Assembly: GCF_000526795.1 (NCBI RefSeq)
Contig: NZ_JAGT01000001.1
Coordinates: 519,001 to 583,000 of the forward strand
Length of the DNA stretch: 64,000 nt
Source: Ruminococcus flavefaciens AE3010
Lineage (GTDB): Bacteria; Bacillota; Clostridia; Oscillospirales; Ruminococcaceae
Direction of reading: 5' to 3'
Shown: in pieces, positions 1 through 64,000 of the stretch
Numbering within the stretch: position 1 is the first letter of the stretch
Layout of the letters: each line of letters opens with the position of its first letter
Made by a program: the position numbers and the translations under genes
Notes under the pieces: model-generated
The model's input: only the letters and a program-made list of their open reading frames with translations
The model's database searches: none
What the model was told of the DNA's origin: nothing

Positions 1-714
1 ACACGTGAAGCTATTGAGCTTACGCGCAAAAAAGGAAATCTGACTTTTATTAATTCGGGACGAACTGCTTTTAATATAAACGACAGAGTCAAAGAGCTTG
101 GATTTGACGGATACATATGCGGCTGCGGAACATATATCGAATACGACGGAGAAGTTATGTTTTCGAGGACCATTCCGCAGGATCAGTGCAGAAGTATAGC
201 AGAACTTATGAGAAAATGCAATGTTACGCCTGTATATGAACATTCGGAAGGGTATTTTTTTGACGACTCAGCTGTTATGACGGACGGACTAAAAGAATTT
301 ATGGATGTATTCGTAGATTCGGGTATAGACATAAGTGGCAGGGTAGAGGACGAAGATTTCGGATTTGACAAATTTGTTATTTGGGTAAATCCTCAGAGTG
401 ATATGGAACTGTTTAACCGTGAAATAGGTAAGAATTTCTCTATCATCGACCGCGGCAGCGGATTCTACGAGAATGTACCGCTTGGTTATTCAAAGGCAAC
501 GGGTATAGATATGGTTTTAAAAAGACTTGGTATCCCAATGGAAAATGCTTATGCAATAGGGGACAGCATGAACGATCTTCCTATGCTTGAAGCTGTTCCG
601 AATAGTATTGCAATGGGCGGAGCTGAGAAGATCTATCCCTATGTATCGTATATAACGTCTGCTATAGAAGAGGACGGAATAAAAAACGCACTGTTACATT
701 TCAATTTAATATAA
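1..714 (+). CDS. HAD-superfamily hydrolase, Cof type, 5'-truncated by window edge
   Basis: The frame is open from base 1, so the true start lies before the window; the ATG at 157 is internal. The C-terminal part carries the Cof-type (HAD IIB) signature GDSMNDLPML followed by AMGGA, which contains the acidic Mg2+-binding residues. A Lys in the preceding YSKATGID stretch fits HAD motif III. This family dephosphorylates sugar phosphates, nucleotides or pyridoxal phosphate in the cytosol; the substrate cannot be told from sequence. The N-terminal DxD nucleophile motif is outside the window. No clear terminator follows the stop. Confidence 0.85.
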   Translation, partial: TREAIELTRKKGNLTFINSGRTAFNINDRVKELGFDGYICGCGTYIEYDGEVMFSRTIPQDQCRSIAELMRKCNVTPVYEHSEGYFFDDSAVMTDGLKEFMDVFVDSGIDISGRVEDEDFGFDKFVIWVNPQSDMELFNREIGKNFSIIDRGSGFYENVPLGYSKATGIDMVLKRLGIPMENAYAIGDSMNDLPMLEAVPNSIAMGGAEKIYPYVSYITSAIEEDGIKNALLHFNLI

Positions 715-798
715 CAGAACGTATATGAGTTGTGCATAAATTGCTGTTTTTTTCAAATATTGCGCTTTAGCGTTGCTGTTTTTTGGATTTTATACTTA

Positions 799-827
799 TT
801 GAAAAATATTATTTATCATGATATAAT
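799..827 (+). promoter_or_regulatory. sigma-A-type promoter of PPi-phosphofructokinase gene
   Basis: TTGAAA at 799-804 and TATAAT at 822-827, 17 bp apart. Transcription would start near 834, giving a leader of about 65 nt. In the leader a GGGAGGG SD-like run (about 857-862) lies some 35 nt before the start codon, with a small inverted repeat (GCTCA 866-870 / TGAGC 881-885) between them. Confidence 0.75.
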
Positions 828-897
828 ATAATTGAAGCCATGCGGCTAAATATATGGGAGGGACGGCTCACATTCTTTGCTGAGCTAAATATTAAAT

Positions 898-2115
898 ATG
901 AATATTGCAGTTGCACAGTCAGGAGGTCCTACCTGCGCTATAAACGCTTCTTTGGCAGGTGTTTTCAATGCAGGTAAAAAAAGCGGCAGGATCGATAAGA
1001 TATTTGGCGTTTTAAACGGAATCGAGGGTATCATCAATGATCAGATGGTAGATCTTTCAGAGAAGATCAACAGCGACGTAAGCTATCAGCTTCTTCTTAG
1101 AACACCTTCCGCTGTTCTTGGATCATGCAGAAAAAAGCTTCCAAGCTACACTGAGAGCACTGAGGTCTATGAAAAAATAACGGCAGTACTTCGCTGGCGT
1201 GATATAGGCTTATTCTTCTATATCGGCGGAAATGATTCAATGGATACTGTTGCAAAGTACTCAGAATATCTCCGTGCAAACAATATTGACGATATAAAAA
1301 TAATCGGTATTCCCAAAACAATTGATAACGACCTTTGTGAAACCGATCATTCCCCCGGATTTGGCTCAGCTGCAAAGTATGTTGCTGCAACAGTACAGGA
1401 GATAACCCGTGACGGTAATGTTTACAGTATCCCGTCGGTAACGATAATCGAAACAATGGGACGTCACGCAGGCTGGCTTGCAGCAGCTTCATGCTGCATC
1501 AGAGCCAATGGTGAAAGTGCTCCGCATCTGGTATATCTTCCCGAAACAACATTCAGCATTGAGGGCTTCCTCAGAGATGTAAAGGAACAGATGAAAAAAC
1601 ATCGAGCTGTTATTGTAGTTGTTTCAGAGGGCGTGAAAACAGCTGAGGGCAAGTTTGCGGCAGAAGAATACCAGTCAGGTCAGAAAGATGTTTTCGGACA
1701 TACATATCTTTCAGGAATCGGCAAATTTCTCGAAAAACTGGTGGGCGCTGAAATAGGCTGCAAGGTACGTTCTATAGAGCTTAACGTTATGCAAAGATGC
1801 AGCTCGCATATAGCCTCCTTAGAGGATATACAATCAGCAGAGGCAATCGGCATGGCAGCTGTAAATGCAGGCCTTGAGGGAAAATCCGGCTGTATGATGA
1901 CATTTGTAAGGGAGTCAAATATGCCGTACAGCTACAGAATAGATATGGTAGACGCTGCAAAGGCTGCTAACCGCGAAAAATTCTTCCCGCGTGAGTGGAT
2001 AAATAAGGAAGGCAACAATGTTCTTCCTCCTGCATATGATTATCTTATGCCTCTTATTCAGGGAGAACTGCACCCAATAATGAAAAACGGTATGCCGTTA
2101 AATTTTGTTATATGA
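898..2115 (+). CDS. pfp: pyrophosphate-type 6-phosphofructokinase
   Basis: Phosphorylates fructose 6-phosphate to fructose 1,6-bisphosphate in glycolysis. N-terminal AQSGGPTCAINAS is the family start, which supports the ATG at 898. GGNDS (110-114) has Asp where ATP-dependent enzymes have Gly, and PKTIDND (139-145) has Lys where they have Gly. That pair is the classical signature of PPi as phosphoryl donor. MGRHAGW (187-193) binds the sugar phosphate. The 405-residue length fits this subgroup. The gene stands alone between its own promoter and terminator. Its SD is unusually far upstream (see findings). Donor choice is inferred from residues, not measured. Confidence 0.93.
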   Translation: MNIAVAQSGGPTCAINASLAGVFNAGKKSGRIDKIFGVLNGIEGIINDQMVDLSEKINSDVSYQLLLRTPSAVLGSCRKKLPSYTESTEVYEKITAVLRWRDIGLFFYIGGNDSMDTVAKYSEYLRANNIDDIKIIGIPKTIDNDLCETDHSPGFGSAAKYVAATVQEITRDGNVYSIPSVTIIETMGRHAGWLAAASCCIRANGESAPHLVYLPETTFSIEGFLRDVKEQMKKHRAVIVVVSEGVKTAEGKFAAEEYQSGQKDVFGHTYLSGIGKFLEKLVGAEIGCKVRSIELNVMQRCSSHIASLEDIQSAEAIGMAAVNAGLEGKSGCMMTFVRESNMPYSYRIDMVDAAKAANREKFFPREWINKEGNNVLPPAYDYLMPLIQGELHPIMKNGMPLNFVI

Positions 2116-2117
2116 CT

Positions 2118-2150
2118 AATAACCTCGGATTTTTCCGAGGTTATTTTTAT
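2118..2150 (+). terminator. rho-independent terminator after pfp
   Basis: Perfect 11-bp stem, AATAACCTCGG pairing with CCGAGGTTATT, with a T-rich loop and a TTTTTAT tail directly after the pfp stop. Confidence 0.92.
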
Positions 2151-2237
2151 AGATTGTCAAAATATACCTTTTTTAACATTCAGGTACATATATTTTGTAT
2201 CAAGAAGAAAAAGTAACCCGCCTGAGTTGATGTAATA

Positions 2238-2266
2238 TTGACAAATCACCGCTGTAGTGGTATAAT
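2238..2266 (+). promoter_or_regulatory. full-consensus promoter of glutamine synthetase III
   Basis: TTGACA at 2238-2243 and TATAAT at 2261-2266 with a 17-bp spacer and an extended -10 (TGG just upstream). Both boxes match the sigma-A consensus exactly, so strong basal transcription is expected. The roughly 50-nt leader ends in GAGGAGG seven bases before the ATG. I see no riboswitch fold in it. Confidence 0.88.
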
Positions 2267-2324
2267 TTAAAAATATAATGGAGTATTGTATTTAGGAGCG
2301 GAAATGCTCTGAGGAGGAAAGATT

Positions 2325-4421
2325 ATGTCAGTTAACATTCCCGAGATTTTTGCCTGCAATGTCTTTAACGAGGAAGTAATGAAAACAAGACTTCCCAAGA
2401 ATGTCTACAAGGCACTTAAAAGAACAATGCAGAACAATGAGCCCCTTGCCGATATGGAAACAGCAGATGTAGTTGCAAATACCATAAAGGAATGGGCAAT
2501 AGAAAGAGGCGCTACACATTACACTCACTGGTTCCAGCCAATGACAGGTTCAACAGCCGAAAAACACGATTCCTTCATAAATCCTGCACCTAACGGTATG
2601 GCTATCATGGAGTTTTCAGGGAAGGCTCTTGTCAAGGGCGAACCTGATGCTTCTTCATTCCCGTCGGGCGGACTCAGAAGAACAAGCTCAGCCAGAGGCT
2701 ATACAGCATGGGATCCTACTTCTTACTGCTTCGTAAAAGAGGGCAGCCTTTATATCCCGACAGTATTTGTATCATATACAGGAGAAGTTCTCGATAAGAA
2801 AACACCTCTCCTTCGTTCAATGCAGGCTCTCAGCAAGACAGCTGTTCGATTCTTGAAGCTTTTCGGCAATGACAAAGTTACAAGAGTAACATCGACTGTA
2901 GGCGCGGAACAGGAGTATTTCCTCATAGATAAGGAGAAATTTGACAAGCGTGAGGATCTTATACTCACAGGCAGAACACTTTTCGGTGCTAAGCCACCAA
3001 AGGGACAGGATCTTGACGACCAGTATTTCGCAAATCTCCGTCCAAGAGTTGCCGCTTATATGGCAGACCTTGATGAGGAGCTCTGGAAGCTTGGCATATA
3101 CTCAAAGACTAAGCATAATGAGGTTGCTCCTGCGCAGCACGAAATGGCGCCTATATTCACAACTTCAAACCTCGGTACAGACCAGAATGAGCTTGCAATG
3201 GAAGTTATGGAAAAGGTAGCTCTCAAGCACGGTCTTGTTTGTCTCCTTCATGAGAAGCCTTTCGAGGGTGTAAACGGCTCGGGTAAGCATAACAACTGGT
3301 CTATGTCAACAAATGACGGTCAGAATCTTCTTGATCCCGGCGATACTCCTATGGATAATCTCCAGTTCTTGACCATACTTTGCGCTCTTATAAAGGGTGT
3401 TGATGAATATGCTGACCTTATGAGACTTTCCGCAGCTTCTGCAGGCAATGACCACAGACTTGGCGCTGACGAAGCTCCGCCTGCTATCGTTTCAATGTTC
3501 CTCGGTGAAGAGCTTGAAGCTGTATTACAGGCTATTGAGGAAGACGGCGAGTACAAGACCAAGACACGTACATTTAAGATAGGTGTTGATGCACTTCCAT
3601 CATTCCCAAAGGATTCTACTGACAGAAACAGAACATCTCCTTTTGCATTCACAGGAAATCGTTTCGAGTTCAGAATGGTCGGTTCTTCCGATAATATCGC
3701 TTGTCCTAATGTCCTTCTCAACACTATTATGTGCGAGGAGCTCAGCCAGTTCACTGAAATACTTGAGCCGTTCAAGGGCAAAGATAACTTTGATGCTGAG
3801 GTTAGAAAGCTCCTCAAGAGCGTCATAAAGGATCACAGAAGGATCATCTTCAACGGCGATGGCTATTCGGCAGAATGGGTAAAGGAAGCCGAGAGAAGGG
3901 GACTTCCCAACTACGCTTCTACCGTTGACTGTATGCCTCACTACACAGACGAGAAGAATATCCGTATCTTCCGCAAGTTTGAGATATACAACCAAAATGA
4001 GGTAGCCGCAAGAACCGAGATACACCTTGAAAAGTACTCCAAGACAGTCCGTATCGAGGCTCGTACCATGGTTGAAATGGCAAGAAAGCAGCTTCTTCCC
4101 GCAACTATGGAACATGTTCAGACGCTTTGCGAGTCTATCGCTACAAAGAAGCAGATAGGCTTCACCTGCAATACAGATGAAAAGATCGCAAAGAAGCTAA
4201 ATGAGCTTGCCGATAATCTGTATGACTCTATCGAGCGCCTCGAACAGCGTATTACCGAAGCAAACGCTGTCAAGGAGATTCAGGCACAGGCTGAATTCTT
4301 CCATGACAAGGTGCTTGCTGAAATGGATATAATGAGAAGTATTGCTGACGAGATCGAACTAAACATGCCTGCTTCAAAATGGCCTATCCCCGCATATTCC
4401 GAGATCATCTACAACGTATAA
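2325..4421 (+). CDS. glnN: glutamine synthetase type III
   Basis: Makes glutamine from glutamate, ammonium and ATP; the main ammonia-assimilating step in the cytosol. The 698-residue length and the regions THWFQPMTGSTAEKHDSF (about 66-83), GAEQEYFLID and GSGKHNNWS are typical of the GSIII (GlnN) class, which is much longer than GSI or GSII and forms dodecamers. The start at 2325 has an ideal GAGGAGG SD. It is a single-gene unit with a full-consensus promoter and its own terminator. No nitrogen regulator gene is adjacent, and no regulatory RNA is visible in the leader. Confidence 0.96.
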   Translation: MSVNIPEIFACNVFNEEVMKTRLPKNVYKALKRTMQNNEPLADMETADVVANTIKEWAIERGATHYTHWFQPMTGSTAEKHDSFINPAPNGMAIMEFSGKALVKGEPDASSFPSGGLRRTSSARGYTAWDPTSYCFVKEGSLYIPTVFVSYTGEVLDKKTPLLRSMQALSKTAVRFLKLFGNDKVTRVTSTVGAEQEYFLIDKEKFDKREDLILTGRTLFGAKPPKGQDLDDQYFANLRPRVAAYMADLDEELWKLGIYSKTKHNEVAPAQHEMAPIFTTSNLGTDQNELAMEVMEKVALKHGLVCLLHEKPFEGVNGSGKHNNWSMSTNDGQNLLDPGDTPMDNLQFLTILCALIKGVDEYADLMRLSAASAGNDHRLGADEAPPAIVSMFLGEELEAVLQAIEEDGEYKTKTRTFKIGVDALPSFPKDSTDRNRTSPFAFTGNRFEFRMVGSSDNIACPNVLLNTIMCEELSQFTEILEPFKGKDNFDAEVRKLLKSVIKDHRRIIFNGDGYSAEWVKEAERRGLPNYASTVDCMPHYTDEKNIRIFRKFEIYNQNEVAARTEIHLEKYSKTVRIEARTMVEMARKQLLPATMEHVQTLCESIATKKQIGFTCNTDEKIAKKLNELADNLYDSIERLEQRITEANAVKEIQAQAEFFHDKVLAEMDIMRSIADEIELNMPASKWPIPAYSEIIYNV

Positions 4422-4426
4422 AATTG

Positions 4427-4454
4427 AAAGCCGTCCATATGGACGGCTTTTTTT
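4427..4454. terminator. bidirectional terminator between glnN and the response regulator
   Basis: A 9-bp stem AAGCCGTCC / GGACGGCTT with an ATAT loop and eight T on the plus side. On the minus strand the same stem is followed by a weaker T-rich tail, so it can also end the two-component operon. Confidence 0.88.
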
Positions 4455-5080
4455 CATATCAGATTATTCTTTATTGCAAATACTGCAAGCTGAGTACGGT
4501 CCTTCAAGCCGAGTTTTTCAAGAAGTCTCGATACGCCGTTTCTAACAGTACCCTCTGCAAGAAACAGGCGGGAAGCGATCTCCTTGTTGTCATATCCGTC
4601 ACAGATAAGCCTTAGAAATTCAATTTCTCGGTCGCTCAGATCAAAGTTCTTGGCGTCCTGCTGTAAGAGGACATCTTTCTTGATAGAACGAAAAATATTA
4701 TCGCAGAATACATTTATACCGCCTGCAACAGCCTTTATGGAGTTGATTATTTTATCGTTGTCCATTTCCTTTAGGATATAGCCGTCAGCTCCGCTCGAAA
4801 TAGCCTTTTCAACCGTTTCCTTGTCGTCAAATGTAGTCAGTACAAGAACCTTGACATCAGGGAGTGTATCCTTGATCTTTCTTGTGCCATAGCCTCCGTC
4901 ATAATCAGGCATTCTCATGTCCATAAGTACAACATTGGGTTTGAGACGGACACACATTTCGTATGCTTCCTTGCCGTCCGAAGCCTCGCCTACAACATTT
5001 ATATCTTCGTCACTTACAAGAACTGCCTTTAGTCCTGCACGCAGTATCTTAACATCATCTGCCAGAATAACTTTTATCAT
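4454..5080 (-). CDS. NarL/FixJ-family response regulator
   Basis: DNA-binding output half of a two-component system. The receiver domain spans residues 1-118, with acidic DD at 8-9, phospho-acceptor Asp54 (VVLMDMRMP), a Thr switch (VLTT) and Lys104 (YILKEM). The C-terminal LuxR-type helix-turn-helix (about 145-205) contains LSDREIEFLRLICDGYDNKE and EGTVRNGVSRLLEKL. It overlaps the kinase gene by 4 bp (ATGA type), so translation is coupled and the kinase is its partner. Target genes and signal are unknown; the divergent and upstream membrane protein genes are possible targets only by position. Confidence 0.93.
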   Translation of the reverse strand: MIKVILADDVKILRAGLKAVLVSDEDINVVGEASDGKEAYEMCVRLKPNVVLMDMRMPDYDGGYGTRKIKDTLPDVKVLVLTTFDDKETVEKAISSGADGYILKEMDNDKIINSIKAVAGGINVFCDNIFRSIKKDVLLQQDAKNFDLSDREIEFLRLICDGYDNKEIASRLFLAEGTVRNGVSRLLEKLGLKDRTQLAVFAIKNNLI

Positions 5081-6666
5081 ATCTGCACCTCTTTATATGG
5101 TATTTTTATAATAGTATTGAAGCCCTCGCCCTGAATGGAACTGAATTTCACAGTACCTCCGAGTTTGTCAGTCCTTTCACGTATTCCGCGAAGTCCGTTA
5201 TGCTCAGAAATAGTTTCACAGCCCTTTCCGTTGTCGAGAATATACATTTCAATACGATTATCAAGGAATTTGAGTATGATATCTATTCTTGATGCCTCAG
5301 AATAACGCAGTGAATTAGTAATTGTCTCACGGCAGTTGTCATACATTTCTCTTACGCAGAAGCTGCATCGGTCGTCTTCCTCGCCCTGTACACAGAGCTC
5401 GATCTCAACACCTCTGACAGCAGTAATGACAGTTTGGACCGCCTTTGTGACGGAAGTCATGAATTCATCATCACGGAGATTATTGATGGTACATCGCAGC
5501 TGTGTTACACCGCTCCTTGACAGACCGTCTATTTCGGAAATATTTTCAAGCATTTTTACATTGTCGGGCTCTGTTTTATCCGCCTCAAATTTGAGAAGTC
5601 TTGCAAGAGAACTGATCATTGTGAACGTATGCCCTGCGGAATCATGCATCTCCTGAGCAATACGATTGCGTTCCTGTTCAAGGCTCAGCTTCTTTTCAGC
5701 GTTTACAAGCTCATGATATTCCGTAACATTACTTATTGTAATGACGCTTGCGACTTTATTGCCATTTTTGTTGTCACAGTGAGCCTGCTTTAGATTATAG
5801 TATTCATCACCGCACTTGATCTCCAGAGACTTAAAATCGGGGGCGGTAGCATTTCCGCTTATTTCGGAAACAGTATCAAGGAATCCGTTTATGCTTGATA
5901 TATCCTTAAAAAACGGAAGTGAATCGGCGTATTTATTTTTATAGGTCGCCATGCCGCTGTTATCAAAAATAATGACACCGCTGTTGATGTTATTGATAGT
6001 GTCACGAATAGCAATACTGTTTATATTAAGCAGTCCGTACCGTCCGAGGGCAATTATTATAAGCAGGCTCGATAAGCCGAAAAATAAAGGAGTAAGTGTA
6101 ACATTTGAATGAAAGACTCCTGTCAGAGACAGGGTATTTATTCCAAGAGGTATTGCAGCAGAAAGAATGAGCAGAACTGACTGCTTGCTTATCTGTGATG
6201 AATTTCTTGTGTGTTTAAGGCATATTATAGTGATTCCTGCAATTATACATATGTAATAGATAACCTGATACACATAGAAAAGGGGACCGTATGTAAATCG
6301 GCGCTCAACAAATGCAGCGTAATACAGATGATGCATCGGGTTAGTCAGCACAACGCATATAGATGATATGGTTATAAGCGGAAGTATCCAGAGAAATTTC
6401 ATTTTTTTCTGACCGTTATATGTGTACTCCTGTGACAGCCACAGCCATAGCGGTCCGAAGCAGCTGATTCCGATATTGCCAATAATGTAGCTTATCCAGA
6501 ACTGCTGCTTTGTGTACGAAAACAATATGAGCAGCTCCGAGATCAACCACAAAACAATAGAAGACTGACAGAAAAGAAATAAACGGGTGAGCCTGTTTTT
6601 ATTGCCGCGCCTGAGTATCCATGTTACTGATCCAAGCATACCGCACAGACCAAGTATAAGGAGCAC
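5077..6666 (-). CDS. membrane sensor histidine kinase with 7TM-type N-terminus
   Basis: Residues 1-210 hold about seven hydrophobic helices resembling the 7TMR-HisK N-terminal module. Residues 225-315 form a PAS-like region. The HisKA_3 dimerisation helix carries the phospho-His341 in QEMHDSAGH, and a HATPase_c domain follows (Asn452 in ITNSLRYSEA, DNGKGC 478-483, GLRGIRER 491-498). Partner of the response regulator it overlaps. Start is uncertain. The GTG at 6666 lies about 31 nt after the only good SD (GGAGG, 6698-6702). In-frame codons nearer the SD are ATT (6693) and ACG (6687), so a rare ATT start that adds nine residues is possible. Confidence 0.92.
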   Translation of the reverse strand: MLLILGLCGMLGSVTWILRRGNKNRLTRLFLFCQSSIVLWLISELLILFSYTKQQFWISYIIGNIGISCFGPLWLWLSQEYTYNGQKKMKFLWILPLITISSICVVLTNPMHHLYYAAFVERRFTYGPLFYVYQVIYYICIIAGITIICLKHTRNSSQISKQSVLLILSAAIPLGINTLSLTGVFHSNVTLTPLFFGLSSLLIIIALGRYGLLNINSIAIRDTINNINSGVIIFDNSGMATYKNKYADSLPFFKDISSINGFLDTVSEISGNATAPDFKSLEIKCGDEYYNLKQAHCDNKNGNKVASVITISNVTEYHELVNAEKKLSLEQERNRIAQEMHDSAGHTFTMISSLARLLKFEADKTEPDNVKMLENISEIDGLSRSGVTQLRCTINNLRDDEFMTSVTKAVQTVITAVRGVEIELCVQGEEDDRCSFCVREMYDNCRETITNSLRYSEASRIDIILKFLDNRIEMYILDNGKGCETISEHNGLRGIRERTDKLGGTVKFSSIQGEGFNTIIKIPYKEVQI

Positions 6667-6728
6667 AGCTGAAGTGATCGTTGGCGTGGTAATGCACCTC
6701 CATTTACTGTAAATATATATATATAATT

Positions 6729-6757
6729 ATTATAACACATTAAAAGTTTTTCGGCAA
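6729..6757 (-). promoter_or_regulatory. promoter of the two-component operon
   Basis: On the minus strand, TTGCCG (6752-6757) and TATAAT (6729-6734) are 17 bp apart, with TG near the -10. The start site would be near 6722, about 20 nt before the SD at 6698-6702. Confidence 0.78.
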
Positions 6758-6770
6758 CTGTTTTTTTGGT

Positions 6771-6807
6771 AAAAATAAAAAAAATGCTCCGCAGAACGCG
6801 GAGCATT
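6771..6807 (-). terminator. terminator of the large membrane protein gene
   Basis: Minus-strand stem AATGCTCCGC / GCGGAGCATT (6783-6807) followed by a run of eight T. It separates the 806-residue membrane protein gene from the downstream kinase promoter. Confidence 0.92.
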
Positions 6808-6814
6808 GAAGTAT

Positions 6815-9235
6815 TTACCAAGTCCAGCCGCTGAATCTCTTAGCGACAGAGGATCTGAGTGTCTGGTTGTTCTTTTTGCAGTATTCGTTTCCTGCAGCAA
6901 GAGCTATGAGCGTGATTCCTGCGAGGAAGAGGTATATCCACCAGTTAAGAGCCATAAGGTATTCTCTTGTTGCGTATATTGTTATTGTGAAGAGTGAAGC
7001 TGCGGAAGCGATGAACCATGTCTTCGATCTTGCCATTATTGAAGTAACGAGAACGAAGAACATAACTGACATTACGAATATGGTATTTGCTGCGGTATCA
7101 AAATACATTGCGTCAATGAGAAGTGCGATGAATGATGTGAGGAAAATGCTGTTTGAAGAGAATCTTGATGCGTTTGGAAATTCACGCCAGATATATCTGC
7201 ATGCAACTCCTACAAGTGCAACTATGCCAATTGAGATCTTCCATGATACTGCTTTTGACTCAGGTACAAAGAAGGGTCTGATCATAAGAGCCAGAGCTGT
7301 GAGAGAAGAAGTTGCTGTAAGCAGAATAGCAGCTGTTTCCCGAGATGTATTCTTTTTTATGAAGCAAGCAAGATAAATTGCAAGTCCGATAAGGAAGAAG
7401 AATGCAGATGTTCTTGTGGTATCCCTATACATCATCATTACTGCGAGCCAGCCTGATAAGAGCATAGGATCGAACATAAGTCTGTCATTTGCTCTAACGA
7501 TTATACCATCATTGTAGATAAGCTTTGATATTGCCATGAAGATGCAGAACACTGTCATGAATACGATTGAAGAAAAGAGGTTGCCCTGTGTTCCTTCATC
7601 GAGGATCGCGTGTATGCAGCTGATAAATGCAACAGGTGAAAGAACTGCTGTAATATTGCAGCGAAGCTTGTTTGAAAATGCAAAATGTATGAAGCTTATA
7701 ACAGCCGGAATAATCACGAGTGCTTTTGAAGAAGGAATGAGTATCAGTAAGAGACCTGATGCTACCATATTTACATATAGTACGATGTCATTGCTTCGTG
7801 GGTGCTTTGCGTGGAAGTTAAAAGCGTATTTGGGAAGATATGCAATGAGTACAGCAGCTGCTATTAGACCTGCAGCAAAAATGCTCCATGCAGCTGAATA
7901 AAGCATATCTGTGTTTTTTATGTTGTATGTCTTTATAATATTTACGATAGCTGCTCCTGTTACGAATGCCGGGAGCACGGGAGCGATAAATCCTGCGACA
8001 TTCTGGATGATTTCATTTTTATGGAAGATGTATGCAGCAATAAATACCGAAACTATAAGTGCAAGGATCATTTCAGTAATGAAAGCTCCTTTGCTTGCTG
8101 TGGAAATACACACGAAGGCGCTGATAACTGAAGTTAAAAGTGTGATCGATTCGGTATATCTGTTCTTTATCAGTGGTACAAGGCGATGAATTACGTAAAG
8201 AACTATTGAAAGAACAGCAAATACAAGGATCCCATATCTTGCCTTTGATTCTTCCACGATATTTGTGGAAGCCATGTATGCGAAAAGAACAGTAACCATT
8301 GAGCTTATTGCAGAAAAGACTTCTTCCTTTGTCTTTTTAGCATAGCAGAGAAGCTGTCCAATGATAATTGCAAGGATAATGTAGCTTATAAAAGTTGGCT
8401 GACGAAGAGAGCTGAAAATATACGCAGCAGGGAAGCAGCCATAGATAAATGCTGAACATGAACCGACGAACTTGATCGGGAACTCGTTTTTCTTGCCTTT
8501 GAAAAGGTTTGCAGCATAGATAGCGGCAGTAATAAGAGTCTGAAGTACAAGGAATATGGGCGCTGTTACCATAAGGTCATTGCTGATCTGTAATACTGCA
8601 AAAAGTATTGTAAGTGCAGCAGCTGAAAGAGCTGTGTAGATAAGAGGAAGCTTCTTGAAGAGCTTATCTCCGATAAACATCATTACAGCTGAAATGCCCG
8701 TTGATATTGCAAGAAGAGCAAACTTGCCGTCGCCGTTTAATGAGAGCCATTCGCCCATAAGCTTGTAAAAGCCTGCTGTAAGGACAGCTGTAGCAATAAA
8801 GCCCGAGCCAAGTACATAGAATGAAGTCGATGTGCCGTTAAGCTTGAGGAATTTTCCTACAACGGCGCTGAGAGTGAATGAAACTAATGAAGCTGCCATG
8901 ATTATTGCAACTCTGCCCTCATGGGAAGTGTGTACCCATTTTGCTACGCCAAATGCAAGACCTGAAAGAACTACAAATGCTGTTCCTATAAGGAAGAGTA
9001 CATTTGATACTGTCATGTCATGTTTCTTCTTGGGCTTAGGAGGCTGTGGCATTTGAGCTGCCTGATATGGAGACTGTGGATAGCCGTAAAATCCATTCTG
9101 AGGCGGATAATTGAAATTCGGGTAATTCTGATGTGTGTTTTTGCTGTCACACATTTTTACTATCCCAATTATCATAAGCGGAATTATGATCGGTACAGCT
9201 AATATAAACATTGTTATAAGAGAAATATTTAACAT
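6815..9235 (-). CDS. large polytopic membrane protein of unknown function
   Basis: I do not recognise a named function. Residues 1-25 are one hydrophobic helix. A Pro/Tyr/Gln-rich, probably cytosolic stretch follows to about 75, ending in PKPKKKHD, and then about 20 or more closely spaced hydrophobic segments fill the rest. The regular helix pattern without catalytic motifs suggests a multi-pass DUF2157-like protein or transporter-like scaffold. Three Met codons (9244, 9241, 9235) follow the SD AAAGG at 9245-9249. Only 9235 has normal spacing, so I chose it (806 residues). Single gene with its own promoter and terminator, divergent from the AMP-binding-like gene across a repeat-rich intergenic region. 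Confidence 0.8.
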   Translation of the reverse strand: MLNISLITMFILAVPIIIPLMIIGIVKMCDSKNTHQNYPNFNYPPQNGFYGYPQSPYQAAQMPQPPKPKKKHDMTVSNVLFLIGTAFVVLSGLAFGVAKWVHTSHEGRVAIIMAASLVSFTLSAVVGKFLKLNGTSTSFYVLGSGFIATAVLTAGFYKLMGEWLSLNGDGKFALLAISTGISAVMMFIGDKLFKKLPLIYTALSAAALTILFAVLQISNDLMVTAPIFLVLQTLITAAIYAANLFKGKKNEFPIKFVGSCSAFIYGCFPAAYIFSSLRQPTFISYIILAIIIGQLLCYAKKTKEEVFSAISSMVTVLFAYMASTNIVEESKARYGILVFAVLSIVLYVIHRLVPLIKNRYTESITLLTSVISAFVCISTASKGAFITEMILALIVSVFIAAYIFHKNEIIQNVAGFIAPVLPAFVTGAAIVNIIKTYNIKNTDMLYSAAWSIFAAGLIAAAVLIAYLPKYAFNFHAKHPRSNDIVLYVNMVASGLLLILIPSSKALVIIPAVISFIHFAFSNKLRCNITAVLSPVAFISCIHAILDEGTQGNLFSSIVFMTVFCIFMAISKLIYNDGIIVRANDRLMFDPMLLSGWLAVMMMYRDTTRTSAFFFLIGLAIYLACFIKKNTSRETAAILLTATSSLTALALMIRPFFVPESKAVSWKISIGIVALVGVACRYIWREFPNASRFSSNSIFLTSFIALLIDAMYFDTAANTIFVMSVMFFVLVTSIMARSKTWFIASAASLFTITIYATREYLMALNWWIYLFLAGITLIALAAGNEYCKKNNQTLRSSVAKRFSGWTW

Positions 9236-9281
9236 AACCATCATCCTTTCTTTGCGGTTGAGTTTGTTTTTTTGTGACTAT

Positions 9282-9310
9282 ATAATAACACGTTTCAGCT
9301 CATATTGTAA
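9282..9310 (-). promoter_or_regulatory. promoter of the large membrane protein gene
   Basis: Minus strand: TTACAA (9305-9310) and TATTAT (9282-9287) with a 17-bp spacer and TG close to the -10. The -35 box is 7 bp from the cluster of TGTCA half-sites at 9318-9367, a position where a bound regulator could act. Confidence 0.7.
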
Positions 9311-9317
9311 GGTGTTA

Positions 9318-9367
9318 TTTGTCACTTTCAGAATGACATTTGTCACTTTTTCAGTGACAAATGACAC
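9318..9367. repeat. cluster of TGTCA/TGACA half-sites, candidate operator
   Basis: TTTGTCACTTT occurs twice (9318-9328 and 9339-9349). TGACA occurs at 9334-9338, 9355-9359 and 9362-9366. The second direct copy and the region after it form a perfect 11-bp inverted repeat, CATTTGTCACT (9337-9347) / AGTGACAAATG (9353-9363), with a 5-nt spacer. There is no T tract, so it is not a terminator. It lies between two divergent promoters. No regulator for it can be named. Confidence 0.55.
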
Positions 9368-9417
9368 TATATAATAGTAATTTAAATGTGGTAATATATG
9401 TATATAAGCATTTTGTC

Positions 9418-9446
9418 TTGCAACAGTAAAGTAAAGATGATATAAT
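9418..9446 (+). promoter_or_regulatory. promoter of the AMP-binding-like gene
   Basis: TTGCAA (9418-9423) and TATAAT (9441-9446), 17-bp spacer, extended -10 (TGA). A leader of roughly 35 nt follows, with SD GGAGTGA about 5 nt before the ATG. Confidence 0.78.
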
Positions 9447-9487
9447 GATATCTGACTAAAAAGCAAATATAGAATGGAGTGATATAA

Positions 9488-10531
9488 ATGAAAAAACAAC
9501 TTATCATTCCCGACAGATCGGTATATGATAATCTGAAAATATGTGTAAAGGAATATGGAAGTCTATGTGCCCTTGACTATTTCGGCAGAGAAATATCTTA
9601 TCGTGAGCTGATCCGTGAGATAAACAGGTGCGCTTGTGCTCTTGTAGCTTGCGGGATCAACAGAGGAGATGTTGTATCTGTCTGTCTTCCTAATATACCA
9701 CAGGCTGTATATCTCCTATACGCTATAAACAAGCTTGGAGCAGTATCGGATATCATTGACCCTTACATTGGTGAAAATGACATTATCGCAAGAGTCGAAC
9801 AAAGCGGGAGCAGATATATATTTGCACTGGATACTATTTATGAAAAGATAGAAACGCTCAACAGCAAGCTTAATGTTAGTCTTCTCGTAACAGCTTCTGT
9901 AAGCGATGAAATGCCGATTATTATGAAAACAGGGCATATTCTGAAGAATTTCGGCATAAAGAAAAGAAGAAGCCTGTTTATGGACTGGAACAGCTTTATC
10001 TCAAAGGCTTCTCCCTCTGACAGATATATATCGGCACATTCAACAGGTAATACTATTTGGGCATTTATAAGTGAGGGATCAGATACAGTACAGTATTGTA
10101 AAGTAAGTAATAAGAAGTTCAATGATTTTGCGGTATATTGCCTTGATATGTGCGGCAATATTGAAAAGGCTGACAGAGTTCTTGCTGTTATTCCAATATC
10201 GCAGGCGTTTGGTATCTGCACCTGTATCCATTCCGTTTTTTCTGTTGGAGGGACAGCTGTCATACTGCCAAACTTCAATAATAATGACATCGACAAGGCA
10301 ATACTGAGATATCTTCCTAATGTAATAGCAGGCGACAGCGGAATGTACAGAGCTCTGTGTGAGAGAAAAGGCTTTGACGGCGAAGATTTAAGCTTTATAA
10401 ATACTGCTATAATGACAGGACAATTTGATGATGATCTGAAAAAACATGTCCGCGAGCATCTAAGCTCCAACGGCAGTATATGCGAAATATGCGAATTAAA
10501 GAGCCTGACAGAGTTCGTGAAGGCTGAATAG
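9488..10531 (+). CDS. degenerate, C-terminally short acyl-CoA-synthetase-like (AMP-binding) protein
   Basis: The N-terminal domain fold of ANL enzymes is clear: SYRELIREINRCACALVACG (38-57), GDVVSVCLPNIPQAVYLLYAI and NKLGAVSDIIDP (81-92). The ATP-binding loop, normally SSGTTGxPKG, reads SEGSDTVQYCK (195-205): both Thr, the Gly after them and the essential Lys are gone. The sequence stops at 347, just where the YGxTE motif (here CELKSLTEF) should begin, so the adenylate-binding half and the C-terminal lid with its catalytic Lys are absent. Adenylation activity is unlikely. The frame is intact with a good promoter and SD, so it looks maintained rather than freshly broken; a regulatory or binding role is speculation. 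Confidence 0.75.
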   Translation: MKKQLIIPDRSVYDNLKICVKEYGSLCALDYFGREISYRELIREINRCACALVACGINRGDVVSVCLPNIPQAVYLLYAINKLGAVSDIIDPYIGENDIIARVEQSGSRYIFALDTIYEKIETLNSKLNVSLLVTASVSDEMPIIMKTGHILKNFGIKKRRSLFMDWNSFISKASPSDRYISAHSTGNTIWAFISEGSDTVQYCKVSNKKFNDFAVYCLDMCGNIEKADRVLAVIPISQAFGICTCIHSVFSVGGTAVILPNFNNNDIDKAILRYLPNVIAGDSGMYRALCERKGFDGEDLSFINTAIMTGQFDDDLKKHVREHLSSNGSICEICELKSLTEFVKAE

Positions 10532-10867
10532 AGTGGCCAAATCAATATACGAACAGTAAACATGCGTATTAGTTCTACAGGCTATAAATAGCGGTTTAAG
10601 TCATTCTTCAGCATTAAGAGCTTAAATTATAATACGCCTTTGTCAAATGTGACGAATTTCTCTAAACTTTTTTATTGATTTCATATTTTGTATTGATTTT
10701 TTATGAAACAATTATTATAATAAAATCATATTAATATAGATGGGGAATATATATTTATAAATTTTTTAAAGGTTGCTTTTAACTTTTAGTATTATTATTA
10801 TCTTTTGATCGTTACAATGGATCAAGCTAAATAGTTGTATAGCGGCTGAATCGGAGGGATTATTGTT
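10532..10867 (+). other. AT-rich intergenic region with promoter and long leader
   Basis: 336 bp without a gene. TTGATT (10693-10698) and TATAAT (10716-10721), 17 bp apart, form a promoter for the sugar dehydratase gene and leave a leader of about 140 nt ending in GGAGGG. I find no recognisable riboswitch or terminator in it. A TTTAAG / CTTAAA inverted repeat near 10595-10625 is weak. A TGTCA (about 10637-10641) recalls the half-sites at 9318-9367, but one copy proves nothing. Confidence 0.6.
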
Positions 10868-12805
10868 ATGAAAGATCTATGTCGAAATTTTAAATGCAGA
10901 AAAGTCATACTTGCTTTTGCTGACGCCTTTATTATTTCTGTTGCTGCGCTTATTGCAAATTTTATTCTTTCATTTGTCGGGAGGCCACTTGATGAATCGC
11001 TGATCGGAGCTTCTATTGCAGTCAGTTCCATATGCTGTATCGGAAGCTTGCTGATAACAGGCGCATACAGTAAGCTATGGCGATATTTCAACAGGAAAGA
11101 CTATCTTACCTGCGTTTACGGCGCTGTAATAGGAATTGTTGTTTCATCTTCTATAGTTTATATCATCAACAGCACGTTTTTTCCTTTATATACGCTTATT
11201 CACTTAGTGCTTCTTACTTCTGGGATCTGCCTTTTCAGGTATATGTTCAAATGCACATTCATAAATCTTGTCAAGGCGGAACCTTTTAAGGGCAAGCGTA
11301 CTATGGTAATAGGCGGCGGACAAGCCTGCAAGACTATCCTTAAAGAGATACACAATGCTCAGAATTCTCCGTATACAGGTGACAAGCAGGTGACGCTGTT
11401 TGATCCTGTATGTATTATCGATGATAACAGAGATAAGATTGGTACAGAAATAAGCGGAGTTCAAGTTGTAGGAACTACTGCTGAAATATCAAGATTTGTT
11501 AAAGAGAAAAGGGTAGAGCAGATACTTTTTGCTATACCGTCCTGTCTTGATGATGAGAGAAAACGTATACTTGATATATGTTCAGATACCAAGATCCCTG
11601 TAAAAATCGTTCCGTTCATCGGAAATCTCGTTTTTGACAATGAGAACAAGACGATCATACATCAGATTCGTGATATAAGAGTGGAAGATCTGCTTGGCCG
11701 TGATCCGATCAAGTTCAATAATAATGATATACGTAATTTTATCAGTGGAAAGGTCTGTATGGTAACAGGCGGCGGCGGAAGCATCGGCTCCGAGCTTGTT
11801 CGCCAGATTGCTAAATACAATCCGGAGCGTGTGATAATCGTCGATATCTATGAGAATAACGCCTATGATATCGAGCAGGAGTTGAAAATGGAATACGGTG
11901 ACGAATTATCGCTTGTAACGCTTATAGCTTCTGTAAGAGATTATTTCCGTATGAATCAGATATTTGAGTCATATAAGCCCGATGTTGTCTTCCATGCGGC
12001 TGCACATAAGCATGTTCCGCTTATGGAGGTCTCTCCGATGGAGGCTATCAAGAATAATATCATAGGCACTTTTAATGTTGCGACACTGGCTCAGTATCAT
12101 AACGTTGAGAAGTTCGTAATGATATCCACTGATAAGGCAGTCAATCCCACAAATGTAATGGGAGCTTCAAAGAGATGCTGTGAAATGATAGTTCAGTATC
12201 TTGCTCAGCAGCACGAGGGCAGAACAGAGTTCGTAACAACCCGTTTCGGAAACGTTCTTGGCTCAAACGGTTCAGTCATTCCGCTTTTTAAAAAGCAGAT
12301 AGAGCAGGGGAAGCCTGTAACAGTTACACACCCTGATATTATACGCTATTTTATGACCATTCCAGAGGCTGTAAACCTTGTAATGGAAGCTGCTGCAATA
12401 GCCAATGGTGGAGAGATATTCGTACTTGATATGGGAAGGCCTGTTAAGATAGTTACTCTTGCAGAAAACTTAATTCGTATGTACGGAAAAGAGCCATATA
12501 AAGATGTTGAGATAAAGTTCACAGGACTTCGTCCCGGTGAGAAAATAAAGGAAGAGCTTCTCATGAACGAAGAGGGGCTCAAAAAGACATCAAATAAACT
12601 CATATTCATTGGCAAGCAGATAGAGATCGATGAGAGAAATTTTGCTTTCAGACTTAACGCTCTCAGAAATGCGGCTCTTGAAAACAATGAAAAGGTCGCA
12701 GTAGATGCTCTGCATGATATGGTTCCTACATTTACAACTCCCGAAGCCTTCAACAGCAAGGAGCTCAAGAAGGAGACAATGGAAAAAGCTGTTGAGTCAG
12801 CCTAA
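10868..12805 (+). CDS. membrane-bound UDP-sugar 4,6-dehydratase / C6 epimerase (CapD/PglF family)
   Basis: Polysaccharide or glycan precursor enzyme. Residues 1-125 contain four transmembrane helices. Residues 140-260 form a first Rossmann domain (MVIGGGQACKTILKEI). Residues 285-560 are the catalytic SDR with NAD-binding VTGGGGSIGSELVRQ and AAAHKHVPLME. The motif STDKAVNPTNVMGASKR has Met in place of the usual SDR Tyr (MxxxK), as in PglF, WbpM and CapD. It would convert UDP-GlcNAc to a 4-keto-6-deoxy sugar at the inner membrane face. Product and pathway partners are not in the window. Start has SD GGAGGG. Ends at a strong terminator. Confidence 0.93.
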   Translation: MKDLCRNFKCRKVILAFADAFIISVAALIANFILSFVGRPLDESLIGASIAVSSICCIGSLLITGAYSKLWRYFNRKDYLTCVYGAVIGIVVSSSIVYIINSTFFPLYTLIHLVLLTSGICLFRYMFKCTFINLVKAEPFKGKRTMVIGGGQACKTILKEIHNAQNSPYTGDKQVTLFDPVCIIDDNRDKIGTEISGVQVVGTTAEISRFVKEKRVEQILFAIPSCLDDERKRILDICSDTKIPVKIVPFIGNLVFDNENKTIIHQIRDIRVEDLLGRDPIKFNNNDIRNFISGKVCMVTGGGGSIGSELVRQIAKYNPERVIIVDIYENNAYDIEQELKMEYGDELSLVTLIASVRDYFRMNQIFESYKPDVVFHAAAHKHVPLMEVSPMEAIKNNIIGTFNVATLAQYHNVEKFVMISTDKAVNPTNVMGASKRCCEMIVQYLAQQHEGRTEFVTTRFGNVLGSNGSVIPLFKKQIEQGKPVTVTHPDIIRYFMTIPEAVNLVMEAAAIANGGEIFVLDMGRPVKIVTLAENLIRMYGKEPYKDVEIKFTGLRPGEKIKEELLMNEEGLKKTSNKLIFIGKQIEIDERNFAFRLNALRNAALENNEKVAVDALHDMVPTFTTPEAFNSKELKKETMEKAVESA

Positions 12806-12837
12806 TAATGATTGCCCGTTCCTTTCGGGGGATATTG

Positions 12838-12870
12838 ATACAGCCGTTCATAAGAACGGCTGTATTTTTT
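12838..12870 (+). terminator. terminator of the sugar dehydratase gene
   Basis: 12-bp stem ATACAGCCGTTC / GAACGGCTGTAT, ATAA loop, T6 tail. A short CCCG..CGGG hairpin lies just before it. Confidence 0.93.
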
Positions 12871-12885
12871 ATATCGTATTATAAT

Positions 12886-12919
12886 AAAAACGGAGAACTT
12901 GAAAAAGTTCTCCGTTTTT
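12886..12919 (-). terminator. terminator of the GH9 cellulase gene
   Basis: 15-bp stem AAAAACGGAGAACTT / AAGTTCTCCGTTTTT with a GAAA/TTTC loop. It has T-rich tails on both strands and faces the neighbouring plus-strand terminator, so it insulates the convergent genes. Confidence 0.92.
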
Positions 12920-12931
12920 GTTTTTATAGCA

Positions 12932-15847
12932 TTACTTTACGGGAAGCTTAGTGACCTGCTTGAGCAAGTACTGCTGAATAACAAGAGCGTCATTTGTTGT
13001 AACGCCCTTTGTTGCGTCACAGTCAGCGTTATTCTGTCCCTTTGCTGTGATGTGATTCTTGTCAGTACCTTCAAGGCCATACTTGTTCGGATTTGAAAGT
13101 GACTGCATTACAAGTACAACATCTGACATATCAACTGAACCGTCGCAGTTAGCGTCACCGTATACAACATCGCTTGATGTACCGTCTGTTGTCTTAGAAG
13201 GATCAACCTTTGTGGTTGTAGTTGTTGTAGCAGAACCTGTAGGTTTAGTTGTTGTAGTTGTATCCTTTGGAGTTACAACGTACTCGCTGCCGCCTGCTGT
13301 TGTGCCGTCGGGCTCTGTACCCCAGATGAGCTTATCGCCTGCGTAGAGAGTTACCTTATCGGTGATAGCAGCTGCGGAGTTGTCGTCCTCAAAGCTTACA
13401 AGATCAGCATAGCTGTAGTCATTTGAAGAATCCCACTCAGGATATTCATTAGTCTCGGGATCCATCTTTGTTGTAAGAGCAAACTGATATACACGACTTC
13501 CGTAGAACTTACAGTCCTTCCATGTTACGTCAACATAATATGTTCCGTCGTCGTCGTACTTGACAGGATCGGAAAGTGTAGCATGAGACTTGTTGTTTGT
13601 GTAACCTGCCTCCTGATCGTAATCGATACGAGGAACAAGGTAATCTACACCATAGCCCTTATCGAGAAGCTCCTTGATGTTGAAGAAGTATCTTGCCTTT
13701 ACATCGCACTCAAATCTTGGAGGATTGATTGTTCTGTTGTGGAGAACGAGCTTGAGCTGGATACCGTCTTCCTTTTCCTGAGCCTTACCGCCTGATACAA
13801 AGTATCCGACAGGAAGTGCGTTTCCGTCCTCGTCTACCTGATCGTAGCCGATAGCGTTTTTGGACATATCGAAGCCTTCGATAACGTAATTTTCCTTTTC
13901 GTACTCCTTGCCCTTAGCACCAAAGTAGTGGTAAAGACCTGCAAGGTCGCCGCAGAAGCCTGCGTTATAGTCATCGGTAACTTCGTTGTAGATATAGTCC
14001 TTTGTCTCATCAACGTGGTTGTCCTTGAGGTCAGGACCGCCAACGAGAGCACCCCAGAGGGTATGTACCTGGATTATAGGATCATCCATGCTCTGTGTAG
14101 CTGAGCAGTGTGATGAACGGTGGTGAGGGTGACAAGCGAAGTTGGATTCATAACCTACTTCGTAAGAATAACCCATAGGGTTATTACCGAGAATGTATTC
14201 CATCTGAGCCTTTGCCCATGGGAGGAAAGTTTCGTCGCCTGTTGTCTTTGCATATACACAAGCGCAGAGACCTGCTGCAGTGTTGTAACGAGCTGAACCG
14301 TAACCTGAAACTACTGCCCAGCCGTAAGGTGACTTAGCAATAAAGTCGCCGCTTGTCTCACTGTCGGGAAGATCAGGGATCTGGTCATATGTCATCGGCA
14401 TATTCCAGAGATAATCGTCTCTTCCGAAATACTTGTGACCGTGTACAGGCTCATAACCCCAAGCAGAGCAATCAGTTGTCTTAGAACAGCCTGACCAGAA
14501 CTCAAGGTTGTAACGGAAGATATACCAGTCACGTGCAGTGTTTGTAATAGGAGCAAGCTTTGCGAAAACTCCGCCCCATACTGTATCCCAGCAGTGAACC
14601 CAGATATTCTGCCAGCAGTTACCAGTATCAGTAATGATACGTTTCATATAGCCTGTGTAAGCGTAAGAAGGCTGCTGACCTGTCTGAGCATCTGCATCAT
14701 ATGAACCGCTGTCAGAAATTGGCTTAGAATCATCAACTGCGATGATATCATCTATATAATCATAGTTTTCGGTACAGTAGTAGAGCCATACAGCAGCCCA
14801 TGCGAGTTCATCGTAGTCATAGCTTGATGTATAGAAACCTCCGTCGTAGCCAAGGCTTGAGTTGCTCGGTACCATACCCGGTTTCCATTCCTCGATATGA
14901 GTTTTTACAGCGAAGTCGTAAAGAGCCTTTGCGTACTTGAGGTTCTCCTCAGCGTACTCAGGATCTGTGTCCTTGAAATTGAGGTAGTTGATAGCCAGGG
15001 AAGCAGCTGCGCCTGCACACTGATCGGAAGCAGGCATTTCTGTTGTAGCGAAGTAAGCGGGACGCTTAACAGCACATCCCGAAGAAGCAACCATTGTGTT
15101 TTCCTGCTGAAGTTCAGGTGGGCACCAGTAGTTATGGTCGTTGTTACCTTCGCCGACCTGATAGCAGTATGCAACTACATTTCCGTCGTCATCAAGGAAT
15201 GTAGCTTTCATAAAGTAATCGTTGATCCAGCGGAGCTCGTCTTCAACGTGCTTCTGGAGACCGAGATCCTCATAAGAATCACGGAACTCATAATAACCCC
15301 AGCCTACAGTAGAAGCGGAATAGCTTCCGGGGAGACCGAATTTTACGTGGTCACCTGCGTCGTGCCAGCCGCCTGTGAGGTCTACAGTACCGTTTCCGTC
15401 GGGATCAAGGTACTTCTTGTTCTTTTCAATGAATGCGCTGGACATATTAACGCCTACATAAAGATCAGGATCGTCATCGCCGAGATTCGGCTTTGTCTTT
15501 CCGTCGTCGCCTGCGCCGAGTCCCTGATCCTCCTTGAGCTGATCGTCGGTCTTGCCCTTTCCGACAGTCGGCATAGGACTCATAGGCTGGAGCGGGATCT
15601 CACCGTCGATAACATGACAGTTAGCGCGCCATGAGTAGTAGCCGTCATCTGCTACCTTGTCACCGCACTTATTTGCATCATAGAAGCAAAGTGCGAGCTG
15701 AAGTGCCTCAGCATAGTTGTGGTAGTTGTTTTCCTTGCCTTCGGTTATTACCGCGGCATTTGTGCTTGTCATGATACCGCTTGACAAAAGGCTTGCGGCA
15801 GCAGACAGGCAGGCTAATGATTTCTTGAATATCTTCGCCCTCTTCAT
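12932..15847 (-). CDS. secreted GH9 endoglucanase with CBM3c-like module and type I dockerin
   Basis: Cleaves beta-1,4-glucan outside the cell as part of a cellulosome. Residues 1-32 are a signal peptide. The GH9 catalytic module runs to about 645: DAGD (163-166) supplies the catalytic base, HPHHRSSH (573-580) is the conserved His region, and Glu622 in NEV is the expected acid. Residues 680-860 resemble the CBM3c that follows many processive GH9 enzymes. A Thr-rich linker (863-880) leads to a dockerin (893-969) with two calcium loops, GDANCDGSVDMSDV and NADCDATKGVTTNDA. About 65 extra acidic, Pro/Gly-rich residues sit between SWRANC (72-77) and GGWHDAGD. SD GAAAGGAAG precedes the start. It follows yerC by 68 bp with no strong terminator. 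Confidence 0.95.
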   Translation of the reverse strand: MKRAKIFKKSLACLSAAASLLSSGIMTSTNAAVITEGKENNYHNYAEALQLALCFYDANKCGDKVADDGYYSWRANCHVIDGEIPLQPMSPMPTVGKGKTDDQLKEDQGLGAGDDGKTKPNLGDDDPDLYVGVNMSSAFIEKNKKYLDPDGNGTVDLTGGWHDAGDHVKFGLPGSYSASTVGWGYYEFRDSYEDLGLQKHVEDELRWINDYFMKATFLDDDGNVVAYCYQVGEGNNDHNYWCPPELQQENTMVASSGCAVKRPAYFATTEMPASDQCAGAAASLAINYLNFKDTDPEYAEENLKYAKALYDFAVKTHIEEWKPGMVPSNSSLGYDGGFYTSSYDYDELAWAAVWLYYCTENYDYIDDIIAVDDSKPISDSGSYDADAQTGQQPSYAYTGYMKRIITDTGNCWQNIWVHCWDTVWGGVFAKLAPITNTARDWYIFRYNLEFWSGCSKTTDCSAWGYEPVHGHKYFGRDDYLWNMPMTYDQIPDLPDSETSGDFIAKSPYGWAVVSGYGSARYNTAAGLCACVYAKTTGDETFLPWAKAQMEYILGNNPMGYSYEVGYESNFACHPHHRSSHCSATQSMDDPIIQVHTLWGALVGGPDLKDNHVDETKDYIYNEVTDDYNAGFCGDLAGLYHYFGAKGKEYEKENYVIEGFDMSKNAIGYDQVDEDGNALPVGYFVSGGKAQEKEDGIQLKLVLHNRTINPPRFECDVKARYFFNIKELLDKGYGVDYLVPRIDYDQEAGYTNNKSHATLSDPVKYDDDGTYYVDVTWKDCKFYGSRVYQFALTTKMDPETNEYPEWDSSNDYSYADLVSFEDDNSAAAITDKVTLYAGDKLIWGTEPDGTTAGGSEYVVTPKDTTTTTKPTGSATTTTTTKVDPSKTTDGTSSDVVYGDANCDGSVDMSDVVLVMQSLSNPNKYGLEGTDKNHITAKGQNNADCDATKGVTTNDALVIQQYLLKQVTKLPVK

Positions 15848-15915
15848 TTAAGATCTTCCTTTCAAGAATGTTATTGTCTGAGCCTTTTCTATGGCAGAAA
15901 AGCCCAGTTTAGACT

Positions 15916-16218
15916 TTATTTGAGCAGATTCTTCCCCTTGAGTCTGTCAAAAACGATATTATAGCCGTCGTTTCCGTCTTTCAGGGAACGGTTTACTCTG
16001 CTGATTGTAGCAGTACTTGCTCCTGTTTCTGTAACGATACTGTTATATACTCTGTGCTCGTCGAGAAGCTTTGCAACGTGGAGACGCTGAGCAAATGACT
16101 TGAGCTCGATGCTTGTACAGAGATCGTCAAAAAACTTATAGCAGTCGTCAACTGATTCGAGAGTGAGAATAGCTTCAAAGAGCAGATCCATACTTTCTGA
16201 TTTGATTTTTTCGATCAT
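15916..16218 (-). CDS. yerC: YerC/YecD-family TrpR-like DNA-binding protein
   Basis: A roughly 100-residue helical protein of the TrpR-like superfamily. The ELKSFAQRLHVAKLLDEHR stretch and the following TGASTATISRVNRSL read as a TrpR-type helix-turn-helix (about 55-85). A longer open frame begins at 16257, but the SD TGGAGAA serves the ATG at 16218, giving 100 residues. Lies directly upstream of the cellulase gene on the same strand and may be cotranscribed with it. The ligand and targets of this family are generally unknown; a role in controlling the cellulase is only suggested by position. Confidence 0.9.
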   Translation of the reverse strand: MIEKIKSESMDLLFEAILTLESVDDCYKFFDDLCTSIELKSFAQRLHVAKLLDEHRVYNSIVTETGASTATISRVNRSLKDGNDGYNIVFDRLKGKNLLK

Positions 16219-16270
16219 TATAATTCTCCAATCTGCCATAAAGGCATAAATAAACAATTTTGTACTTTAC

Positions 16271-16299
16271 ATTGTAACACATTATTACGCAAAAGTAAA
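16271..16299 (-). promoter_or_regulatory. promoter of yerC (and probably the cellulase)
   Basis: Minus strand: TTTACT (16294-16299) and TACAAT (16271-16276), 17-bp spacer with TG near the -10. Confidence 0.68.
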
Positions 16300-16598
16300 G
16301 TGGTTTTTGAAAAGATTTTACTTTAGTTTAATGCGATATGATATAAGTATCCTATTATTTATACCTTTGTGTAAATGATACCATAGAATCAACAAAAAGT
16401 AAAGAACATTTTGTAAATTTCGCAAATTTTGGCGTAACGCACCAAATAAACGCAAGTTTTCGTATAAAACAGCAATATTCAAAAGACATTTTTTGACGAT
16501 GCCGAAATTTTGGTATCTATATTTAATATTCCGACGATTGTAATTTAATTTGGTGTAGCAATAGATAATAAAATATGTTTATGTTTTCGCTGTGGGGG

Positions 16599-16627
16599 TT
16601 GAAATTGTTTCGTTTTTATAGTATAAT
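16599..16627 (+). promoter_or_regulatory. promoter of lon
   Basis: TTGAAA (16599-16604) and TATAAT (16622-16627), 17-bp spacer. Start near 16634 leaves a leader of about 58 nt. I see no CIRCE-type heat-shock inverted repeat or CtsR site around it. Confidence 0.78.
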
Positions 16628-16663
16628 AATTTTAAGCCTATTGTTTTGGCTGGAAGGATTAGT

Positions 16664-16687
16664 ATGATACCAACAGAAATGCGGTGA
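16664..16687 (+). CDS. possible leader peptide upstream of lon (MIPTEMR)
   Basis: Seven codons, ATG to TGA, with a better SD (GGAAGG, nine bases upstream) than lon itself. The stop lies 4 nt before the lon ATG, in another frame, so ribosomes ending here could restart on lon. May be chance; conservation would decide. Confidence 0.4.
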   Translation: MIPTEMR

Positions 16688-16691
16688 TTTT

Positions 16692-19037
16692 ATGGAACAG
16701 ACCATTAAAAGTGATAAAAATATTGAAGAGAGCAACATTCTTTATACTGTTGCGATGAGAGGTCTTGTTGCATTCCCTAAAATGGTGATGCACTTTGATG
16801 TTTCAAGATCAAAATCTATCTCTGCTATAGAACATTCCCTTAAAGAGGGAGGCAAGCTTTTTCTTGTAACTCAGCATGAGGCTTATGTTGATAACCCAAA
16901 GGCTTCTGACCTGTACAAGGTCGGTGTTGTTGCTGAGATCAAACAAGTGCTTAAACTGCCTGATAATATCATGAAAGTTCTCGTAGAGGGCGTATACAAG
17001 GCAAATCTTGTTCGTCTTATAGACGACGGAGAGGTTCTGAAAGCAGAAGTAAAGCGCACCCCCACATATTCACGTGCGAAGTTTGATGACGTGGAAGCCG
17101 AAGCACTTATGCGCTCTGTCAAGGACGTTTTTGAGAGATATGCATCATTCTTCCCGAAAATGCCAAAGGAGCTCCTTGCATCTATAATGACTCAGGATTC
17201 TCCGCTGAAGCTTTTTGAAACAGTTACATTCAACTGCAACCTTAATTACAGAGACAAGCAGACTCTTCTTGAAGAGACCAACGTTATCAATAAGCTTTCG
17301 GTACTCTTTGCCTGTCTTACTTCCGAGGTTGAGATACTTGAACTGGAAAATCTTATCAACGAGCAGACTAAGAACAGCATAGATAAGGGTCAGAGAGAGT
17401 TCTATCTCCGTGAACAGCTCCGTGTTATACAGGAGCAGCTCGGCGAGGACGAGGGCGAAGAAGCTTTCGGCTATATCAATGATATAATGGACCTCAAGAT
17501 CGACGAGAAGAGCAGGGAAAAGCTTCTGAAGGAAGCTGACAAGCTCACAAAGCTGCCGCCGTCATCACAGGAAGCATTCGTTATAAAGAATTATCTTGAT
17601 ACTGTTCTTGATCTTCCGTGGGGCAAGTATACAAAAGCTAAGCTCTCAATGGATAAGGCAGAAGCTGTTCTTGAAAAAGACCATTACGGCCTTAAAAAGG
17701 TCAAGGAAAGGATTCTTGAATTCCTTGCAGTCCACATGCTAAATCCTGAAATAAAGGGACAGATAATCTGTCTCGCAGGCCCTCCCGGTATCGGTAAAAC
17801 ATCTATTGCCAAGTCTATAGCAAAGGCTATGGGACGCAAATACGCAAGAGTTTCTCTTGGCGGTGTACGAGATGAAGCTGATATACGCGGACACAGAAAG
17901 ACCTACGTCGGCGCAATGCCGGGACGTGTCATAACCGCACTTACTCAGGCAGGCTCAGCAAACCCGCTCATTCTTTTTGATGAGATCGATAAGCTTTGCA
18001 GTGATATAAAGGGCGATCCTTCATCAGCAATGCTTGAAGTCCTTGATGCAGAGCAGAATTACGCTTTCCGTGATCATTTCATAGAAGTACCTTTTGATCT
18101 GAGCAAGGCTGTATTCATAACAACAGCTAATAACGTAAGCGCTATACCTGCGCCTCTTCTTGACCGTATGGAGGTCATTGAGCTCCCCAGCTATACTGCT
18201 GAGGAAAAGTTCCATATCGCAAAGGAACACCTTGTTCCCAAGCAGCTCAAGGAGCATGGCTTAAAGGCTTCACAGCTGAGAATATCCGACGATGCTATCA
18301 ACGAGCTTATCCAGTATTACACAAAAGAAGCAGGCGTTCGTTCCCTTGAAAGAAGCATTGCCTCACTTTGCAGAAAGACAGCAAAGAAGATAGCAGCTGA
18401 TGAAGCAAAGCGTGTAAGCATCAAAGCCAAAGACATTAACGATTATCTTGGTATCAGAAAGTACCTCAGCGACCTATCTTCTCAAAAAGATCAGGTCGGC
18501 GTTGTAAACGGACTTGCATGGACCTCTGTAGGCGGCGTTCTTATGCCTATAGAAGTTCTTGTTATGAAGGGCACAGGCAAGATTGAGGTAACAGGTTCTC
18601 TCGGCGATGTAATGAAGGAGAGTTCCAAGATAGCAATGAGCTATGTCCGCAGCATTGCCGATAAATACAAGATAGATCCTGATTTTTATAAAGAAAACGA
18701 TCTTCACATACATGCTCCCGAGGGAGCTGTTCCCAAGGACGGTCCGTCGGCGGGCGTTACCATGACTACAGCCCTTGTATCAGCTCTTTCGGGCTTAAAG
18801 GTTCGTTCTGATGTTGCTATGACGGGCGAGGTAACTCTTCACGGACAGGTGCTGCCTATAGGCGGACTTCGTGAAAAGACAATGGCAGCATTCAAGGCAG
18901 GTATAAAAACTGTTATTATACCTGTTGCCAACAAGCCCGATCTTGAAGAAGTTGATAAAGTTGTAAAGGACGCTATCGAATTTGTTTATGCAGAAAATCT
19001 TTCAGATGTTCTTGATACAGCATTGATAAAGAAATGA
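16692..19037 (+). CDS. lon: ATP-dependent Lon protease
   Basis: Degrades misfolded and regulatory proteins in the cytosol. The N-terminal LAN substrate domain spans residues 1-210, then a coiled segment. The AAA+ module has Walker [10 protein letters not shown] (about 360) and Walker [10 protein letters not shown]. The C-terminal protease domain carries the catalytic Ser in [11 protein letters not shown] (about 685) and the Lys in [14 protein letters not shown]. The 781-residue length is normal for LonA. Followed 15 bp later by ysxC, the usual Firmicutes order. The start codon has only a weak SD (GGTGA), which may reflect coupling to the short leader frame. Confidence 0.97.
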
Positions 19038-19052
19038 TCGGGAGGGAAGAGC

Positions 19053-19661
19053 GTGAAGCTTAATTACAATAAAGCGGAATTTGCCGCAGCATATGGTAAA
19101 TTCTCGCAGATACCCGCTCCCGAGCGGATAGAGATCGCATTTGCAGGACACTCGAATGTGGGAAAATCTACTCTAATAAACAAATTGTTCAACAGAAAGA
19201 ATCTTGCAAGAGTTAGTTCTGTTCCGGGAAAAACAGCTACTATCAATTTCTACGGACTTGAAAATATCTACTTTGTCGATCTTCCGGGATACGGCTATGC
19301 TAAGGTATCAAAGTCCGAAAAGGACCGCTGGGCAGGACTTATCGAGGGATATCTCGGTTCAGACAGAGATATAAGGCTCGTGTTTATGCTCATTGATATG
19401 CGGCATGCTCCCACAAAAGACGATGTTCATATGATAAACTATCTCATTGATACTGAAATGCCTTTTGTACTTGTACTTACAAAAGCCGACAAGCTCAATA
19501 AGACAGAACGTGCAAAGCGCATGGAGGCATTTAAGACTGAGATACCATGTTTTGAGGACATACACTCTATCCCGTTTTCATCGCAGACATTTGAGGGCGT
19601 TGAGGAACTGAGACAGATAGTTGAGGATATCGCAGACGACAATGACGTCGCTGACGAATAA
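19053..19661 (+). CDS. ysxC: ribosome biogenesis GTPase YsxC/EngB
   Basis: Essential small GTPase for 50S subunit assembly. G1 GHSNVGKST (32-40), G3 DLPGYG (76-81), G4 TKAD (143-146). 202 residues, the family's usual size. It starts with GTG at 19053, behind SD GGGAGGG. Lies between lon and lysA; the lysA SD begins soon after its stop, so the three genes probably form one operon. Confidence 0.96.
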   Translation: MKLNYNKAEFAAAYGKFSQIPAPERIEIAFAGHSNVGKSTLINKLFNRKNLARVSSVPGKTATINFYGLENIYFVDLPGYGYAKVSKSEKDRWAGLIEGYLGSDRDIRLVFMLIDMRHAPTKDDVHMINYLIDTEMPFVLVLTKADKLNKTERAKRMEAFKTEIPCFEDIHSIPFSSQTFEGVEELRQIVEDIADDNDVADE

Positions 19662-19686
19662 ATTATACCCGAAAGGATTGTTACAA

Positions 19687-20985
19687 ATGTTTGTATCCGA
19701 AAATTTAAGCGTTAACGCCGCAGGTAATCTTGCTATCGGCGGAGTTGACACAGTGGAGCTCGCAAAAGAATACGGTACTCCGCTCTATGTCATGGACGAA
19801 CAGGAGATACGCAGAACTCTACGCCGCTTTCATGACAGTATCAACAAATACTATGATGGCAAAGGCAGTGTACACTATGCAAGCAAGGCATTTTCATGCA
19901 TGGAGATGTGCCGAATAGTTGCAAGCGAGGGCGACGGTCTTGACGCTGTTTCCATCGGAGAGCTGTATACGGCTCTCAAAGCAGGCTTCCCTATGGAGAA
20001 AGTCGGCTTCCACGGCAACAATAAAACAGATGAAGAACTTGAATTTGCTGTCGATAATAAGGTAGGTCATATCGTTGTCGACAATATCCCAGAGCTTCAC
20101 AGACTTGAAAGGATAGCTGCTGAAAAGAATGCTGTTCCGCATATCATGTTCCGTATTAAGCCCGGAATTTCTGCTCATACCCACGATAAGATAATGACAG
20201 GTCAGATCGACAGCAAATTCGGATTTGCACTTGAAACTGGCGAAGCGTTTGAAGCTGTAAAGGAAGCGCTTTCCTGTAAGAATGTAGAGCTTGCAGGCGT
20301 TCACTGTCATATCGGCTCACAGATATTCGATATAGTACCATTTGAAGAAGCAGCAAAGGTAATGCTCAGATTTATTGCTAAGGTAAAAAATGAACTTGGA
20401 TTTGAGATCAGGGAACTCAATCTTGGCGGTGGTTTTGGCATAAAGTATACTTCACAGGATGATCCTCAGCCTTTTGAGAATTATCTTGAAAGAGTATCTG
20501 CTGTTGTAAAGGAAGAATGTGCTAAACTTAATATAGAGCAGCCATTCATCTACATAGAGCCCGGAAGATCTGTTGCTGCTCCTGCCGGAATCACTCTTTA
20601 CACTGTCGGAGCAAGAAAGATAATACCTGATATACGTACCTATATTTCAATTGATGGTGGTATGCCTGATAATCCGAGATATATTCTTTACGGTTCGGAG
20701 TATGACGCTGTTGTTGCCAACAAGGCAGGCGAAGAGCGTACAGAAAAGGTCACTATTGCAGGTAAATGCTGCGAAAGCGGAGACCTTATCGGCGAGAATA
20801 TGCCTCTTCAGCACGCAGAAGCAGGCGATATAATCGCTGTGTGCGCAACAGGTGCATATAACTATTCCATGTCTTCAAACTATAACAGACTCCAGAAGCC
20901 TGCTGTAGTATTTGTAAACAACGGTGAATCAAGAATTGCTGTAAAGCGTGAAACACTTGACGATATAATCAGAAACGATATATAA
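19687..20985 (+). CDS. lysA: diaminopimelate decarboxylase
   Basis: Last step of lysine synthesis, meso-diaminopimelate to lysine plus CO2. The PLP-binding Lys67 is in HYASKAFSC; GVHCHIGSQI, NLGGGFGIKY and EPGRSVAAPAG follow in the alanine-racemase-fold barrel. CCESGDLIGENM provides the substrate-site Cys and Glu. A longer frame reaches back into ysxC, but GAAAGGA serves the ATG at 19687 (432 residues). Probably transcribed from the lon promoter. Ends at a terminator. Confidence 0.96.
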   Translation: MFVSENLSVNAAGNLAIGGVDTVELAKEYGTPLYVMDEQEIRRTLRRFHDSINKYYDGKGSVHYASKAFSCMEMCRIVASEGDGLDAVSIGELYTALKAGFPMEKVGFHGNNKTDEELEFAVDNKVGHIVVDNIPELHRLERIAAEKNAVPHIMFRIKPGISAHTHDKIMTGQIDSKFGFALETGEAFEAVKEALSCKNVELAGVHCHIGSQIFDIVPFEEAAKVMLRFIAKVKNELGFEIRELNLGGGFGIKYTSQDDPQPFENYLERVSAVVKEECAKLNIEQPFIYIEPGRSVAAPAGITLYTVGARKIIPDIRTYISIDGGMPDNPRYILYGSEYDAVVANKAGEERTEKVTIAGKCCESGDLIGENMPLQHAEAGDIIAVCATGAYNYSMSSNYNRLQKPAVVFVNNGESRIAVKRETLDDIIRNDI

Positions 20986-20990
20986 GACCA

Positions 20991-21019
20991 ACGGGCAGGA
21001 ATATTTCCTGCCCGTTTTA
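20991..21019 (+). terminator. terminator after lysA
   Basis: 10-bp stem ACGGGCAGGA / TCCTGCCCGT followed by TTTTAT. It lies in the convergent gap to the radical SAM gene; the minus side lacks a T tract. Confidence 0.85.
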
Positions 21020-21961
21020 TCTGTCTGAATATAATCTGCCCTGCCATGTGTCAAGCTCCGCCAGCCTTTTATCGATGCCGCCGAGAACTGCTATTTTATC
21101 GGCACTCCACATAGGAGCGATAAGCTTTCGTTTATCTCCGTCGCCTGTGATTCGCTCGATGACTGTTTCTGGTGGAAGAAGTTCAAGCTGATGTGCGATT
21201 ATATCTATATATTCATCGCGTTCAAGAAGCCTGAACTCGCCATTTGAGTACATTTCAGCCAGCTTAGTTCCGCGGATAACGTGCAGCATCTGGAGCTTAA
21301 CCGCTTCGGGACGAAGCCATGCGACTTCATTGGCAGTTTCAAGCATTTCGCTTTCACTTTCAAACGGAAGCCCGTTTATAACGTGCAGACAGGTGCGTAT
21401 ACCTGCGCTTTTTAACTTAGAATAGCCTCTTTTGAATTCTTCATGAGTGCAGCAGCGATTTATCAGGGAAATCGTCTTTTCGTGACAGCTTTGCATTCCA
21501 AGTTCAACTGTCAGATGAGTTCTGTTGTTTAATTCACAGAGAAGTGATACTATATCGTCAGACAGGCAGTCAGCGCGAGTGCCTATGGATATGCCGAAAA
21601 CATTAGAAAATCCAAGTGCGGTATAGTATGCTTTGCGCAGAAACTCAACAGGAGCGTAAGTATTTGTATTTGCTTGAAAGTATGCAATAAACTCAGCGTC
21701 ATCACCATATTTTGAGCATATTCTGTCTTTTTCAAGCGTTAACTGAGTGAGAATATCAGCTTCTCCGTGTGTAAAATATCCGCTTCCGCTGTCACAGAAG
21801 ATACAGCCGCCCTTACCATTCGAGCCGTCTATATTAGGACACGTCAGACCGAGGTCTATAACAGCTTTATATATTTTTTTGCCAAACGTTTGCTGGTTGT
21901 AATAATTCAGGGTATTATACCGCTTGTTATCACTTGTATATTTAAAAGGATTACTGCTCAT
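21017..21961 (-). CDS. YhcC-type radical SAM protein (TIGR01212)
   Basis: The 4Fe-4S cluster Cys residues are C41, C53 and C56, a C-x11-C-x2-C spacing characteristic of the TIGR01212/YhcC group rather than the common CxxxCxxC. YFQANTNTYAPVEFLRKAY and the region GISIGTRADCLSDDI are also family features. 314 residues. Reaction unknown; relatives have been linked to tRNA modification or stress, not proven. Has its own promoter and SD GGAGAGATG. Confidence 0.92.
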   Translation of the reverse strand: MSSNPFKYTSDNKRYNTLNYYNQQTFGKKIYKAVIDLGLTCPNIDGSNGKGGCIFCDSGSGYFTHGEADILTQLTLEKDRICSKYGDDAEFIAYFQANTNTYAPVEFLRKAYYTALGFSNVFGISIGTRADCLSDDIVSLLCELNNRTHLTVELGMQSCHEKTISLINRCCTHEEFKRGYSKLKSAGIRTCLHVINGLPFESESEMLETANEVAWLRPEAVKLQMLHVIRGTKLAEMYSNGEFRLLERDEYIDIIAHQLELLPPETVIERITGDGDKRKLIAPMWSADKIAVLGGIDKRLAELDTWQGRLYSDR

Positions 21962-21982
21962 ATCATCTCTCCTTGTGAAAAT

Positions 21983-22011
21983 ATGTTATCATATAAGCTA
22001 TGTTTTGTCAA
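21983..22011 (-). promoter_or_regulatory. promoter of the YhcC-type gene
   Basis: Minus strand: TTGACA (22006-22011) and TAACAT (21983-21988) with a 17-bp spacer. Confidence 0.75.
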
Positions 22012-22059
22012 TATTTAGTGTAAAAAAATAAATATAGCAATATATGGTACCTTTGTCTA

Positions 22060-22088
22060 TTGACATTTTGCACAAAATGAGTTAAAAT
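22060..22088 (+). promoter_or_regulatory. promoter of the shikimate-kinase-like gene
   Basis: TTGACA (22060-22065) and TAAAAT (22083-22088), 17-bp spacer. The -35 is about 50 bp from the divergent -35 box of the YhcC-type gene. Confidence 0.78.
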
Positions 22089-22118
22089 GTAATAGTAATC
22101 AAAATTCGAGGTCATCAT

Positions 22119-22628
22119 ATGAATGGAAAGAATATTGTTCTCATCGGTATGCCTGCCGTCGGAAAGAGCACTGTAGGCGTTATTCTTGCGAAACTGCTTG
22201 GTTACAGCTTTGTTGATACCGATCTTGTTATACAGAAAAGCGAAGGCAAGCTTTTGAAGCATATAATTGCCGAAAAGGGAATAGACGGATTTATTGAAAC
22301 TGAAAACCGTATATTGAGCAGTCTTGATGTTACTAATTCTGTGATCTCCACAGGCGGAAGCGTTATTTACGGTGAAGATGCCATGAAGAATCTTTCACGG
22401 AACGGTACAGTGGTCTATCTTAAACTCGATTATCACAAGCTGAAATATCGCCTTCATAACATCAAAAATCGCGGTGTTGTTATTCGGGAGGGACAGACTC
22501 TCAGTTCACTTTACAGGGAAAGAGCCCCTCTTTATGAGAAATATGCCGATATTATCATTGATGAAAACGGCTGCAATATTGAAAAAACAGTTGGAAAGAT
22601 AATGGAGAGCATAGATGCTTACTTGTAA
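22119..22628 (+). CDS. shikimate-kinase-like P-loop kinase lacking the shikimate-binding Arg
   Basis: P-loop GMPAVGKST (10-18), DTD (33-35), STGGS (78-81) and a C-terminal RAPLYEKYADI make it a member of the shikimate kinase superfamily at normal length (169). Two diagnostic features are altered: the substrate-binding FR pair reads FI (58-59), and the lid has NRGVVIREGQTL instead of the GRPLL-type motif. Annotation pipelines usually call such proteins AroK, but they may phosphorylate something else. No aromatic-pathway gene is nearby. Own promoter, short SD CGAGG. Confidence 0.75.
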   Translation: MNGKNIVLIGMPAVGKSTVGVILAKLLGYSFVDTDLVIQKSEGKLLKHIIAEKGIDGFIETENRILSSLDVTNSVISTGGSVIYGEDAMKNLSRNGTVVYLKLDYHKLKYRLHNIKNRGVVIREGQTLSSLYRERAPLYEKYADIIIDENGCNIEKTVGKIMESIDAYL

Positions 22629-22697
22629 GAATTGTACAATTCAGTGTATAAAAAAAAGCGGTATTGCACAATTTTATCCTTTATTTGAAAAAGTGCT

Positions 22698-22726
22698 TTG
22701 ACATTTAGCTAATTATATGTTATAAT
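22698..22726 (+). promoter_or_regulatory. full-consensus promoter of the MinD-like gene
   Basis: TTGACA (22698-22703), 17 bp, TATAAT (22721-22726), with an extended -10 (TGT). Both boxes are exact consensus. Confidence 0.88.
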
Positions 22727-22763
22727 GTACAGTAGGATTATTATTATAAAGTAATTATAAGAC

Positions 22764-22812
22764 TTCCGTGCCGTTTATGCAGCAAAACTGCTCTGGCTTG
22801 CGGATATCGGAA
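22764..22812 (+). promoter_or_regulatory. structured 5' leader of the MinD-like gene
   Basis: Nested inverted repeats: TTCCG (22764-22768) with CGGAA (22808-22812), GCC with GGC, and GCAG / CTGC around a CAAAA loop. The outer right arm runs into the SD (GGAAAGGA), so folding could hide the ribosome site. No known riboswitch recognised. Confidence 0.45.
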
Positions 22813-22822
22813 AGGAACTAAA

Positions 22823-23560
22823 ATGTCTAAAATAATTGCTGTTACATCAGGAAAAGGCGGTACAGGAAAGTCCACTGTATGCGCAGGTATTGGTTATACT
22901 CTTGCAAAACAGGGACACAGGACACTTATCATCGAGCTCGATTTCGGTCTGAGGTGTCTTGATATTATTTTCGGTGTTGAGGATAATATCAAGTATGATC
23001 TGGGCGATGTCCTCAGCGGCAAGAAAAGTGCTCTTGATGCTGTTGCACAGATACCTATGGCTTCAAACCTCAATATTTTGTGCGCACCTAAGACTCTTAC
23101 AGCTGTTAACGCAGAACAGATCGTTGATATATGCCGTTCTGTAAAGAAGTATTTTGAGTATATCATCATCGATACAGGTGCAGGTATCAATTCCCACGTA
23201 TTCGATATTGTTGAACAGGCTAACCTTATACTGGTTGTTTCTACTCCTGATCCTGTATGTATCAGAGATGCCAGCCTCATGTCTGACGAGTTCTACAACA
23301 GAGGAAATAAAAGCCAGAGACTTATCATCAACAAGATAAGCAAGAAGATCATCGGCAGCGAACTCATCACTAACCTTGACGAGATCATCGATAAGGTAGG
23401 AGTACAGCTTATCGGAGTTATCCCTGATGACTTCAAGATGACAGTTGCAACAGGAAAGGGTAATCCTATTCCTACAGACAGCGAAGCCCTCAAGGCTTTC
23501 GATGCTATCTCTAAGAGACTTGGCGGAGAGTTTGTTCCGCTTACAGTAAAAACTGTATAA
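22823..23560 (+). CDS. MinD/ParA-family ATPase
   Basis: Deviant Walker A KGGTGKST (11-18), followed by IIELDFGLRCLDIIFG and DTGAGI, as in MinD septum-placement ATPases and related ParA proteins. 245 residues. The C-terminus ends RLGGEFVPLTVKTV and shows no obvious amphipathic membrane-targeting helix, which classical MinD needs. Neither minC nor minE is adjacent. It may therefore be MinD with a different anchor, or a distinct ATPase positioning another cargo. Followed by mgsA after 41 bp, likely one transcript. Confidence 0.85.
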   Translation: MSKIIAVTSGKGGTGKSTVCAGIGYTLAKQGHRTLIIELDFGLRCLDIIFGVEDNIKYDLGDVLSGKKSALDAVAQIPMASNLNILCAPKTLTAVNAEQIVDICRSVKKYFEYIIIDTGAGINSHVFDIVEQANLILVVSTPDPVCIRDASLMSDEFYNRGNKSQRLIINKISKKIIGSELITNLDEIIDKVGVQLIGVIPDDFKMTVATGKGNPIPTDSEALKAFDAISKRLGGEFVPLTVKTV

Positions 23561-23601
23561 ATCATGAAAATCATTCCGCTTTGCGGGGAAAGGGCAGAAA
23601 T

Positions 23602-24003
23602 ATGAAGATAGCAATTATAGCACATGATGCAAAAAAAGAGCTTATGGTACAGTTCTGCAGCGCGTACTGCGGAATCTTATCCAAGCACACTCTTATCGCT
23701 ACAAATACAACAGGCAAGCAGGTAAGTGAAGCTACAGGACTTCCTATCAAGAGGTATCTCAGCGGTCAGGGGGGAGCAGAGCAGATACTCGCACTTCTCT
23801 CATGTAATGAAGTCGATGTTCTCCTTTTCTTCCGTGATCCTATCAATCCAAAGGCAGCAGATGTTCACGGAATGAATCTTCTCAGACTTTGTGATGTTCA
23901 CAACGTACCTGTTGCTACAAATATCGCTACCGCAGAAGCGCTGATACTCGCTCTTGAAAGAGGCGATCTTGACTGGCGTGAGGTCGGTACCCCCAGCATC
24001 TAA
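23602..24003 (+). CDS. mgsA: methylglyoxal synthase
   Basis: Converts dihydroxyacetone phosphate to methylglyoxal and phosphate, a bypass that frees phosphate when glycolytic intermediates pile up. AHD (7-9), the conserved SGQGGAEQI region, catalytic Asp79 in FFRDP and His100 match E. coli MgsA positions. 133 residues from the ATG at 23602, behind SD GGGGAAAGGG. Downstream of the MinD-like gene, probably cotranscribed, and closed by a hairpin. Confidence 0.95.
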   Translation: MKIAIIAHDAKKELMVQFCSAYCGILSKHTLIATNTTGKQVSEATGLPIKRYLSGQGGAEQILALLSCNEVDVLLFFRDPINPKAADVHGMNLLRLCDVHNVPVATNIATAEALILALERGDLDWREVGTPSI

Positions 24004-24009
24004 ATCTTT

Positions 24010-24038
24010 AATTGTCCCTTTTAAAGGGACAATTTTCA
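24010..24038 (+). terminator. probable terminator after mgsA
   Basis: Inverted repeat AATTGTCCC / GGGACAATT with an A/T loop and TTTT after it. The T tract is short, so read-through to hisS is possible; no separate hisS promoter is visible. Confidence 0.65.
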
Positions 24039-24069
24039 TGTAAAAACAAACAGGAAAGGCTTGAAATCT

Positions 24070-25404
24070 ATGGCAATTAATATCAAACGCCCAAACGGCA
24101 CCGAAGATGTTCTTCCAAAGGATGTCTATAAATGGCATACAATCGAGAAGATCGCAAGAGATACCGCTGAGAGCTTTGGTTTTTCTGAGATCAGGATACC
24201 TACCTTTGAAAATACAGACCTGTTTCTGCGCTCTGTAGGTGAAACTACAGATGTTGTTCAGAAGGAAATGTATACCGTAAAGGCTAAGGAGACTGAGTTC
24301 ACTCTTCGTCCCGAGGGTACAGCAGGTACTATCCGTGCTATGCTCCAGAACGGACTTCTCAATGAGGCGCTGCCTCAGAAGGTATATTATATACTTTCGT
24401 GTTTCCGCCACGAAAGACCACAGGCAGGAAGATTACGTGAGTTCCACCAGTTTGGCCTTGAAATGGCAGGAAGTGCAGCTCCTACAGCAGACGCCGAGGT
24501 AATTTCTCTTGCAAAGAATCTGCTGGATCGCCTTGGCTTGAAGAATATAGAGCTTCATATAAATTCTATCGGATGTCCGACCTGCCGTGCCGAGTACCAC
24601 AAGGCACTCAAAGCTTATTTCGAGCCGCATCGTGAGGAGCTCTGCGATACCTGCAAGGAAAGACTTGTCAAGAATCCTATGAGACTTCTTGACTGCAAGA
24701 GCCCTATATGTAAGGAAATAGGCAAGGACGCTCCTCTGATAATCGATTATCTTTGCGATGAGTGCAAAGAGCATTTTGAAAGCGTTAAAAAGTACCTGAC
24801 AAATTGGAGTATCGATTATATAGTTGATCCCAAGATAGTAAGAGGTCTTGACTATTATACAAAGACTGTTTTTGAGTTTATAACGAACGAAATAGGCGCA
24901 CAGGGTACAGTTTGCGCAGGCGGACGATATGACGGACTTATCGAGCAGCTTGGCGGACAGCACGTTCCCGCTCTTGGCTTTGCCACAGGTATCGAAAGAC
25001 TTCTTCTTGTAATGGACAAGCAGGGCTGTGATTATCTCACTCCCAAGAAGTGCGATATCTACTTCGCAACAATGGGCGACGCTGCACTTGAAAAGGCAAT
25101 GGAGCTCACAAAGGGACTCCGCGAGTACGGCTACTGCGCTGAGTATGATCTCATGGGCAGAGGTATAAAGCCTCAGATGAAGTATGCTAATAAGATCGGC
25201 GCTGTCTATACACTGGTTCTCGGTGATAACGAGCTTCAGGAGGGTAAGGCAAAGCTAAAGGAAATGGAAAGCGGCAAGGAGACAGAGATTCTTCTTAACG
25301 ACAAATTTACAGCAAATTTTGAAAATGAATTTTTCAATAAAGTCCTGGACGTAATGGACGCTGAGGGCAGTCCGATGTTCGCATTCACAGGGGAGGATAA
25401 GTAA
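24070..25404 (+). CDS. hisS: histidyl-tRNA synthetase
   Basis: Class II synthetase charging tRNA-His. N-terminal RPNGTEDVLP, motif 2 region FRHERPQAGRLREFHQFG, the histidine loops RGLDYYTKTVFE and GGRYDGL, and motif 3 GFATGIERLLL are all present, plus the C-terminal anticodon domain. 444 residues. The SD AGGAAAGG favours the ATG at 24070 over a TTG at 24061. One base separates its stop from the aspS start codon, the usual hisS-aspS pair. Confidence 0.97.
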   Translation: MAINIKRPNGTEDVLPKDVYKWHTIEKIARDTAESFGFSEIRIPTFENTDLFLRSVGETTDVVQKEMYTVKAKETEFTLRPEGTAGTIRAMLQNGLLNEALPQKVYYILSCFRHERPQAGRLREFHQFGLEMAGSAAPTADAEVISLAKNLLDRLGLKNIELHINSIGCPTCRAEYHKALKAYFEPHREELCDTCKERLVKNPMRLLDCKSPICKEIGKDAPLIIDYLCDECKEHFESVKKYLTNWSIDYIVDPKIVRGLDYYTKTVFEFITNEIGAQGTVCAGGRYDGLIEQLGGQHVPALGFATGIERLLLVMDKQGCDYLTPKKCDIYFATMGDAALEKAMELTKGLREYGYCAEYDLMGRGIKPQMKYANKIGAVYTLVLGDNELQEGKAKLKEMESGKETEILLNDKFTANFENEFFNKVLDVMDAEGSPMFAFTGEDK

Positions 25405-25405
25405 A

Positions 25406-27184
25406 ATGGTAGACAGTATGAAAGGTCTCAAGCGCACTCATTACTGCGGTGAGGTCACAGAAGCAGGCAGGGAAGTCGTTGTAGGCGGCTTTGTTGACAG
25501 AATAAGAGATAAGGGCGGCGTTATCTTTATCGTATTAAGGGACAGAACGGGTGTTGTTCAGCTCCTTTTCAACGATGAGACAGACCGTGAGATATTTGAT
25601 AAGGCAGCTTCCTGCAAGAGCGAGTATGTTCTCATGGCTAAGGGCGAGGTTCGTGAACGCGAGAGCAAGAACGATAAGCTGAAAACAGGTAATGTAGAGA
25701 TATTCGTAACTGATCTCAGAATACTTGCAAAGGCACAGACACCGCCTTTCGAGATCGTTAATGAAACAAAGGTAAATGACGAACTCCGTCTCAAGTATCG
25801 TTACCTTGACCTCAGACGCGCCCCTTTACAGGAGAACATCATCAGGCGCCATGAGATCGCAAGAGTTACCCGTGAATACTTCTACGAGAATGGATTTCTT
25901 GAAATAGAGACTCCTATGATGATGAAGTCTACTCCCGAGGGCGCAAGAGACTATCTTATCCCTTCAAGAGTTCATCAGGGCAAGTTCTACGCTCTGCCAC
26001 AGTCTCCTCAGATATACAAGCAGCTTCTTATGGTATCGGGCTATGACAGATATATCCAGCTTGCCCGCTGCTTCCGTGACGAGGATCTCCGTGCAGACAG
26101 ACAGCCTGAGTTCACACAGATAGACCTTGAAATGTCATTCGTTGACGCTGAGGATATACAGGAGTGCGTTGAGGGCTTCGTTCAGCGCGTATTCAAGGAA
26201 GTTATGGGAGTTGACGTACCAACTCCTCTCCCGAGACTTACCTTCGCTGATGCTATGAACCGTTACGGCTCCGATAAGCCTGATACACGTTTTGGCTTCG
26301 AGATTCAGGACATCACTGATACAGTAAAGGATATCGACTTTGTAGTATTCAAGAACGCTATCGAGGACGGCGGCTCTGTACGCGCTATCAACGTAAAGAA
26401 CGGCGCTGCAACATATACACGTAAGGAAATAGACAAGCTTGTTGAACATGCTAAGGGCATCGGCGCTAAAGGTCTTGCTTACATCCGCTGGGCCGACGAG
26501 CCTAACTGCTCATTCAAGAAGTTCCTTGCTGACGGTGACCTTGAAAAGATATGCTCCGCAGTTGACGCACACGAGGGAGACCTTGTGCTCATATGCGCAG
26601 ACAAGACAAAGACCGTTCTTGCAACTCTCGGCGCAATAAGACTTATCTGCGGAAAGAGAATGGAAGTTATCCCCGAGGATCAGTACAATTTCCTTTGGAT
26701 CACAGAAATGCCTTTCTTCGAGCATGACGACGAGAACAATACATGGGTAGCTGCACATCACCCATTCACAATGCCTATGGAGGAGTGTCTTGAATACCTC
26801 GACACTGATCCCGCAAATGTCCGCGCAAAGGCGTGGGATCTTGTACTCAACGGCACCGAGCTTTCAAGCGGCTCTATGCGTATCACCGACTTTGAGCTTC
26901 AGCAGAGGATGTTTGAGGCTCTGGGCATGACTGACGAAGAGATACAGGCTAAGTTTGGCTTCCTCGTTGACGCATATCGTTACGGTGCACCGCCTCACGG
27001 TGGTATGGGTATCGGACTTGACCGTCTTGCGATGATAATGTGCAAGGCTGATAGTCTCCGTGACGTTACTGCATTCCCGAAGGTTCAGAACGCAAGCGAG
27101 CTTATGTCTGAATGTCCGTCAACAGTTGACGACGAGAGCCTTGATGTTCTCGGCATCACCGTTGTAAAAAAAGAAGATGAGTAA
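25406..27184 (+). CDS. aspS: aspartyl-tRNA synthetase
   Basis: Class II synthetase with an N-terminal OB anticodon-binding domain (1-110), the catalytic core with YALPQSPQIYKQ and FRDEDLRADRQPEFTQID, the bacterial GAD insertion domain (about 290-400) and a C-terminal motif 3 GMGIGLDRLAMIM. 592 residues is standard for bacterial AspRS. SD GGGGAGG. An Asn-tRNA synthetase is not in the window, so whether it also charges tRNA-Asn cannot be said. Overlaps the Nudix gene by 8 bp. Confidence 0.97.
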   Translation: MVDSMKGLKRTHYCGEVTEAGREVVVGGFVDRIRDKGGVIFIVLRDRTGVVQLLFNDETDREIFDKAASCKSEYVLMAKGEVRERESKNDKLKTGNVEIFVTDLRILAKAQTPPFEIVNETKVNDELRLKYRYLDLRRAPLQENIIRRHEIARVTREYFYENGFLEIETPMMMKSTPEGARDYLIPSRVHQGKFYALPQSPQIYKQLLMVSGYDRYIQLARCFRDEDLRADRQPEFTQIDLEMSFVDAEDIQECVEGFVQRVFKEVMGVDVPTPLPRLTFADAMNRYGSDKPDTRFGFEIQDITDTVKDIDFVVFKNAIEDGGSVRAINVKNGAATYTRKEIDKLVEHAKGIGAKGLAYIRWADEPNCSFKKFLADGDLEKICSAVDAHEGDLVLICADKTKTVLATLGAIRLICGKRMEVIPEDQYNFLWITEMPFFEHDDENNTWVAAHHPFTMPMEECLEYLDTDPANVRAKAWDLVLNGTELSSGSMRITDFELQQRMFEALGMTDEEIQAKFGFLVDAYRYGAPPHGGMGIGLDRLAMIMCKADSLRDVTAFPKVQNASELMSECPSTVDDESLDVLGITVVKKEDE

Positions 27185-27635
27185 TCGTTTTTACGCAGTA
27201 TGCGGAATACTCGACATAGACGGTAAAATACTATTTGTAAGACATACATATGGTCCTGCAAAGGAGCGTATACTTATTCCTGGCGGATATGTCAAGGAAG
27301 GAGAGCTTCCCTCAGAGGCAGTAAAACGCGAGTTCTTTGAGGAAACAGGCGTTACTGCCGAGGCTGAGTCAGTATTTGCTGTTCAGTTCCGCACTGAGCA
27401 GTGGATAATCGTATTCAAGCTTAGGTATATTGCTGGCGAACCGCGTTCCGACGGCTATGAAAACAGCGAAGTACTGCTGCTTACGCCGCAGGAGGCTGTT
27501 GACAGAACTGATATTACAAATATGAGCCGAGCCATTTTGAAAGCGTATATCGATAATATAGATAACACCCTTGAAAAGGGCGACTATAGATCAATAACGC
27601 TTAAAGCAGGCGAATATGAAATTTTTGGCGTATAA
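27177..27635 (+). CDS. Nudix hydrolase
   Basis: Full Nudix box, GGYVKEG..REFFEETGV (GX5EX7REUXEEXGU), about residues 37-59, which binds Mg2+ for hydrolysis of nucleoside diphosphate-X compounds. Substrate unknown; could be housecleaning of damaged nucleotides. Starts inside the last codons of aspS, so it is translationally coupled to it. 152 residues, intact. Confidence 0.92.
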   Translation: MSNRFYAVCGILDIDGKILFVRHTYGPAKERILIPGGYVKEGELPSEAVKREFFEETGVTAEAESVFAVQFRTEQWIIVFKLRYIAGEPRSDGYENSEVLLLTPQEAVDRTDITNMSRAILKAYIDNIDNTLEKGDYRSITLKAGEYEIFGV

Positions 27636-27661
27636 AATATATATTTTTTATAGATTTGCAT

Positions 27662-27690
27662 TGACTTTTTTATAAAGTTGGTGTATAATA
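27662..27690 (+). promoter_or_regulatory. promoter 1 upstream of the V-ATPase operon
   Basis: TTGACT (27662-27667), 17 bp, TATAAT (27685-27690). It fires about 160 bp before the first ATPase gene and directly ahead of a hairpin, so it may make a short RNA or a long leader. Confidence 0.78.
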
Positions 27691-27696
27691 TTAACT

Positions 27697-27756
27697 GTAC
27701 CGTGAAAACATCTAAGGGAGCTGTCTGTAGGGATAAGCTCCCTTTATGTATATTTG
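27697..27756 (+). ncRNA. candidate short RNA or attenuated leader
   Basis: Begins about 7 nt after promoter 1 and ends with the 9-bp hairpin AAGGGAGCT / AGCTCCCTT (about 27714-27744), then a T-rich but interrupted tail. A second promoter follows. Could be a roughly 55-nt small RNA, an attenuator, or simply the operon leader. Confidence 0.35.
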
Positions 27757-27779
27757 TAAATTTATTCATATTTCATCTG

Positions 27780-27808
27780 TTGACTGTGAATAGTTATAAT
27801 GGTATAAT
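27780..27808 (+). promoter_or_regulatory. promoter 2 of the V-ATPase operon
   Basis: TTGACT (27780-27785), 17 bp, TATAAT (27803-27808), extended -10 (TGG). A small TGACC / GGTCA hairpin (27821-27833) lies in its short leader before SD AAAAGGAGG. Confidence 0.8.
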
Positions 27809-27853
27809 CTGAATATCAAATGACCGTTGGTCATTTTAAAAGGAGGTACATCA

Positions 27854-28162
27854 ATGGCGTCGGAAGCTGTTAAAAAAATTCTCGAAGCGGAAGCTCTATC
27901 CGATAAAAAGAATTCGGAAGCACGCAAAAAACGTGACGAGATAATTGACGCTGCTTCAGGAAGTTCTTCACTTGCTATTCAGAAGCGACTAAGTGAAGCA
28001 CATTCGGAGGTCGCAAAACTAAAGGCTGATTTCGATGAAAAATTCAAAGAATACGAAAAGAAAGTCAATGCTGCCTGTGAAAAAGACATTGAAAATATAA
28101 AGCAAAAGGCTGAAAAGAACATGGCGTCAGCTGTTGATGAGATAATCAGCAGATTTTTTTGA
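27854..28162 (+). CDS. ntpF: V/A-type ATPase peripheral-stalk subunit H/G
   Basis: 102-residue, highly charged, Ala/Lys/Glu-rich coiled coil (AEALSDKKNSEARKKRDE and similar). Such a protein at the head of the operon is the G/H subunit that pairs with subunit E to form the peripheral stalk. The SD AAAAGGAGG selects the ATG at 27854 over an upstream frame extension. Low sequence conservation is normal for this subunit, so the call rests on composition plus position. Confidence 0.85.
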   Translation: MASEAVKKILEAEALSDKKNSEARKKRDEIIDAASGSSSLAIQKRLSEAHSEVAKLKADFDEKFKEYEKKVNAACEKDIENIKQKAEKNMASAVDEIISRFF

Positions 28163-28195
28163 TTTTTGCTCTTGAAAAGGAGAGTGATGTAAAAT

Positions 28196-30635
<2,440 letters not shown>

Positions 30636-30648
30636 CGGAGGTGGGGAT

Positions 30649-31245
30649 ATGTCAGGACTTGACGAGATTCTTAACCTCATTGAAACTCAGCAGCAGCAGG
30701 GAGAAGAGATGATCCTGAAAGCCGCTAAAAGCAAGGCAGCGGCTATAAAGGCTGAGGGCGACAAAAAAGCTCAGACTGCATATGAAGATTTTCTCCACAG
30801 AGCCAAGGAGCAAACCGAGAAAGATTTTGAAAATGCCTGTAACTCTGCGGACGCCGACGTGAAACGCCGAATCCTTTCATTTAAAGTCGGTCTAATCGAC
30901 GAAGCTGTCGAAAAGACTATAGCTAAGCTGAAATCATTGCCTGACAGCGAGTATTTTCAGCTTATAATCAAGCTCGCAGAGCGTCACAGTCAGCCTGATA
31001 AGGGCGTGCTCTCATTATGCAGCAAAGATCTTGCAAGAGTTCCTGCGGATTTTGAGAGCAGACTCAACGAGTGCGTGAAGAAAACAGGCGGCAGTATCAG
31101 TCTTTCAAAAGAAGCTGCTGACATTGAGGACGGCTTTATACTCAGCTATGGGCTTATTTCGGAAAATTGCAGCTTCCGTGCGATCATCGAATCCGAAAAG
31201 GACGAGATAAGAGATACGGCGGCAAGAGTGCTTTTCAGTAGGTGA
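30649..31245 (+). CDS. ntpE: V/A-type ATPase peripheral-stalk subunit E
   Basis: 198 residues. Residues 1-100 form a long charged helix (LIETQQQQGEEMILKAAKSK), and the rest a small globular domain that sits on the catalytic head. It pairs with the H/G subunit. SD GGAGGTGGGG. Next gene begins 4 bp after its stop. Confidence 0.92.
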   Translation: MSGLDEILNLIETQQQQGEEMILKAAKSKAAAIKAEGDKKAQTAYEDFLHRAKEQTEKDFENACNSADADVKRRILSFKVGLIDEAVEKTIAKLKSLPDSEYFQLIIKLAERHSQPDKGVLSLCSKDLARVPADFESRLNECVKKTGGSISLSKEAADIEDGFILSYGLISENCSFRAIIESEKDEIRDTAARVLFSR

Positions 31246-31249
31246 GATC

Positions 31250-32191
31250 ATGAACGATACAAAATACGCAAACGCTGTAGGCGCTGTCAGAGCAATGGAG
31301 AATTCACTGCTTACCGGAACTGATATAGATCAGCTTATCAATTCAAGGAGCAAGGCTGAAACAGCTTCTATTATTGCATCGAGAAGCGGCTCAAACAACA
31401 GTGAAAGCCTTTCAGATGTATGGGTGATGCTCAGGGAATATGCGTCTGACTGCAAGGAACTTCCTATTCTTCTTTACAGGAATGATTTCCATAATCTGAA
31501 AGCAGTGCTCAAAGCGATCATCTCAAACAGAGAGCCGAAACAGTATTATATAGAGCCTTCAAATGTTGAGCTTTCTGCTCTTGTTGAAGCTATAAATTCA
31601 AAAGAGTACGATCTGCTCCCGAATTATATGCAGAGTACAGCAGAGGAGGCTTATGAGCTCATAACTCAGACCCTTGATGGTCAGCTTTCCGATTCATTTA
31701 TTGATACCTCTGCACTTAAAGCTATGCAGAAGAGCGCAGAAGAAAGCGGCAGCAGCTTTATGCAGAAATACGCAGAACTGCTTACTGTATGTGCAGATGT
31801 AAAGACTGCATACAGATGCAGTATACTCGGCAAAAGTGCTCAGTTCATGGAAAGTGCCATATGCGGAAGCACAGAACTGGACAAGGAGCAGCTTATCAGA
31901 GCTGCGCTGGGCGGTACGGAATCACTTTTCAGCTTTCTTGAGGGAACAACGTACAGCGATGCAGCTGCACTTCTGAAAGAATCTGCCGCACAGTACGAAA
32001 AATGGTGCGATGACGTTATAATGGAGCTTGCGGAGACTGCACGTATGCAGGCTTTCGGTTCAGAGCCTCTTGCAGCATATTTTATCGCAAAGGAAGCAGA
32101 GATAAAGAATCTACGAATACTTTCTGTCTGCAAGGAATTCGGCGCAGACAAGGAAACTATCACGGAAAGGATGAGAAAGCTATATGTATAA
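31250..32191 (+). CDS. ntpC: V/A-type ATPase subunit C (d)
   Basis: 313-residue, all-helical subunit that sits on the rotor ring and couples it to the central shaft. Start is TKYANAVGAVRAMENSLLT after the initiator, a typical AtpC/NtpC opening, and YRNDFHNLKAVLKAI is the conserved middle region. Overlaps the F gene by 8 bp. Confidence 0.93.
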   Translation: MNDTKYANAVGAVRAMENSLLTGTDIDQLINSRSKAETASIIASRSGSNNSESLSDVWVMLREYASDCKELPILLYRNDFHNLKAVLKAIISNREPKQYYIEPSNVELSALVEAINSKEYDLLPNYMQSTAEEAYELITQTLDGQLSDSFIDTSALKAMQKSAEESGSSFMQKYAELLTVCADVKTAYRCSILGKSAQFMESAICGSTELDKEQLIRAALGGTESLFSFLEGTTYSDAAALLKESAAQYEKWCDDVIMELAETARMQAFGSEPLAAYFIAKEAEIKNLRILSVCKEFGADKETITERMRKLYV

Positions 32192-32495
32192 AGCAGCAGT
32201 TATCGGTGACAGCGCAAGTGTGTCAGGCTTTGCAGCTCTTGGGCTTTCTGTTTTCCGTGAGACTGAACCCGAAAAGATTACCAAGCTTATTTCAAGGCTT
32301 GCAGCCAATGATTTCGCAGTTATATATATAACCGAACCTGCAGCTGCACTTGTGAGAGATACAATAAACAAATATCGGAGCAGTAAGCTTCCGTCAATAG
32401 TTCTTATACCTGCTATCGAAGGCAATACAGGAGAAGGCGTAAGAGCTCTTCACGAAGCAGTCGAAAAGGCTGTAGGCTCGGATATATTAAATTAG
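32184..32495 (+). CDS. ntpG: V/A-type ATPase subunit F
   Basis: 103-residue central-shaft accessory protein. AVIGDSASVSGFAALGL and a C-terminal VLIPAIEGNTGEG fit the Rossmann-like F subunit. Overlaps ntpC by 8 bp and is followed after 21 bp by the catalytic A gene. Confidence 0.92.
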   Translation: MYKAAVIGDSASVSGFAALGLSVFRETEPEKITKLISRLAANDFAVIYITEPAAALVRDTINKYRSSKLPSIVLIPAIEGNTGEGVRALHEAVEKAVGSDILN

Positions 32496-32516
32496 GAAAG
32501 AGGCGGATAAGCAGAA

Positions 32517-34286
32517 ATGAACAGCAAAGGTACAGTAGTTAAAATATCAGGACCGCTTGTAGTTGCCGAGGGCATGAGAGATGCCAATATGTTTGACGTT
32601 GTCCGCGTTAGTGAGAAACGTCTTATCGGTGAGATAATAGAGATGCACGGTGACCGTGCTTCAATACAGGTTTACGAGGAAACTTCAGGACTTGGAACAG
32701 GTGAGAATGTCGAGTCAACAGGTGAGCCCATGAGTGTTGAGCTTGGTCCCGGACTTATAGGAAGCATCTTCGACGGTATACAGCGTCCTCTTGACGCTAT
32801 AAGAAAGGTCTGCGGAAACAATCTTGCAAGAGGTGTCGAAGTTCCTTCCTTAAAAAGAGAAACTATCTGGAAATTTACTCCCTCAGTTAAAGCAGGTGAT
32901 AAAGTCATTGGCGGAGACGTTATCGGTACAGTTCCCGAAACAGATATTGTTCTCCATAAGATAATGGTACCAAACGGCGTCGAAGGAACTGTAAAGAAAA
33001 TATCAGAGGGCGAGTTCCACGCAGATGATACAGTTTGTGTTATTGAGACAGCTAAAGGTGAAAAGGAGCTCTCTCTTTTGCAGAAATGGCCTGTTCGTCA
33101 GGGCAGACCTTATAAGAAGAAGCTTTCACCGACTATGCCGCTGGTAACAGGTCAGCGTGTAGTTGACTGTCTTTTTCCTATCGCTAAGGGCGGTGTTGCT
33201 GCTATCCCGGGACCTTTCGGAAGCGGTAAGACAGTAACACAGCATCAGTTAGCAAAATGGGCAGATGCTGATATCATTGTTTATATCGGCTGCGGTGAGC
33301 GCGGAAATGAGATGACCGACGTTCTCAACGAGTTTCCCGAGCTTATCGACCCAAATACAGGAAAGTCACTTATGGAGCGTACAGTTCTTATCGCTAATAC
33401 GTCTGATATGCCTGTTGCAGCCCGTGAGGCTTCTGTATACACAGGTATCACCATTGCGGAGTATTACCGTGATATGGGCTATTCCGTAGCTCTTATGGCT
33501 GACTCCACATCACGTTGGGCAGAGGCTCTCCGTGAAATGTCGGGACGTCTTGAAGAAATGCCCGGTGATGAAGGCTATCCTGCATACCTCGGAAGCCGTC
33601 TTGCTCAGTTCTATGAGCGTGCAGGACGTGTAATATCAACAGGTACAGAGGGCAGGGAAGGAGCGCTCTCTGTAATAGGTGCCGTATCGCCTCCGGGCGG
33701 TGATATCTCAGAGCCTGTATCTCAGGCTACCCTTCGTATCGTAAAGGTATTCTGGGGACTCGATTCAAATCTTGCATATCAGAGACATTTCCCTGCTATA
33801 AACTGGCTTACAAGCTACTCGCTGTATGCAGATTCTCTGGCAGATTGGTACAATAACAACGTATCAAAGGATTGGATGAAGCTGCGTGCACGTTTCATGG
33901 AGATACTCCACGATGAAGCAGAGCTTAAAGAAATAGTAAAGCTCATCGGTATGGACGCACTTTCTCCCAATGACAGACTGAAAATGGAAACTGCACGCTC
34001 TATCCGTGAGGACTTCCTGCATCAGCTTGCATTCCACGAGATAGATACCTATACCAGCCTTAAAAAGCAGCTTTATATGATGAAGCTCATTCTCAACTTC
34101 AACGATGAAGCTGCGGACGTGCTCGCAAAAGGTGCTGACGTGGAAACAGTTGCTAATCTTGAAGTAAGAGAGAAGATCGGCAGATTCAAGTATATTGAAG
34201 AAGATAAAACAGACGCAGAATTTGACAAGCTCAGTGTGGAAATATCCTCAGAGCTCAATGAGCTGCTTGACAAGGAGGAAGACTAA
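32517..34286 (+). CDS. ntpA: V/A-type ATPase catalytic subunit A
   Basis: 589 residues. Walker [12 protein letters not shown] (about 231-241), [15 protein letters not shown] with the catalytic Glu, and the A-type bulge/non-homologous region (about 110-190) that F-type beta subunits lack. Three copies hydrolyse or make ATP. Its final TAA shares one base with the ATG of ntpB. Confidence 0.97.
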
Positions 34287-35662
34287 TGCCAAGAGAATAC
34301 AGAACCATTGAGGAAGCGGCAGGTCCTCTGCTGCTTGTCAAGGACGTTGAGAATGTAACTTACGGTGAGCTTGCTGAGATAAGACTTAAAAACGGCGAGA
34401 AGAGACGCTGCCGAGTACTGGAGATAGACGGCTCAAATGCACTTGTACAGCTTTTTGAGAACGCTGCAGGTATCAACTTGCAGGACAGCAGTGTAGTATT
34501 CTCAGGTCATCAGATGGAGCTTGGCGTATCCGAGGATATGCTTGGACGAGTTTTTGACGGACTTGGCAGACCTATCGATGACGGTCCCGAGCTTATACCT
34601 GAAATGCGTCTTGATGTAAACGGACTTCCTATGAACCCTGTTGCAAGACGCTATCCCCAGGAGTTTATCCAGACAGGCGTATCTGCCATAGACGGACTGA
34701 ATACCCTTGTAAGAGGTCAGAAGCTTCCTATATTCTCAGCCAGTGGACTTCCCCATGCACAGCTTGCTGCTCAGATAGCAAGACAGGCTAAGGTTCGCGG
34801 AAAAGACGAGCAATTCGCTGTTGTTTTCGCTGCTATGGGTATCACCTTTGAGGAGTCGGAGTACTTTGTACAGAGCTTCCGCAGTACAGGCGCTCTTGAC
34901 AGAACAGTTCTTTTTATAAATCTTGCAAATGACTCGGCTATAGAGCGACTGGCTACACCTAAAATGGCACTTACAGCTGCTGAGTATCTTGCATTTGAAA
35001 AGGGCATGCACGTACTGGTTATCCTTACGGATATTACAAACTACGCAGATGCTCTGCGTGAGGTTTCCGCAGCACGTAAGGAAGTTCCGGGACGTAGAGG
35101 TTACCCCGGATATATGTATACCGATCTTGCTACTATCTATGAGCGTGCAGGCCGTCAGGACGGCAAAGAGGGAAGCATTACCATGATTCCTATCCTTACT
35201 ATGCCCGAAGACGATAAGACACACCCTATCCCTGACCTTACGGGTTATATCACCGAGGGACAGATAATTCTCTCCCGCGAGCTTTACAGAAAGGGTATCA
35301 ATCCGCCTGTAGACGTTCTCCCTTCACTTTCCCGTCTGAAAGACAAGGGAATAGGTGAGGGCAAGACCCGTGCCGACCATTCGGATACTATGAATCAGCT
35401 CTTCTCCGCATATGCGAGAGGAAAGGACGCCAAGGAGCTCATGGTAGTTCTCGGTGAAGCTGCTCTTACCCCCACAGACCTTATCTACGCAAGATTTGCC
35501 GACGAATTCGAGAAAAAATACGTATCTCAGGGCTTTGAGAACAACAGAAGTATCGAAGATACGCTTTCAATAGGCTGGGAGCTTCTTAAAATGCTGCCGC
35601 GAAGTGAGCTGCGCCGAATTAGAGAGGAATATCTGGTCAAGTACTATGATACTCAGAAATGA
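34286..35662 (+). CDS. ntpB: V/A-type ATPase regulatory subunit B
   Basis: 458-residue non-catalytic partner of A. The Walker A loop is replaced ([17 protein letters not shown]), as expected for [28 protein letters not shown] and [14 protein letters not shown] are signature stretches. Begins on the last base of ntpA, so the two are made at equal rates. Confidence 0.97.
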
Positions 35663-35672
35663 GGTGAGCTGA

Positions 35673-36323
35673 TTGGCAAGACTTAATGTTAATCCAACGC
35701 GTATGGAGCTCAGCAAGCTGAAAAAGAAGCTCACTTCTGCCCGAAGAGGTCACAAGCTTCTGAAAGATAAGCGCGACGAGCTCATGCGTCAGTTCATGAT
35801 ACTGATAAAGGAGAACCGACAGCTCAGAGCAGATGTAGAAGCTGCTATATCGGAAGCCAACCGCTATATGGCTGTAGCAGGTTCTGTAATGCAGAGAGAG
35901 GTGCTTGAAACTGCACTTATGCTTCCTAAACAGGAAGTTGAGCTTGAAGTTTCGGAGAAAAACGTCATGAGCGTTTATATCCCCGAATTCAAGACCAAGT
36001 ACCGCTCAGGTGATACAAATGATATATACTCATACGGTATGGCATTCACGTCTATCGACCTTGACGGCGCAGTAAGCGCTCTCAGCAAGGTCTTTCCTAA
36101 AATGATAAGACTTGCGGAAGTCGAAAAGGCTTGTCAGCTCATGGCAGACGAGATAGAAAAGACCCGCCGCCGTGTAAATGCTCTTGAGCATATCATGATA
36201 CCCGACTATGAGGAAACTATCAAGTTCATCACCATGAAGCTTTCCGAAAACGAAAGAAGCACCACTACTTCACTTATGAAGGTGAAGGATATGGTGCTGA
36301 AACAAAGTCACAATTATCACTGA
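35673..36323 (+). CDS. ntpD: V/A-type ATPase central-shaft subunit D
   Basis: 216 residues forming a long antiparallel coiled coil (NPTRMELSKLKKKLTSARRG at the N-terminus). It rotates inside the A3B3 head. Initiates with TTG at 35673, behind SD GAGGTGA. Last gene of the operon; the order H/G-I-K-E-C-F-A-B-D matches E. hirae ntpFIKECGABD without ntpHJ. Confidence 0.95.
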   Translation: MARLNVNPTRMELSKLKKKLTSARRGHKLLKDKRDELMRQFMILIKENRQLRADVEAAISEANRYMAVAGSVMQREVLETALMLPKQEVELEVSEKNVMSVYIPEFKTKYRSGDTNDIYSYGMAFTSIDLDGAVSALSKVFPKMIRLAEVEKACQLMADEIEKTRRRVNALEHIMIPDYEETIKFITMKLSENERSTTTSLMKVKDMVLKQSHNYH

Positions 36324-36326
36324 AAA

Positions 36327-36355
36327 AAGGCGGTCATTGACCGCCTTGATTTTAT
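36327..36355 (+). terminator. terminator of the V-ATPase operon
   Basis: GC-rich palindrome AAGGCGGTCA / TGACCGCCTT right after ntpD, followed by GATTTTAT. The T tract is modest. Confidence 0.75.
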
Positions 36356-36360
36356 GCAGT

Positions 36361-36394
36361 AAAACAGCTCCGTGAATATGATACTCACGGAGCT
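36361..36394 (-). terminator. terminator of the rpsO-pnp operon
   Basis: Minus strand: 10-bp stem AGCTCCGTGA / TCACGGAGCT with a GTTTTA tail, just after the pnp stop. Confidence 0.82.
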
Positions 36395-36401
36395 AATGTT
36401 T

Positions 36402-38516
36402 TTAGCTGTTCTTCTTAGCTTCAATATCAGCAAGAGCGTCCTTGCGTGAGAGATTGATTCTGCCCTGACGATCAATCTCTGTAACCTTTACAACTATCTC
36501 GTCACCGATAGAAACAACGTCCTCTACCTTTTCAACTCTCTGCTTGTCAAGCTTAGAGATGTGAACAAGTCCGTCCTTACCTGGAGCTATCTCTACGAAA
36601 GCACCGAAGTCCATGATTCTTACAACCTTACCCTTGTAGATAGCACCTACCTCAGGATCGTTGGCAATTGTATGGATTATCTGGAGTGCCTTGTTAGCGT
36701 TATCGCCGTCAACACCGCTGATGAATACATTACCGTCATCGCTGATATCGATCTTAACGTCACAGTCAGCTGAGATCTTCTGGATAACCTTACCGCCCTG
36801 ACCGATAACCTCGCGTATCTTGTCAACTGGGATCTTTGTCTGGAGCATCTTGGGAGCGTACTTATTTACTGTAGGTCTGCTCTCCGGGATAGCCTTGAGC
36901 ATGATCTCGTCGAGGATATACAGACGAGCCTTTCTTGTCTTTTCAAATGCTTCCTTGATGATAGCAGGTGTAAGACCGTCAACCTTTATATCTACCTGAA
37001 TAGCTGTGATACCCTTATGAGTACCGCCTACCTTGAAGTCCATATCGCCGAAGAAGTCCTCAAGACCCTGGATATCTACCATTGTCATGAAGTCATCACT
37101 GTCGGGAAGAGTAATAAGTCCGCAGGAGATACCTGCAACAGGAGCCTTGATCGGTACACCTGCGTCCATAAGAGCAAGTGTAGAACCACAGATAGAGCCC
37201 TGTGATGTAGAACCGTTAGAGGAAAGAACCTCTGAAACGAGTCTGAATGCGTATGGGAATTCCTCAACAGGAGGGATAACAGGAGCAAGAGCTCTCTCTG
37301 CAAGAGCACCGTGACCGATCTCACGGCGTCCGGGTCCTCTGCTGGGCTTTGTCTCACCAACTGAGTAGCTTGGGAAGTTGTACTGATGCATATATCTCTT
37401 GGAGTCTTCTTCGTCGAGACCGTCTATCTTCTGAGCGTCGCTTACAGGACCAAGTGTAGCAATAGTGAGTACCTGTGTCTGACCTCTTGTGAAAAGACCT
37501 GAACCGTGAACACGGGGAAGTACGCCGACCTCAGCTGCCAGAGGACGGATCTCGTCAATGCCGCGTCCGTCAACACGCTTGCCCTCATAAAGCCATGCAC
37601 GAACGATCTTCTTCTGGAGCTTATAGATGCACTCATCGATCATAGCAATCTGCTCGGGATACTTCTCATCAAAGTTAGCATGGATATCGTCAACAATAGG
37701 AGCAAGTCTCTCATCACGTACATTCTTGTCGTTTGTATCAAGAGCTACCTTTACACGGTCAGCAGCGAAAGCCTCGATAGCGTCGAACATATCGTGATCA
37801 ACTTCCATTGACTCGAATGTGAACTTAGGCTTACCAATCTGTGCGCGGATATCACTGATGAAAGCGACCATCTTCTTGATCTCCTCATGACCCTTAAGGA
37901 TAGCTTCCAGCATAGTGTCCTCGGGAACTTCGTTAGCGCCAGCCTCAATCATAACGATCTTTTCAGCAGTACCTGCAACTGTAAGTGTGAGGTCTGTCTT
38001 AGCTCTCTGCTCGAGAGTAGGATTGAGAACGATCTCACCGTCAACAAGACCAACGTTGATGCCTGCGATAGGGCCGTTCCATGGGATATCAGAAATAGAG
38101 ATAGCAATTGATGTAGCTATCATACCTGCGATCTCAGGTGAGTTATCAGGCTCAACAGCAAGAACTGTCATAACAACAGAAACATCGTTTCTCATGTCCT
38201 TGGGGAACAGAGGACGGATAGGTCTGTCAACGCAGCGTGAAGTAAGGATAGCCTTTTCGGAAGGCTTGCCCTCACGCTTTGTGAATGAGCCGGGGATCCT
38301 GCCTACTGAGTAAAGTCTCTCTTCGTAGTCAACTGAAAGAGGGAAGAAGTCAACGCCCTCTCTTGGCTTTGCACTTGCAGTAACATTAGCCATAACAACA
38401 GTCTCGCCGTATCTTACCCAGCAAGAACCGTTTGACAGTCCGCAGGTCTTACCTGTCTCTACAACGAGAGGTCTGCCTGCATAAGTTGTTTCAAAAGTTC
38501 TGTAGTTTTCAAACAT
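36402..38516 (-). CDS. pnp: polynucleotide phosphorylase
   Basis: 3'-5' exoribonuclease using phosphate, central to mRNA decay. Two RNase PH domains (about 10-145 and 310-545), with FFPLSVDYEERLYSVGRIPG in the first and GDMDFKVGGTHKGITAIQ, the catalytic site, in the second. Then KH (555-615; IREVIGQGGKVIQ) and S1 (620-695; GKVVRIMDFGAFVEIAPGKD). 704 residues, standard. SD TTGGAGG. Downstream of rpsO, the conserved pair; the gap carries a long hairpin that may be a processing site. Confidence 0.97.
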   Translation of the reverse strand: MFENYRTFETTYAGRPLVVETGKTCGLSNGSCWVRYGETVVMANVTASAKPREGVDFFPLSVDYEERLYSVGRIPGSFTKREGKPSEKAILTSRCVDRPIRPLFPKDMRNDVSVVMTVLAVEPDNSPEIAGMIATSIAISISDIPWNGPIAGINVGLVDGEIVLNPTLEQRAKTDLTLTVAGTAEKIVMIEAGANEVPEDTMLEAILKGHEEIKKMVAFISDIRAQIGKPKFTFESMEVDHDMFDAIEAFAADRVKVALDTNDKNVRDERLAPIVDDIHANFDEKYPEQIAMIDECIYKLQKKIVRAWLYEGKRVDGRGIDEIRPLAAEVGVLPRVHGSGLFTRGQTQVLTIATLGPVSDAQKIDGLDEEDSKRYMHQYNFPSYSVGETKPSRGPGRREIGHGALAERALAPVIPPVEEFPYAFRLVSEVLSSNGSTSQGSICGSTLALMDAGVPIKAPVAGISCGLITLPDSDDFMTMVDIQGLEDFFGDMDFKVGGTHKGITAIQVDIKVDGLTPAIIKEAFEKTRKARLYILDEIMLKAIPESRPTVNKYAPKMLQTKIPVDKIREVIGQGGKVIQKISADCDVKIDISDDGNVFISGVDGDNANKALQIIHTIANDPEVGAIYKGKVVRIMDFGAFVEIAPGKDGLVHISKLDKQRVEKVEDVVSIGDEIVVKVTEIDRQGRINLSRKDALADIEAKKNS

Positions 38517-38545
38517 CTTTATTATGCCTCCAATTTTTTAATATT

Positions 38546-38638
38546 TATCAGAGGAGAGCTTTTAGAAGTTAGAGGTAAAAGCACGATAGATCAGTTTCAT
38601 AACTCTTACCTCTGACTTCTAATCCCTGCACTCTGATA
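38546..38638 (-). repeat. long imperfect hairpin between rpsO and pnp
   Basis: Two nested inverted repeats: outer TATCAGAG (38546-38553) / CTCTGATA (38631-38638), and inner 17-bp arms 38562-38578 and 38606-38622 with one mismatch. Together they can form a stem of about 25 bp with a 25-30 nt loop. No T tract follows. It sits in the pnp leader, where E. coli has the RNase III site used for PNPase autoregulation; it could instead be a small mobile palindromic repeat. Confidence 0.7.
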
Positions 38639-38643
38639 GACGT

Positions 38644-38680
38644 AAAGGCAGAAGGGCATAGAACCCCACTGCCTTCTTTT
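38644..38680 (-). terminator. hairpin directly after rpsO, possible attenuator
   Basis: Minus-strand stem AAGGCAG / CTGCCTT with inner GGG/CCC pairing, starting about 10 nt after the rpsO stop. The following T run is only three bases, so I expect partial termination or 3'-end protection rather than a full stop. Confidence 0.5.
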
Positions 38681-38690
38681 ACATTTGTAA

Positions 38691-38957
38691 TTACTTACGG
38701 AGACCGAGCTTCTCTACGACAGCACGGTATCTGTTGATGTCCTTCTTCTTGAGATATCCGAGAAGGTTACGTCTGTGACCAACCATCTTAAGAAGACCTC
38801 TTCTTGAGTGATGGTCGTTCTTGTGTGTCTTGAGGTGGTTTGTGAGATCGTTGATTCTTCTTGTGAGAATAGCGATCTGAACCTCAGGAGAACCTGTGTC
38901 TTTTTCGTGTGTTCTGTTAGCCTCAATAACGGCTGTCTTTTCATCCTTCAATAACAT
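38691..38957 (-). CDS. rpsO: 30S ribosomal protein S15
   Basis: Binds 16S rRNA early in 30S assembly. [32 protein letters not shown] and [15 protein letters not shown] are textbook S15. Start at 38957 gives the normal 88 residues. A GTG three codons upstream lies inside the SD (GAGGTG) and is rejected. Head of the rpsO-pnp operon with its own promoter and a leader of about 80 nt. Confidence 0.98.
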
Positions 38958-39037
38958 TTGAAGCACCTCTTAATAAATATTCCGTCAACTCAGTGGGGGG
39001 TGAAAATCGAGGTCAAGCCCCGAACCAAGTACACGGT
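38958..39037 (-). promoter_or_regulatory. rpsO 5' leader, possible S15 autoregulatory site
   Basis: The leader contains a stem TCGGGG / CCTCGA around a 5-nt loop (about 39007-39023) and a C-rich stretch (about 38993-38999) able to pair with upstream G runs. S15 often represses its own mRNA through such structures, but leader folds differ by phylum, so this is only suggestive. Confidence 0.4.
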
Positions 39038-39043
39038 GATAAT

Positions 39044-39072
39044 ATTATACCACATAAAAAATGTTTTGTAAA
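39044..39072 (-). promoter_or_regulatory. promoter of rpsO-pnp
   Basis: Minus strand: TTTACA (39067-39072), 17 bp, TATAAT (39044-39049), with TGG extended -10. Confidence 0.82.
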
Positions 39073-39171
39073 GAGTTTTTTTCCATTTTTACGAAAAAAA
39101 TAAGTTCCTTTTGTGCAAAAGAAATATATATGGGTTCTCCAATTTGTTGCAAATATAGTTTTATAAGGTAA

Positions 39172-39205
39172 GATAGTTGACTATCGCTGCAATATGTGTT
39201 AAAAT
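39172..39205 (+). promoter_or_regulatory. promoter with palindrome over the -35 box
   Basis: TTGACT (39177-39182), 17 bp, TAAAAT (39200-39205). The -35 box lies within the perfect palindrome GATAGT-TG-ACTATC (39172-39185), a plausible repressor site for the PH-domain/FkbM genes. Confidence 0.68.
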
Positions 39206-39247
39206 AGTAATATAAGGTTTGTCAGATAAGGATTGGAGGATCATGCT

Positions 39248-39670
39248 ATGAAAAAAAATTCGTTTGATTATGTATGGACAGATAAAAAACGTTCTCTTTT
39301 CGGACTGCCTCTTACTTTTACACGCTATTATCTTACAGAGACAAAGTTCATCACAAGAACAGGTTTCCTCAACATTGATGAGGACGAGATAGATCTCTAT
39401 AAGATAACCGATAAAAAGGTAAAATATCCTTTCTTTCAGCGTTTATTCAATTGCGGAACAATAATCATATACAGCCGTGATGCAGATACTCCTTCAAAGG
39501 AAGTTCACTGTGTCAAGAATGTCAGAAAGGTATCGGAGCTTATTGATAAATATCTGAATATCATGAGAGATAAGTATGGTATCAGAGGCAGAGACATGAT
39601 GGCAGCCATGTATCACGACCACGACCACGACGATTACGATGATGTGGGTGATCATGACGGCGATTATTGA
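39248..39670 (+). CDS. small PH-domain-like protein with His/Asp-rich tail
   Basis: Residues 1-110 resemble bacterial PH (bPH) domains found in membrane-associated proteins: YYLTETKFITRTGFLNIDED, a strand-rich core and a final helix (SELIDKYLNIMRDKYG). No membrane segment. The last 18 residues, starting HDHDHDD, alternate His and Asp and could bind divalent metal. SD GGAGGA supports the ATG at 39248 rather than a TTG at 39233. Followed by the FkbM gene after 20 bp. Function unknown. Confidence 0.78.
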   Translation: MKKNSFDYVWTDKKRSLFGLPLTFTRYYLTETKFITRTGFLNIDEDEIDLYKITDKKVKYPFFQRLFNCGTIIIYSRDADTPSKEVHCVKNVRKVSELIDKYLNIMRDKYGIRGRDMMAAMYHDHDHDDYDDVGDHDGDY

Positions 39671-39690
39671 TTAAAGAGGTGATAGGGGCA

Positions 39691-40755
39691 ATGCTCTCGT
39701 TTATAACTGAAAAACAATCCAGCTGGGACAGACTAAAAGCGGAAGAACGTCCCATATTCATCTACGGAATGGGCGACGGCGCATTGAAGATAATGTCCGT
39801 TTTCCGTGACAAGCATATAACGGTAGCAGGTATCTTTGCAAGCGATGATTTTGTACGAGGTCATTCATTCGAGGGCTACAGAGTCCATAAGCTTTCCGAG
39901 ATAGAGGAAGCAGTTGACGACTTTGTCGTAGTTCTTGCTTTTGCGGCAGGCTATCAGGAAATAGTTGACAAGGTACAGGAGATAGCTTCAAAGCATACCC
40001 TGTATGTACCTGACGTGCCGGTTGTGGGCAGGGGACTGTTCACCTATGAATACTGCATGGAGAACGAAGACAAAATACAGAAGGTCTATGACAGTCTTGC
40101 AGACGACTATTCACGCAAGGTATATGCCAATATCATTAATTTTAAGATAAGCGGCAAGATAGATTATCTTTCAGCTGTTACTACAACAAAAGCCGATATC
40201 TACAAGCGTATAATAAAACCTAATTTCGGTGAGATATATGTGGATCTCGGAGCATATAACGGCGATACTATAAAGGAGCTCCTTGAGTTTACTCAGGGCA
40301 GATATTCTTCCATATATGCTCTGGAGCCTGACAAAAAGAATTTCAAAAAGCTTGCTAAATTCATCGACGGTATGCCACATGTTTATGCATATAACTCAGC
40401 AGCATGGTGCATTGATACCGAGCTTCCTTTTGCTGCAAAAGCAGGACGTCAGTCCGCAATAACGGCTGAGTCGGAGAATATGATAGGAGCTCTTTCAGTA
40501 GACAGTATCCTTGCTAAAAAGCCGGCGACTATTATCAAAATGGACGTTGAGGGCTTTGAGCGCGAGGCTATATGGGGAGCTGCAAGGACTATATCTCACT
40601 ATGCTCCCAAGATGATGGTATCACTATACCACAGAAACGAGGATATTTTTGAACTTCCATTGCTCATAAAGAAGCTCAATCCCGCATATAAGCTGTATAT
40701 CAGACATCAGCTTTATATCCCTGCATGGGAAACAAATCTTTACGCAACAGTATAG
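39691..40755 (+). CDS. FkbM-family methyltransferase
   Basis: 354 residues. Residues 1-110 form a nucleotide-sugar-like Rossmann fragment (IFIYGMGDGALKIMSVF), and from about 170 an FkbM methyltransferase domain: YVDLGAYNGDTIKELL binds SAM, then IYALEPDKKNFKKL and IIKMDVEGFEREAIWGA. These enzymes O-methylate sugars or natural products. The N-terminal extension is common in gut Firmicutes glycan clusters, but no glycosyltransferase is adjacent. SD GAGGTGATAGGGG supports ATG 39691. Confidence 0.9.
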   Translation: MLSFITEKQSSWDRLKAEERPIFIYGMGDGALKIMSVFRDKHITVAGIFASDDFVRGHSFEGYRVHKLSEIEEAVDDFVVVLAFAAGYQEIVDKVQEIASKHTLYVPDVPVVGRGLFTYEYCMENEDKIQKVYDSLADDYSRKVYANIINFKISGKIDYLSAVTTTKADIYKRIIKPNFGEIYVDLGAYNGDTIKELLEFTQGRYSSIYALEPDKKNFKKLAKFIDGMPHVYAYNSAAWCIDTELPFAAKAGRQSAITAESENMIGALSVDSILAKKPATIIKMDVEGFEREAIWGAARTISHYAPKMMVSLYHRNEDIFELPLLIKKLNPAYKLYIRHQLYIPAWETNLYATV

Positions 40756-40758
40756 ATA

Positions 40759-40793
40759 AAAGCGATAGACATCCAGTCTATCGCTTTTTTGTG
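40759..40793. terminator. terminator between FkbM and the PglX-like gene
   Basis: 12-bp stem AAAGCGATAGAC / GTCTATCGCTTT, ATCCA loop, T6 on the plus side and TTTTATCT on the minus side; probably serves both convergent genes. Confidence 0.9.
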
Positions 40794-40807
40794 TCTTATG
40801 ATACCAT

Positions 40808-41677
40808 TTATACGAGTATATCTTTCAGCTTTTCATAATTTGCTTTTACGCCGTCGTCCAGATCAAGCTTTATGTGCTTTTCAGCCATTAAGTGGAGCTT
40901 GTTTATGAAGCCCTCCATCTCAAGTATCAGCGTCTGCATACGTGAAATATCGCGCCGCAGTCCGGCTTTATCATTGCCGACGGCTTTATTATATTCTTCA
41001 CTGAGTTTTAAAAGCTTGCTTTTCAGTTCGGCAAAATAGGGGAGTGCATAATTGTTTTCAAGTACGCTCAGAAGCTCATCATCGTAACGATGAATGTACA
41101 TTATTGCGCGAAAAGCTCCTTTTTTTCCTGAGCTGAACTGCCAATAGATCGGACGGTTCCTGTATATTTTGGCATGATCAGCAAAAAAAGATTTTTGCAG
41201 ATAATCGTGAATTACTTTACGAGAATCAGAAGCGTCTCCGAGAGCGGCAGCAATAAAATCAAGGTTTTCTTCAATGGTGTCGCCGCCGTAAACCTTTTCC
41301 ATAAAATCGATCACAGCTGCTGTAAGACCGTGTTCCCAATCGTTAACAGGCATGATGTTATCGGCGCAGGGGATTATAGTCTTGTATGCTGAACTGTCCC
41401 ATTCTCCTCCAGCAAAGCACAATCCCTCTCTGTCAACGGAATATCGTCCGAATATGCAGCCTACGGCATAGCTTATAAGGCTCTTTATCTCGCGTGTAAG
41501 TTCGGCACGTCTGACAGTTATATCCGCATCATCGACCTGTGGGTCAAGCTCGTCGGCAATATTGTAAAGATCAATAAAGAAACGATTCAGCTTTTCTTCG
41601 TTCTGTTTGAGCCTTTGGAAACGTTTGTCGCAAAGAGCTTCCCATTCCTTGTACTTATCTGATATTAGGTAAGACAT
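40808..41677 (-). CDS. stand-alone C-terminal domain of BREX PglX-type methyltransferase
   Basis: All 289 residues look like the C-terminal third of PglX, the adenine methyltransferase of BREX phage-defence systems: EEKLNRFFIDLYNIADELD, ISYAVGCIFGRYS, then FFADHAKIYRNRPIYWQFS and FRAIMYIHRYDDE, ending in a coiled coil. The catalytic methyltransferase half (NPPY motif) is absent and no other BREX gene (pglZ, brxC, brxL, brxA/B) is in the window. The gene is intact with a clean SD (TTAGGAGA), 58 bp after homoserine dehydrogenase and probably read from its promoter. It may be a relic, a DNA-binding or anti-defence protein, or a fragment in domestication. Confidence 0.72.
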   Translation of the reverse strand: MSYLISDKYKEWEALCDKRFQRLKQNEEKLNRFFIDLYNIADELDPQVDDADITVRRAELTREIKSLISYAVGCIFGRYSVDREGLCFAGGEWDSSAYKTIIPCADNIMPVNDWEHGLTAAVIDFMEKVYGGDTIEENLDFIAAALGDASDSRKVIHDYLQKSFFADHAKIYRNRPIYWQFSSGKKGAFRAIMYIHRYDDELLSVLENNYALPYFAELKSKLLKLSEEYNKAVGNDKAGLRRDISRMQTLILEMEGFINKLHLMAEKHIKLDLDDGVKANYEKLKDILV

Positions 41678-41735
41678 CTTTTTCTCCTAAAAAAGATACT
41701 TACGAGTTATTTCGGAAGCATCTGGGATTATTATA

Positions 41736-42929
41736 TTATTCGAGAACAGGCAGATAAGCAAGAGCTCCAAGCGCAGCTGCTTTAGCCTTTGCTTCTGCAA
41801 ATGAAAGCTTTTCTGTTGTAATGTAAGATAAGCCGTTCTCATTATTGTAAACTTCAACTCCGCCGATCTCAGAACCGCTTGGAACGCGGAAATACCAGTG
41901 TGAGCTAAAGTTATCAATGCTTTCAACGAATGAATTGTCGGAAGACGACTCCCATGACTGTGAGAAAACAGTTACCTTGTGCTTTACAGCTTCAATAACA
42001 TCGCCCATTACCGCACTTGCAGTAGGCAGCTTACCCGCACCTCGACCGTAGAACATCGTCTGATCGATGCCGTCGCCGTAAACAAGTACTGCATTGAAAA
42101 CGTCATTTACACCTGACATGATGCTGTCGTATGAAACAAGCATGGGCATTACAGACGGAAGGATCTTGCCGTTATCAAGTTTTGAAACGCAGGCAATAAG
42201 CTTGATAGCATAACCAAGCACATCTGAAGCCTCTACGTCGCAGAGCTGTATATCAGTGATACCCTTTGTGAAAACGTTCTTGGGATAAACGTGCTTGCCG
42301 AATACAAGTGAAGAGATAATACATATCTTGCGGCAGGCGTCGTGACCTTCGATATCTGCTGTAGGATCCTTTTCAGCGTAGCCAAGCTCCTGAGCGAGCT
42401 TGAGAGCTTCTGCGAAAGGCATATTGTCATTGTACATCTTTGTGAGAATAAAGTTTGTTGTACCATTAAGGATACCTGCTACCTTTGTTATATCATTGGC
42501 TGCAAGACATCTGTGGAGTGGACGAATTATAGGAATAGCACCGCCAACACTGGCTTCAAAGAAGAAGTTGCAGTTATGCTCCTTAGCTGTCTGAAGAAGA
42601 ATATCACCTTTTTCAGCTACAAGCTCCTTGTTTGATGTTGAAACGCTCTTACCCTTTTCAAGGCAAGCTTTTACAAAAGTGAATGCAGGTTCAACGCCGC
42701 CCATGCACTCTGCAACAGAAACAACTTCGTCGTCATTGAGAATATCATCAAAGTTTTTGGTAAACTTGTCAGCATAAGGAGACTCAGGGAAATCTCTGAG
42801 ATCAAGAATATACTTTATATCCATTTCAGTTCCTGCGTGCTTTTCGATGCTCTTTCTGTTCTTGTAAAAGAGCTCAACAACGCCCGAACCTACTACACCG
42901 TGACCTAAAACTGCAAATTTAGCTGACAT
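41736..42929 (-). CDS. hom: homoserine dehydrogenase
   Basis: Reduces aspartate semialdehyde to homoserine for threonine and methionine. NAD(P)-binding GHGVVGSGVVEL (9-20), STSNKELVAEKG, and the catalytic region FEASVGGAIPIIRPL then GILNGTTNFILTKM and GYAEKDPTADIEGHDA. At 397 residues it lacks most of the usual C-terminal ACT regulatory domain; the upstream gene encodes a separate ACT protein that may take that role. Starts 18 bp after that gene. Confidence 0.95.
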   Translation of the reverse strand: MSAKFAVLGHGVVGSGVVELFYKNRKSIEKHAGTEMDIKYILDLRDFPESPYADKFTKNFDDILNDDEVVSVAECMGGVEPAFTFVKACLEKGKSVSTSNKELVAEKGDILLQTAKEHNCNFFFEASVGGAIPIIRPLHRCLAANDITKVAGILNGTTNFILTKMYNDNMPFAEALKLAQELGYAEKDPTADIEGHDACRKICIISSLVFGKHVYPKNVFTKGITDIQLCDVEASDVLGYAIKLIACVSKLDNGKILPSVMPMLVSYDSIMSGVNDVFNAVLVYGDGIDQTMFYGRGAGKLPTASAVMGDVIEAVKHKVTVFSQSWESSSDNSFVESIDNFSSHWYFRVPSGSEIGGVEVYNNENGLSYITTEKLSFAEAKAKAAALGALAYLPVLE

Positions 42930-42947
42930 AAAAGAAACCTCCGTAAA

Positions 42948-43391
42948 TTACTCGGCAGAAAGTATCTTGACCTCCAAGACTCCGTCGAGTTCAGTAATTG
43001 AATTAAGCTTGACGAGTTCGTCGTTTGACTCGCCTGTAAGTCTGAGCGAAATATTTACCGCAGCAGCTCCGTCAACAGGGATACTCTGATTTACGGTAAG
43101 GATATTAGCATTCAGATCATGAAGAAAAACAAGAGCACTCGAAAGTACCCCGGGACTGTCGCTCAGAAGCAGATAGATATTGACTATCTTGCGATTGAAA
43201 AGCTCCTCATAGGAGAAAACGCTGTCCTTGTACTTATAATAAGCGCTGCGTGATATGCCGATACGCTTGCAGGCAGAAGCGAAGCTCTTTTCGCCCTTCT
43301 GTGCCATAAGCTTTTTTACTTCAAGGACCTTGGTAAAGACCTCAGGAAGTATTTTTGAATCGGCAACAATAAGCTGTGATTTATTATCCAT
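42948..43391 (-). CDS. ACT-domain protein, PheB/UPF0735 family
   Basis: 147 residues. The N-terminal half has a small helix-turn-helix-like segment (GISRSAYYKYKDSVFSYEE); residues 75-145 are an ACT domain (VNIYLLLSDSPGVLSSALVFL) that binds amino acids. Firmicutes usually place it just before hom and thrC. Probable amino-acid-sensing partner or regulator of homoserine dehydrogenase, by position. The GTG at 43403 lies in the SD, so ATG 43391 is the start. Confidence 0.9.
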   Translation of the reverse strand: MDNKSQLIVADSKILPEVFTKVLEVKKLMAQKGEKSFASACKRIGISRSAYYKYKDSVFSYEELFNRKIVNIYLLLSDSPGVLSSALVFLHDLNANILTVNQSIPVDGAAAVNISLRLTGESNDELVKLNSITELDGVLEVKILSAE

Positions 43392-43461
43392 AATCGAAAT
43401 CACCTTAAATGTTTTTGTAAAAATAGTCCGCCAGTGGTGAACAATTGTATTCTACTTAATT

Positions 43462-43490
43462 ACTATAACATTTTTTAAGAGTTTTGTCAA
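43462..43490 (-). promoter_or_regulatory. promoter of the ACT-hom operon
   Basis: Minus strand: TTGACA (43485-43490), 17 bp, TATAGT (43462-43467). No T-box or SAM riboswitch fits in the 70-nt leader. Confidence 0.82.
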
Positions 43491-43535
43491 GACCAAATAA
43501 TTTCAGTTTTATACGATGAAATTAGGTATCTTGAC

Positions 43536-43566
43536 AATAAAATATCCGCAGTTGATACTGCGGATA
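43536..43566 (-). terminator. terminator after rarA
   Basis: Minus strand: 10-bp stem TATCCGCAGT / ACTGCGGATA with a 4-nt loop and TTTTATTG tail. Confidence 0.88.
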
Positions 43567-43569
43567 GGT

Positions 43570-44844
43570 CTATTTATCATGTTTTTCCAGTATTTTCTGT
43601 CGATACTGGTATGCAGCCTGTTCCTGCTTATTATCCCCGAACTGATAATAAACATGGTCTGCGAGAGCATCTGGAAGGTACTGCTGTTTAACATAATGAT
43701 CGGGAAAGTCATGAGGGTAAAGATAATGCTGTCCAACGACCTTTGCACCCTTGCCGTCGCAGTGAACATTCTGCAAATGCCGCGGAAAGTCAAGAGCGTC
43801 GCAGCTCTTTATATCTTCAAGTGCAGCATCTATAGCCATGCAGGCGCTGTTTGATTTCGGAGCTGTAGCCATGAGGATTATTGCCTCAGAAATAGGAAGC
43901 TTCGCCTCAGGAAGTCCAAGCTGCAAAGCAGAGTCCACACAAGCCTTTACTATCGGTACAGCCATAGGGTAGGCGAGACCTACATCCTCGGAAGCTATAC
44001 ACAGCATTCTCCTGCACAGAGAGATAATATCACCTGCGGCAATAAGACGGGCAGCATAATGCAGAGCCGCATTTTCGTCGGAGCCGCGTACAGACTTGTG
44101 AAACGCAGAAAGTATATCATAATGCTGGTCACCGTCGCGGTCATAGCGCATATTGCTGCGCTGAGCAAGAACCTCCAGCGAATCAGCAGTGACCGTCACC
44201 TTGCCGTCAGAAGCTTCACCGCAGACAACAGCAAGCTCCGCAGTATTCATAGCTTTTCGCACATCTCCGCCGCAGCTGTACGCGATCTTGTTTATGATAT
44301 CATCTGAAGCCACGACCTCATAGCCGTTTTCCTCGGACATTATGCGAAAGGCTCGTTTTATGGCGGGTATGAGTTGTTCTGCAGTAACAGGCTTGAACTC
44401 GAATACGGTACTTCGGCTGATAACGGCATTATAAACGGCGAAATATGGATTTTCAGTAGTAGAAGCAATAAGAGTGATATCACCGTTTTCGATGTATTCA
44501 AGGAGACTTTGCTGCTGTTTTTTGTTGAGGTACTGTATCTCGTCAAGATAGAGGAGTATGCCGTTCTCGCTGCCGAAGGTGCCTATATCTGCAACAACGT
44601 CCTTGATATCAGACAGTGAAGCGTTAGTGCCGTTCAGCTTGTACAGTGACATACCACAGTTTTCGGCAATAATACGGGCAACAGTGGTCTTACCGACTCC
44701 CGACGGTCCGTAGAATATCATGTTGGGAACAGTACCGCTTTCGATTATTCGGCGGAGCGGTTTGCCCTCGGCGAGTATATGCTCCTGACCGACCACGTCG
44801 GCAAGAGTTTTCGGACGTATTTTATCGGCTAAAGGTGCAGACAT
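43570..44844 (-). CDS. rarA: replication-associated recombination protein RarA
   Basis: AAA+ ATPase of the clamp-loader-like RarA/MgsA/WRNIP1 family acting at stalled replication forks. Opening ADKIRPKTLADVVGQEHIL, Walker A GPSGVGKTT (about 46-54), Walker B LLYLDEIQYL, sensor 1 STTENP, then the C-terminal tetramerisation region with LIAAGDIISLCRRML and PLAYP-like SEDVGLAYPMAV. 424 residues. Last in a run with the DUF3795 and VOC genes. Confidence 0.95.
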   Translation of the reverse strand: MSAPLADKIRPKTLADVVGQEHILAEGKPLRRIIESGTVPNMIFYGPSGVGKTTVARIIAENCGMSLYKLNGTNASLSDIKDVVADIGTFGSENGILLYLDEIQYLNKKQQQSLLEYIENGDITLIASTTENPYFAVYNAVISRSTVFEFKPVTAEQLIPAIKRAFRIMSEENGYEVVASDDIINKIAYSCGGDVRKAMNTAELAVVCGEASDGKVTVTADSLEVLAQRSNMRYDRDGDQHYDILSAFHKSVRGSDENAALHYAARLIAAGDIISLCRRMLCIASEDVGLAYPMAVPIVKACVDSALQLGLPEAKLPISEAIILMATAPKSNSACMAIDAALEDIKSCDALDFPRHLQNVHCDGKGAKVVGQHYLYPHDFPDHYVKQQYLPDALADHVYYQFGDNKQEQAAYQYRQKILEKHDK

Positions 44845-44862
44845 AACGTTTCTCCTTTCATT

Positions 44863-45213
44863 TTACTTTGCAGGTGCGGTGATTTCAATGTGATTACCCT
44901 CTGAATCAACAAATTCAGCCACCCAGTTGTTTCCAATACGGGTTACAGGAAAGCATATCTCTTTTCCGTTAAGCTTTTCATTCAGGCAGTCAATACTTTC
45001 AACGCTGATACTTGGCAGGCAGTTGCTGCCGAAAGTGTGCAGTTCATTCTTCTTTTCATAGGCAAATAAGCCCAATCGAAAACCGTTTACATCGAAAACG
45101 CTGTAAACATCGTCTTTTTCGGTTACTTTCTGCTCAAAAAGCTCCTCGTAGAACTTTATAGCTCTTTCCATGTCTTTAACGCAAAGATAGAGCGACTTTA
45201 TGTTAATTCTCAT
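44863..45213 (-). CDS. VOC-family (glyoxalase-fold) protein
   Basis: 116 residues with a paired beta-alpha-beta-beta-beta layout: SLYLCVKDMERAIKFYEELF at the start and VAEFVDSEGNHIEITAP at the end, where the Glu is a usual metal ligand. Substrate unknown; could be glyoxalase-like, a dioxygenase or a resistance protein. Nine bp after the DUF3795 gene and 18 bp before rarA. Confidence 0.85.
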   Translation of the reverse strand: MRINIKSLYLCVKDMERAIKFYEELFEQKVTEKDDVYSVFDVNGFRLGLFAYEKKNELHTFGSNCLPSISVESIDCLNEKLNGKEICFPVTRIGNNWVAEFVDSEGNHIEITAPAK

Positions 45214-45221
45214 ATTATGAA

Positions 45222-45620
45222 TCAGCGATTGCCTGTTTGAATAAAACGTATCAGGGCTTCGATGTCGTCGAAATCGTCATAATCGCCGATAATGCCCTCT
45301 CTGTGGTAAACAATACCTGCTTTTTCGTTTTTTTCAAGACAGTCCAGAAGCTCATCTACGCCAAATCTTCTTGCATATTCCGCAAAAGCGCGAGCTTTTA
45401 TTTTATCCGCATATAAACCTTTGCGGCAGTCTTTCGGTTCACACTCATAGCAGCCGTTTATGTTCTTTTCAATTACGCATTTTCTGTTTACGCACCATTC
45501 TGCGTCCTTGCACCATGAAAGATCAAGAAAACCGTCACGTTTGCAGCCTTTACATTCAACATTTTCAGAGCACAGGCAGCAAGCCAGTCCGCATCTGGCT
45601 ATTCCGAGTTCGCGTTTCAT
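45222..45620 (-). CDS. DUF3795 cysteine-rich protein
   Basis: 132 residues with ten Cys in the first 70: CGLACCLCSENVECKGC and CVIEKNINGCYECEPKDC. The opening matches DUF3795, thought to bind zinc or an Fe-S cluster through these Cys. Role unknown. Begins right after the glyA terminator, with no promoter of its own that I trust. Confidence 0.82.
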   Translation of the reverse strand: MKRELGIARCGLACCLCSENVECKGCKRDGFLDLSWCKDAEWCVNRKCVIEKNINGCYECEPKDCRKGLYADKIKARAFAEYARRFGVDELLDCLEKNEKAGIVYHREGIIGDYDDFDDIEALIRFIQTGNR

Positions 45621-45640
45621 AGTATACTCCTATAATTATA

Positions 45641-45673
45641 AAAATCAAGGGACGGACAGCTCGTCCGTCCCTT
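45641..45673 (-). terminator. terminator after glyA
   Basis: Minus strand: 11-bp stem AAGGGACGGAC / GTCCGTCCCTT, 5-nt loop, GATTTTTAT tail. Confidence 0.9.
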
Positions 45674-45685
45674 ATTGGCTTTTGA

Positions 45686-46942
45686 TTACTTGTAAAGTGG
45701 GAACTTCTCGCAGATAGCGTTTACGCCTGCACGGATCTCGTCAGCCTTGTTCTCGAAATCTGTAGCGCAGAGGTAGATGTACTCAGCGATCTTTTCCATT
45801 TCCTCGATGCCCAGACCTCTTGTTGTAACAGCAGGAGTACCGATACGGATACCGCTTGTTACGAAAGGCTTCTCAGGATCATTGTGGATAGCGTTTTTGT
45901 TTACTGTGATGTAAACCTCATCAAGTCTGTGCTCAAGCTCCTTACCTGTGATGCTGAAAGGACGGAGATCAACCAGCATTAGGTGGTTGTCTGTACCGCC
46001 TGAAACGAGGTTGAAGCCTCTCTTTACGAGACCGTCAGCAAGAGCCTTTGCGTTCTTGACGATTCTCTGCTGATAGTCCTTGAACTCAGGCTTGAGAGCC
46101 TCACCGAAGCATACAGCCTTAGCAGCGATAGTGTGCATCAGAGGACCGCCCTGTGTTCCCGGGAAGATGGCAGAGTTGATTTTCTTAGCAAGAGCCTCGT
46201 CGTTTGTGAGGATAAGTCCGCCTCTTGGTCCGCGGAGAGTCTTATGTGTAGTTGTTGTTGTAATATCAGCATAAGGAACAGGGGACTCGTGGCAGCCTGC
46301 TGCAACAAGACCTGCGATATGAGCCATATCTACCATGAGGAGAGCTCCTACTGAATCAGCGATCTGACGAAGTCTCTTGAAGTCAATAGCTCTTGGATAA
46401 GCACTTGCACCTGCAACGATGAGCTTTGGCTTGTGCTCATTTGCGAGAGCCTGTACTGTATCATAGTTTATCATCTCTGTCTCATCGTCGAGACCGTATG
46501 AAACAAAGTTAAAATACTTACCTGAGAGGTTAACAGGTGAACCATGTGTGAGGTGTCCGCCGTCTGCAAGGCTCATACCGAGAACTGTATCACCCGGCTG
46601 AAGAACTGCGAAATATGCAGCTGTATTAGCCTGAGCACCTGAGTGTGGCTGAACGTTTGCGAACTTAGCGCCGAAGAGCTTACATGCTCTCTCAATAGCT
46701 ATAGCCTCTACCTCGTCAACGCACTGGCAACCGCCGTAGTAACGCTTTCCGGGATAACCCTCAGCATACTTATTAGTAAGAACGCTTCCCATAGCAGCCA
46801 TAACTGCCGGAGAAACGATATTTTCGCTTGCGATGAGCTCAAGATTTCTCTGCTGACGAGCGAGCTCCTTGCCCATAGCTTCGCCTACAGCAGGATCATA
46901 GCTGCTAACGAAACCGATTGAATCCATAAGATCGTTGTACAT
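45686..46942 (-). CDS. glyA: serine hydroxymethyltransferase
   Basis: PLP enzyme interconverting serine and glycine and feeding one-carbon units to folate. [34 protein letters not shown], the PLP-Lys in [14 protein letters not shown] and [13 protein letters not shown] are canonical. 418 residues from ATG 46942, chosen because AAAGGAGTG lies at proper distance; the GTG at 46951 falls within the SD. Single gene between its own promoter and terminator. No purR or glycine riboswitch signal recognised. Confidence 0.97.
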
Positions 46943-46992
46943 TTTAAGCACTCCTTTAATAATAGTGTTCTGCGCAAAAGCATTACTTTATA

Positions 46993-47021
46993 ATTATACA
47001 TTATATTTCTATAAATTTCAA
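46993..47021 (-). promoter_or_regulatory. promoter of glyA
   Basis: Minus strand: TTGAAA (47016-47021), 17 bp, TATAAT (46993-46998), TG just upstream of the -10. Confidence 0.8.
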
Positions 47022-47067
47022 TAGGAAAAACGAAAAAAGTTCATAAAAATTTTTATTAAAGCAGACA

Positions 47068-47109
47068 AGAAAAAATTCCTGAAAGTAGTTTGATACACTT
47101 TCAGGAATT
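47068..47109 (-). terminator. terminator of the dockerin operon
   Basis: Minus strand: 13-bp stem AATTCCTGAAAGT / ACTTTCAGGAATT followed by TTTTTTC. Confidence 0.92.
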
Positions 47110-47112
47110 AAA

Positions 47113-47769
47113 TTATTTTTTGATTTTGTTTTTTATACGTATCGCAGCTTCCGTGTGCATTATCCAGTGCCGTGAAAAGGGCATTTGGATAAGTTCTCGG
47201 ATATCCTTACCGCACCAGTAATCTATGAGCCAGACAGCGTTTTCATCTTTGCTCACACTGTTTGAGGCTTCAAGAGCTTTTCTACCTTCTACGGATACCT
47301 TGTTTTTTAGCATATAAAAGGGAATGCTGCTGATAATGCTTTCTGTACTGCTTTTTACATCATGTATATAACTGTACAGCTCATCAATGTCGAGCTGCAT
47401 GGAAAAATCAGTTATTTCCTCTTTTACAAGCTCATTTCCTGTTGTAATGATAGGGGAGTTTATACGCTTTTGATAGCCTTCAGCAAAGAATAACTGTTCA
47501 TCACTGTTTATAAGCGTATGTGCAACTATATCTTCAATACGGAATATATGCCACATGGAATAGGCGATAGTCTTACTGTGATAACCGTCTGCGTTCATAA
47601 AAGGTATAGCGTTAAAGTCTTCGCGGGACAATTCAGCTCTGAAAGAATCCATTACCTCCATGAGTTGATCCCTCAGGTTAAATAAAGCGTCAATACCACC
47701 TTTATATGTATCTTCCTTTTTGAGGAGCTGCTGCATAGTTTTATTAAGTACGGACCATTCTTTATTCAT
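47113..47769 (-). CDS. DinB-superfamily-like protein
   Basis: 218 residues, four-helix-bundle pattern. His74 (MWHIFRIED), then His201 and His205 (RHWIMHTEAA), an HxxxH pair in the last helix, match the metal-binding triad of DinB/YfiT proteins. Such proteins are often thiol transferases; substrate unknown. Last gene of a four-gene unit 14 bp behind the dockerin protein. Confidence 0.72.
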   Translation of the reverse strand: MNKEWSVLNKTMQQLLKKEDTYKGGIDALFNLRDQLMEVMDSFRAELSREDFNAIPFMNADGYHSKTIAYSMWHIFRIEDIVAHTLINSDEQLFFAEGYQKRINSPIITTGNELVKEEITDFSMQLDIDELYSYIHDVKSSTESIISSIPFYMLKNKVSVEGRKALEASNSVSKDENAVWLIDYWCGKDIRELIQMPFSRHWIMHTEAAIRIKNKIKK

Positions 47770-47783
47770 ACCGATAAACCATA

Positions 47784-48773
47784 TTATTTTTTACCGAGTA
47801 TTTTATCATAATCGAAAAAGCTTTCCCAGTCCATAAACTCAGTGGTAGTAGATGTTTTGGCATAATAATTCAGTATATGAGAAGCATCACGGGCATTTAC
47901 ACTGCCGTCCATATTTACGTCAGCCAGACTGACAAACTTATCGGACACGGTGTAGTTTTTCGATGCAGCCATATTTGCATATGCAGTAAGCACAGCAGAA
48001 GCGTCCGTTGAGTTGATATAACCGTCCTCATTGACATCGCCAAGGTCTCTGTAGCAGATGATATCGAACTGACAGATGGATTTTTTATCTCCGAGAGGGT
48101 ATACGGTTATTGTAGCTTTATCGGATTTTGCAAAGGCTTCCGCAAGAGAAGAAGGGGAGGCTTTACAGCTTGCAGAAATATCTACAATATTTTCTTCAAC
48201 GATATAATTGCCGTTTTTATCTTTTTCGGGTTTCTGAACTGTCTTTGTAACCGATACTTCAAGACCGTCAAGAATAACATTGCCTCTTGCGGAGAAATAG
48301 CGGTACTTCTGCGGCGGTTTTTTGAATGTAATTGTAGCCGTCTGGGATAATGCATGGATAGTATAATCCTGATCCGCAAATGACGGTTTTATATCCCATG
48401 ACGAAAAAGCCTGCTCAGTATTAACACCTAAGTGCTTATGAAGAGAAGATGTATCAACAGAGCTGTAATTGATAGGATCGCCCTCTTCGACTTCAAGAGT
48501 AGTCATTAGCTTTCCGTCAAAGTCCAGAAACTTTATATAGTATGTTTTCAGAGTTGTGGGCTCAGTAGTAGGTTCAGTGGTAACAGTTGTAGTTGTTGTT
48601 TCAGAGGTCGCTGATAAAGCAGTTCCCGAAGAATTTGTAGTATTAACTGTAGTTGCAGCTACGGCGTTATTGCCGTTTAATGTTGAGACTGAACCTGCCG
48701 CAAATACAGCAAGCCCCGCTGCCGAAACAAAAACAGCCGAAAATACAGCTGCCGCAATATTTTTTAAACTCAT
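47784..48773 (-). CDS. secreted dockerin-bearing protein without recognised enzyme domain
   Basis: 329 residues. Signal peptide 1-26 (NIAAAVFSAVFVSAAGLAVF), Ala/Thr linker to about 75, two unassigned modules (about 75-230; the first resembles a bacterial repeat of the LDFDGKLMTTLEVEEGDPI type), then a dockerin-like pair of calcium loops DVNEDGYINSTDAS and DVNMDGSVNARDAS (about 245-310). The second loop keeps all Asp/Asn ligands. SD TTAGGTGG selects ATG 48773. Could attach to a cohesin on the cellulosome or cell surface. No catalytic motif seen. Confidence 0.8.
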   Translation of the reverse strand: MSLKNIAAAVFSAVFVSAAGLAVFAAGSVSTLNGNNAVAATTVNTTNSSGTALSATSETTTTTVTTEPTTEPTTLKTYYIKFLDFDGKLMTTLEVEEGDPINYSSVDTSSLHKHLGVNTEQAFSSWDIKPSFADQDYTIHALSQTATITFKKPPQKYRYFSARGNVILDGLEVSVTKTVQKPEKDKNGNYIVEENIVDISASCKASPSSLAEAFAKSDKATITVYPLGDKKSICQFDIICYRDLGDVNEDGYINSTDASAVLTAYANMAASKNYTVSDKFVSLADVNMDGSVNARDASHILNYYAKTSTTTEFMDWESFFDYDKILGKK

Positions 48774-48784
48774 TGAATTACCAC

Positions 48785-49063
48785 CTAACTTTGCCAGATG
48801 CAGAATAATCTGCAAAATTTTGAAAGCCTTTGACATACTCTTGCGTAATGATCAAGTTTAAGCTTACGCAGCATAAAGTTTGCGTAAATAAACTGCTCTG
48901 TCTCTTCGTCAAAGGCATATATCGCAAAAAGGATAACTTCATCATCAGCAAGTTCAGAAGAAGCTTCAATTGCCATGGAATGATACTCTTCAAATCTTTC
49001 TTCTATATCTTCAAGTCTGTAAAAGCCATGATAGATAAAGTCGATATAAAGATCAATATCCAT
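48785..49063 (-). CDS. small protein of unknown function (92 aa)
   Basis: Acidic N-terminal half (LEDIEERFEEYHSMAIEA) and a basic, Cys-containing C-terminus. No signal peptide or membrane helix; no family recognised. Good SD (AAAGGAGTC) and tight spacing to both neighbours (15 and 11 bp) support it as a real gene. Confidence 0.7.
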   Translation of the reverse strand: MDIDLYIDFIYHGFYRLEDIEERFEEYHSMAIEASSELADDEVILFAIYAFDEETEQFIYANFMLRKLKLDHYARVCQRLSKFCRLFCIWQS

Positions 49064-49078
49064 AATATATGACTCCTT

Positions 49079-49330
49079 TTATTGATCTTTTGTATTTTGT
49101 GTATTATCTTTTCCAGATGCTTTATTTCTTCCGGTTTTTATTTTATAGCTTGCAAAACCTGCGGTTACAGCCGAGCTGATAAAAACGACTATCATTATAA
49201 GTATGATAACTCCCTTTGGTACATCTGTCTTGCCGGAGCTATCAGCTGCAAAAGCGCATGTACCTGATGCATACAAAAGAAATGAGAGAACATCAGCCAA
49301 CAAAGAGGCTTTAATAAATTTTTTATACAT
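49079..49330 (-). CDS. small membrane protein of unknown function (83 aa)
   Basis: Signal-like hydrophobic segment 6-28 (LADVLSFLLYASGTCAFAA), short polar stretch, second helix 40-62 (GVIILIMIVVFISSAVTAGF), then a charged tail. Either a two-helix membrane protein or a secreted-then-anchored one. SD GGAAGGAG selects ATG 49330. First gene of the dockerin operon. Confidence 0.7.
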   Translation of the reverse strand: MYKKFIKASLLADVLSFLLYASGTCAFAADSSGKTDVPKGVIILIMIVVFISSAVTAGFASYKIKTGRNKASGKDNTQNTKDQ

Positions 49331-49353
49331 TCTTTCATCTCCTTCCATTCAAC

Positions 49354-49382
49354 ATTATAACATAAAAATATATAAATAGCAA
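49354..49382 (-). promoter_or_regulatory. promoter of the four-gene dockerin operon
   Basis: Minus strand: TTGCTA (49377-49382), 17 bp, TATAAT (49354-49359), TG upstream of the -10. Confidence 0.78.
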
Positions 49383-49458
49383 CAGGCACAATAAAAATAA
49401 TCCGTTTTGCTGATTTTTCAAAGCATAAAAAAGATTTTAATTTTTTTCAAAAAAGTGC

Positions 49459-49487
49459 TTGACAAACTATAATAATGGTGATATAAT
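49459..49487 (+). promoter_or_regulatory. full-consensus promoter of tRNA-Pro
   Basis: TTGACA (49459-49464), 17 bp, TATAAT (49482-49487), extended -10 (TGA). Confidence 0.9.
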
Positions 49488-49517
49488 ATATATCGTTGAT
49501 TGCGATAAAGTAACCGT

Positions 49518-49593
49518 CTGGGTGTGGCGCAGTTGGTAGCGCGCTACCTTGGGGTGGTAGAGGCCGTGGGTTCAAGTCCCGTCACTCAGACCA
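49518..49593 (+). tRNA. tRNA-Pro (anticodon GGG), CCA encoded
   Basis: Cloverleaf read by hand: acceptor CTGGGTG / CACTCAG with one G-U pair, D arm GCGC..GCGC, anticodon stem CTACC / GGTAG with loop TTGGGGT (anticodon GGG), T arm GTGGG / CCCGT around TTCAAGT, discriminator A and encoded CCA at 49591-49593. Reads CCC and CCU codons. It is its own transcription unit between a strong promoter and a terminator. Confidence 0.96.
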
Positions 49594-49612
49594 ATGCGAT
49601 CAGCATACCCCA

Positions 49613-49645
49613 AAAACCGATACTCATTGAGTATCGGTTTTTTAT
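49613..49645 (+). terminator. terminator of tRNA-Pro
   Basis: 14-bp stem AAAACCGATACTCA / TGAGTATCGGTTTT and further T residues. Confidence 0.92.
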
Positions 49646-50100
49646 TTACTTATGCCTTTTCATCGAAATACAAAAAGCTTTAGCTATTAGCCAAAACATA
49701 CCTCCTTTGTTATAATAGATGCGGTCTGCCAACCAAACTAAAACAACAAAGGAGGTATCGTCATAACAAGAGACATTATCAATATCACCCCCTCACACTT
49801 TTAAGTCAGCCGTTAAACAAAAAGCTATGAAAGGGTAAAAAAAATCCGCCTTGCCGTCATATAGTGCATAAAACCCGCACGAAGCAGGTGGGTAAACGCC
49901 CTTATGCTTCTCGCTCCCTTCGTCCGCAAGCGGGAGGTCTGCAGTCCACATACGGAGCTGAATTCCCTTGAATTATGTGTTGGATTATAAAAACTATATT
50001 TACCCGAACAAGGCAGAATATTTTCTTTTCTATATTTATTATATCATAAAGATTTCAAAAAATCAATAGCAAATCTATGTAAAATTATTAAAATTCGATG
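49646..50100. other. gene-free stretch, possible decayed mobile element
   Basis: About 455 bp with no supported gene. A 13-bp inverted repeat TACCTCCTTTGTT (49699-49711) / AACAAAGGAGGTA (49745-49757) brackets a TATAAT. The right arm is a perfect SD, but the codon at the start position is ATA (about 49764), and the frame after it (TRDIINITPSHF) hits a stop after 13 codons, then more stops. The part 49845-49970 is clearly richer in GC than its surroundings. It looks like the 5' end of a broken transposase-like gene next to a tRNA, but I cannot name the family. Confidence 0.4.
49699..49757. repeat. 13-bp inverted repeat containing an orphan SD
   Basis: Perfect arms at 49699-49711 and 49745-49757 with a 33-nt spacer. 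Could be a terminal repeat or an operator of a lost gene. Confidence 0.6.
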
Positions 50101-50108
50101 AAAATATC

Positions 50109-50399
50109 TTATTCTTCGAGAGCGTCCTGTAATCTTTCCATAAAGAATGCTGACACAGTCTCAAACTCATCATCATCGTCTATTGAAGCAAGTATTTCTT
50201 CACCGTCTTCTTCAATCGATTTCAGAATAACAAGCTCACAGTCTGAGTTTAAGAAATCCTCATCTTCAATAGCAGGCAGCATAGCAAAGTACTGTTCGCC
50301 GTCTATCTCTGCTGCATCAAAAAGTTCAAACTGTTTTTTATTGCCTTCCTCATCGATAAGCTCAAAGAGGTCAGGTGTGTATTCATTCATTTCTGACAT
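50109..50399 (-). CDS. DUF1292 acidic protein
   Basis: 96 residues, strongly acidic. FELIDEEGNKKQFELFDAAE and YFAMLPAIED are the DUF1292 (YrzB-like) pattern. Common small Firmicutes protein of unknown role; often found near ruvX/mutS2-type genes, which are not here. SD GGAG favours ATG 50399. Confidence 0.88.
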   Translation of the reverse strand: MSEMNEYTPDLFELIDEEGNKKQFELFDAAEIDGEQYFAMLPAIEDEDFLNSDCELVILKSIEEDGEEILASIDDDDEFETVSAFFMERLQDALEE

Positions 50400-50437
50400 A
50401 ATAATCTCCATTCCAGCTTACGCTATTTGATGATTTA

Positions 50438-50466
50438 ATTATACACTAAAAATATTTAAAAATCAA
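50438..50466 (-). promoter_or_regulatory. promoter of the DUF1292 gene
   Basis: Minus strand: TTGATT (50461-50466), 17 bp, TATAAT (50438-50443). Confidence 0.75.
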
Positions 50467-50575
50467 GAGGTAAATTCATTGAGCTGCTTATTGATAATAT
50501 TACCAATGAGAAGCTGCTTTACTTGTTAGATACGCCGAATTACACTAAATATTTGTGATAATTATGTGATTTCTA

Positions 50576-50604
50576 TTGACAATGCACAAGAAGTGTGGTA
50601 ATAT
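50576..50604 (+). promoter_or_regulatory. promoter of the large ncRNA
   Basis: TTGACA (50576-50581), 17 bp, TAATAT (50599-50604), extended -10 (TGG). Transcription should start near 50611. Confidence 0.83.
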
Positions 50605-50610
50605 ATAATC

Positions 50611-51242
50611 AAAGAATAGGAGAGCTCAGATGAGCGATCCAAGCTGTATTTACTTGGACTGAGGCGAAAGCCTCAATGTAAATGATAATACGCGGAAGGG
50701 AGTGTGAGTCCAATGGAAGAAAAGTTCGCACAGCTGCGTGAAGCCGGCGGGCTTGCTGAGTAATTGGATTCAGTAAAAAGGGAATATAGGCTGCGTGCTT
50801 GTTCCATTGATAATAGCTCAAAAAGGCTTTATAATTCGATTACGAGGCTGACGTATTGCTGATCTAAACGGCTTCATGTCTAATATCTTTAGATACAGAG
50901 TTATCTGAAATTTCGACAATGAGTCTTTAGATATATTGCGAAAAATCTTTCAGAAGAGGTAGAGTCCAATGAGAAAATAGGTTATTACTTTATGAAATTG
51001 CAAATATTCGACGTTGATATCGGATAAATACAACTTTATAGGTGATTCCAATGGAGTAAAACTATATCGCTTAATTACTTTTTAAAAAGGAATGATGTAC
51101 ATGAAAAAGTGGTACACATTAAATATCTGATCCGAAAGGGTGAGTCCAAAGGGTAATTCAGCAAAGTGATGAAAGTCGCTTTATATAATAAAATAAAACA
51201 GAATAATTCGAGCCCCGATATATATCGGGGCTTTTCTGTTTT
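50611..51242 (+). ncRNA. large structured non-coding RNA, about 630 nt, ROOL-like candidate
   Basis: An independent unit between a strong promoter and a strong terminator, with no normal ORF on either strand. Hairpins by eye: GAGGC-GAAA-GCCTC (50661-50674, GNRA loop) inside an ATTTAC / GTAAAT stem; AAGCC-GGCG-GGCTT (near 50750); AGATA / TATCT (near 50890); a long stem joining CTGAAATTTCG with CGAAA..TTTCAG (about 50907-50953); TGTAC / GTACA (near 51096-51115); AAAGTGA / TCGCTTT (51165-51184). The motif GTGAGTCCAATGG recurs four times and has complements TTGGACT (50654-50660) and TTGGATT (about 50764), so long-range pairing is likely. Size, ornate layout, rumen-type Firmicute host and a nearby tRNA fit ROOL (rumen-originating, ornate, large) RNAs. 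Family assignment is inference; OLE and GOLLD are less likely. Confidence 0.68.
50704..51152 (+). repeat. four copies of a GTGAGTCCAATGG-type motif in the ncRNA
   Basis: Copies at 50704-50716, about 50959-50972 (GTAGAGTCCAATGA), 51042-51054 (GTGATTCCAATGG) and 51140-51152 (GTGAGTCCAAAGG). Spacing is irregular (255, 83, 98 nt), so this is not a CRISPR. Three copies contain an ATG behind a purine-rich SD-like run. Confidence 0.8.
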
Positions 51243-51243
51243 G
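51211..51243 (+). terminator. terminator of the large ncRNA
   Basis: Stem AGCCCCGATA / TATCGGGGCT, extended outward by AAAACAGAA / TTCTGTTTT arms, then a T-rich tail. Confidence 0.92.
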
Positions 51244-51268
51244 AGCGGAAGATAAAAGCATATAAAAT

Positions 51269-51297
51269 TTGTATTTTTCTTTATGTTATCATATATT
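51269..51297 (+). promoter_or_regulatory. possible promoter of the HtrA-like gene
   Basis: TTGTAT (51269-51274), 17 bp, TATATT (51292-51297). Moderate match; a second TATAAT at 51313-51318 lacks a good -35. Confidence 0.5.
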
Positions 51298-51354
51298 TAT
51301 CACAAAAATGTTTATAATATAAAATAGTGACTTTATGTAGAAAGGACGAGCAGT

Positions 51355-52833
51355 ATGTCAGACAAGTACAATGATAGGGAACATTCCTTTTCTTCCGGCA
51401 GCTTTGACAGCAATGGAGCCGGTGATATATTTGACAGCGTCTCTTCTGAAAACAGTGAAAAATCATTTGACTACAGTGCGAACAGCACTGAATCAAAATA
51501 CGATACAAGTTCATCATATGCATTTACTTCCGAAAATTCGGAAAAACCAGCAAAAAAGAAAAAAAATACTGTTCTTAAAGGTGCAGTGGCAGTTCTTGCC
51601 GTTGCTGTTTTGGGATTCTGCGGCGTAAAGGCTTATAAATTCCTCAGAGTAACTAAAGACGAGCTCGTTGCAGAATACACAGGTATCCCTTCACGTACTG
51701 TTCCTGAAAAACCTGCGGAAGATAAGTCTGCAGATGCAGACAAAGAACCATTGCCCAGTCTTATCGAGCTCGCCTCCAGATCAGATGCAAAACCGCTGCC
51801 TGATATTGTTGATTCTATAATGCCGTCGGTTGTCGGTGTGGCTTCGACATTTGAGTATGAGCAGGAGCAGACTTTCAGCATCTGGGGCTGGAATCCTCAG
51901 CCTCAGATCCAGCGTTTCAGAACTACAGGTACCGGTTTCGTTATAACTGAGGACGGATACATTGTTACGAATTCACATGTGGTCTATGATGAAGAATACA
52001 AAGCAGGCGAGGCCATTGATGTTTCCGTGCTTTTCAGTGACGAGACCGAGCATGAAGCAAGCATAATCGCTTATGATCCCGAAACCGATATTGCAGTCCT
52101 CAAGGTAGACGAAAAAGGACTGACTCCCGCCGTTCTCGGAGACAGCGACGAGCTCAGAGTCGGCGAGCTTGTCATTGCAGTAGGTAATCCTCTTGGATTT
52201 GATCTTTTCGGAACTGTCACAAGCGGTATCGTTTCAGCTCTGAACAGAAAGATCAATATAAACGAGAAAAAGATGAACCTTATACAGACCGATGCAGCAA
52301 TAAACAGCGGTAACTCAGGAGGTCCCCTGCTCAACAGCTGCGGACAGGTCATCGGTATCAATTCTGCAAAGATCTCTTCAAGCTACAGTTCAAGTTCGGC
52401 AAGCGTTGAGGGATTATGTTTTGCTATACCTATCAAAGAAGCCAAAAGTATTATTGATGATCTTATAAACTACAAATACGTTACAGGCAGACCTCAGCTT
52501 GGTATAATCAGTACAAAGGATATTACCGAAGCAGAGTCACGTTACTGGGATATTCCTGTAGGCGTTTTTGTAATATCCATGCAGGAGGACGGTGCAGCTG
52601 ACCTTGCAGGTATCAAGATCGGCGATGTTATTATTGATATTGAAGGAGAAGCCGTTGCCACAACACAGGAGCTTAACGAGATAAAAAATAAATACAAGGC
52701 AGGAGATACTGTTAATCTCACCGTATCACGAAACGGAATGGATATAAAAATTAAGGTAACGCTTCAAGAAGCTAAAAATGTTACTGCTGAACGCAAAAAT
52801 ACAAGAAGCGATATAAAAGAAACATCAAATTAA
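51355..52833 (+). CDS. HtrA/DegP-like membrane-anchored serine protease
   Basis: Envelope quality-control protease. Residues 1-70 are a Ser/Glu-rich cytosolic tail ending in KKKK, 73-93 one membrane helix, 150-360 the trypsin-like domain with His208 (TNSHVV), Asp245 (DPETDIAVLKV) and Ser321 (GNSGGPLL), and 385-475 a PDZ domain. 492 residues. SD AAAGGA. Single gene directly after the ncRNA terminator. No CssRS-type two-component genes adjacent. Confidence 0.95.
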   Translation: MSDKYNDREHSFSSGSFDSNGAGDIFDSVSSENSEKSFDYSANSTESKYDTSSSYAFTSENSEKPAKKKKNTVLKGAVAVLAVAVLGFCGVKAYKFLRVTKDELVAEYTGIPSRTVPEKPAEDKSADADKEPLPSLIELASRSDAKPLPDIVDSIMPSVVGVASTFEYEQEQTFSIWGWNPQPQIQRFRTTGTGFVITEDGYIVTNSHVVYDEEYKAGEAIDVSVLFSDETEHEASIIAYDPETDIAVLKVDEKGLTPAVLGDSDELRVGELVIAVGNPLGFDLFGTVTSGIVSALNRKININEKKMNLIQTDAAINSGNSGGPLLNSCGQVIGINSAKISSSYSSSSASVEGLCFAIPIKEAKSIIDDLINYKYVTGRPQLGIISTKDITEAESRYWDIPVGVFVISMQEDGAADLAGIKIGDVIIDIEGEAVATTQELNEIKNKYKAGDTVNLTVSRNGMDIKIKVTLQEAKNVTAERKNTRSDIKETSN

Positions 52834-52837
52834 AAGA

Positions 52838-52872
52838 AAGGTTCACTCGAATGAGTAAACCTTATATTTTAT
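52838..52872. terminator. terminator between htrA-like and thioesterase genes
   Basis: Imperfect stem AAGGTTCACTC / GAGTAAACCTT with a GAAT loop, followed by a T-rich stretch; probably serves both convergent genes. Confidence 0.65.
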
Positions 52873-53258
52873 AATTTTGAGTATGTTTTGGCAGTGAATT
52901 TTTCGCCGTAAACAAGGAATCGTTTGTGGATACCCTCGCCAATATCTCCCGCCTCGTCATAAGCTTTTACAGAAAATACAAGCTCTCTGCCGTTTACCTC
53001 TTTGAGTTCAGCTTCAGCGCATACTTTCATATTTTTAGGAGTCGCAGAGATATGTTTTACATTCATCTCTGTTCCGACAGTCGTTTCGTCTCCCTCGAGA
53101 TATTCTGCAATGCAGCTGCACGCTGCCTTTTCCATGAGCATTATCATTACGGGAGTTGCAAGCACTTCAAGGCTTCCGCTTCCAACATTTACTGCCATCT
53201 CACTTTCAGTTACAGTAAGTTCCGATGTTCCTGTAATTCCTTTGGTAAGTTCTTTCAT
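52869..53258 (-). CDS. hotdog-fold thioesterase (FlK-like)
   Basis: 129 residues. LEVLATPVMIMLMEKAA (about 30-46) and TEMNVKHISATP carry the Thr, Glu and His that form the active site of fluoroacetyl-CoA thioesterase-type enzymes. The physiological acyl-CoA is unknown. Follows the LTA-synthase-like gene by 10 bp on the same transcript. Confidence 0.88.
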   Translation of the reverse strand: MKELTKGITGTSELTVTESEMAVNVGSGSLEVLATPVMIMLMEKAACSCIAEYLEGDETTVGTEMNVKHISATPKNMKVCAEAELKEVNGRELVFSVKAYDEAGDIGEGIHKRFLVYGEKFTAKTYSKL

Positions 53259-53268
53259 AGATCTCTCC

Positions 53269-55206
53269 TTAATCCTGAGTTGTGAGTTCTTCTTCAGGGA
53301 TAGGGGACGGCGAGTACTCTTCCATTACAACTCGGTCGATTGTAAGTATATCAAGCTCTTCATTTCTTGGGATCTCGCTGTTGTATTCGTTTGAATAAAC
53401 AGGCAGTTTTTCCATAAAATCGTTCATCTTCTCAATGAAAGCATCCCTCGGTGCATCGATAATATTCAGAATAACATAAGGAATATAGAAAAACGAGACC
53501 TCATTATCGGGAATATATGAAAAATCAGCGTCATAATTACTCCAGAAGAAGTACTTCTGCTGATACAGCGCGTCACAGTTTGCTCCTGTAAGTCCAAGCT
53601 GATTATATACACTCGTTTCACCTCTGAGTGACGGGAAATGATCTCCCACAAAGAATACAAGTGTAGGTTCGTCTATTTTTTTGAGCTCCGCAAGGAAATC
53701 ATTCAGACCGTCATTTGTATGACTTAACCATGTGAGATAATTGGTGAATTCATCATCAGGATCTTCTCCCTGATTGTAAGGCTGATGATTCTGCATTGTG
53801 GTAGTATGGAGATAAATAGGCTTCTTTGAACTCTTGATCTCGCTTATTATCTGGTCAAACACAGTTGAGTCGTCAACATATGTACCAAAATGTTTAACAG
53901 GAACCGTAAAATCCGAAATACCTGCCTGATCGTCATGGAATATCATTTTCTCAAAGCCAAAGTGACCGTATATCCTTGATCTGCTGTAGAAATTGCTCTG
54001 GAACGGGTGGACATAAATAGTGTTGTATCCCCATGCCTTATAATACTGAGCAAGTGCAGGCTGTGCTCGGTCAGCAAGCTCTCTCTGCGGCATATTTGGA
54101 GTATTGATACCTCTTACAGGGAGTCCGAAAAGAAGTTCAAACTCAGAGCGCACCGTCCAGCTTGCATAAGTAGGAGTTATAGCTGTACCGCCATGTCCTT
54201 CTGAAATAGCTTCATCAAAATACTTGTAATACTTTTCGTCGATATCAAGCTGGTCAAAAGCACGGAAATCAGCATATGATTCACTCATTATCACTATAAC
54301 ATTAGGCTTTTTGCCGCCATTGAAGTCCTCATCGGTGTCAACGGGGATATCCATTATTTCGTCGATGTACTCCTCGCTGTAATCCTCAGGGACAACGATC
54401 CTGTTTGAGTAGCTTTCGCTTGCAGTCTGTACAAGAAAAGCCAGAAAATGATTATTTTCAAACTTTTCGTTAAGTTTAAAGGCGTTGGTAGCACTTGTAG
54501 TATCCAATTTAAAGGTCTTATAAACAGGATTATAGAACGATGGTAATATGACAAGTGCAGCAAACGGAAGCAAACAACCGCAGCAAACAGCGATCCTGCG
54601 CATTGGTGAAGCCTTTATCTGTGGATTAAAGTATAATGCAATGAGTACAAACAATATAACAATGGCATAATATATAAGCAGTCTTGGCGTTATCTTGATA
54701 TATGCAAAAGATGTAAGACTTTTTACGCTTCTCAGAAGCTTCATATCAGAAAGTATCAGGTGGTTTCCATTGGTGCCGTACTTGAAAAGCTCCGTAGTAC
54801 TGAGCGCCATATATATGATACTATGCACCAGTATAGCGATCCAGCCCTTTTTGAATATTCCGAGCAAAAAAGCAAAGACTGCACCTGTCAGCAGAAAGTC
54901 AAACAGCAAAACAGTAGGTCTGTCGGCTGCAAAATTGAGAAAGGGCTTGATATATTTTCCCTGATTAATTTCTGCCATACAGCAGATGAATATTGGGAAA
55001 ATGAGCATAAGGAAAAAATTGAACTTATGATATTTAGTTGTATTCTCTTCGCGCTTGTTTTTGAATCTCCTGAATGCAGAAAAATGCTTTTTGTCTTCGG
55101 ATCGAGACTCCATAGCAGCCTCAATAGGGTCATTTATATCATTCATGAACGAAGTTTTCTCTTTTTCGGCAGGAGAACTTACATTCAAATTGTTTTTATT
55201 CTTCAT
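53269..55206 (-). CDS. LTA-synthase-like sulfatase-fold membrane enzyme
   Basis: Transfers or makes phosphoglycerol units on surface polymers. Residues 1-60 cytosolic, then about five membrane helices (62-80, 97-118, 122-138, 175-193, 205-222), then an extracellular sulfatase-fold domain. Metal and nucleophile residues: Glu309 in IVIMSESYADF, Thr351 in SWTVRSEFELLFG (same spacing as Thr300 of S. aureus LtaS), and a metal-binding GDHFPSL. 645 residues. Donor and acceptor cannot be told from sequence. SD AAAAAGGATGA. Confidence 0.93.
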   Translation of the reverse strand: MKNKNNLNVSSPAEKEKTSFMNDINDPIEAAMESRSEDKKHFSAFRRFKNKREENTTKYHKFNFFLMLIFPIFICCMAEINQGKYIKPFLNFAADRPTVLLFDFLLTGAVFAFLLGIFKKGWIAILVHSIIYMALSTTELFKYGTNGNHLILSDMKLLRSVKSLTSFAYIKITPRLLIYYAIVILFVLIALYFNPQIKASPMRRIAVCCGCLLPFAALVILPSFYNPVYKTFKLDTTSATNAFKLNEKFENNHFLAFLVQTASESYSNRIVVPEDYSEEYIDEIMDIPVDTDEDFNGGKKPNVIVIMSESYADFRAFDQLDIDEKYYKYFDEAISEGHGGTAITPTYASWTVRSEFELLFGLPVRGINTPNMPQRELADRAQPALAQYYKAWGYNTIYVHPFQSNFYSRSRIYGHFGFEKMIFHDDQAGISDFTVPVKHFGTYVDDSTVFDQIISEIKSSKKPIYLHTTTMQNHQPYNQGEDPDDEFTNYLTWLSHTNDGLNDFLAELKKIDEPTLVFFVGDHFPSLRGETSVYNQLGLTGANCDALYQQKYFFWSNYDADFSYIPDNEVSFFYIPYVILNIIDAPRDAFIEKMNDFMEKLPVYSNEYNSEIPRNEELDILTIDRVVMEEYSPSPIPEEELTTQD

Positions 55207-55263
55207 AAAGTTATCATCCTTTTTTCAATCACAGTACAGGTATATATATTATCTATCATTATA

Positions 55264-55292
55264 AATATAACATAATACGCTATAAACTTCAA
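55264..55292 (-). promoter_or_regulatory. promoter of the LTA-synthase-like operon
   Basis: Minus strand: TTGAAG (55287-55292), 17 bp, TATATT (55264-55269), TG near the -10. Confidence 0.72.
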
Positions 55293-55388
55293 GTTATCGA
55301 AAAAATTATCATCATTTATTCACGAAATTCGGCGCATTGGTAAAGGTGTACGACATTCAGCTGTAAAAATTGTGCATATTGTGGATTG

Positions 55389-55973
55389 CTATTTGAGCCA
55401 GCCTTTCTTTTCCGCATCATCAATGACTGATCTGATAAGCTGTGAAAGTTCATCGGCTTCGTGGAAATAAGCTTCGTTTCTATTCAATACCTGTTCCTTG
55501 TGAATACCATGTTCCGTCCACGAAATACCGCCCTTTGTATAATTCAGCAAAAGCGGCTGCAGCCTGTCCATAACAGCTGCAAATCTTGCTTCTTTGGTAA
55601 CACTGTCCTCAAATTCGCGCCAGAGTCCGTAAAATTCCTTACACTGATCTTCCGGAAGAAGTCCGAATATCCTGCGTGCAGCTTTTTCCTCACGCTCGGC
55701 TTTAGTTGAATTTCCTGCTTCGTCGTAGCAGTATGTATCTCCTGCATCTATCTCGATAATATCGTGCAGAAGCAGCATTTTAATAACTCTTGTAACGTCA
55801 ATATCGGTATTTGCATATTCTGACAGCAATATCGCCATTATAGCGATATGCCAGCTATGTTCTGCATCGTTTTCCTTTCTGTTCTCATGCAGAACATAGG
55901 TCTGACGGTACAGATTCTTCATTTTGTCAAGTTCCAGTATAAATCCGATTTGCTTTTCAAGTCTTTCATTCAT
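55389..55973 (-). CDS. HD-domain phosphohydrolase (YfbR/HDDC2-like)
   Basis: 194 residues. His39 (NDAEHSWH), His70-Asp71 (LLLHDIIEIDAGD) and Asp136 give the HD metal site; the spacing and the EIDAGDT stretch fit 5'-deoxynucleotidases of the YfbR/HDDC2 type. Expected to act on dNMPs, but substrate is inferred. SD TAGGAGTGA selects ATG 55973 over a GTG at 55982. Eleven bp after the SDR gene. Confidence 0.9.
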   Translation of the reverse strand: MNERLEKQIGFILELDKMKNLYRQTYVLHENRKENDAEHSWHIAIMAILLSEYANTDIDVTRVIKMLLLHDIIEIDAGDTYCYDEAGNSTKAEREEKAARRIFGLLPEDQCKEFYGLWREFEDSVTKEARFAAVMDRLQPLLLNYTKGGISWTEHGIHKEQVLNRNEAYFHEADELSQLIRSVIDDAEKKGWLK

Positions 55974-55984
55974 TTTAATCACTC

Positions 55985-56689
55985 CTATATTACCATTCCG
56001 CCGTTTACCGCAAGCACCTGACCTGTAATATACTCTGAGCTGTCAGAAGCCAGAAATGCTACAGCGTCTGCGACATGCTTGGGTTTGCCGAATATTCCAA
56101 GGGGGATATCCTCTTTTATCAGTTCCAGATCTTCTGATGAGAAATTCTTGTTCATCTGTGTCATTATAAAGCCGGGCGATACGCAGTTAACGCGGATTCC
56201 CGACGGCGCCACTTCCTTTGCAAGTGCCTTTGTAAAACCTATCATTCCTGCCTTTGACGCAGAATAATCCACTTCGCAGGAAGCTCCGCACTGCCCCCAC
56301 ATAGAAGCGATATTGATTATATTGCCTGTTTTTGCCTTTATCATTTGCGGAAGCACAGTTCTTGCACAGTTCATAGCTCCTTTAAGATTGATATTCAATA
56401 TCTTATCGGCTATATCCTGTGACATTGAGTTGAAAAGCTCAATAGCTGATACGCCTGCGTTATTGACAAGGAGATCAAGCTTTCCGATGTTACCGAAAGC
56501 TTCTTTGACCGCTTCAGCTTCAGAGACATCGAAGCAGACAGCTTCTCCGCCTATCTCTCCGGCGATATGCTTTGCTTTTTCAGCAGAATGAGCATAGTTT
56601 ACATATACAAAATATCCGTCAGCAGCCAAACGTCGGCAGATAGCCTCTCCGATACCGCCTGCTCCGCCTGTGACAAGTGCAGTTTTCAT
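55985..56689 (-). CDS. FabG-like short-chain dehydrogenase/reductase
   Basis: 234 residues. TGGAGGIGEAI (7-17) binds NAD(P), NNAG follows, and the catalytic Ser..YSASK triad and SPGFIMTQM are present. Very close to 3-oxoacyl-ACP reductase, but no other fatty-acid gene is near, so it may reduce another ketone. AAAGGAGAT selects ATG 56689; the 12-codon upstream extension is rejected. Confidence 0.9.
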   Translation of the reverse strand: MKTALVTGGAGGIGEAICRRLAADGYFVYVNYAHSAEKAKHIAGEIGGEAVCFDVSEAEAVKEAFGNIGKLDLLVNNAGVSAIELFNSMSQDIADKILNINLKGAMNCARTVLPQMIKAKTGNIINIASMWGQCGASCEVDYSASKAGMIGFTKALAKEVAPSGIRVNCVSPGFIMTQMNKNFSSEDLELIKEDIPLGIFGKPKHVADAVAFLASDSSEYITGQVLAVNGGMVI

Positions 56690-56723
56690 ATTTATCTCCT
56701 TTGTAACGAATTGGTTAGTTTTC

Positions 56724-56752
56724 ATTATAACATATACAAATTAAAAAATCCA
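56724..56752 (-). promoter_or_regulatory. promoter of the SDR-HD operon
   Basis: Minus strand: TGGATT (56747-56752), 17 bp, TATAAT (56724-56729), TG near the -10. Confidence 0.65.
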
Positions 56753-56761
56753 GTACAATAC

Positions 56762-56790
56762 TTGAAATTACTGCGAATCCGTGTTACAAT
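56762..56790 (+). promoter_or_regulatory. promoter of the DUF896-cdd gene run
   Basis: TTGAAA (56762-56767), 17 bp, TACAAT (56785-56790), TG near the -10. Back-to-back with the divergent SDR promoter. Confidence 0.72.
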
Positions 56791-56820
56791 ATAAAATATA
56801 TTAATCTGGGAGTGTTTAAA

Positions 56821-57024
56821 TTGGATCAGAAAAAAATCGACCGTATAAACGAGCTTGCACGCAAATCAAAGTCAGAGGGCTTGACAGAAGCCGAAAAAGC
56901 CGAGCAGACCGAGCTCAGAAACGAATATCGCCGAGCTGTAACAGGCAATCTCGCTGCACAGCTTGAACATACATACATTATGACGCCCGACGGCAAAAAG
57001 CGCAAGGTGGGCAAGGGAAGGTGA
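56821..57024 (+). CDS. DUF896 (YnzC-like) small protein
   Basis: 67 residues. KKIDRINELARKSKSEGLTE, then EYRRAV and an IMTPDGKKRKVGKGR end are the DUF896 signature; helical hairpin protein of unknown function common in Firmicutes. TTG at 56821 has correct spacing from GGGAG (56808-56812); the GTG at 56812 overlaps the SD. Confidence 0.92.
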   Translation: MDQKKIDRINELARKSKSEGLTEAEKAEQTELRNEYRRAVTGNLAAQLEHTYIMTPDGKKRKVGKGR

Positions 57025-57028
57025 GTTA

Positions 57029-57421
57029 ATGAGCAATAAGGAGCTTTTTGCAGCAGCTGTAAAAGCCGCTGAGAAATCTTATTCTAACTATTCACATTTC
57101 ACTGTAGGAGCAGCTCTTCTTACAAAGGATGGCAAGCTATTTGCAGGCTGCAATATTGAAAACGCATCTTACTCACTGACCATATGTGCCGAGCGCACAG
57201 CTGTATTCAAGGCTGTTTCGGAGGGATATACCGATTTTAAAGCCATTGCCATTGCAGGCAGTGGAAACAATGACTTCTCCAAGCCCTGCTCCCCATGCGG
57301 AGCCTGTTTACAGGTTCTCAGTGAATTCTGCGGAGACGACTTCAAAATATTACTCGCTGACGGTGAGCACAGCCTTGCTGATTTTCTCCCCAAACGATTC
57401 AATGAGGAAAGCATGAAATGA
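57029..57421 (+). CDS. cdd: cytidine deaminase
   Basis: Pyrimidine salvage, cytidine to uridine. CAE (53-55) holds the zinc Cys and catalytic Glu; PCSPC (86-90) the other two zinc Cys; NIEN (42-45) binds ribose. 130 residues, homotetramer type. Four bp after the DUF896 gene and overlapping the GNAT gene by 4 bp. Confidence 0.96.
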   Translation: MSNKELFAAAVKAAEKSYSNYSHFTVGAALLTKDGKLFAGCNIENASYSLTICAERTAVFKAVSEGYTDFKAIAIAGSGNNDFSKPCSPCGACLQVLSEFCGDDFKILLADGEHSLADFLPKRFNEESMK

Positions 57422-57912
57422 TCCATATAGACGAAATTTCAGCCTGCAAATCCGATTATATGGAGCTTCTTATCCTTGGGGACGAACAGGAAGAAATGAT
57501 AATGAAGTACCTTGACAGAGGAAGACTTTTTGTGTTGAAAGATGATGATAAGGTCTGCGCAGTCTGTGTTGTTACCGACGAAGGCGATTTCACTCTTGAA
57601 CTGAAAAACATCGCCGTTTCGGAGAAAGTACAACGCCATGGATTCGGCAGAACGCTTATCTCATTCATAGAAAGTAAATTTGCAGGAGCTTTCAAAAGGC
57701 TCATTGTCGGTACGGGAGACAGTCCGCTGACCGTGCCGTTTTATGAAAAATGCGGCTTCAGAAAATGCGGAGTTATCAAGAACTTTTTTATTGATAACTA
57801 TGACCACCCAATAATCGAAGCGGGTGTTCAATTGTGTGATATGATATGTTTTGAAAAGGAGCTTTCCGAAGATCATGGAACAGATAGAGAAGGTATTGCC
57901 GAAATACGGTGA
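57418..57912 (+). CDS. GNAT-family N-acetyltransferase
   Basis: 164 residues. The acetyl-CoA loop is VSEKVQRHGFGRTLISFIES (about 67-86), followed by the beta-5/6 region VPFYEKCGF. Substrate unknown. Overlaps cdd by 4 bp and the next gene by 38 bp, so the run is translationally coupled. Confidence 0.9.
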   Translation: MIHIDEISACKSDYMELLILGDEQEEMIMKYLDRGRLFVLKDDDKVCAVCVVTDEGDFTLELKNIAVSEKVQRHGFGRTLISFIESKFAGAFKRLIVGTGDSPLTVPFYEKCGFRKCGVIKNFFIDNYDHPIIEAGVQLCDMICFEKELSEDHGTDREGIAEIR

Positions 57913-58372
57913 AAATATAGTAGTGGGAGTAATGTTCAAGCGACATTTTGAATGGTATGTTGCTCCCAAAAATCTGTGGAAAATGGATTATAAAAAGCTG
58001 TATTCCGTATGGGAGCTTGCATATCAGCGAAGCGGAAAGACAAAGGCACAGCTTGAAGCTGATATCGGAAGCTATGAGCAGTTCTGTGAAAAGCGCTGGA
58101 ATATCGAAGTCGTGGACGGATTTACAGCAAGCAGCTTTCTTGCGCATCTTTTCAATTGCAGATACTCAGCAGACGAGCTCAGACTGCTCAGGATAGTTGC
58201 TCACGATGACCGCAAAAAGGACTATGACGCTTCCCTTTATATTGATTTTGACCGAAATACCATGTATTCTCAGTTTCCGAAGCCCGAAAGCTTTGAGAAT
58301 TTCGTTCCTATAGGCTGGCACGGCGAGTACAGAAGCTTCATGTCGCTGATACCTGCTGAAAAAAGATACTGA
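57875..58372 (+). CDS. hypothetical protein (165 aa)
   Basis: No family recognised. Soluble, mixed alpha/beta, rich in aromatic and charged residues (FKRHFEWYVAPKNLWKMDY, then RYSADELRLLRIVAHDDRKK). The ATG at 57875 follows SD AAAAGGAG by 13 nt, slightly long; a TTG at 57851 overlaps the SD. Its stop TGA overlaps an ATG just before the radical SAM gene. Confidence 0.72.
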   Translation: MEQIEKVLPKYGENIVVGVMFKRHFEWYVAPKNLWKMDYKKLYSVWELAYQRSGKTKAQLEADIGSYEQFCEKRWNIEVVDGFTASSFLAHLFNCRYSADELRLLRIVAHDDRKKDYDASLYIDFDRNTMYSQFPKPESFENFVPIGWHGEYRSFMSLIPAEKRY

Positions 58373-58386
58373 TGCACGGAGGAAAT

Positions 58387-60225
58387 ATGCTTAAAGATAA
58401 GATTGAAAAACATCTTCTGGAAGTCCAGAAGCCTTCACGATATATAGGCGGAGAAGTGGGCAGCGTTATAAAAGACAAGTCAAAGGTAGATGTAAGATTT
58501 GCATTTTGCTTTCCTGATACATATGATATCGGAATGTCACATCTTGGCATGAAGATACTGTACTCTCTTACCAATGAGCGCGAGAACTACTGGTGTGAGC
58601 GCTGTTTTGCTCCAAGTGAGGATTTTGAAGCAGTAATGCGTGAAAATGATATTCCTCTCTACGCACTGGAAAGCCTTGATCCCATAAAGGATTTTGATTT
58701 TATAGGCTTTACTATGCAGTACGAGCTCTCATATGCCAATGTTCTGAATATGCTTGATCTTGCAGGTATCCCTATATTCTCAAAGGACAGGACACAGGAG
58801 CTTACACAGATAGTGATCGCAGGCGGTCCGTGTGTCTGCAATCCCGAGCCCCTTGCTGATTTTTTTGATATATGCGTTCTTGGTGAGGGTGAAGAAGTCA
58901 ACCTCGAACTCATGGATCTGTATTATGAATTGAAGAAAGAAGGAGCTACGAGAGACGAATTTCTGCGCAAAGCCTGTCAAATAGAGGGTGTATACGTACC
59001 GAAATTCTATGAATTTGTCTATAAAGATGACGGCACGATCGACCATATAGAAACCACCAACGGTGCTCCCGAAGTCATACGCAAGCGTATAATCAGAGAT
59101 CTTGATAAAGTATATTATCCCGATAACTTTGTTGTACCATTTACTGAGATAGTTCAGGACAGAGTATCGGTAGAGGTCCTGAGAGGCTGCATAAGAGGCT
59201 GCCGTTTTTGTCAGGCAGGCTTTATTTACAGACCTTTCCGCGAAAAGCATGCTGAAACAGTTTGCAGATCTGCCAAAAACCTGTGTAAAAATACAGGCTA
59301 TGATGAAATATCACTGGCTTCCCTCAGTACCAGCGATCACTCTGAGATAGACCCTATGCTGACAAAGCTTCTTGATTACACTGTAAGCGAGAAGATCAAT
59401 TTGTCGCTGCCGTCGCTGAGAGTCGATAATTTCTCGGAATCACTCCTTGAAAAGATAAAAAGAGTCCGCAAAAGCGGTCTTACATTTGCGGCAGAGGGCG
59501 GTACACAGCGTCTCCGTGACGTTATCAACAAAAATGTAAGCGAAGAAGAAATAATGAATACCTGCCGCATCGCTTTTGAGGGCGGATATTCTTCCGTAAA
59601 ACTCTATTTTATGATGGGACTGCCTACAGAGACCGATGAAGACATTGTAGGCATCGCAGAGCTTGCAAATCGTATAATCGACCTCTATTACAGCATTGAG
59701 AATCGACCCAAGGGCAGGGGAGTACAGATATCCATAAGCTGTGCGACTTTTGTTCCGAAGCCATTCACACCATTCCAGTTCGAGCCGCAGGATACCCGTG
59801 AAATGATAGAGCATAAACAGAAACTGCTTCTTGATTCCATAAAGACCAAAAAGATAAAAGTCAGCTATCATAACCCCGATGTAAGCATGCTTGAGGTCAT
59901 ACTTGCCAAGGGTGACCGCAGGCTATGCAAGGCAGTTTATGCCGCATGGAAAAAAGGCTGCAAATTTGACAGCTGGGACGAGTATTTCCATTTTGACAAA
60001 TGGCTCGAAGCTTTTGAGGAATGCGGTATAGATACGTCATTCTATGCAAACCGAAGATTTGAGTACGACGAGATACTGCCATGGGACCATCTTGACTATC
60101 TTGTGTCAAAGGAATTCCTTGTCCGTGAGAACAAGACAGCCCGTCAGTCCAAAACTACGCCTAACTGCCGCCTGAGATGTTCGGGCTGCGGCGTAAATAA
60201 GAAAGTTGGGAGGGAATGTTTTTGA
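58387..60225 (+). CDS. B12-binding-domain radical SAM protein (TIGR03960)
   Basis: 612 residues. Residues 40-200 form the vitamin-B12-binding-like Rossmann domain, 240-480 the radical SAM barrel with CIRGCRFC (CxxxCxxC), and a C-terminal extension ends in a Cys-rich CRLRCSGCGVNK. TIGR03960 proteins are widespread in Firmicutes and are encoded just before the DUF2344 protein, as here. Reaction unknown; a role in rRNA or tRNA modification is commonly guessed. SD GGAGGAAAT selects ATG 58387. Confidence 0.93.
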   Translation: MLKDKIEKHLLEVQKPSRYIGGEVGSVIKDKSKVDVRFAFCFPDTYDIGMSHLGMKILYSLTNERENYWCERCFAPSEDFEAVMRENDIPLYALESLDPIKDFDFIGFTMQYELSYANVLNMLDLAGIPIFSKDRTQELTQIVIAGGPCVCNPEPLADFFDICVLGEGEEVNLELMDLYYELKKEGATRDEFLRKACQIEGVYVPKFYEFVYKDDGTIDHIETTNGAPEVIRKRIIRDLDKVYYPDNFVVPFTEIVQDRVSVEVLRGCIRGCRFCQAGFIYRPFREKHAETVCRSAKNLCKNTGYDEISLASLSTSDHSEIDPMLTKLLDYTVSEKINLSLPSLRVDNFSESLLEKIKRVRKSGLTFAAEGGTQRLRDVINKNVSEEEIMNTCRIAFEGGYSSVKLYFMMGLPTETDEDIVGIAELANRIIDLYYSIENRPKGRGVQISISCATFVPKPFTPFQFEPQDTREMIEHKQKLLLDSIKTKKIKVSYHNPDVSMLEVILAKGDRRLCKAVYAAWKKGCKFDSWDEYFHFDKWLEAFEECGIDTSFYANRRFEYDEILPWDHLDYLVSKEFLVRENKTARQSKTTPNCRLRCSGCGVNKKVGRECF

Positions 60226-60875
60226 TACGTGTTAGAGCGACTTTTGAGAAATGCGGCCGTGCAAAATATATTTCCCACCTTGATCTGAACCGCTGTATGC
60301 TCAGAACATTCAGACGCTCCCGTCTGCCTATATGGTACACAGAGGGCTTCAATCCTCACCCGTATTACAGCTTTGCACTGGCGCTCTCACTTGGATTTGA
60401 GAGCAGCTGCGAGATACTTGACTTCAATCTGAACGAGGATATCCCCTTTGACGAGATAAAAGACAAGCTGAATTCTGTAATGCCAGAGGGCATGCGTATA
60501 ATTAAGGTCGCAGAGCAAAAGCAGAAGATAACAGCCATAGCAAAGGCTGAATACAGCTTTTCCCTTGTTTCTGACGCCGTTGACTCACTTTATGCAGATG
60601 TAAACAAACTAATCGCAAGTCCCGAAATATTGATCGAAAAAAAGACCAAAAAAGGCATTAAAACCGTTGATATAAAGCCTGATATGGAGATACTGACCTG
60701 CAATAAGACCGAAAGATCGGTGGATATATCCATGTATCTTCCCGCAGGTACTCAGACCAATTACAACCCCACACTCTTCATTGAAGCGCTGAAGAAAACG
60801 ACAGACATCGCTTTTGAAACCGAAAACATTCGCAGAACCGCTATATTATGTGCCGATAATACAGTATTTGAATAA
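60222..60875 (+). CDS. DUF2344 / TIGR03936 radical-SAM-associated protein
   Basis: 217 residues; opening RVRATFEKCGRAKYISHLDL and WYTEGFNPHPYYSFALALSLG are the family hallmarks. It partners with the TIGR03960 protein; some bacteria fuse the two. Starts with TTG at 60222, overlapping the previous stop by 4 bp (TTGA), because GGGAGGG lies 7 nt upstream. The ATG at 60216 is too close. Confidence 0.92.
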   Translation: MIRVRATFEKCGRAKYISHLDLNRCMLRTFRRSRLPIWYTEGFNPHPYYSFALALSLGFESSCEILDFNLNEDIPFDEIKDKLNSVMPEGMRIIKVAEQKQKITAIAKAEYSFSLVSDAVDSLYADVNKLIASPEILIEKKTKKGIKTVDIKPDMEILTCNKTERSVDISMYLPAGTQTNYNPTLFIEALKKTTDIAFETENIRRTAILCADNTVFE

Positions 60876-60892
60876 CTAAAAGGAGTAACACA

Positions 60893-61684
60893 ATGAATAT
60901 TACCAACAAGAACATCGACGGCGGAAAGGCTTTCGATTGGGGACGCACATCATTAGACTACGCTAAATACCGCGATATTTACCCGCCGCTTTTCTTTGAG
61001 AAGATAGCAGAAAAGGGAATTTGTGTAAAAGGTCAGCGAGCACTTGACCTCGGAACAGGAACAGGTGTTGTGCCGCGAAATATGTACAAATACGGAGCTG
61101 AATGGACAGGCTCTGATATTTCTGCTAATCAGATAGCTCAGGCAAAAGTACTTGCTGAAAAGGACGGAATGAAAATAGACTTTATCGTTTCGGCTGCAGA
61201 GGATATAGACTTTCCTGAGGAATATTTTGACGTTATAACAGCTTGTCAGTGCTTTTTCTACTTTGATTATGACGTCGTTATCCCTAAGCTTGCAAAGCTT
61301 CTGAAAAAAGGCGGCAGGCTTGTTATTCTTTTCATGGCATGGCTCCCTGACGAGGACAAGATCGCAGGAGAGAGCGAGAGACTTGTACTTGAATACAATC
61401 CTCAGTGGACAGGCGGAGGATATACCCGCAGACCTATTTACGTTCCTGATATCGCCGAGAAGTACTTCGACATCGAATTCAGTGAGGAATATGATCTCAT
61501 GGTGCCTTTCACACGCGAAAGCTGGAACGGCAGAATGAAAGCCTGCCGTGGAATAGGCGCTTCACTCAGCGACGAAGATGTTGCAGCATGGGAGAATGAG
61601 CACATGAAGCTGCTTGAAAAAATCGCTCCCGAGACCTTTGAAATACTTCATTCCGCCTCATATGCTGTACTTATAAAGAAGTAA
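60893..61684 (+). CDS. class I SAM-dependent methyltransferase
   Basis: 263 residues. Motif I ALDLGTGTGVVPRNM (about 50-64), SDIS and EDIDFPEEYFDVITACQC follow the UbiE/Methyltransf_11 order. Substrate unknown. 17 bp after the DUF2344 gene with SD AAAGGAG; a position often held by ribonuclease G and rplU in other Firmicutes. Confidence 0.9.
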   Translation: MNITNKNIDGGKAFDWGRTSLDYAKYRDIYPPLFFEKIAEKGICVKGQRALDLGTGTGVVPRNMYKYGAEWTGSDISANQIAQAKVLAEKDGMKIDFIVSAAEDIDFPEEYFDVITACQCFFYFDYDVVIPKLAKLLKKGGRLVILFMAWLPDEDKIAGESERLVLEYNPQWTGGGYTRRPIYVPDIAEKYFDIEFSEEYDLMVPFTRESWNGRMKACRGIGASLSDEDVAAWENEHMKLLEKIAPETFEILHSASYAVLIKK

Positions 61685-61717
61685 ATATATTAATTTTATT
61701 TTTTTCAAAAAAAACTC

Positions 61718-61746
61718 TTGCATTTTCTGTTAAAGTATGGTATGAT
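61718..61746 (+). promoter_or_regulatory. promoter of rplS
   Basis: TTGCAT (61718-61723), 17 bp, TATGAT (61741-61746), extended -10 (TGG). Start near 61753. Confidence 0.75.
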
Positions 61747-61752
61747 ATAAAA

Positions 61753-61958
61753 GCATTTGAAATCCGTTCAGGTATTTTTATGCCCGAATGAGGGTTAATG
61801 CCGAAAGACATTAAATCGGATAGTCCGCTGCCTGATGCTCATTATTTGAGCCTGTGTACTGTGTACACCTATTTATTATTTATTCCTGCATGAACCGAAT
61901 GCTGAACGGTCAATGCGGGACAGGTAAGAATGTTCGGAAATTTTAGGAGGAAAATAAA
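61753..61958 (+). promoter_or_regulatory. long structured rplS leader, candidate L19 leader
   Basis: A 205-nt untranslated leader with several hairpins: CGGA-TAG-TCCG (near 61817), GCTCA-TTATT-TGAGC (near 61838-61852), GTGTAC / GTACAC (near 61855-61870), and a nested stem CCTGCAT..ATGCGGG enclosing ACCG / CGGT (about 61887-61920). Ribosomal protein L19 leaders are known in Firmicutes and repress rplS when L19 is in excess. The match here is by position and structure, not by alignment. Confidence 0.55.
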
Positions 61959-62303
61959 ATGGATGCACTCAAGTTAATCAGCGAATCAAGCATGAAGGAA
62001 AATGTTCCACAGTTCAACGTAGGTGATACTGTAAAGGTTCACGTACAGATCAAGGAAGGCGACAAGAGCCGTATTCAGGTTTTCGAGGGAACTGTTATCG
62101 CTAAGAAGCACGGCGGTATCAACGAAACATTTACTGTAAGACGTGTTGCTCACGGCTGCGGTATCGAAAGAGTATTCCCACTTCATTCTCCTGTTGTTGA
62201 CAAGGTAGAGGTCGTAAGATACGGTAAAGTTCGCAGAGCTAAGCTCTACTATCTCAGAGACCGAGTTGGTAAGGCTGCTAAGGTTAAGGAACAGATCCGC
62301 TAA
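61959..62303 (+). CDS. rplS: 50S ribosomal protein L19
   Basis: 114 residues. [44 protein letters not shown] and [11 protein letters not shown] are standard L19, which sits at the subunit interface. SD AGGAGG. Followed by a terminator and then lepB and rbgA, a common Firmicutes order (usually preceded by trmD/rimM, absent here). Confidence 0.98.
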
Positions 62304-62320
62304 CAGGTTGCAGACTGAGT

Positions 62321-62382
62321 TCAGCCGAATCAATTCGGCTGACTCATCTTCTTTCCTTGAGGGACTTAAAGTCCCTTTTTTG
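62321..62382 (+). terminator. tandem hairpins after rplS, the second a terminator
   Basis: First hairpin CAGCCGAA / TTCGGCTG (62321-62341) without T tract; second AGGGACTT / AAGTCCCT (about 62360-62377) followed by six T. Confidence 0.88.
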
Positions 62383-62424
62383 CTACATTTTCATATTTTT
62401 TAAAATAGTCCGGAGGCGGCAAAT

Positions 62425-63186
62425 ATGGCTGATAAAATAAAAGATTTATCTGAAAATACCGAAGAAGTAATATCCGAAGCTGCTGTTGAAGCTGAAGAAA
62501 AAGCAGATGAAGTTTCCGAGGAAACAGCTGAAGCTGCTGAAAAAATCGAAAACGCTTCTGCTGATGAAGATGATATAGATAAGAAAGCTGAGGAAAAGGA
62601 GAGCAAGATAGTTGATGATATTCTTGAGATCATCGAATCTACGCTTGTTACTGTATTCGTAATAGTTATGATATTTACATATCTGCTTCACCCTGTAAAT
62701 GTTGTGGGAAGATCCATGAACAACACCCTTATGGATAATGACAGGATCTTTATGACAACTATTTACGGTGGTCCGCACTACGGAGATATTATCGTTATCA
62801 ACAATGACGAAGCTTATCTTCTCAATGATGACGGAAGCATATATGAAAGAGATATAACAGGTTCATCACTCAAGGAGTGTATAATCAAGAGAGTAATAGC
62901 TGAACCCGGACAGACTATCGATATTGACGCAGAAAACGGCAAGGTTATAGTTGACGGCAAGGTGCTTGACGAACCTTACATAAAAGAAACCGTTGATTCG
63001 GACGGAGGAATGTTTGATTTCCCGATCACCGTACCTGATGGATACTATTTCGTAATGGGTGATAACAGAAGAAATTCTTCTGACAGCCGCTGCGGTGATG
63101 TAGGTCTTATAAAGAAAGACCAGATATACGGCAAGGCACTTATCAGATATTCACCTATCAAGGACTTCAAGTTTCTTATTTTCTGA
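62425..63186 (+). CDS. lepB: type I signal peptidase with acidic N-terminal extension
   Basis: Cleaves secretory signal peptides outside the membrane. Residues 1-65 are a Glu/Ala-rich extension predicted cytosolic; 68-89 one membrane helix; nucleophile Ser97 in GRSMNNTL; general-base Lys155 in IIKRVIAE; and GDNRRNSSDSR (212-222). 253 residues, long for a single-span Firmicutes SPase because of the tail. SD GGAGGCGG. Followed by rbgA after 31 bp. Confidence 0.96.
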   Translation: MADKIKDLSENTEEVISEAAVEAEEKADEVSEETAEAAEKIENASADEDDIDKKAEEKESKIVDDILEIIESTLVTVFVIVMIFTYLLHPVNVVGRSMNNTLMDNDRIFMTTIYGGPHYGDIIVINNDEAYLLNDDGSIYERDITGSSLKECIIKRVIAEPGQTIDIDAENGKVIVDGKVLDEPYIKETVDSDGGMFDFPITVPDGYYFVMGDNRRNSSDSRCGDVGLIKKDQIYGKALIRYSPIKDFKFLIF

Positions 63187-63217
63187 TCGTTCACTAAAAA
63201 GCATTCAGGAGGCATTT

Positions 63218-64000
63218 ATGGATAACAGCGATATGAAACAGATCCAGTGGTTTCCTGGGCATATGGCAAAAACAAGACGTCTGATATCTTCAAATCTTTC
63301 TCTTGTTGACGCAGTTGTAGAAATATTGGACGCTCGTACTCCTTTGAGCAGCCGCAACCCTGAAATGGACAAGCTTACAAAAAGCAAGCCGAGAATGGTC
63401 CTGCTCAATAAATGTGATCTTGCCGATGAAAGCACAACACAGCGCTGGATAGATTATTTTAAAAATTGCGGCTGTGCAGCACTGGCTGTTGATTGTAAGT
63501 CAGGAAAAGGACTAAAGTCGATACTTCCTGCTATAAAAAACACAGTTTTAAAAGAGTTAATGGACAAGCGTGCCAAAAACGGCATGACAGGAGCAGCCGT
63601 CCGCCTTATGATAGTTGGTATCCCAAATGTTGGAAAGTCATCTCTTATAAATAAGTTAGCAGGCTCTAAGCGTGCTAAGGTCGAGGACAGACCGGGCGTT
63701 ACACGCACAAAGCAGTGGGTGAAGCTCGATAACAACACTGAGCTGCTGGATATGCCGGGTGTACTGTGGCCTAAGTTTGAAGATCAGAACGTCGCTGTAA
63801 GACTTGCATTTACAGGCGCTATCAGCGATGATATACTCGATATTGAAACTCTGGCAATGAAGCTTCTGGTATTTTTGGCAGAAAGCTATCCCAATTCTGT
63901 TAAAGAACGCTATAAAATAGAATTTTCCGACGATGATACGGGGCTTGAACTCCTTGAAAAGGTCGGAAAAAAACGCGGCATGATGATCTCAGGCGGCGAA
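63218..64000 (+). CDS. rbgA: ribosome biogenesis GTPase RbgA/YlqF (3'-truncated by window edge)
   Basis: Circularly permuted GTPase for late 50S assembly. The order is G4 NKCD (64-67), then G1 GIPNVGKSS (about 133-141), then G3 DMPG. Start QIQWFPGHMAKTRR is family-typical. ATG 63218 has SD AGGAGG. The frame is open through base 64000 (261 codons), so the C-terminal domain is mostly outside the window. Confidence 0.96.
   Translation, partial: MDNSDMKQIQWFPGHMAKTRRLISSNLSLVDAVVEILDARTPLSSRNPEMDKLTKSKPRMVLLNKCDLADESTTQRWIDYFKNCGCAALAVDCKSGKGLKSILPAIKNTVLKELMDKRAKNGMTGAAVRLMIVGIPNVGKSSLINKLAGSKRAKVEDRPGVTRTKQWVKLDNNTELLDMPGVLWPKFEDQNVAVRLAFTGAISDDILDIETLAMKLLVFLAESYPNSVKERYKIEFSDDDTGLELLEKVGKKRGMMISGGE

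Follow-up and report, generated by a model that had tools for sequence, protein, structure and literature searches.

The region at 50576-51238 of the window (here, the whole 64-kb stretch of DNA that was analysed) raises the question of what kind of RNA it encodes and what such an RNA could do for the cell. The preliminary description saw in it a large ornate non-coding RNA in its own transcription unit, a candidate for ROOL and, failing this, a new class. For comparison, 90 loci were collected, including the window's own; 89 of them were anchored by blastn (L089 was not) and are referred to below as the genus loci.

Transcription unit and neighbouring genes

Sequence analysis delimits a candidate transcription unit of 50576-51238 made up of a promoter, a conserved folded body and a terminator. 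The following features define it and its upstream surroundings:

49518-49593, tRNA-Pro gene, the one tRNA within the window, ending about 1 kb upstream of the unit
49839-50022, minus strand, 6S RNA gene (Rfam match), about 0.6 kb upstream of the unit and beyond the DUF1292 gene
50109-50411, DUF1292 gene, divergent to the unit (Pfam match at 50130-50351)
50576-50604, plus strand, promoter TTGACA-17-TAATAT read from the sequence, with the -35 element at 50576-50581 and an extended -10 element at 50599-50604 (TG before it)
51210-51238, plus strand, intrinsic terminator seen in sequence and alignment, with a 10-pair stem at 51210-51233

The promoter, the strong terminator and the nearby tRNA-Pro gene had all been described correctly; the 6S RNA and DUF1292 genes sit between the tRNA gene and the unit. 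The element CTATTGAC lies near the unit start in 76 of the 89 genus loci, and a promoter-like start of the same type was found in 32 of 40 loci from the wider family. The RNA strand folds better than each of 20 shuffled sequences (z -4.6), which agrees with the structured RNA proposed before. Promoter, terminator, conservation and fold thus support a large structured RNA that forms a transcription unit by itself, the transcript being presumed from these signals.

A DUF1292-related frame was found upstream in 28 of the 89 clustered loci. On the far side, the neighbour (named by eye) was AAA-ATPase-like and in the opposite direction in 46 of these loci, HtrA-like and in the same direction in 18, and asparaginyl-tRNA-synthetase-like and in the same direction in 9. 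Since the downstream gene varies in both identity and strand and the terminator ends the RNA, the unit is not a leader or attenuator of the gene that follows. A further promoter-like site (11 of 12 positions) lies on the same strand inside the RNA at 50807-50835, in a variable region, and may be due to chance. On the minus strand, a frame over ORF1 (50609-50821) is open in many loci, with a cluster of 50 loci; conservation of the RNA sequence probably accounts for it.

Fold and covariation

The structural elements of the body are as follows:

50648-50683, plus strand, 5' hairpin ATTTAC...GTAAAT around GAGG/CCTC with UUGGACU in an internal loop (alignment A1)
50740-50875, plus strand, long-range fold from RNAalifold and pair counts, with helices 50740-50746/50869-50875, 50747-50749/50852-50854, 50755-50757/50846-50848 and 50760-50769/about 50834-50843
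50781-50805, plus strand, hairpin within the long-range fold
51164-51181, plus strand, 3' hairpin AAGUGAU-GAAA-GUCGCUU with compensatory changes (alignment A3, 26 sequences: one pair is GC in 24 and AU in 2)

The long-range fold includes the last half of ORF1, and the helix 50760-50769/about 50834-50843 contains its stop codon. For the region 50735-50881, RNAalifold predicted 33 pairs from 46 sequences, 25 of them with compensatory changes. In a 32-pair version, 24 pairs changed on both sides versus 10.2 after shuffling, 95.1% of the cells were paired versus 86.6%, and the covariation score was 0.361 versus 0.198; none of 500 shuffles was as high on any of five measures, with the reservation that relatedness among the sequences is not fully accounted for and that the structure was derived from the same alignment. 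Sliding the partners by 1-3 columns lowered the pairing to 32-46%. A phylogeny-aware covariation test gave best E values of 0.07, 0.07 and 0.57 for pairing columns, with one non-pairing pair also at 0.57; 43 of the 600 top-scoring column pairs agreed with base pairing in two or more pair types, many of them aligning in helices. As these E values are modest, the structural case rests on the RNAalifold prediction and the 32-pair counts. The adjoining piece 50862-50983 (alignment A2) gave a predicted fold in which none of 12 pairs showed compensatory changes.

At the tip of the 5' hairpin the pairs q103-q114 and q105-q112 covary (alignment coordinates; window = q + 50559). The GNRA tetraloop noticed earlier does exist in this hairpin as a GAAA loop but is not conserved across 40 aligned loci. 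Likewise, the TTGGACT and AGTCCAA segments are present (TTGGACT at 50654-50660), but the long-range pairing proposed for them is not kept. The triplet after UACUUGG is ACU in 40 of the 89 loci and another triplet in 40, the word being not found in the other 9, while the GUCC partner at the first repeat is invariant in 26 rows of A1; the pairing was rejected because one side varies against an invariant partner. AGTCCAA before 50713 and 50969 and ATTCCAA before 51051 turned out to be spacers between the Shine-Dalgarno (SD) sequence and the AUG of micro-ORFs.

A conserved peptide over the UCUGAAAUUUCGACAAUGAGUCUUUAG element was also considered. The peptide MSKLNLDTGLSEISTMSL occurs in 3 of 64 listed loci, and two further loci have close variants of it; in the window's copy this frame is not open although the nucleotides are retained, and the element is therefore taken as RNA structure.

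Short reading frames in the RNA

The absence of a normal reading frame, as stated in the preliminary description, is true for ordinary genes; conserved micro-ORFs exist nevertheless. The predicted translation signals on the plus strand are:

50696-50763, ORF1, conserved, with SD AAGGGAG at 50696-50702, AUG at 50713, the 16 codons MEEKFAQLREAGGLAE and UAA at 50761-50763
50954-50980, mini-ORF ORF2, with SD AAGAGG, spacer UAGAGUCCA and AUG-AGA-AAA-UAG (M-R-K-stop, 50969-50980)
51040-51059, mini-ORF ORF3, with SD AGGUGA, spacer UUCCA and AUG-GAG-UAA (M-E-stop, 51051-51059)
51085-51130, ORF4, with SD AAAAGG, AUG at 51101, peptide MKKWYTLNI and stop UGA at 51128-51130
51134-51162, motif b, directly after the ORF4 stop, with an SD and the GUGAGUCC block as in the mini-ORFs, without an AUG

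ORF1, in which the spacer between SD and AUG contains GAGUCCA, is intact in all 89 anchored loci. Its length is 14-21 amino acids (16 in 66 loci), its start codon AUG in 82 loci and GUG in 7, and its stop UAA in 52, UGA in 34 and UAG in 3. A conserved small ORF, as in dual-function RNAs, is thus present. The dN/dS-like ratio of about 0.5 over 27 disjoint pairs points to weak purifying selection, so the ORF1 peptide may matter. A few genus loci read the conserved nucleotides of ORF1 in another frame (SVKPA versus REAGG), and between genera the ORF1 peptides appear unrelated. ORF4 has counterparts among the relatives in short basic peptides of the type MK..R..I; peptides of the form MK..R..(L/F).I recur across genera and stand in tandem repeats in L144. 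In the latter locus motif b is repeated along with the ORF4-type frames.

The mini-ORFs were counted in two ways. Among 151 repeat sites (the pattern omits sites with U after AUG, and related loci count as separate), an in-frame stop follows within 7 sense codons at 140 sites versus 42 in frame +1 and 47 in frame +2, and within 3 codons at 110 versus 21 and 15. All three stops are used (UAA 72, UGA 42, UAG 37), and the second codon is AGA at 89 sites. A spacer-independent count over the 89 genus loci gave 201 mini-ORFs on the RNA strand versus 3 on the opposite one; 50 shuffles gave a mean of 47.6 (sd 7.1, maximum 60). The combination that characterizes minigenes, an SD, a start and an in-frame stop after few codons, is therefore found above chance. 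In L043 five mini-ORFs stand in tandem at 69-70 nt, M-R-I-stop followed by four M-R-stop, so the mini-ORF unit can be amplified.

Distribution in the genus, the family and beyond

Of 125 genomes from the same genus, 100 (counting the window's own) carry the RNA by blastn, as do 66 of the 68 that are nearly complete. A covariance model of the 5' hairpin and ORF1 (R1) matched 7 of 297 family genomes, five from the own genus and two more weakly. The match L096 appeared by eye to be an ordinary gene start and is likely a false hit. L097, from another genus, was judged to be a positional homologue: it has the divergent DUF1292 gene, a promoter, an SD-GAGUCCAAUG site and an ACAACUGAAUA box preceding a terminator-like repeat.

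The DUF1292 gene, found in 122 of 128 family genomes, was used as the anchor for the 40 family loci. A looser motif occurs in 26 of them on the RNA strand versus 2 on the opposite strand (42 versus 2 sites), and a second pattern requiring G-rich SD letters gave 31 distinct sites versus 0. In the family loci an ORF1 of different sequence is followed by M-K, M-E, M-D, M-A, M-V, M-R, M-Y, M-C or bare AUG-stop units. L139 has several M-K-stop units separated by unlike stretches; in L152, M-E and M-D units stand in a row, mostly about 55 nt apart. Many of these mini-ORFs retain SD, AUG and stop although the GAGUCC spacer drifts. Since the second residue differs between lineages, it is the start-stop layout that is kept and not the peptide. 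Conservation of a protein frame in homologues, named earlier as an argument against a non-coding RNA, was accordingly found in part: short frames are kept, and what persists in most of them is the unit from start to stop, not the peptide.

The first 20 family loci (L128-L147) had largely been picked after motif matches were seen; the other 20 (L148-L167) had not and were counted apart. By the rule applied, fifteen of the latter have a promoter-like start; they carry 47 mini-ORFs on the RNA strand versus 3 on the opposite one, a count that leaves out the 5 loci without such a start; 100 shuffles of the 15 loci gave a mean of 11.3 (sd 2.9, maximum 18). The looser motif is present in 10 of these 20 loci and in none on the opposite strand. 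With half of them lacking it, a considerable share of the family has no such RNA, or none in a recognisable form. With this qualification, the sequence comparisons support the presence of the RNA across the family well.

At the level of the order, the pattern AAGG-N0-3-GAGTCCRATG was found in 46 of 247 genomes, with 12 for the reversed control (counted from the listing). Several matches in other families open M-Y, M-Y-R, M-K-K or 16-18-aa ORFs, and others are ordinary gene starts. At the DUF1292-linked place outside the family no mini-ORF excess was found (5 on the RNA strand versus 10 opposite; 29 loci, of which 27 belong to other families); an exception is family f5, where in genomes G584 and G851 the motif lies 350-420 nt from a divergent DUF1292 gene. 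The 22 loci picked by hand from other families gave 35 mini-ORFs versus 11, a biased count, as they were chosen mainly from short-ORF matches. At the class level the pattern occurs in 25 of 292 genomes versus 15 for the reversed control (counted from the listing), which is little excess, and the matches inspected outside the order were mostly ordinary gene starts. A genome-wide search for one exact pattern, an M-K-stop variant, gave only two records and was too narrow to show breadth. An order-wide occurrence of the RNA is thus only suggested.

Near the 3' end a box AAYUKAAUA recurs (e.g., in L097, L152 and L208). The 40 family loci have 19 copies of it on the RNA strand versus 4 on the opposite one, and 68 of the 89 genus loci show a related box. 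By automatic search, just 3 of the family boxes stand ahead of a terminator-like hairpin. L208, too, has ACAACTGAATA at its end, together with a terminator-like repeat.

Spacing of the start sites

A promoter-like start is present in 32 of the 40 family loci, and in these none of 46 pairs of neighbouring mini-ORF starts lies less than 48 nt apart (related loci again being treated as separate). Random placement gave 9.1 such pairs on average and never 0 in 5000 trials; without two tandem-duplicated arrays (0 of 33 pairs) the fraction with none was 0.0014. This first control was too generous, since it allowed overlaps impossible for real units. With a forced minimum of 25 nt, 5.3 of the 46 pairs are expected below 48 nt by chance, and the fraction of trials with none is 0.0003 or 0.002 for a minimum of 20 or 25 nt; with the duplicated arrays excluded (33 pairs), it rises to 0.025 or 0.054. 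In shuffled sequences 36 of 374 spacings were below 48 nt. Of the 46 observed spacings, 13 fall at 51-59 nt, several of them in the duplicated arrays. As the strict controls weaken the result, the evidence for a spacing rule is moderate. The footprint of a ribosome is roughly 30-40 nt. With starts at least 48 nt apart, each site could hold its own ribosome.

What the RNA might do

A conserved, folded, stand-alone RNA strung with ribosome landing sites suggests a new kind of RNA. Its architecture, conservation and fold covariation are documented by sequence, as is the spacing in the relatives. The best explanation, to which a probability of about 0.45 is given, is a translated RNA whose function would be ribosome occupancy, either holding or sensing ribosomes; transcription, translation and role are all deduced here. 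Standing alone and structured, an RNA of about 600 nt (more in some relatives) would be entered repeatedly by ribosomes and barely read. Each SD with its GAGUCCA spacer would place a ribosome on an AUG, with the stop following immediately or a few codons later. Because long-range helices take in the last codons and the stop of ORF1, a ribosome translating it would have to open this fold. A basic ORF of about 9-11 amino acids would be read at the 3' end. With ribosomes initiating and terminating in place, the RNA would hold ribosomes or report their free number, and the fold around ORF1 might switch with occupancy. A stricter version regards the RNA as a dedicated ribosome-holding array, in which start-stop beads take one ribosome each and store ribosomes or measure the free pool, the ORF1 fold being the read-out and translation the signal; this version can be put forward tentatively at most.

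Repeated initiation and drop-off on this RNA would be analogous to the behaviour reported for minigenes in E. coli. According to the available parts of PMC8708949, two-codon mini-ORFs are the most toxic minigenes, acting through peptidyl-tRNA drop-off, and with a strong SD ribosomes re-initiate on a minigene without leaving. In the same parts of this source, the two-codon minigene of axe-txe is reported to act only in cis and to be non-toxic when overexpressed (PMC8708949), which counts against the occupancy reading. Also counter to it, the SD and the GUGAGUCC block are retained in motif b although no AUG follows, an arrangement that simple translation does not account for. As for the GAGUCCA spacer, its recurrence goes beyond the needs of initiation, and it may bind something else. 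As motif b and the kept spacer are unexplained by occupancy, there is room for a binding partner.

Other explanations are taken here in order of how well they survive. The RNA could be polycistronic and peptide-coding, with ORF1 and ORF4 as functional micropeptides and the mini-ORFs as minor or coupling elements. Such a reading would account for the ORF1 frame kept in 89 of 89 loci at a ratio of about 0.5 and for the ORF4-type peptides that recur across genera and in tandem in L144; it sits badly with the unrelated ORF1 peptides of different genera and the few genus loci that use another frame, and AUG-stop and one-codon ORFs, the most repeated element, could hardly make a functional peptide. 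Bare AUG-stop units and the changing second residue make peptides an unlikely product of most units, and as an account of the whole RNA this explanation is considered unlikely.

GGA repeats are binding sites for CsrA. The GUGAGUCC repeats could similarly form a sponge that binds an RNA-binding protein or a partner RNA, the AUGs being incidental, and the recurrence of the block in motif b even without an AUG is what such a sponge would predict. In a pure binding site, however, the excess of in-frame stops, the replacement of AUG by GUG and the swapping of the three stops would be pointless, and drift of the spacer leaves SD, AUG and stop intact in many mini-ORFs of the family. The sponge is therefore quite unlikely.

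Ribosomes on the mini-ORFs could also protect the transcript by blocking RNases or Rho, the effector lying elsewhere in the RNA. That ribosomes shield an AU-rich leader from nuclease has indeed been proposed for the two-codon minigene of axe-txe in the portion of PMC8708949 that was available, but rows of up to seven units, as in L152, seem excessive for protection alone, and this explanation has a small chance of being correct.

Comparison with known RNA classes

The occupancy reading places the RNA beside several known systems without merging it with any. RNAIII of Staphylococcus aureus and SgrS are dual-function RNAs with one peptide ORF of normal length. The present RNA resembles them in being structured, of regulatory size and able to encode a small peptide; unlike them, it has several start-stop units whose second codon is unconserved across genera. 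The tmRNA, RNase P RNA and 6S RNA are stable housekeeping RNAs of a few hundred nucleotides, a size that the RNA shares. A disguised tmRNA or RNase P RNA was rejected, as the own genome (G000) has both elsewhere, in addition to the nearby 6S RNA.

The bar element of phage lambda is a minigene. With lambda bar, and with the axe-txe leader as presented in the available parts of PMC8708949, the mini-ORFs share an SD, an AUG, one or two codons and a stop. Known minigenes act in cis on a gene or are cloned fragments, whereas here such units make up the conserved body of an RNA that stands alone and has its own terminator. With leader peptides and uORF attenuators, as far as the accessible portions of PMC8632094 and PMC11109978 describe them, a likeness is seen in the ORF1 stop lying inside a helix that translation would open; a downstream gene of varying identity and strand and a terminator that closes the RNA set the unit apart from them. 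The word Ruminococcus is absent from the main texts of these two papers.

Against Rfam 15 (4227 families), a scan of the window at gathering level matched 6S RNA and tRNA only. With permissive settings, the stretch 50400-51360 yielded 13 rows below threshold, many of them at the terminator and none for ROOL, GOLLD, OLE or HEARO; for GOLLD, OLE, HEARO, raiA and all other Rfam 15 families a covariance-model match was not found. The RNA had no match in a phage collection of 50,697 records or in plasmids, and one exact 22-letter pattern of it was absent from viral contigs; a phage or plasmid element was rejected on these grounds. ROOL RNA forms a homo-octameric RNA nanocage. The RNA resembles ROOL, GOLLD and OLE as a large RNA with an elaborate fold and a poorly understood function (PMC12286853, in part), and unlike them it is chromosomal, beside the DUF1292 and 6S genes, and carries micro-ORFs. 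ROOL is, according to the accessible part of PMC12286853, phage- or prophage-borne and often close to tRNA islands; the 64-kb window has a single tRNA gene. The size and long-range helices of the present RNA are all that would fit ROOL or another known large ornate RNA (GOLLD, OLE, HEARO), an identity that is already contradicted by the missing Rfam, phage and plasmid matches and by the conserved ORFs, and that can practically be set aside. The fallback proposal of a new class holds, qualified by the short frames conserved in homologues. No description of such an RNA was found in Rfam 15 or in a non-exhaustive search of the open-access literature, which covered RNAs of Ruminococcus, Clostridia and Ruminococcaceae, small RNAs of F. 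prausnitzii, ROOL and GOLLD, DUF1292, minigenes, start-stop and minimal ORFs, and ribosome-sequestering mini-ORF RNAs.

Implications

RNAs regarded as non-coding deserve a check for ORFs only one to a few codons long, a length that standard gene finding skips. If the occupancy reading is true, a family of Clostridia would carry, at a fixed chromosomal place and in many genera, an RNA conserved for initiation and near-immediate termination. Genomes would then make natural use of minigenes, and the RNA would offer a directly testable system for the storing or counting of ribosomes in bacteria.
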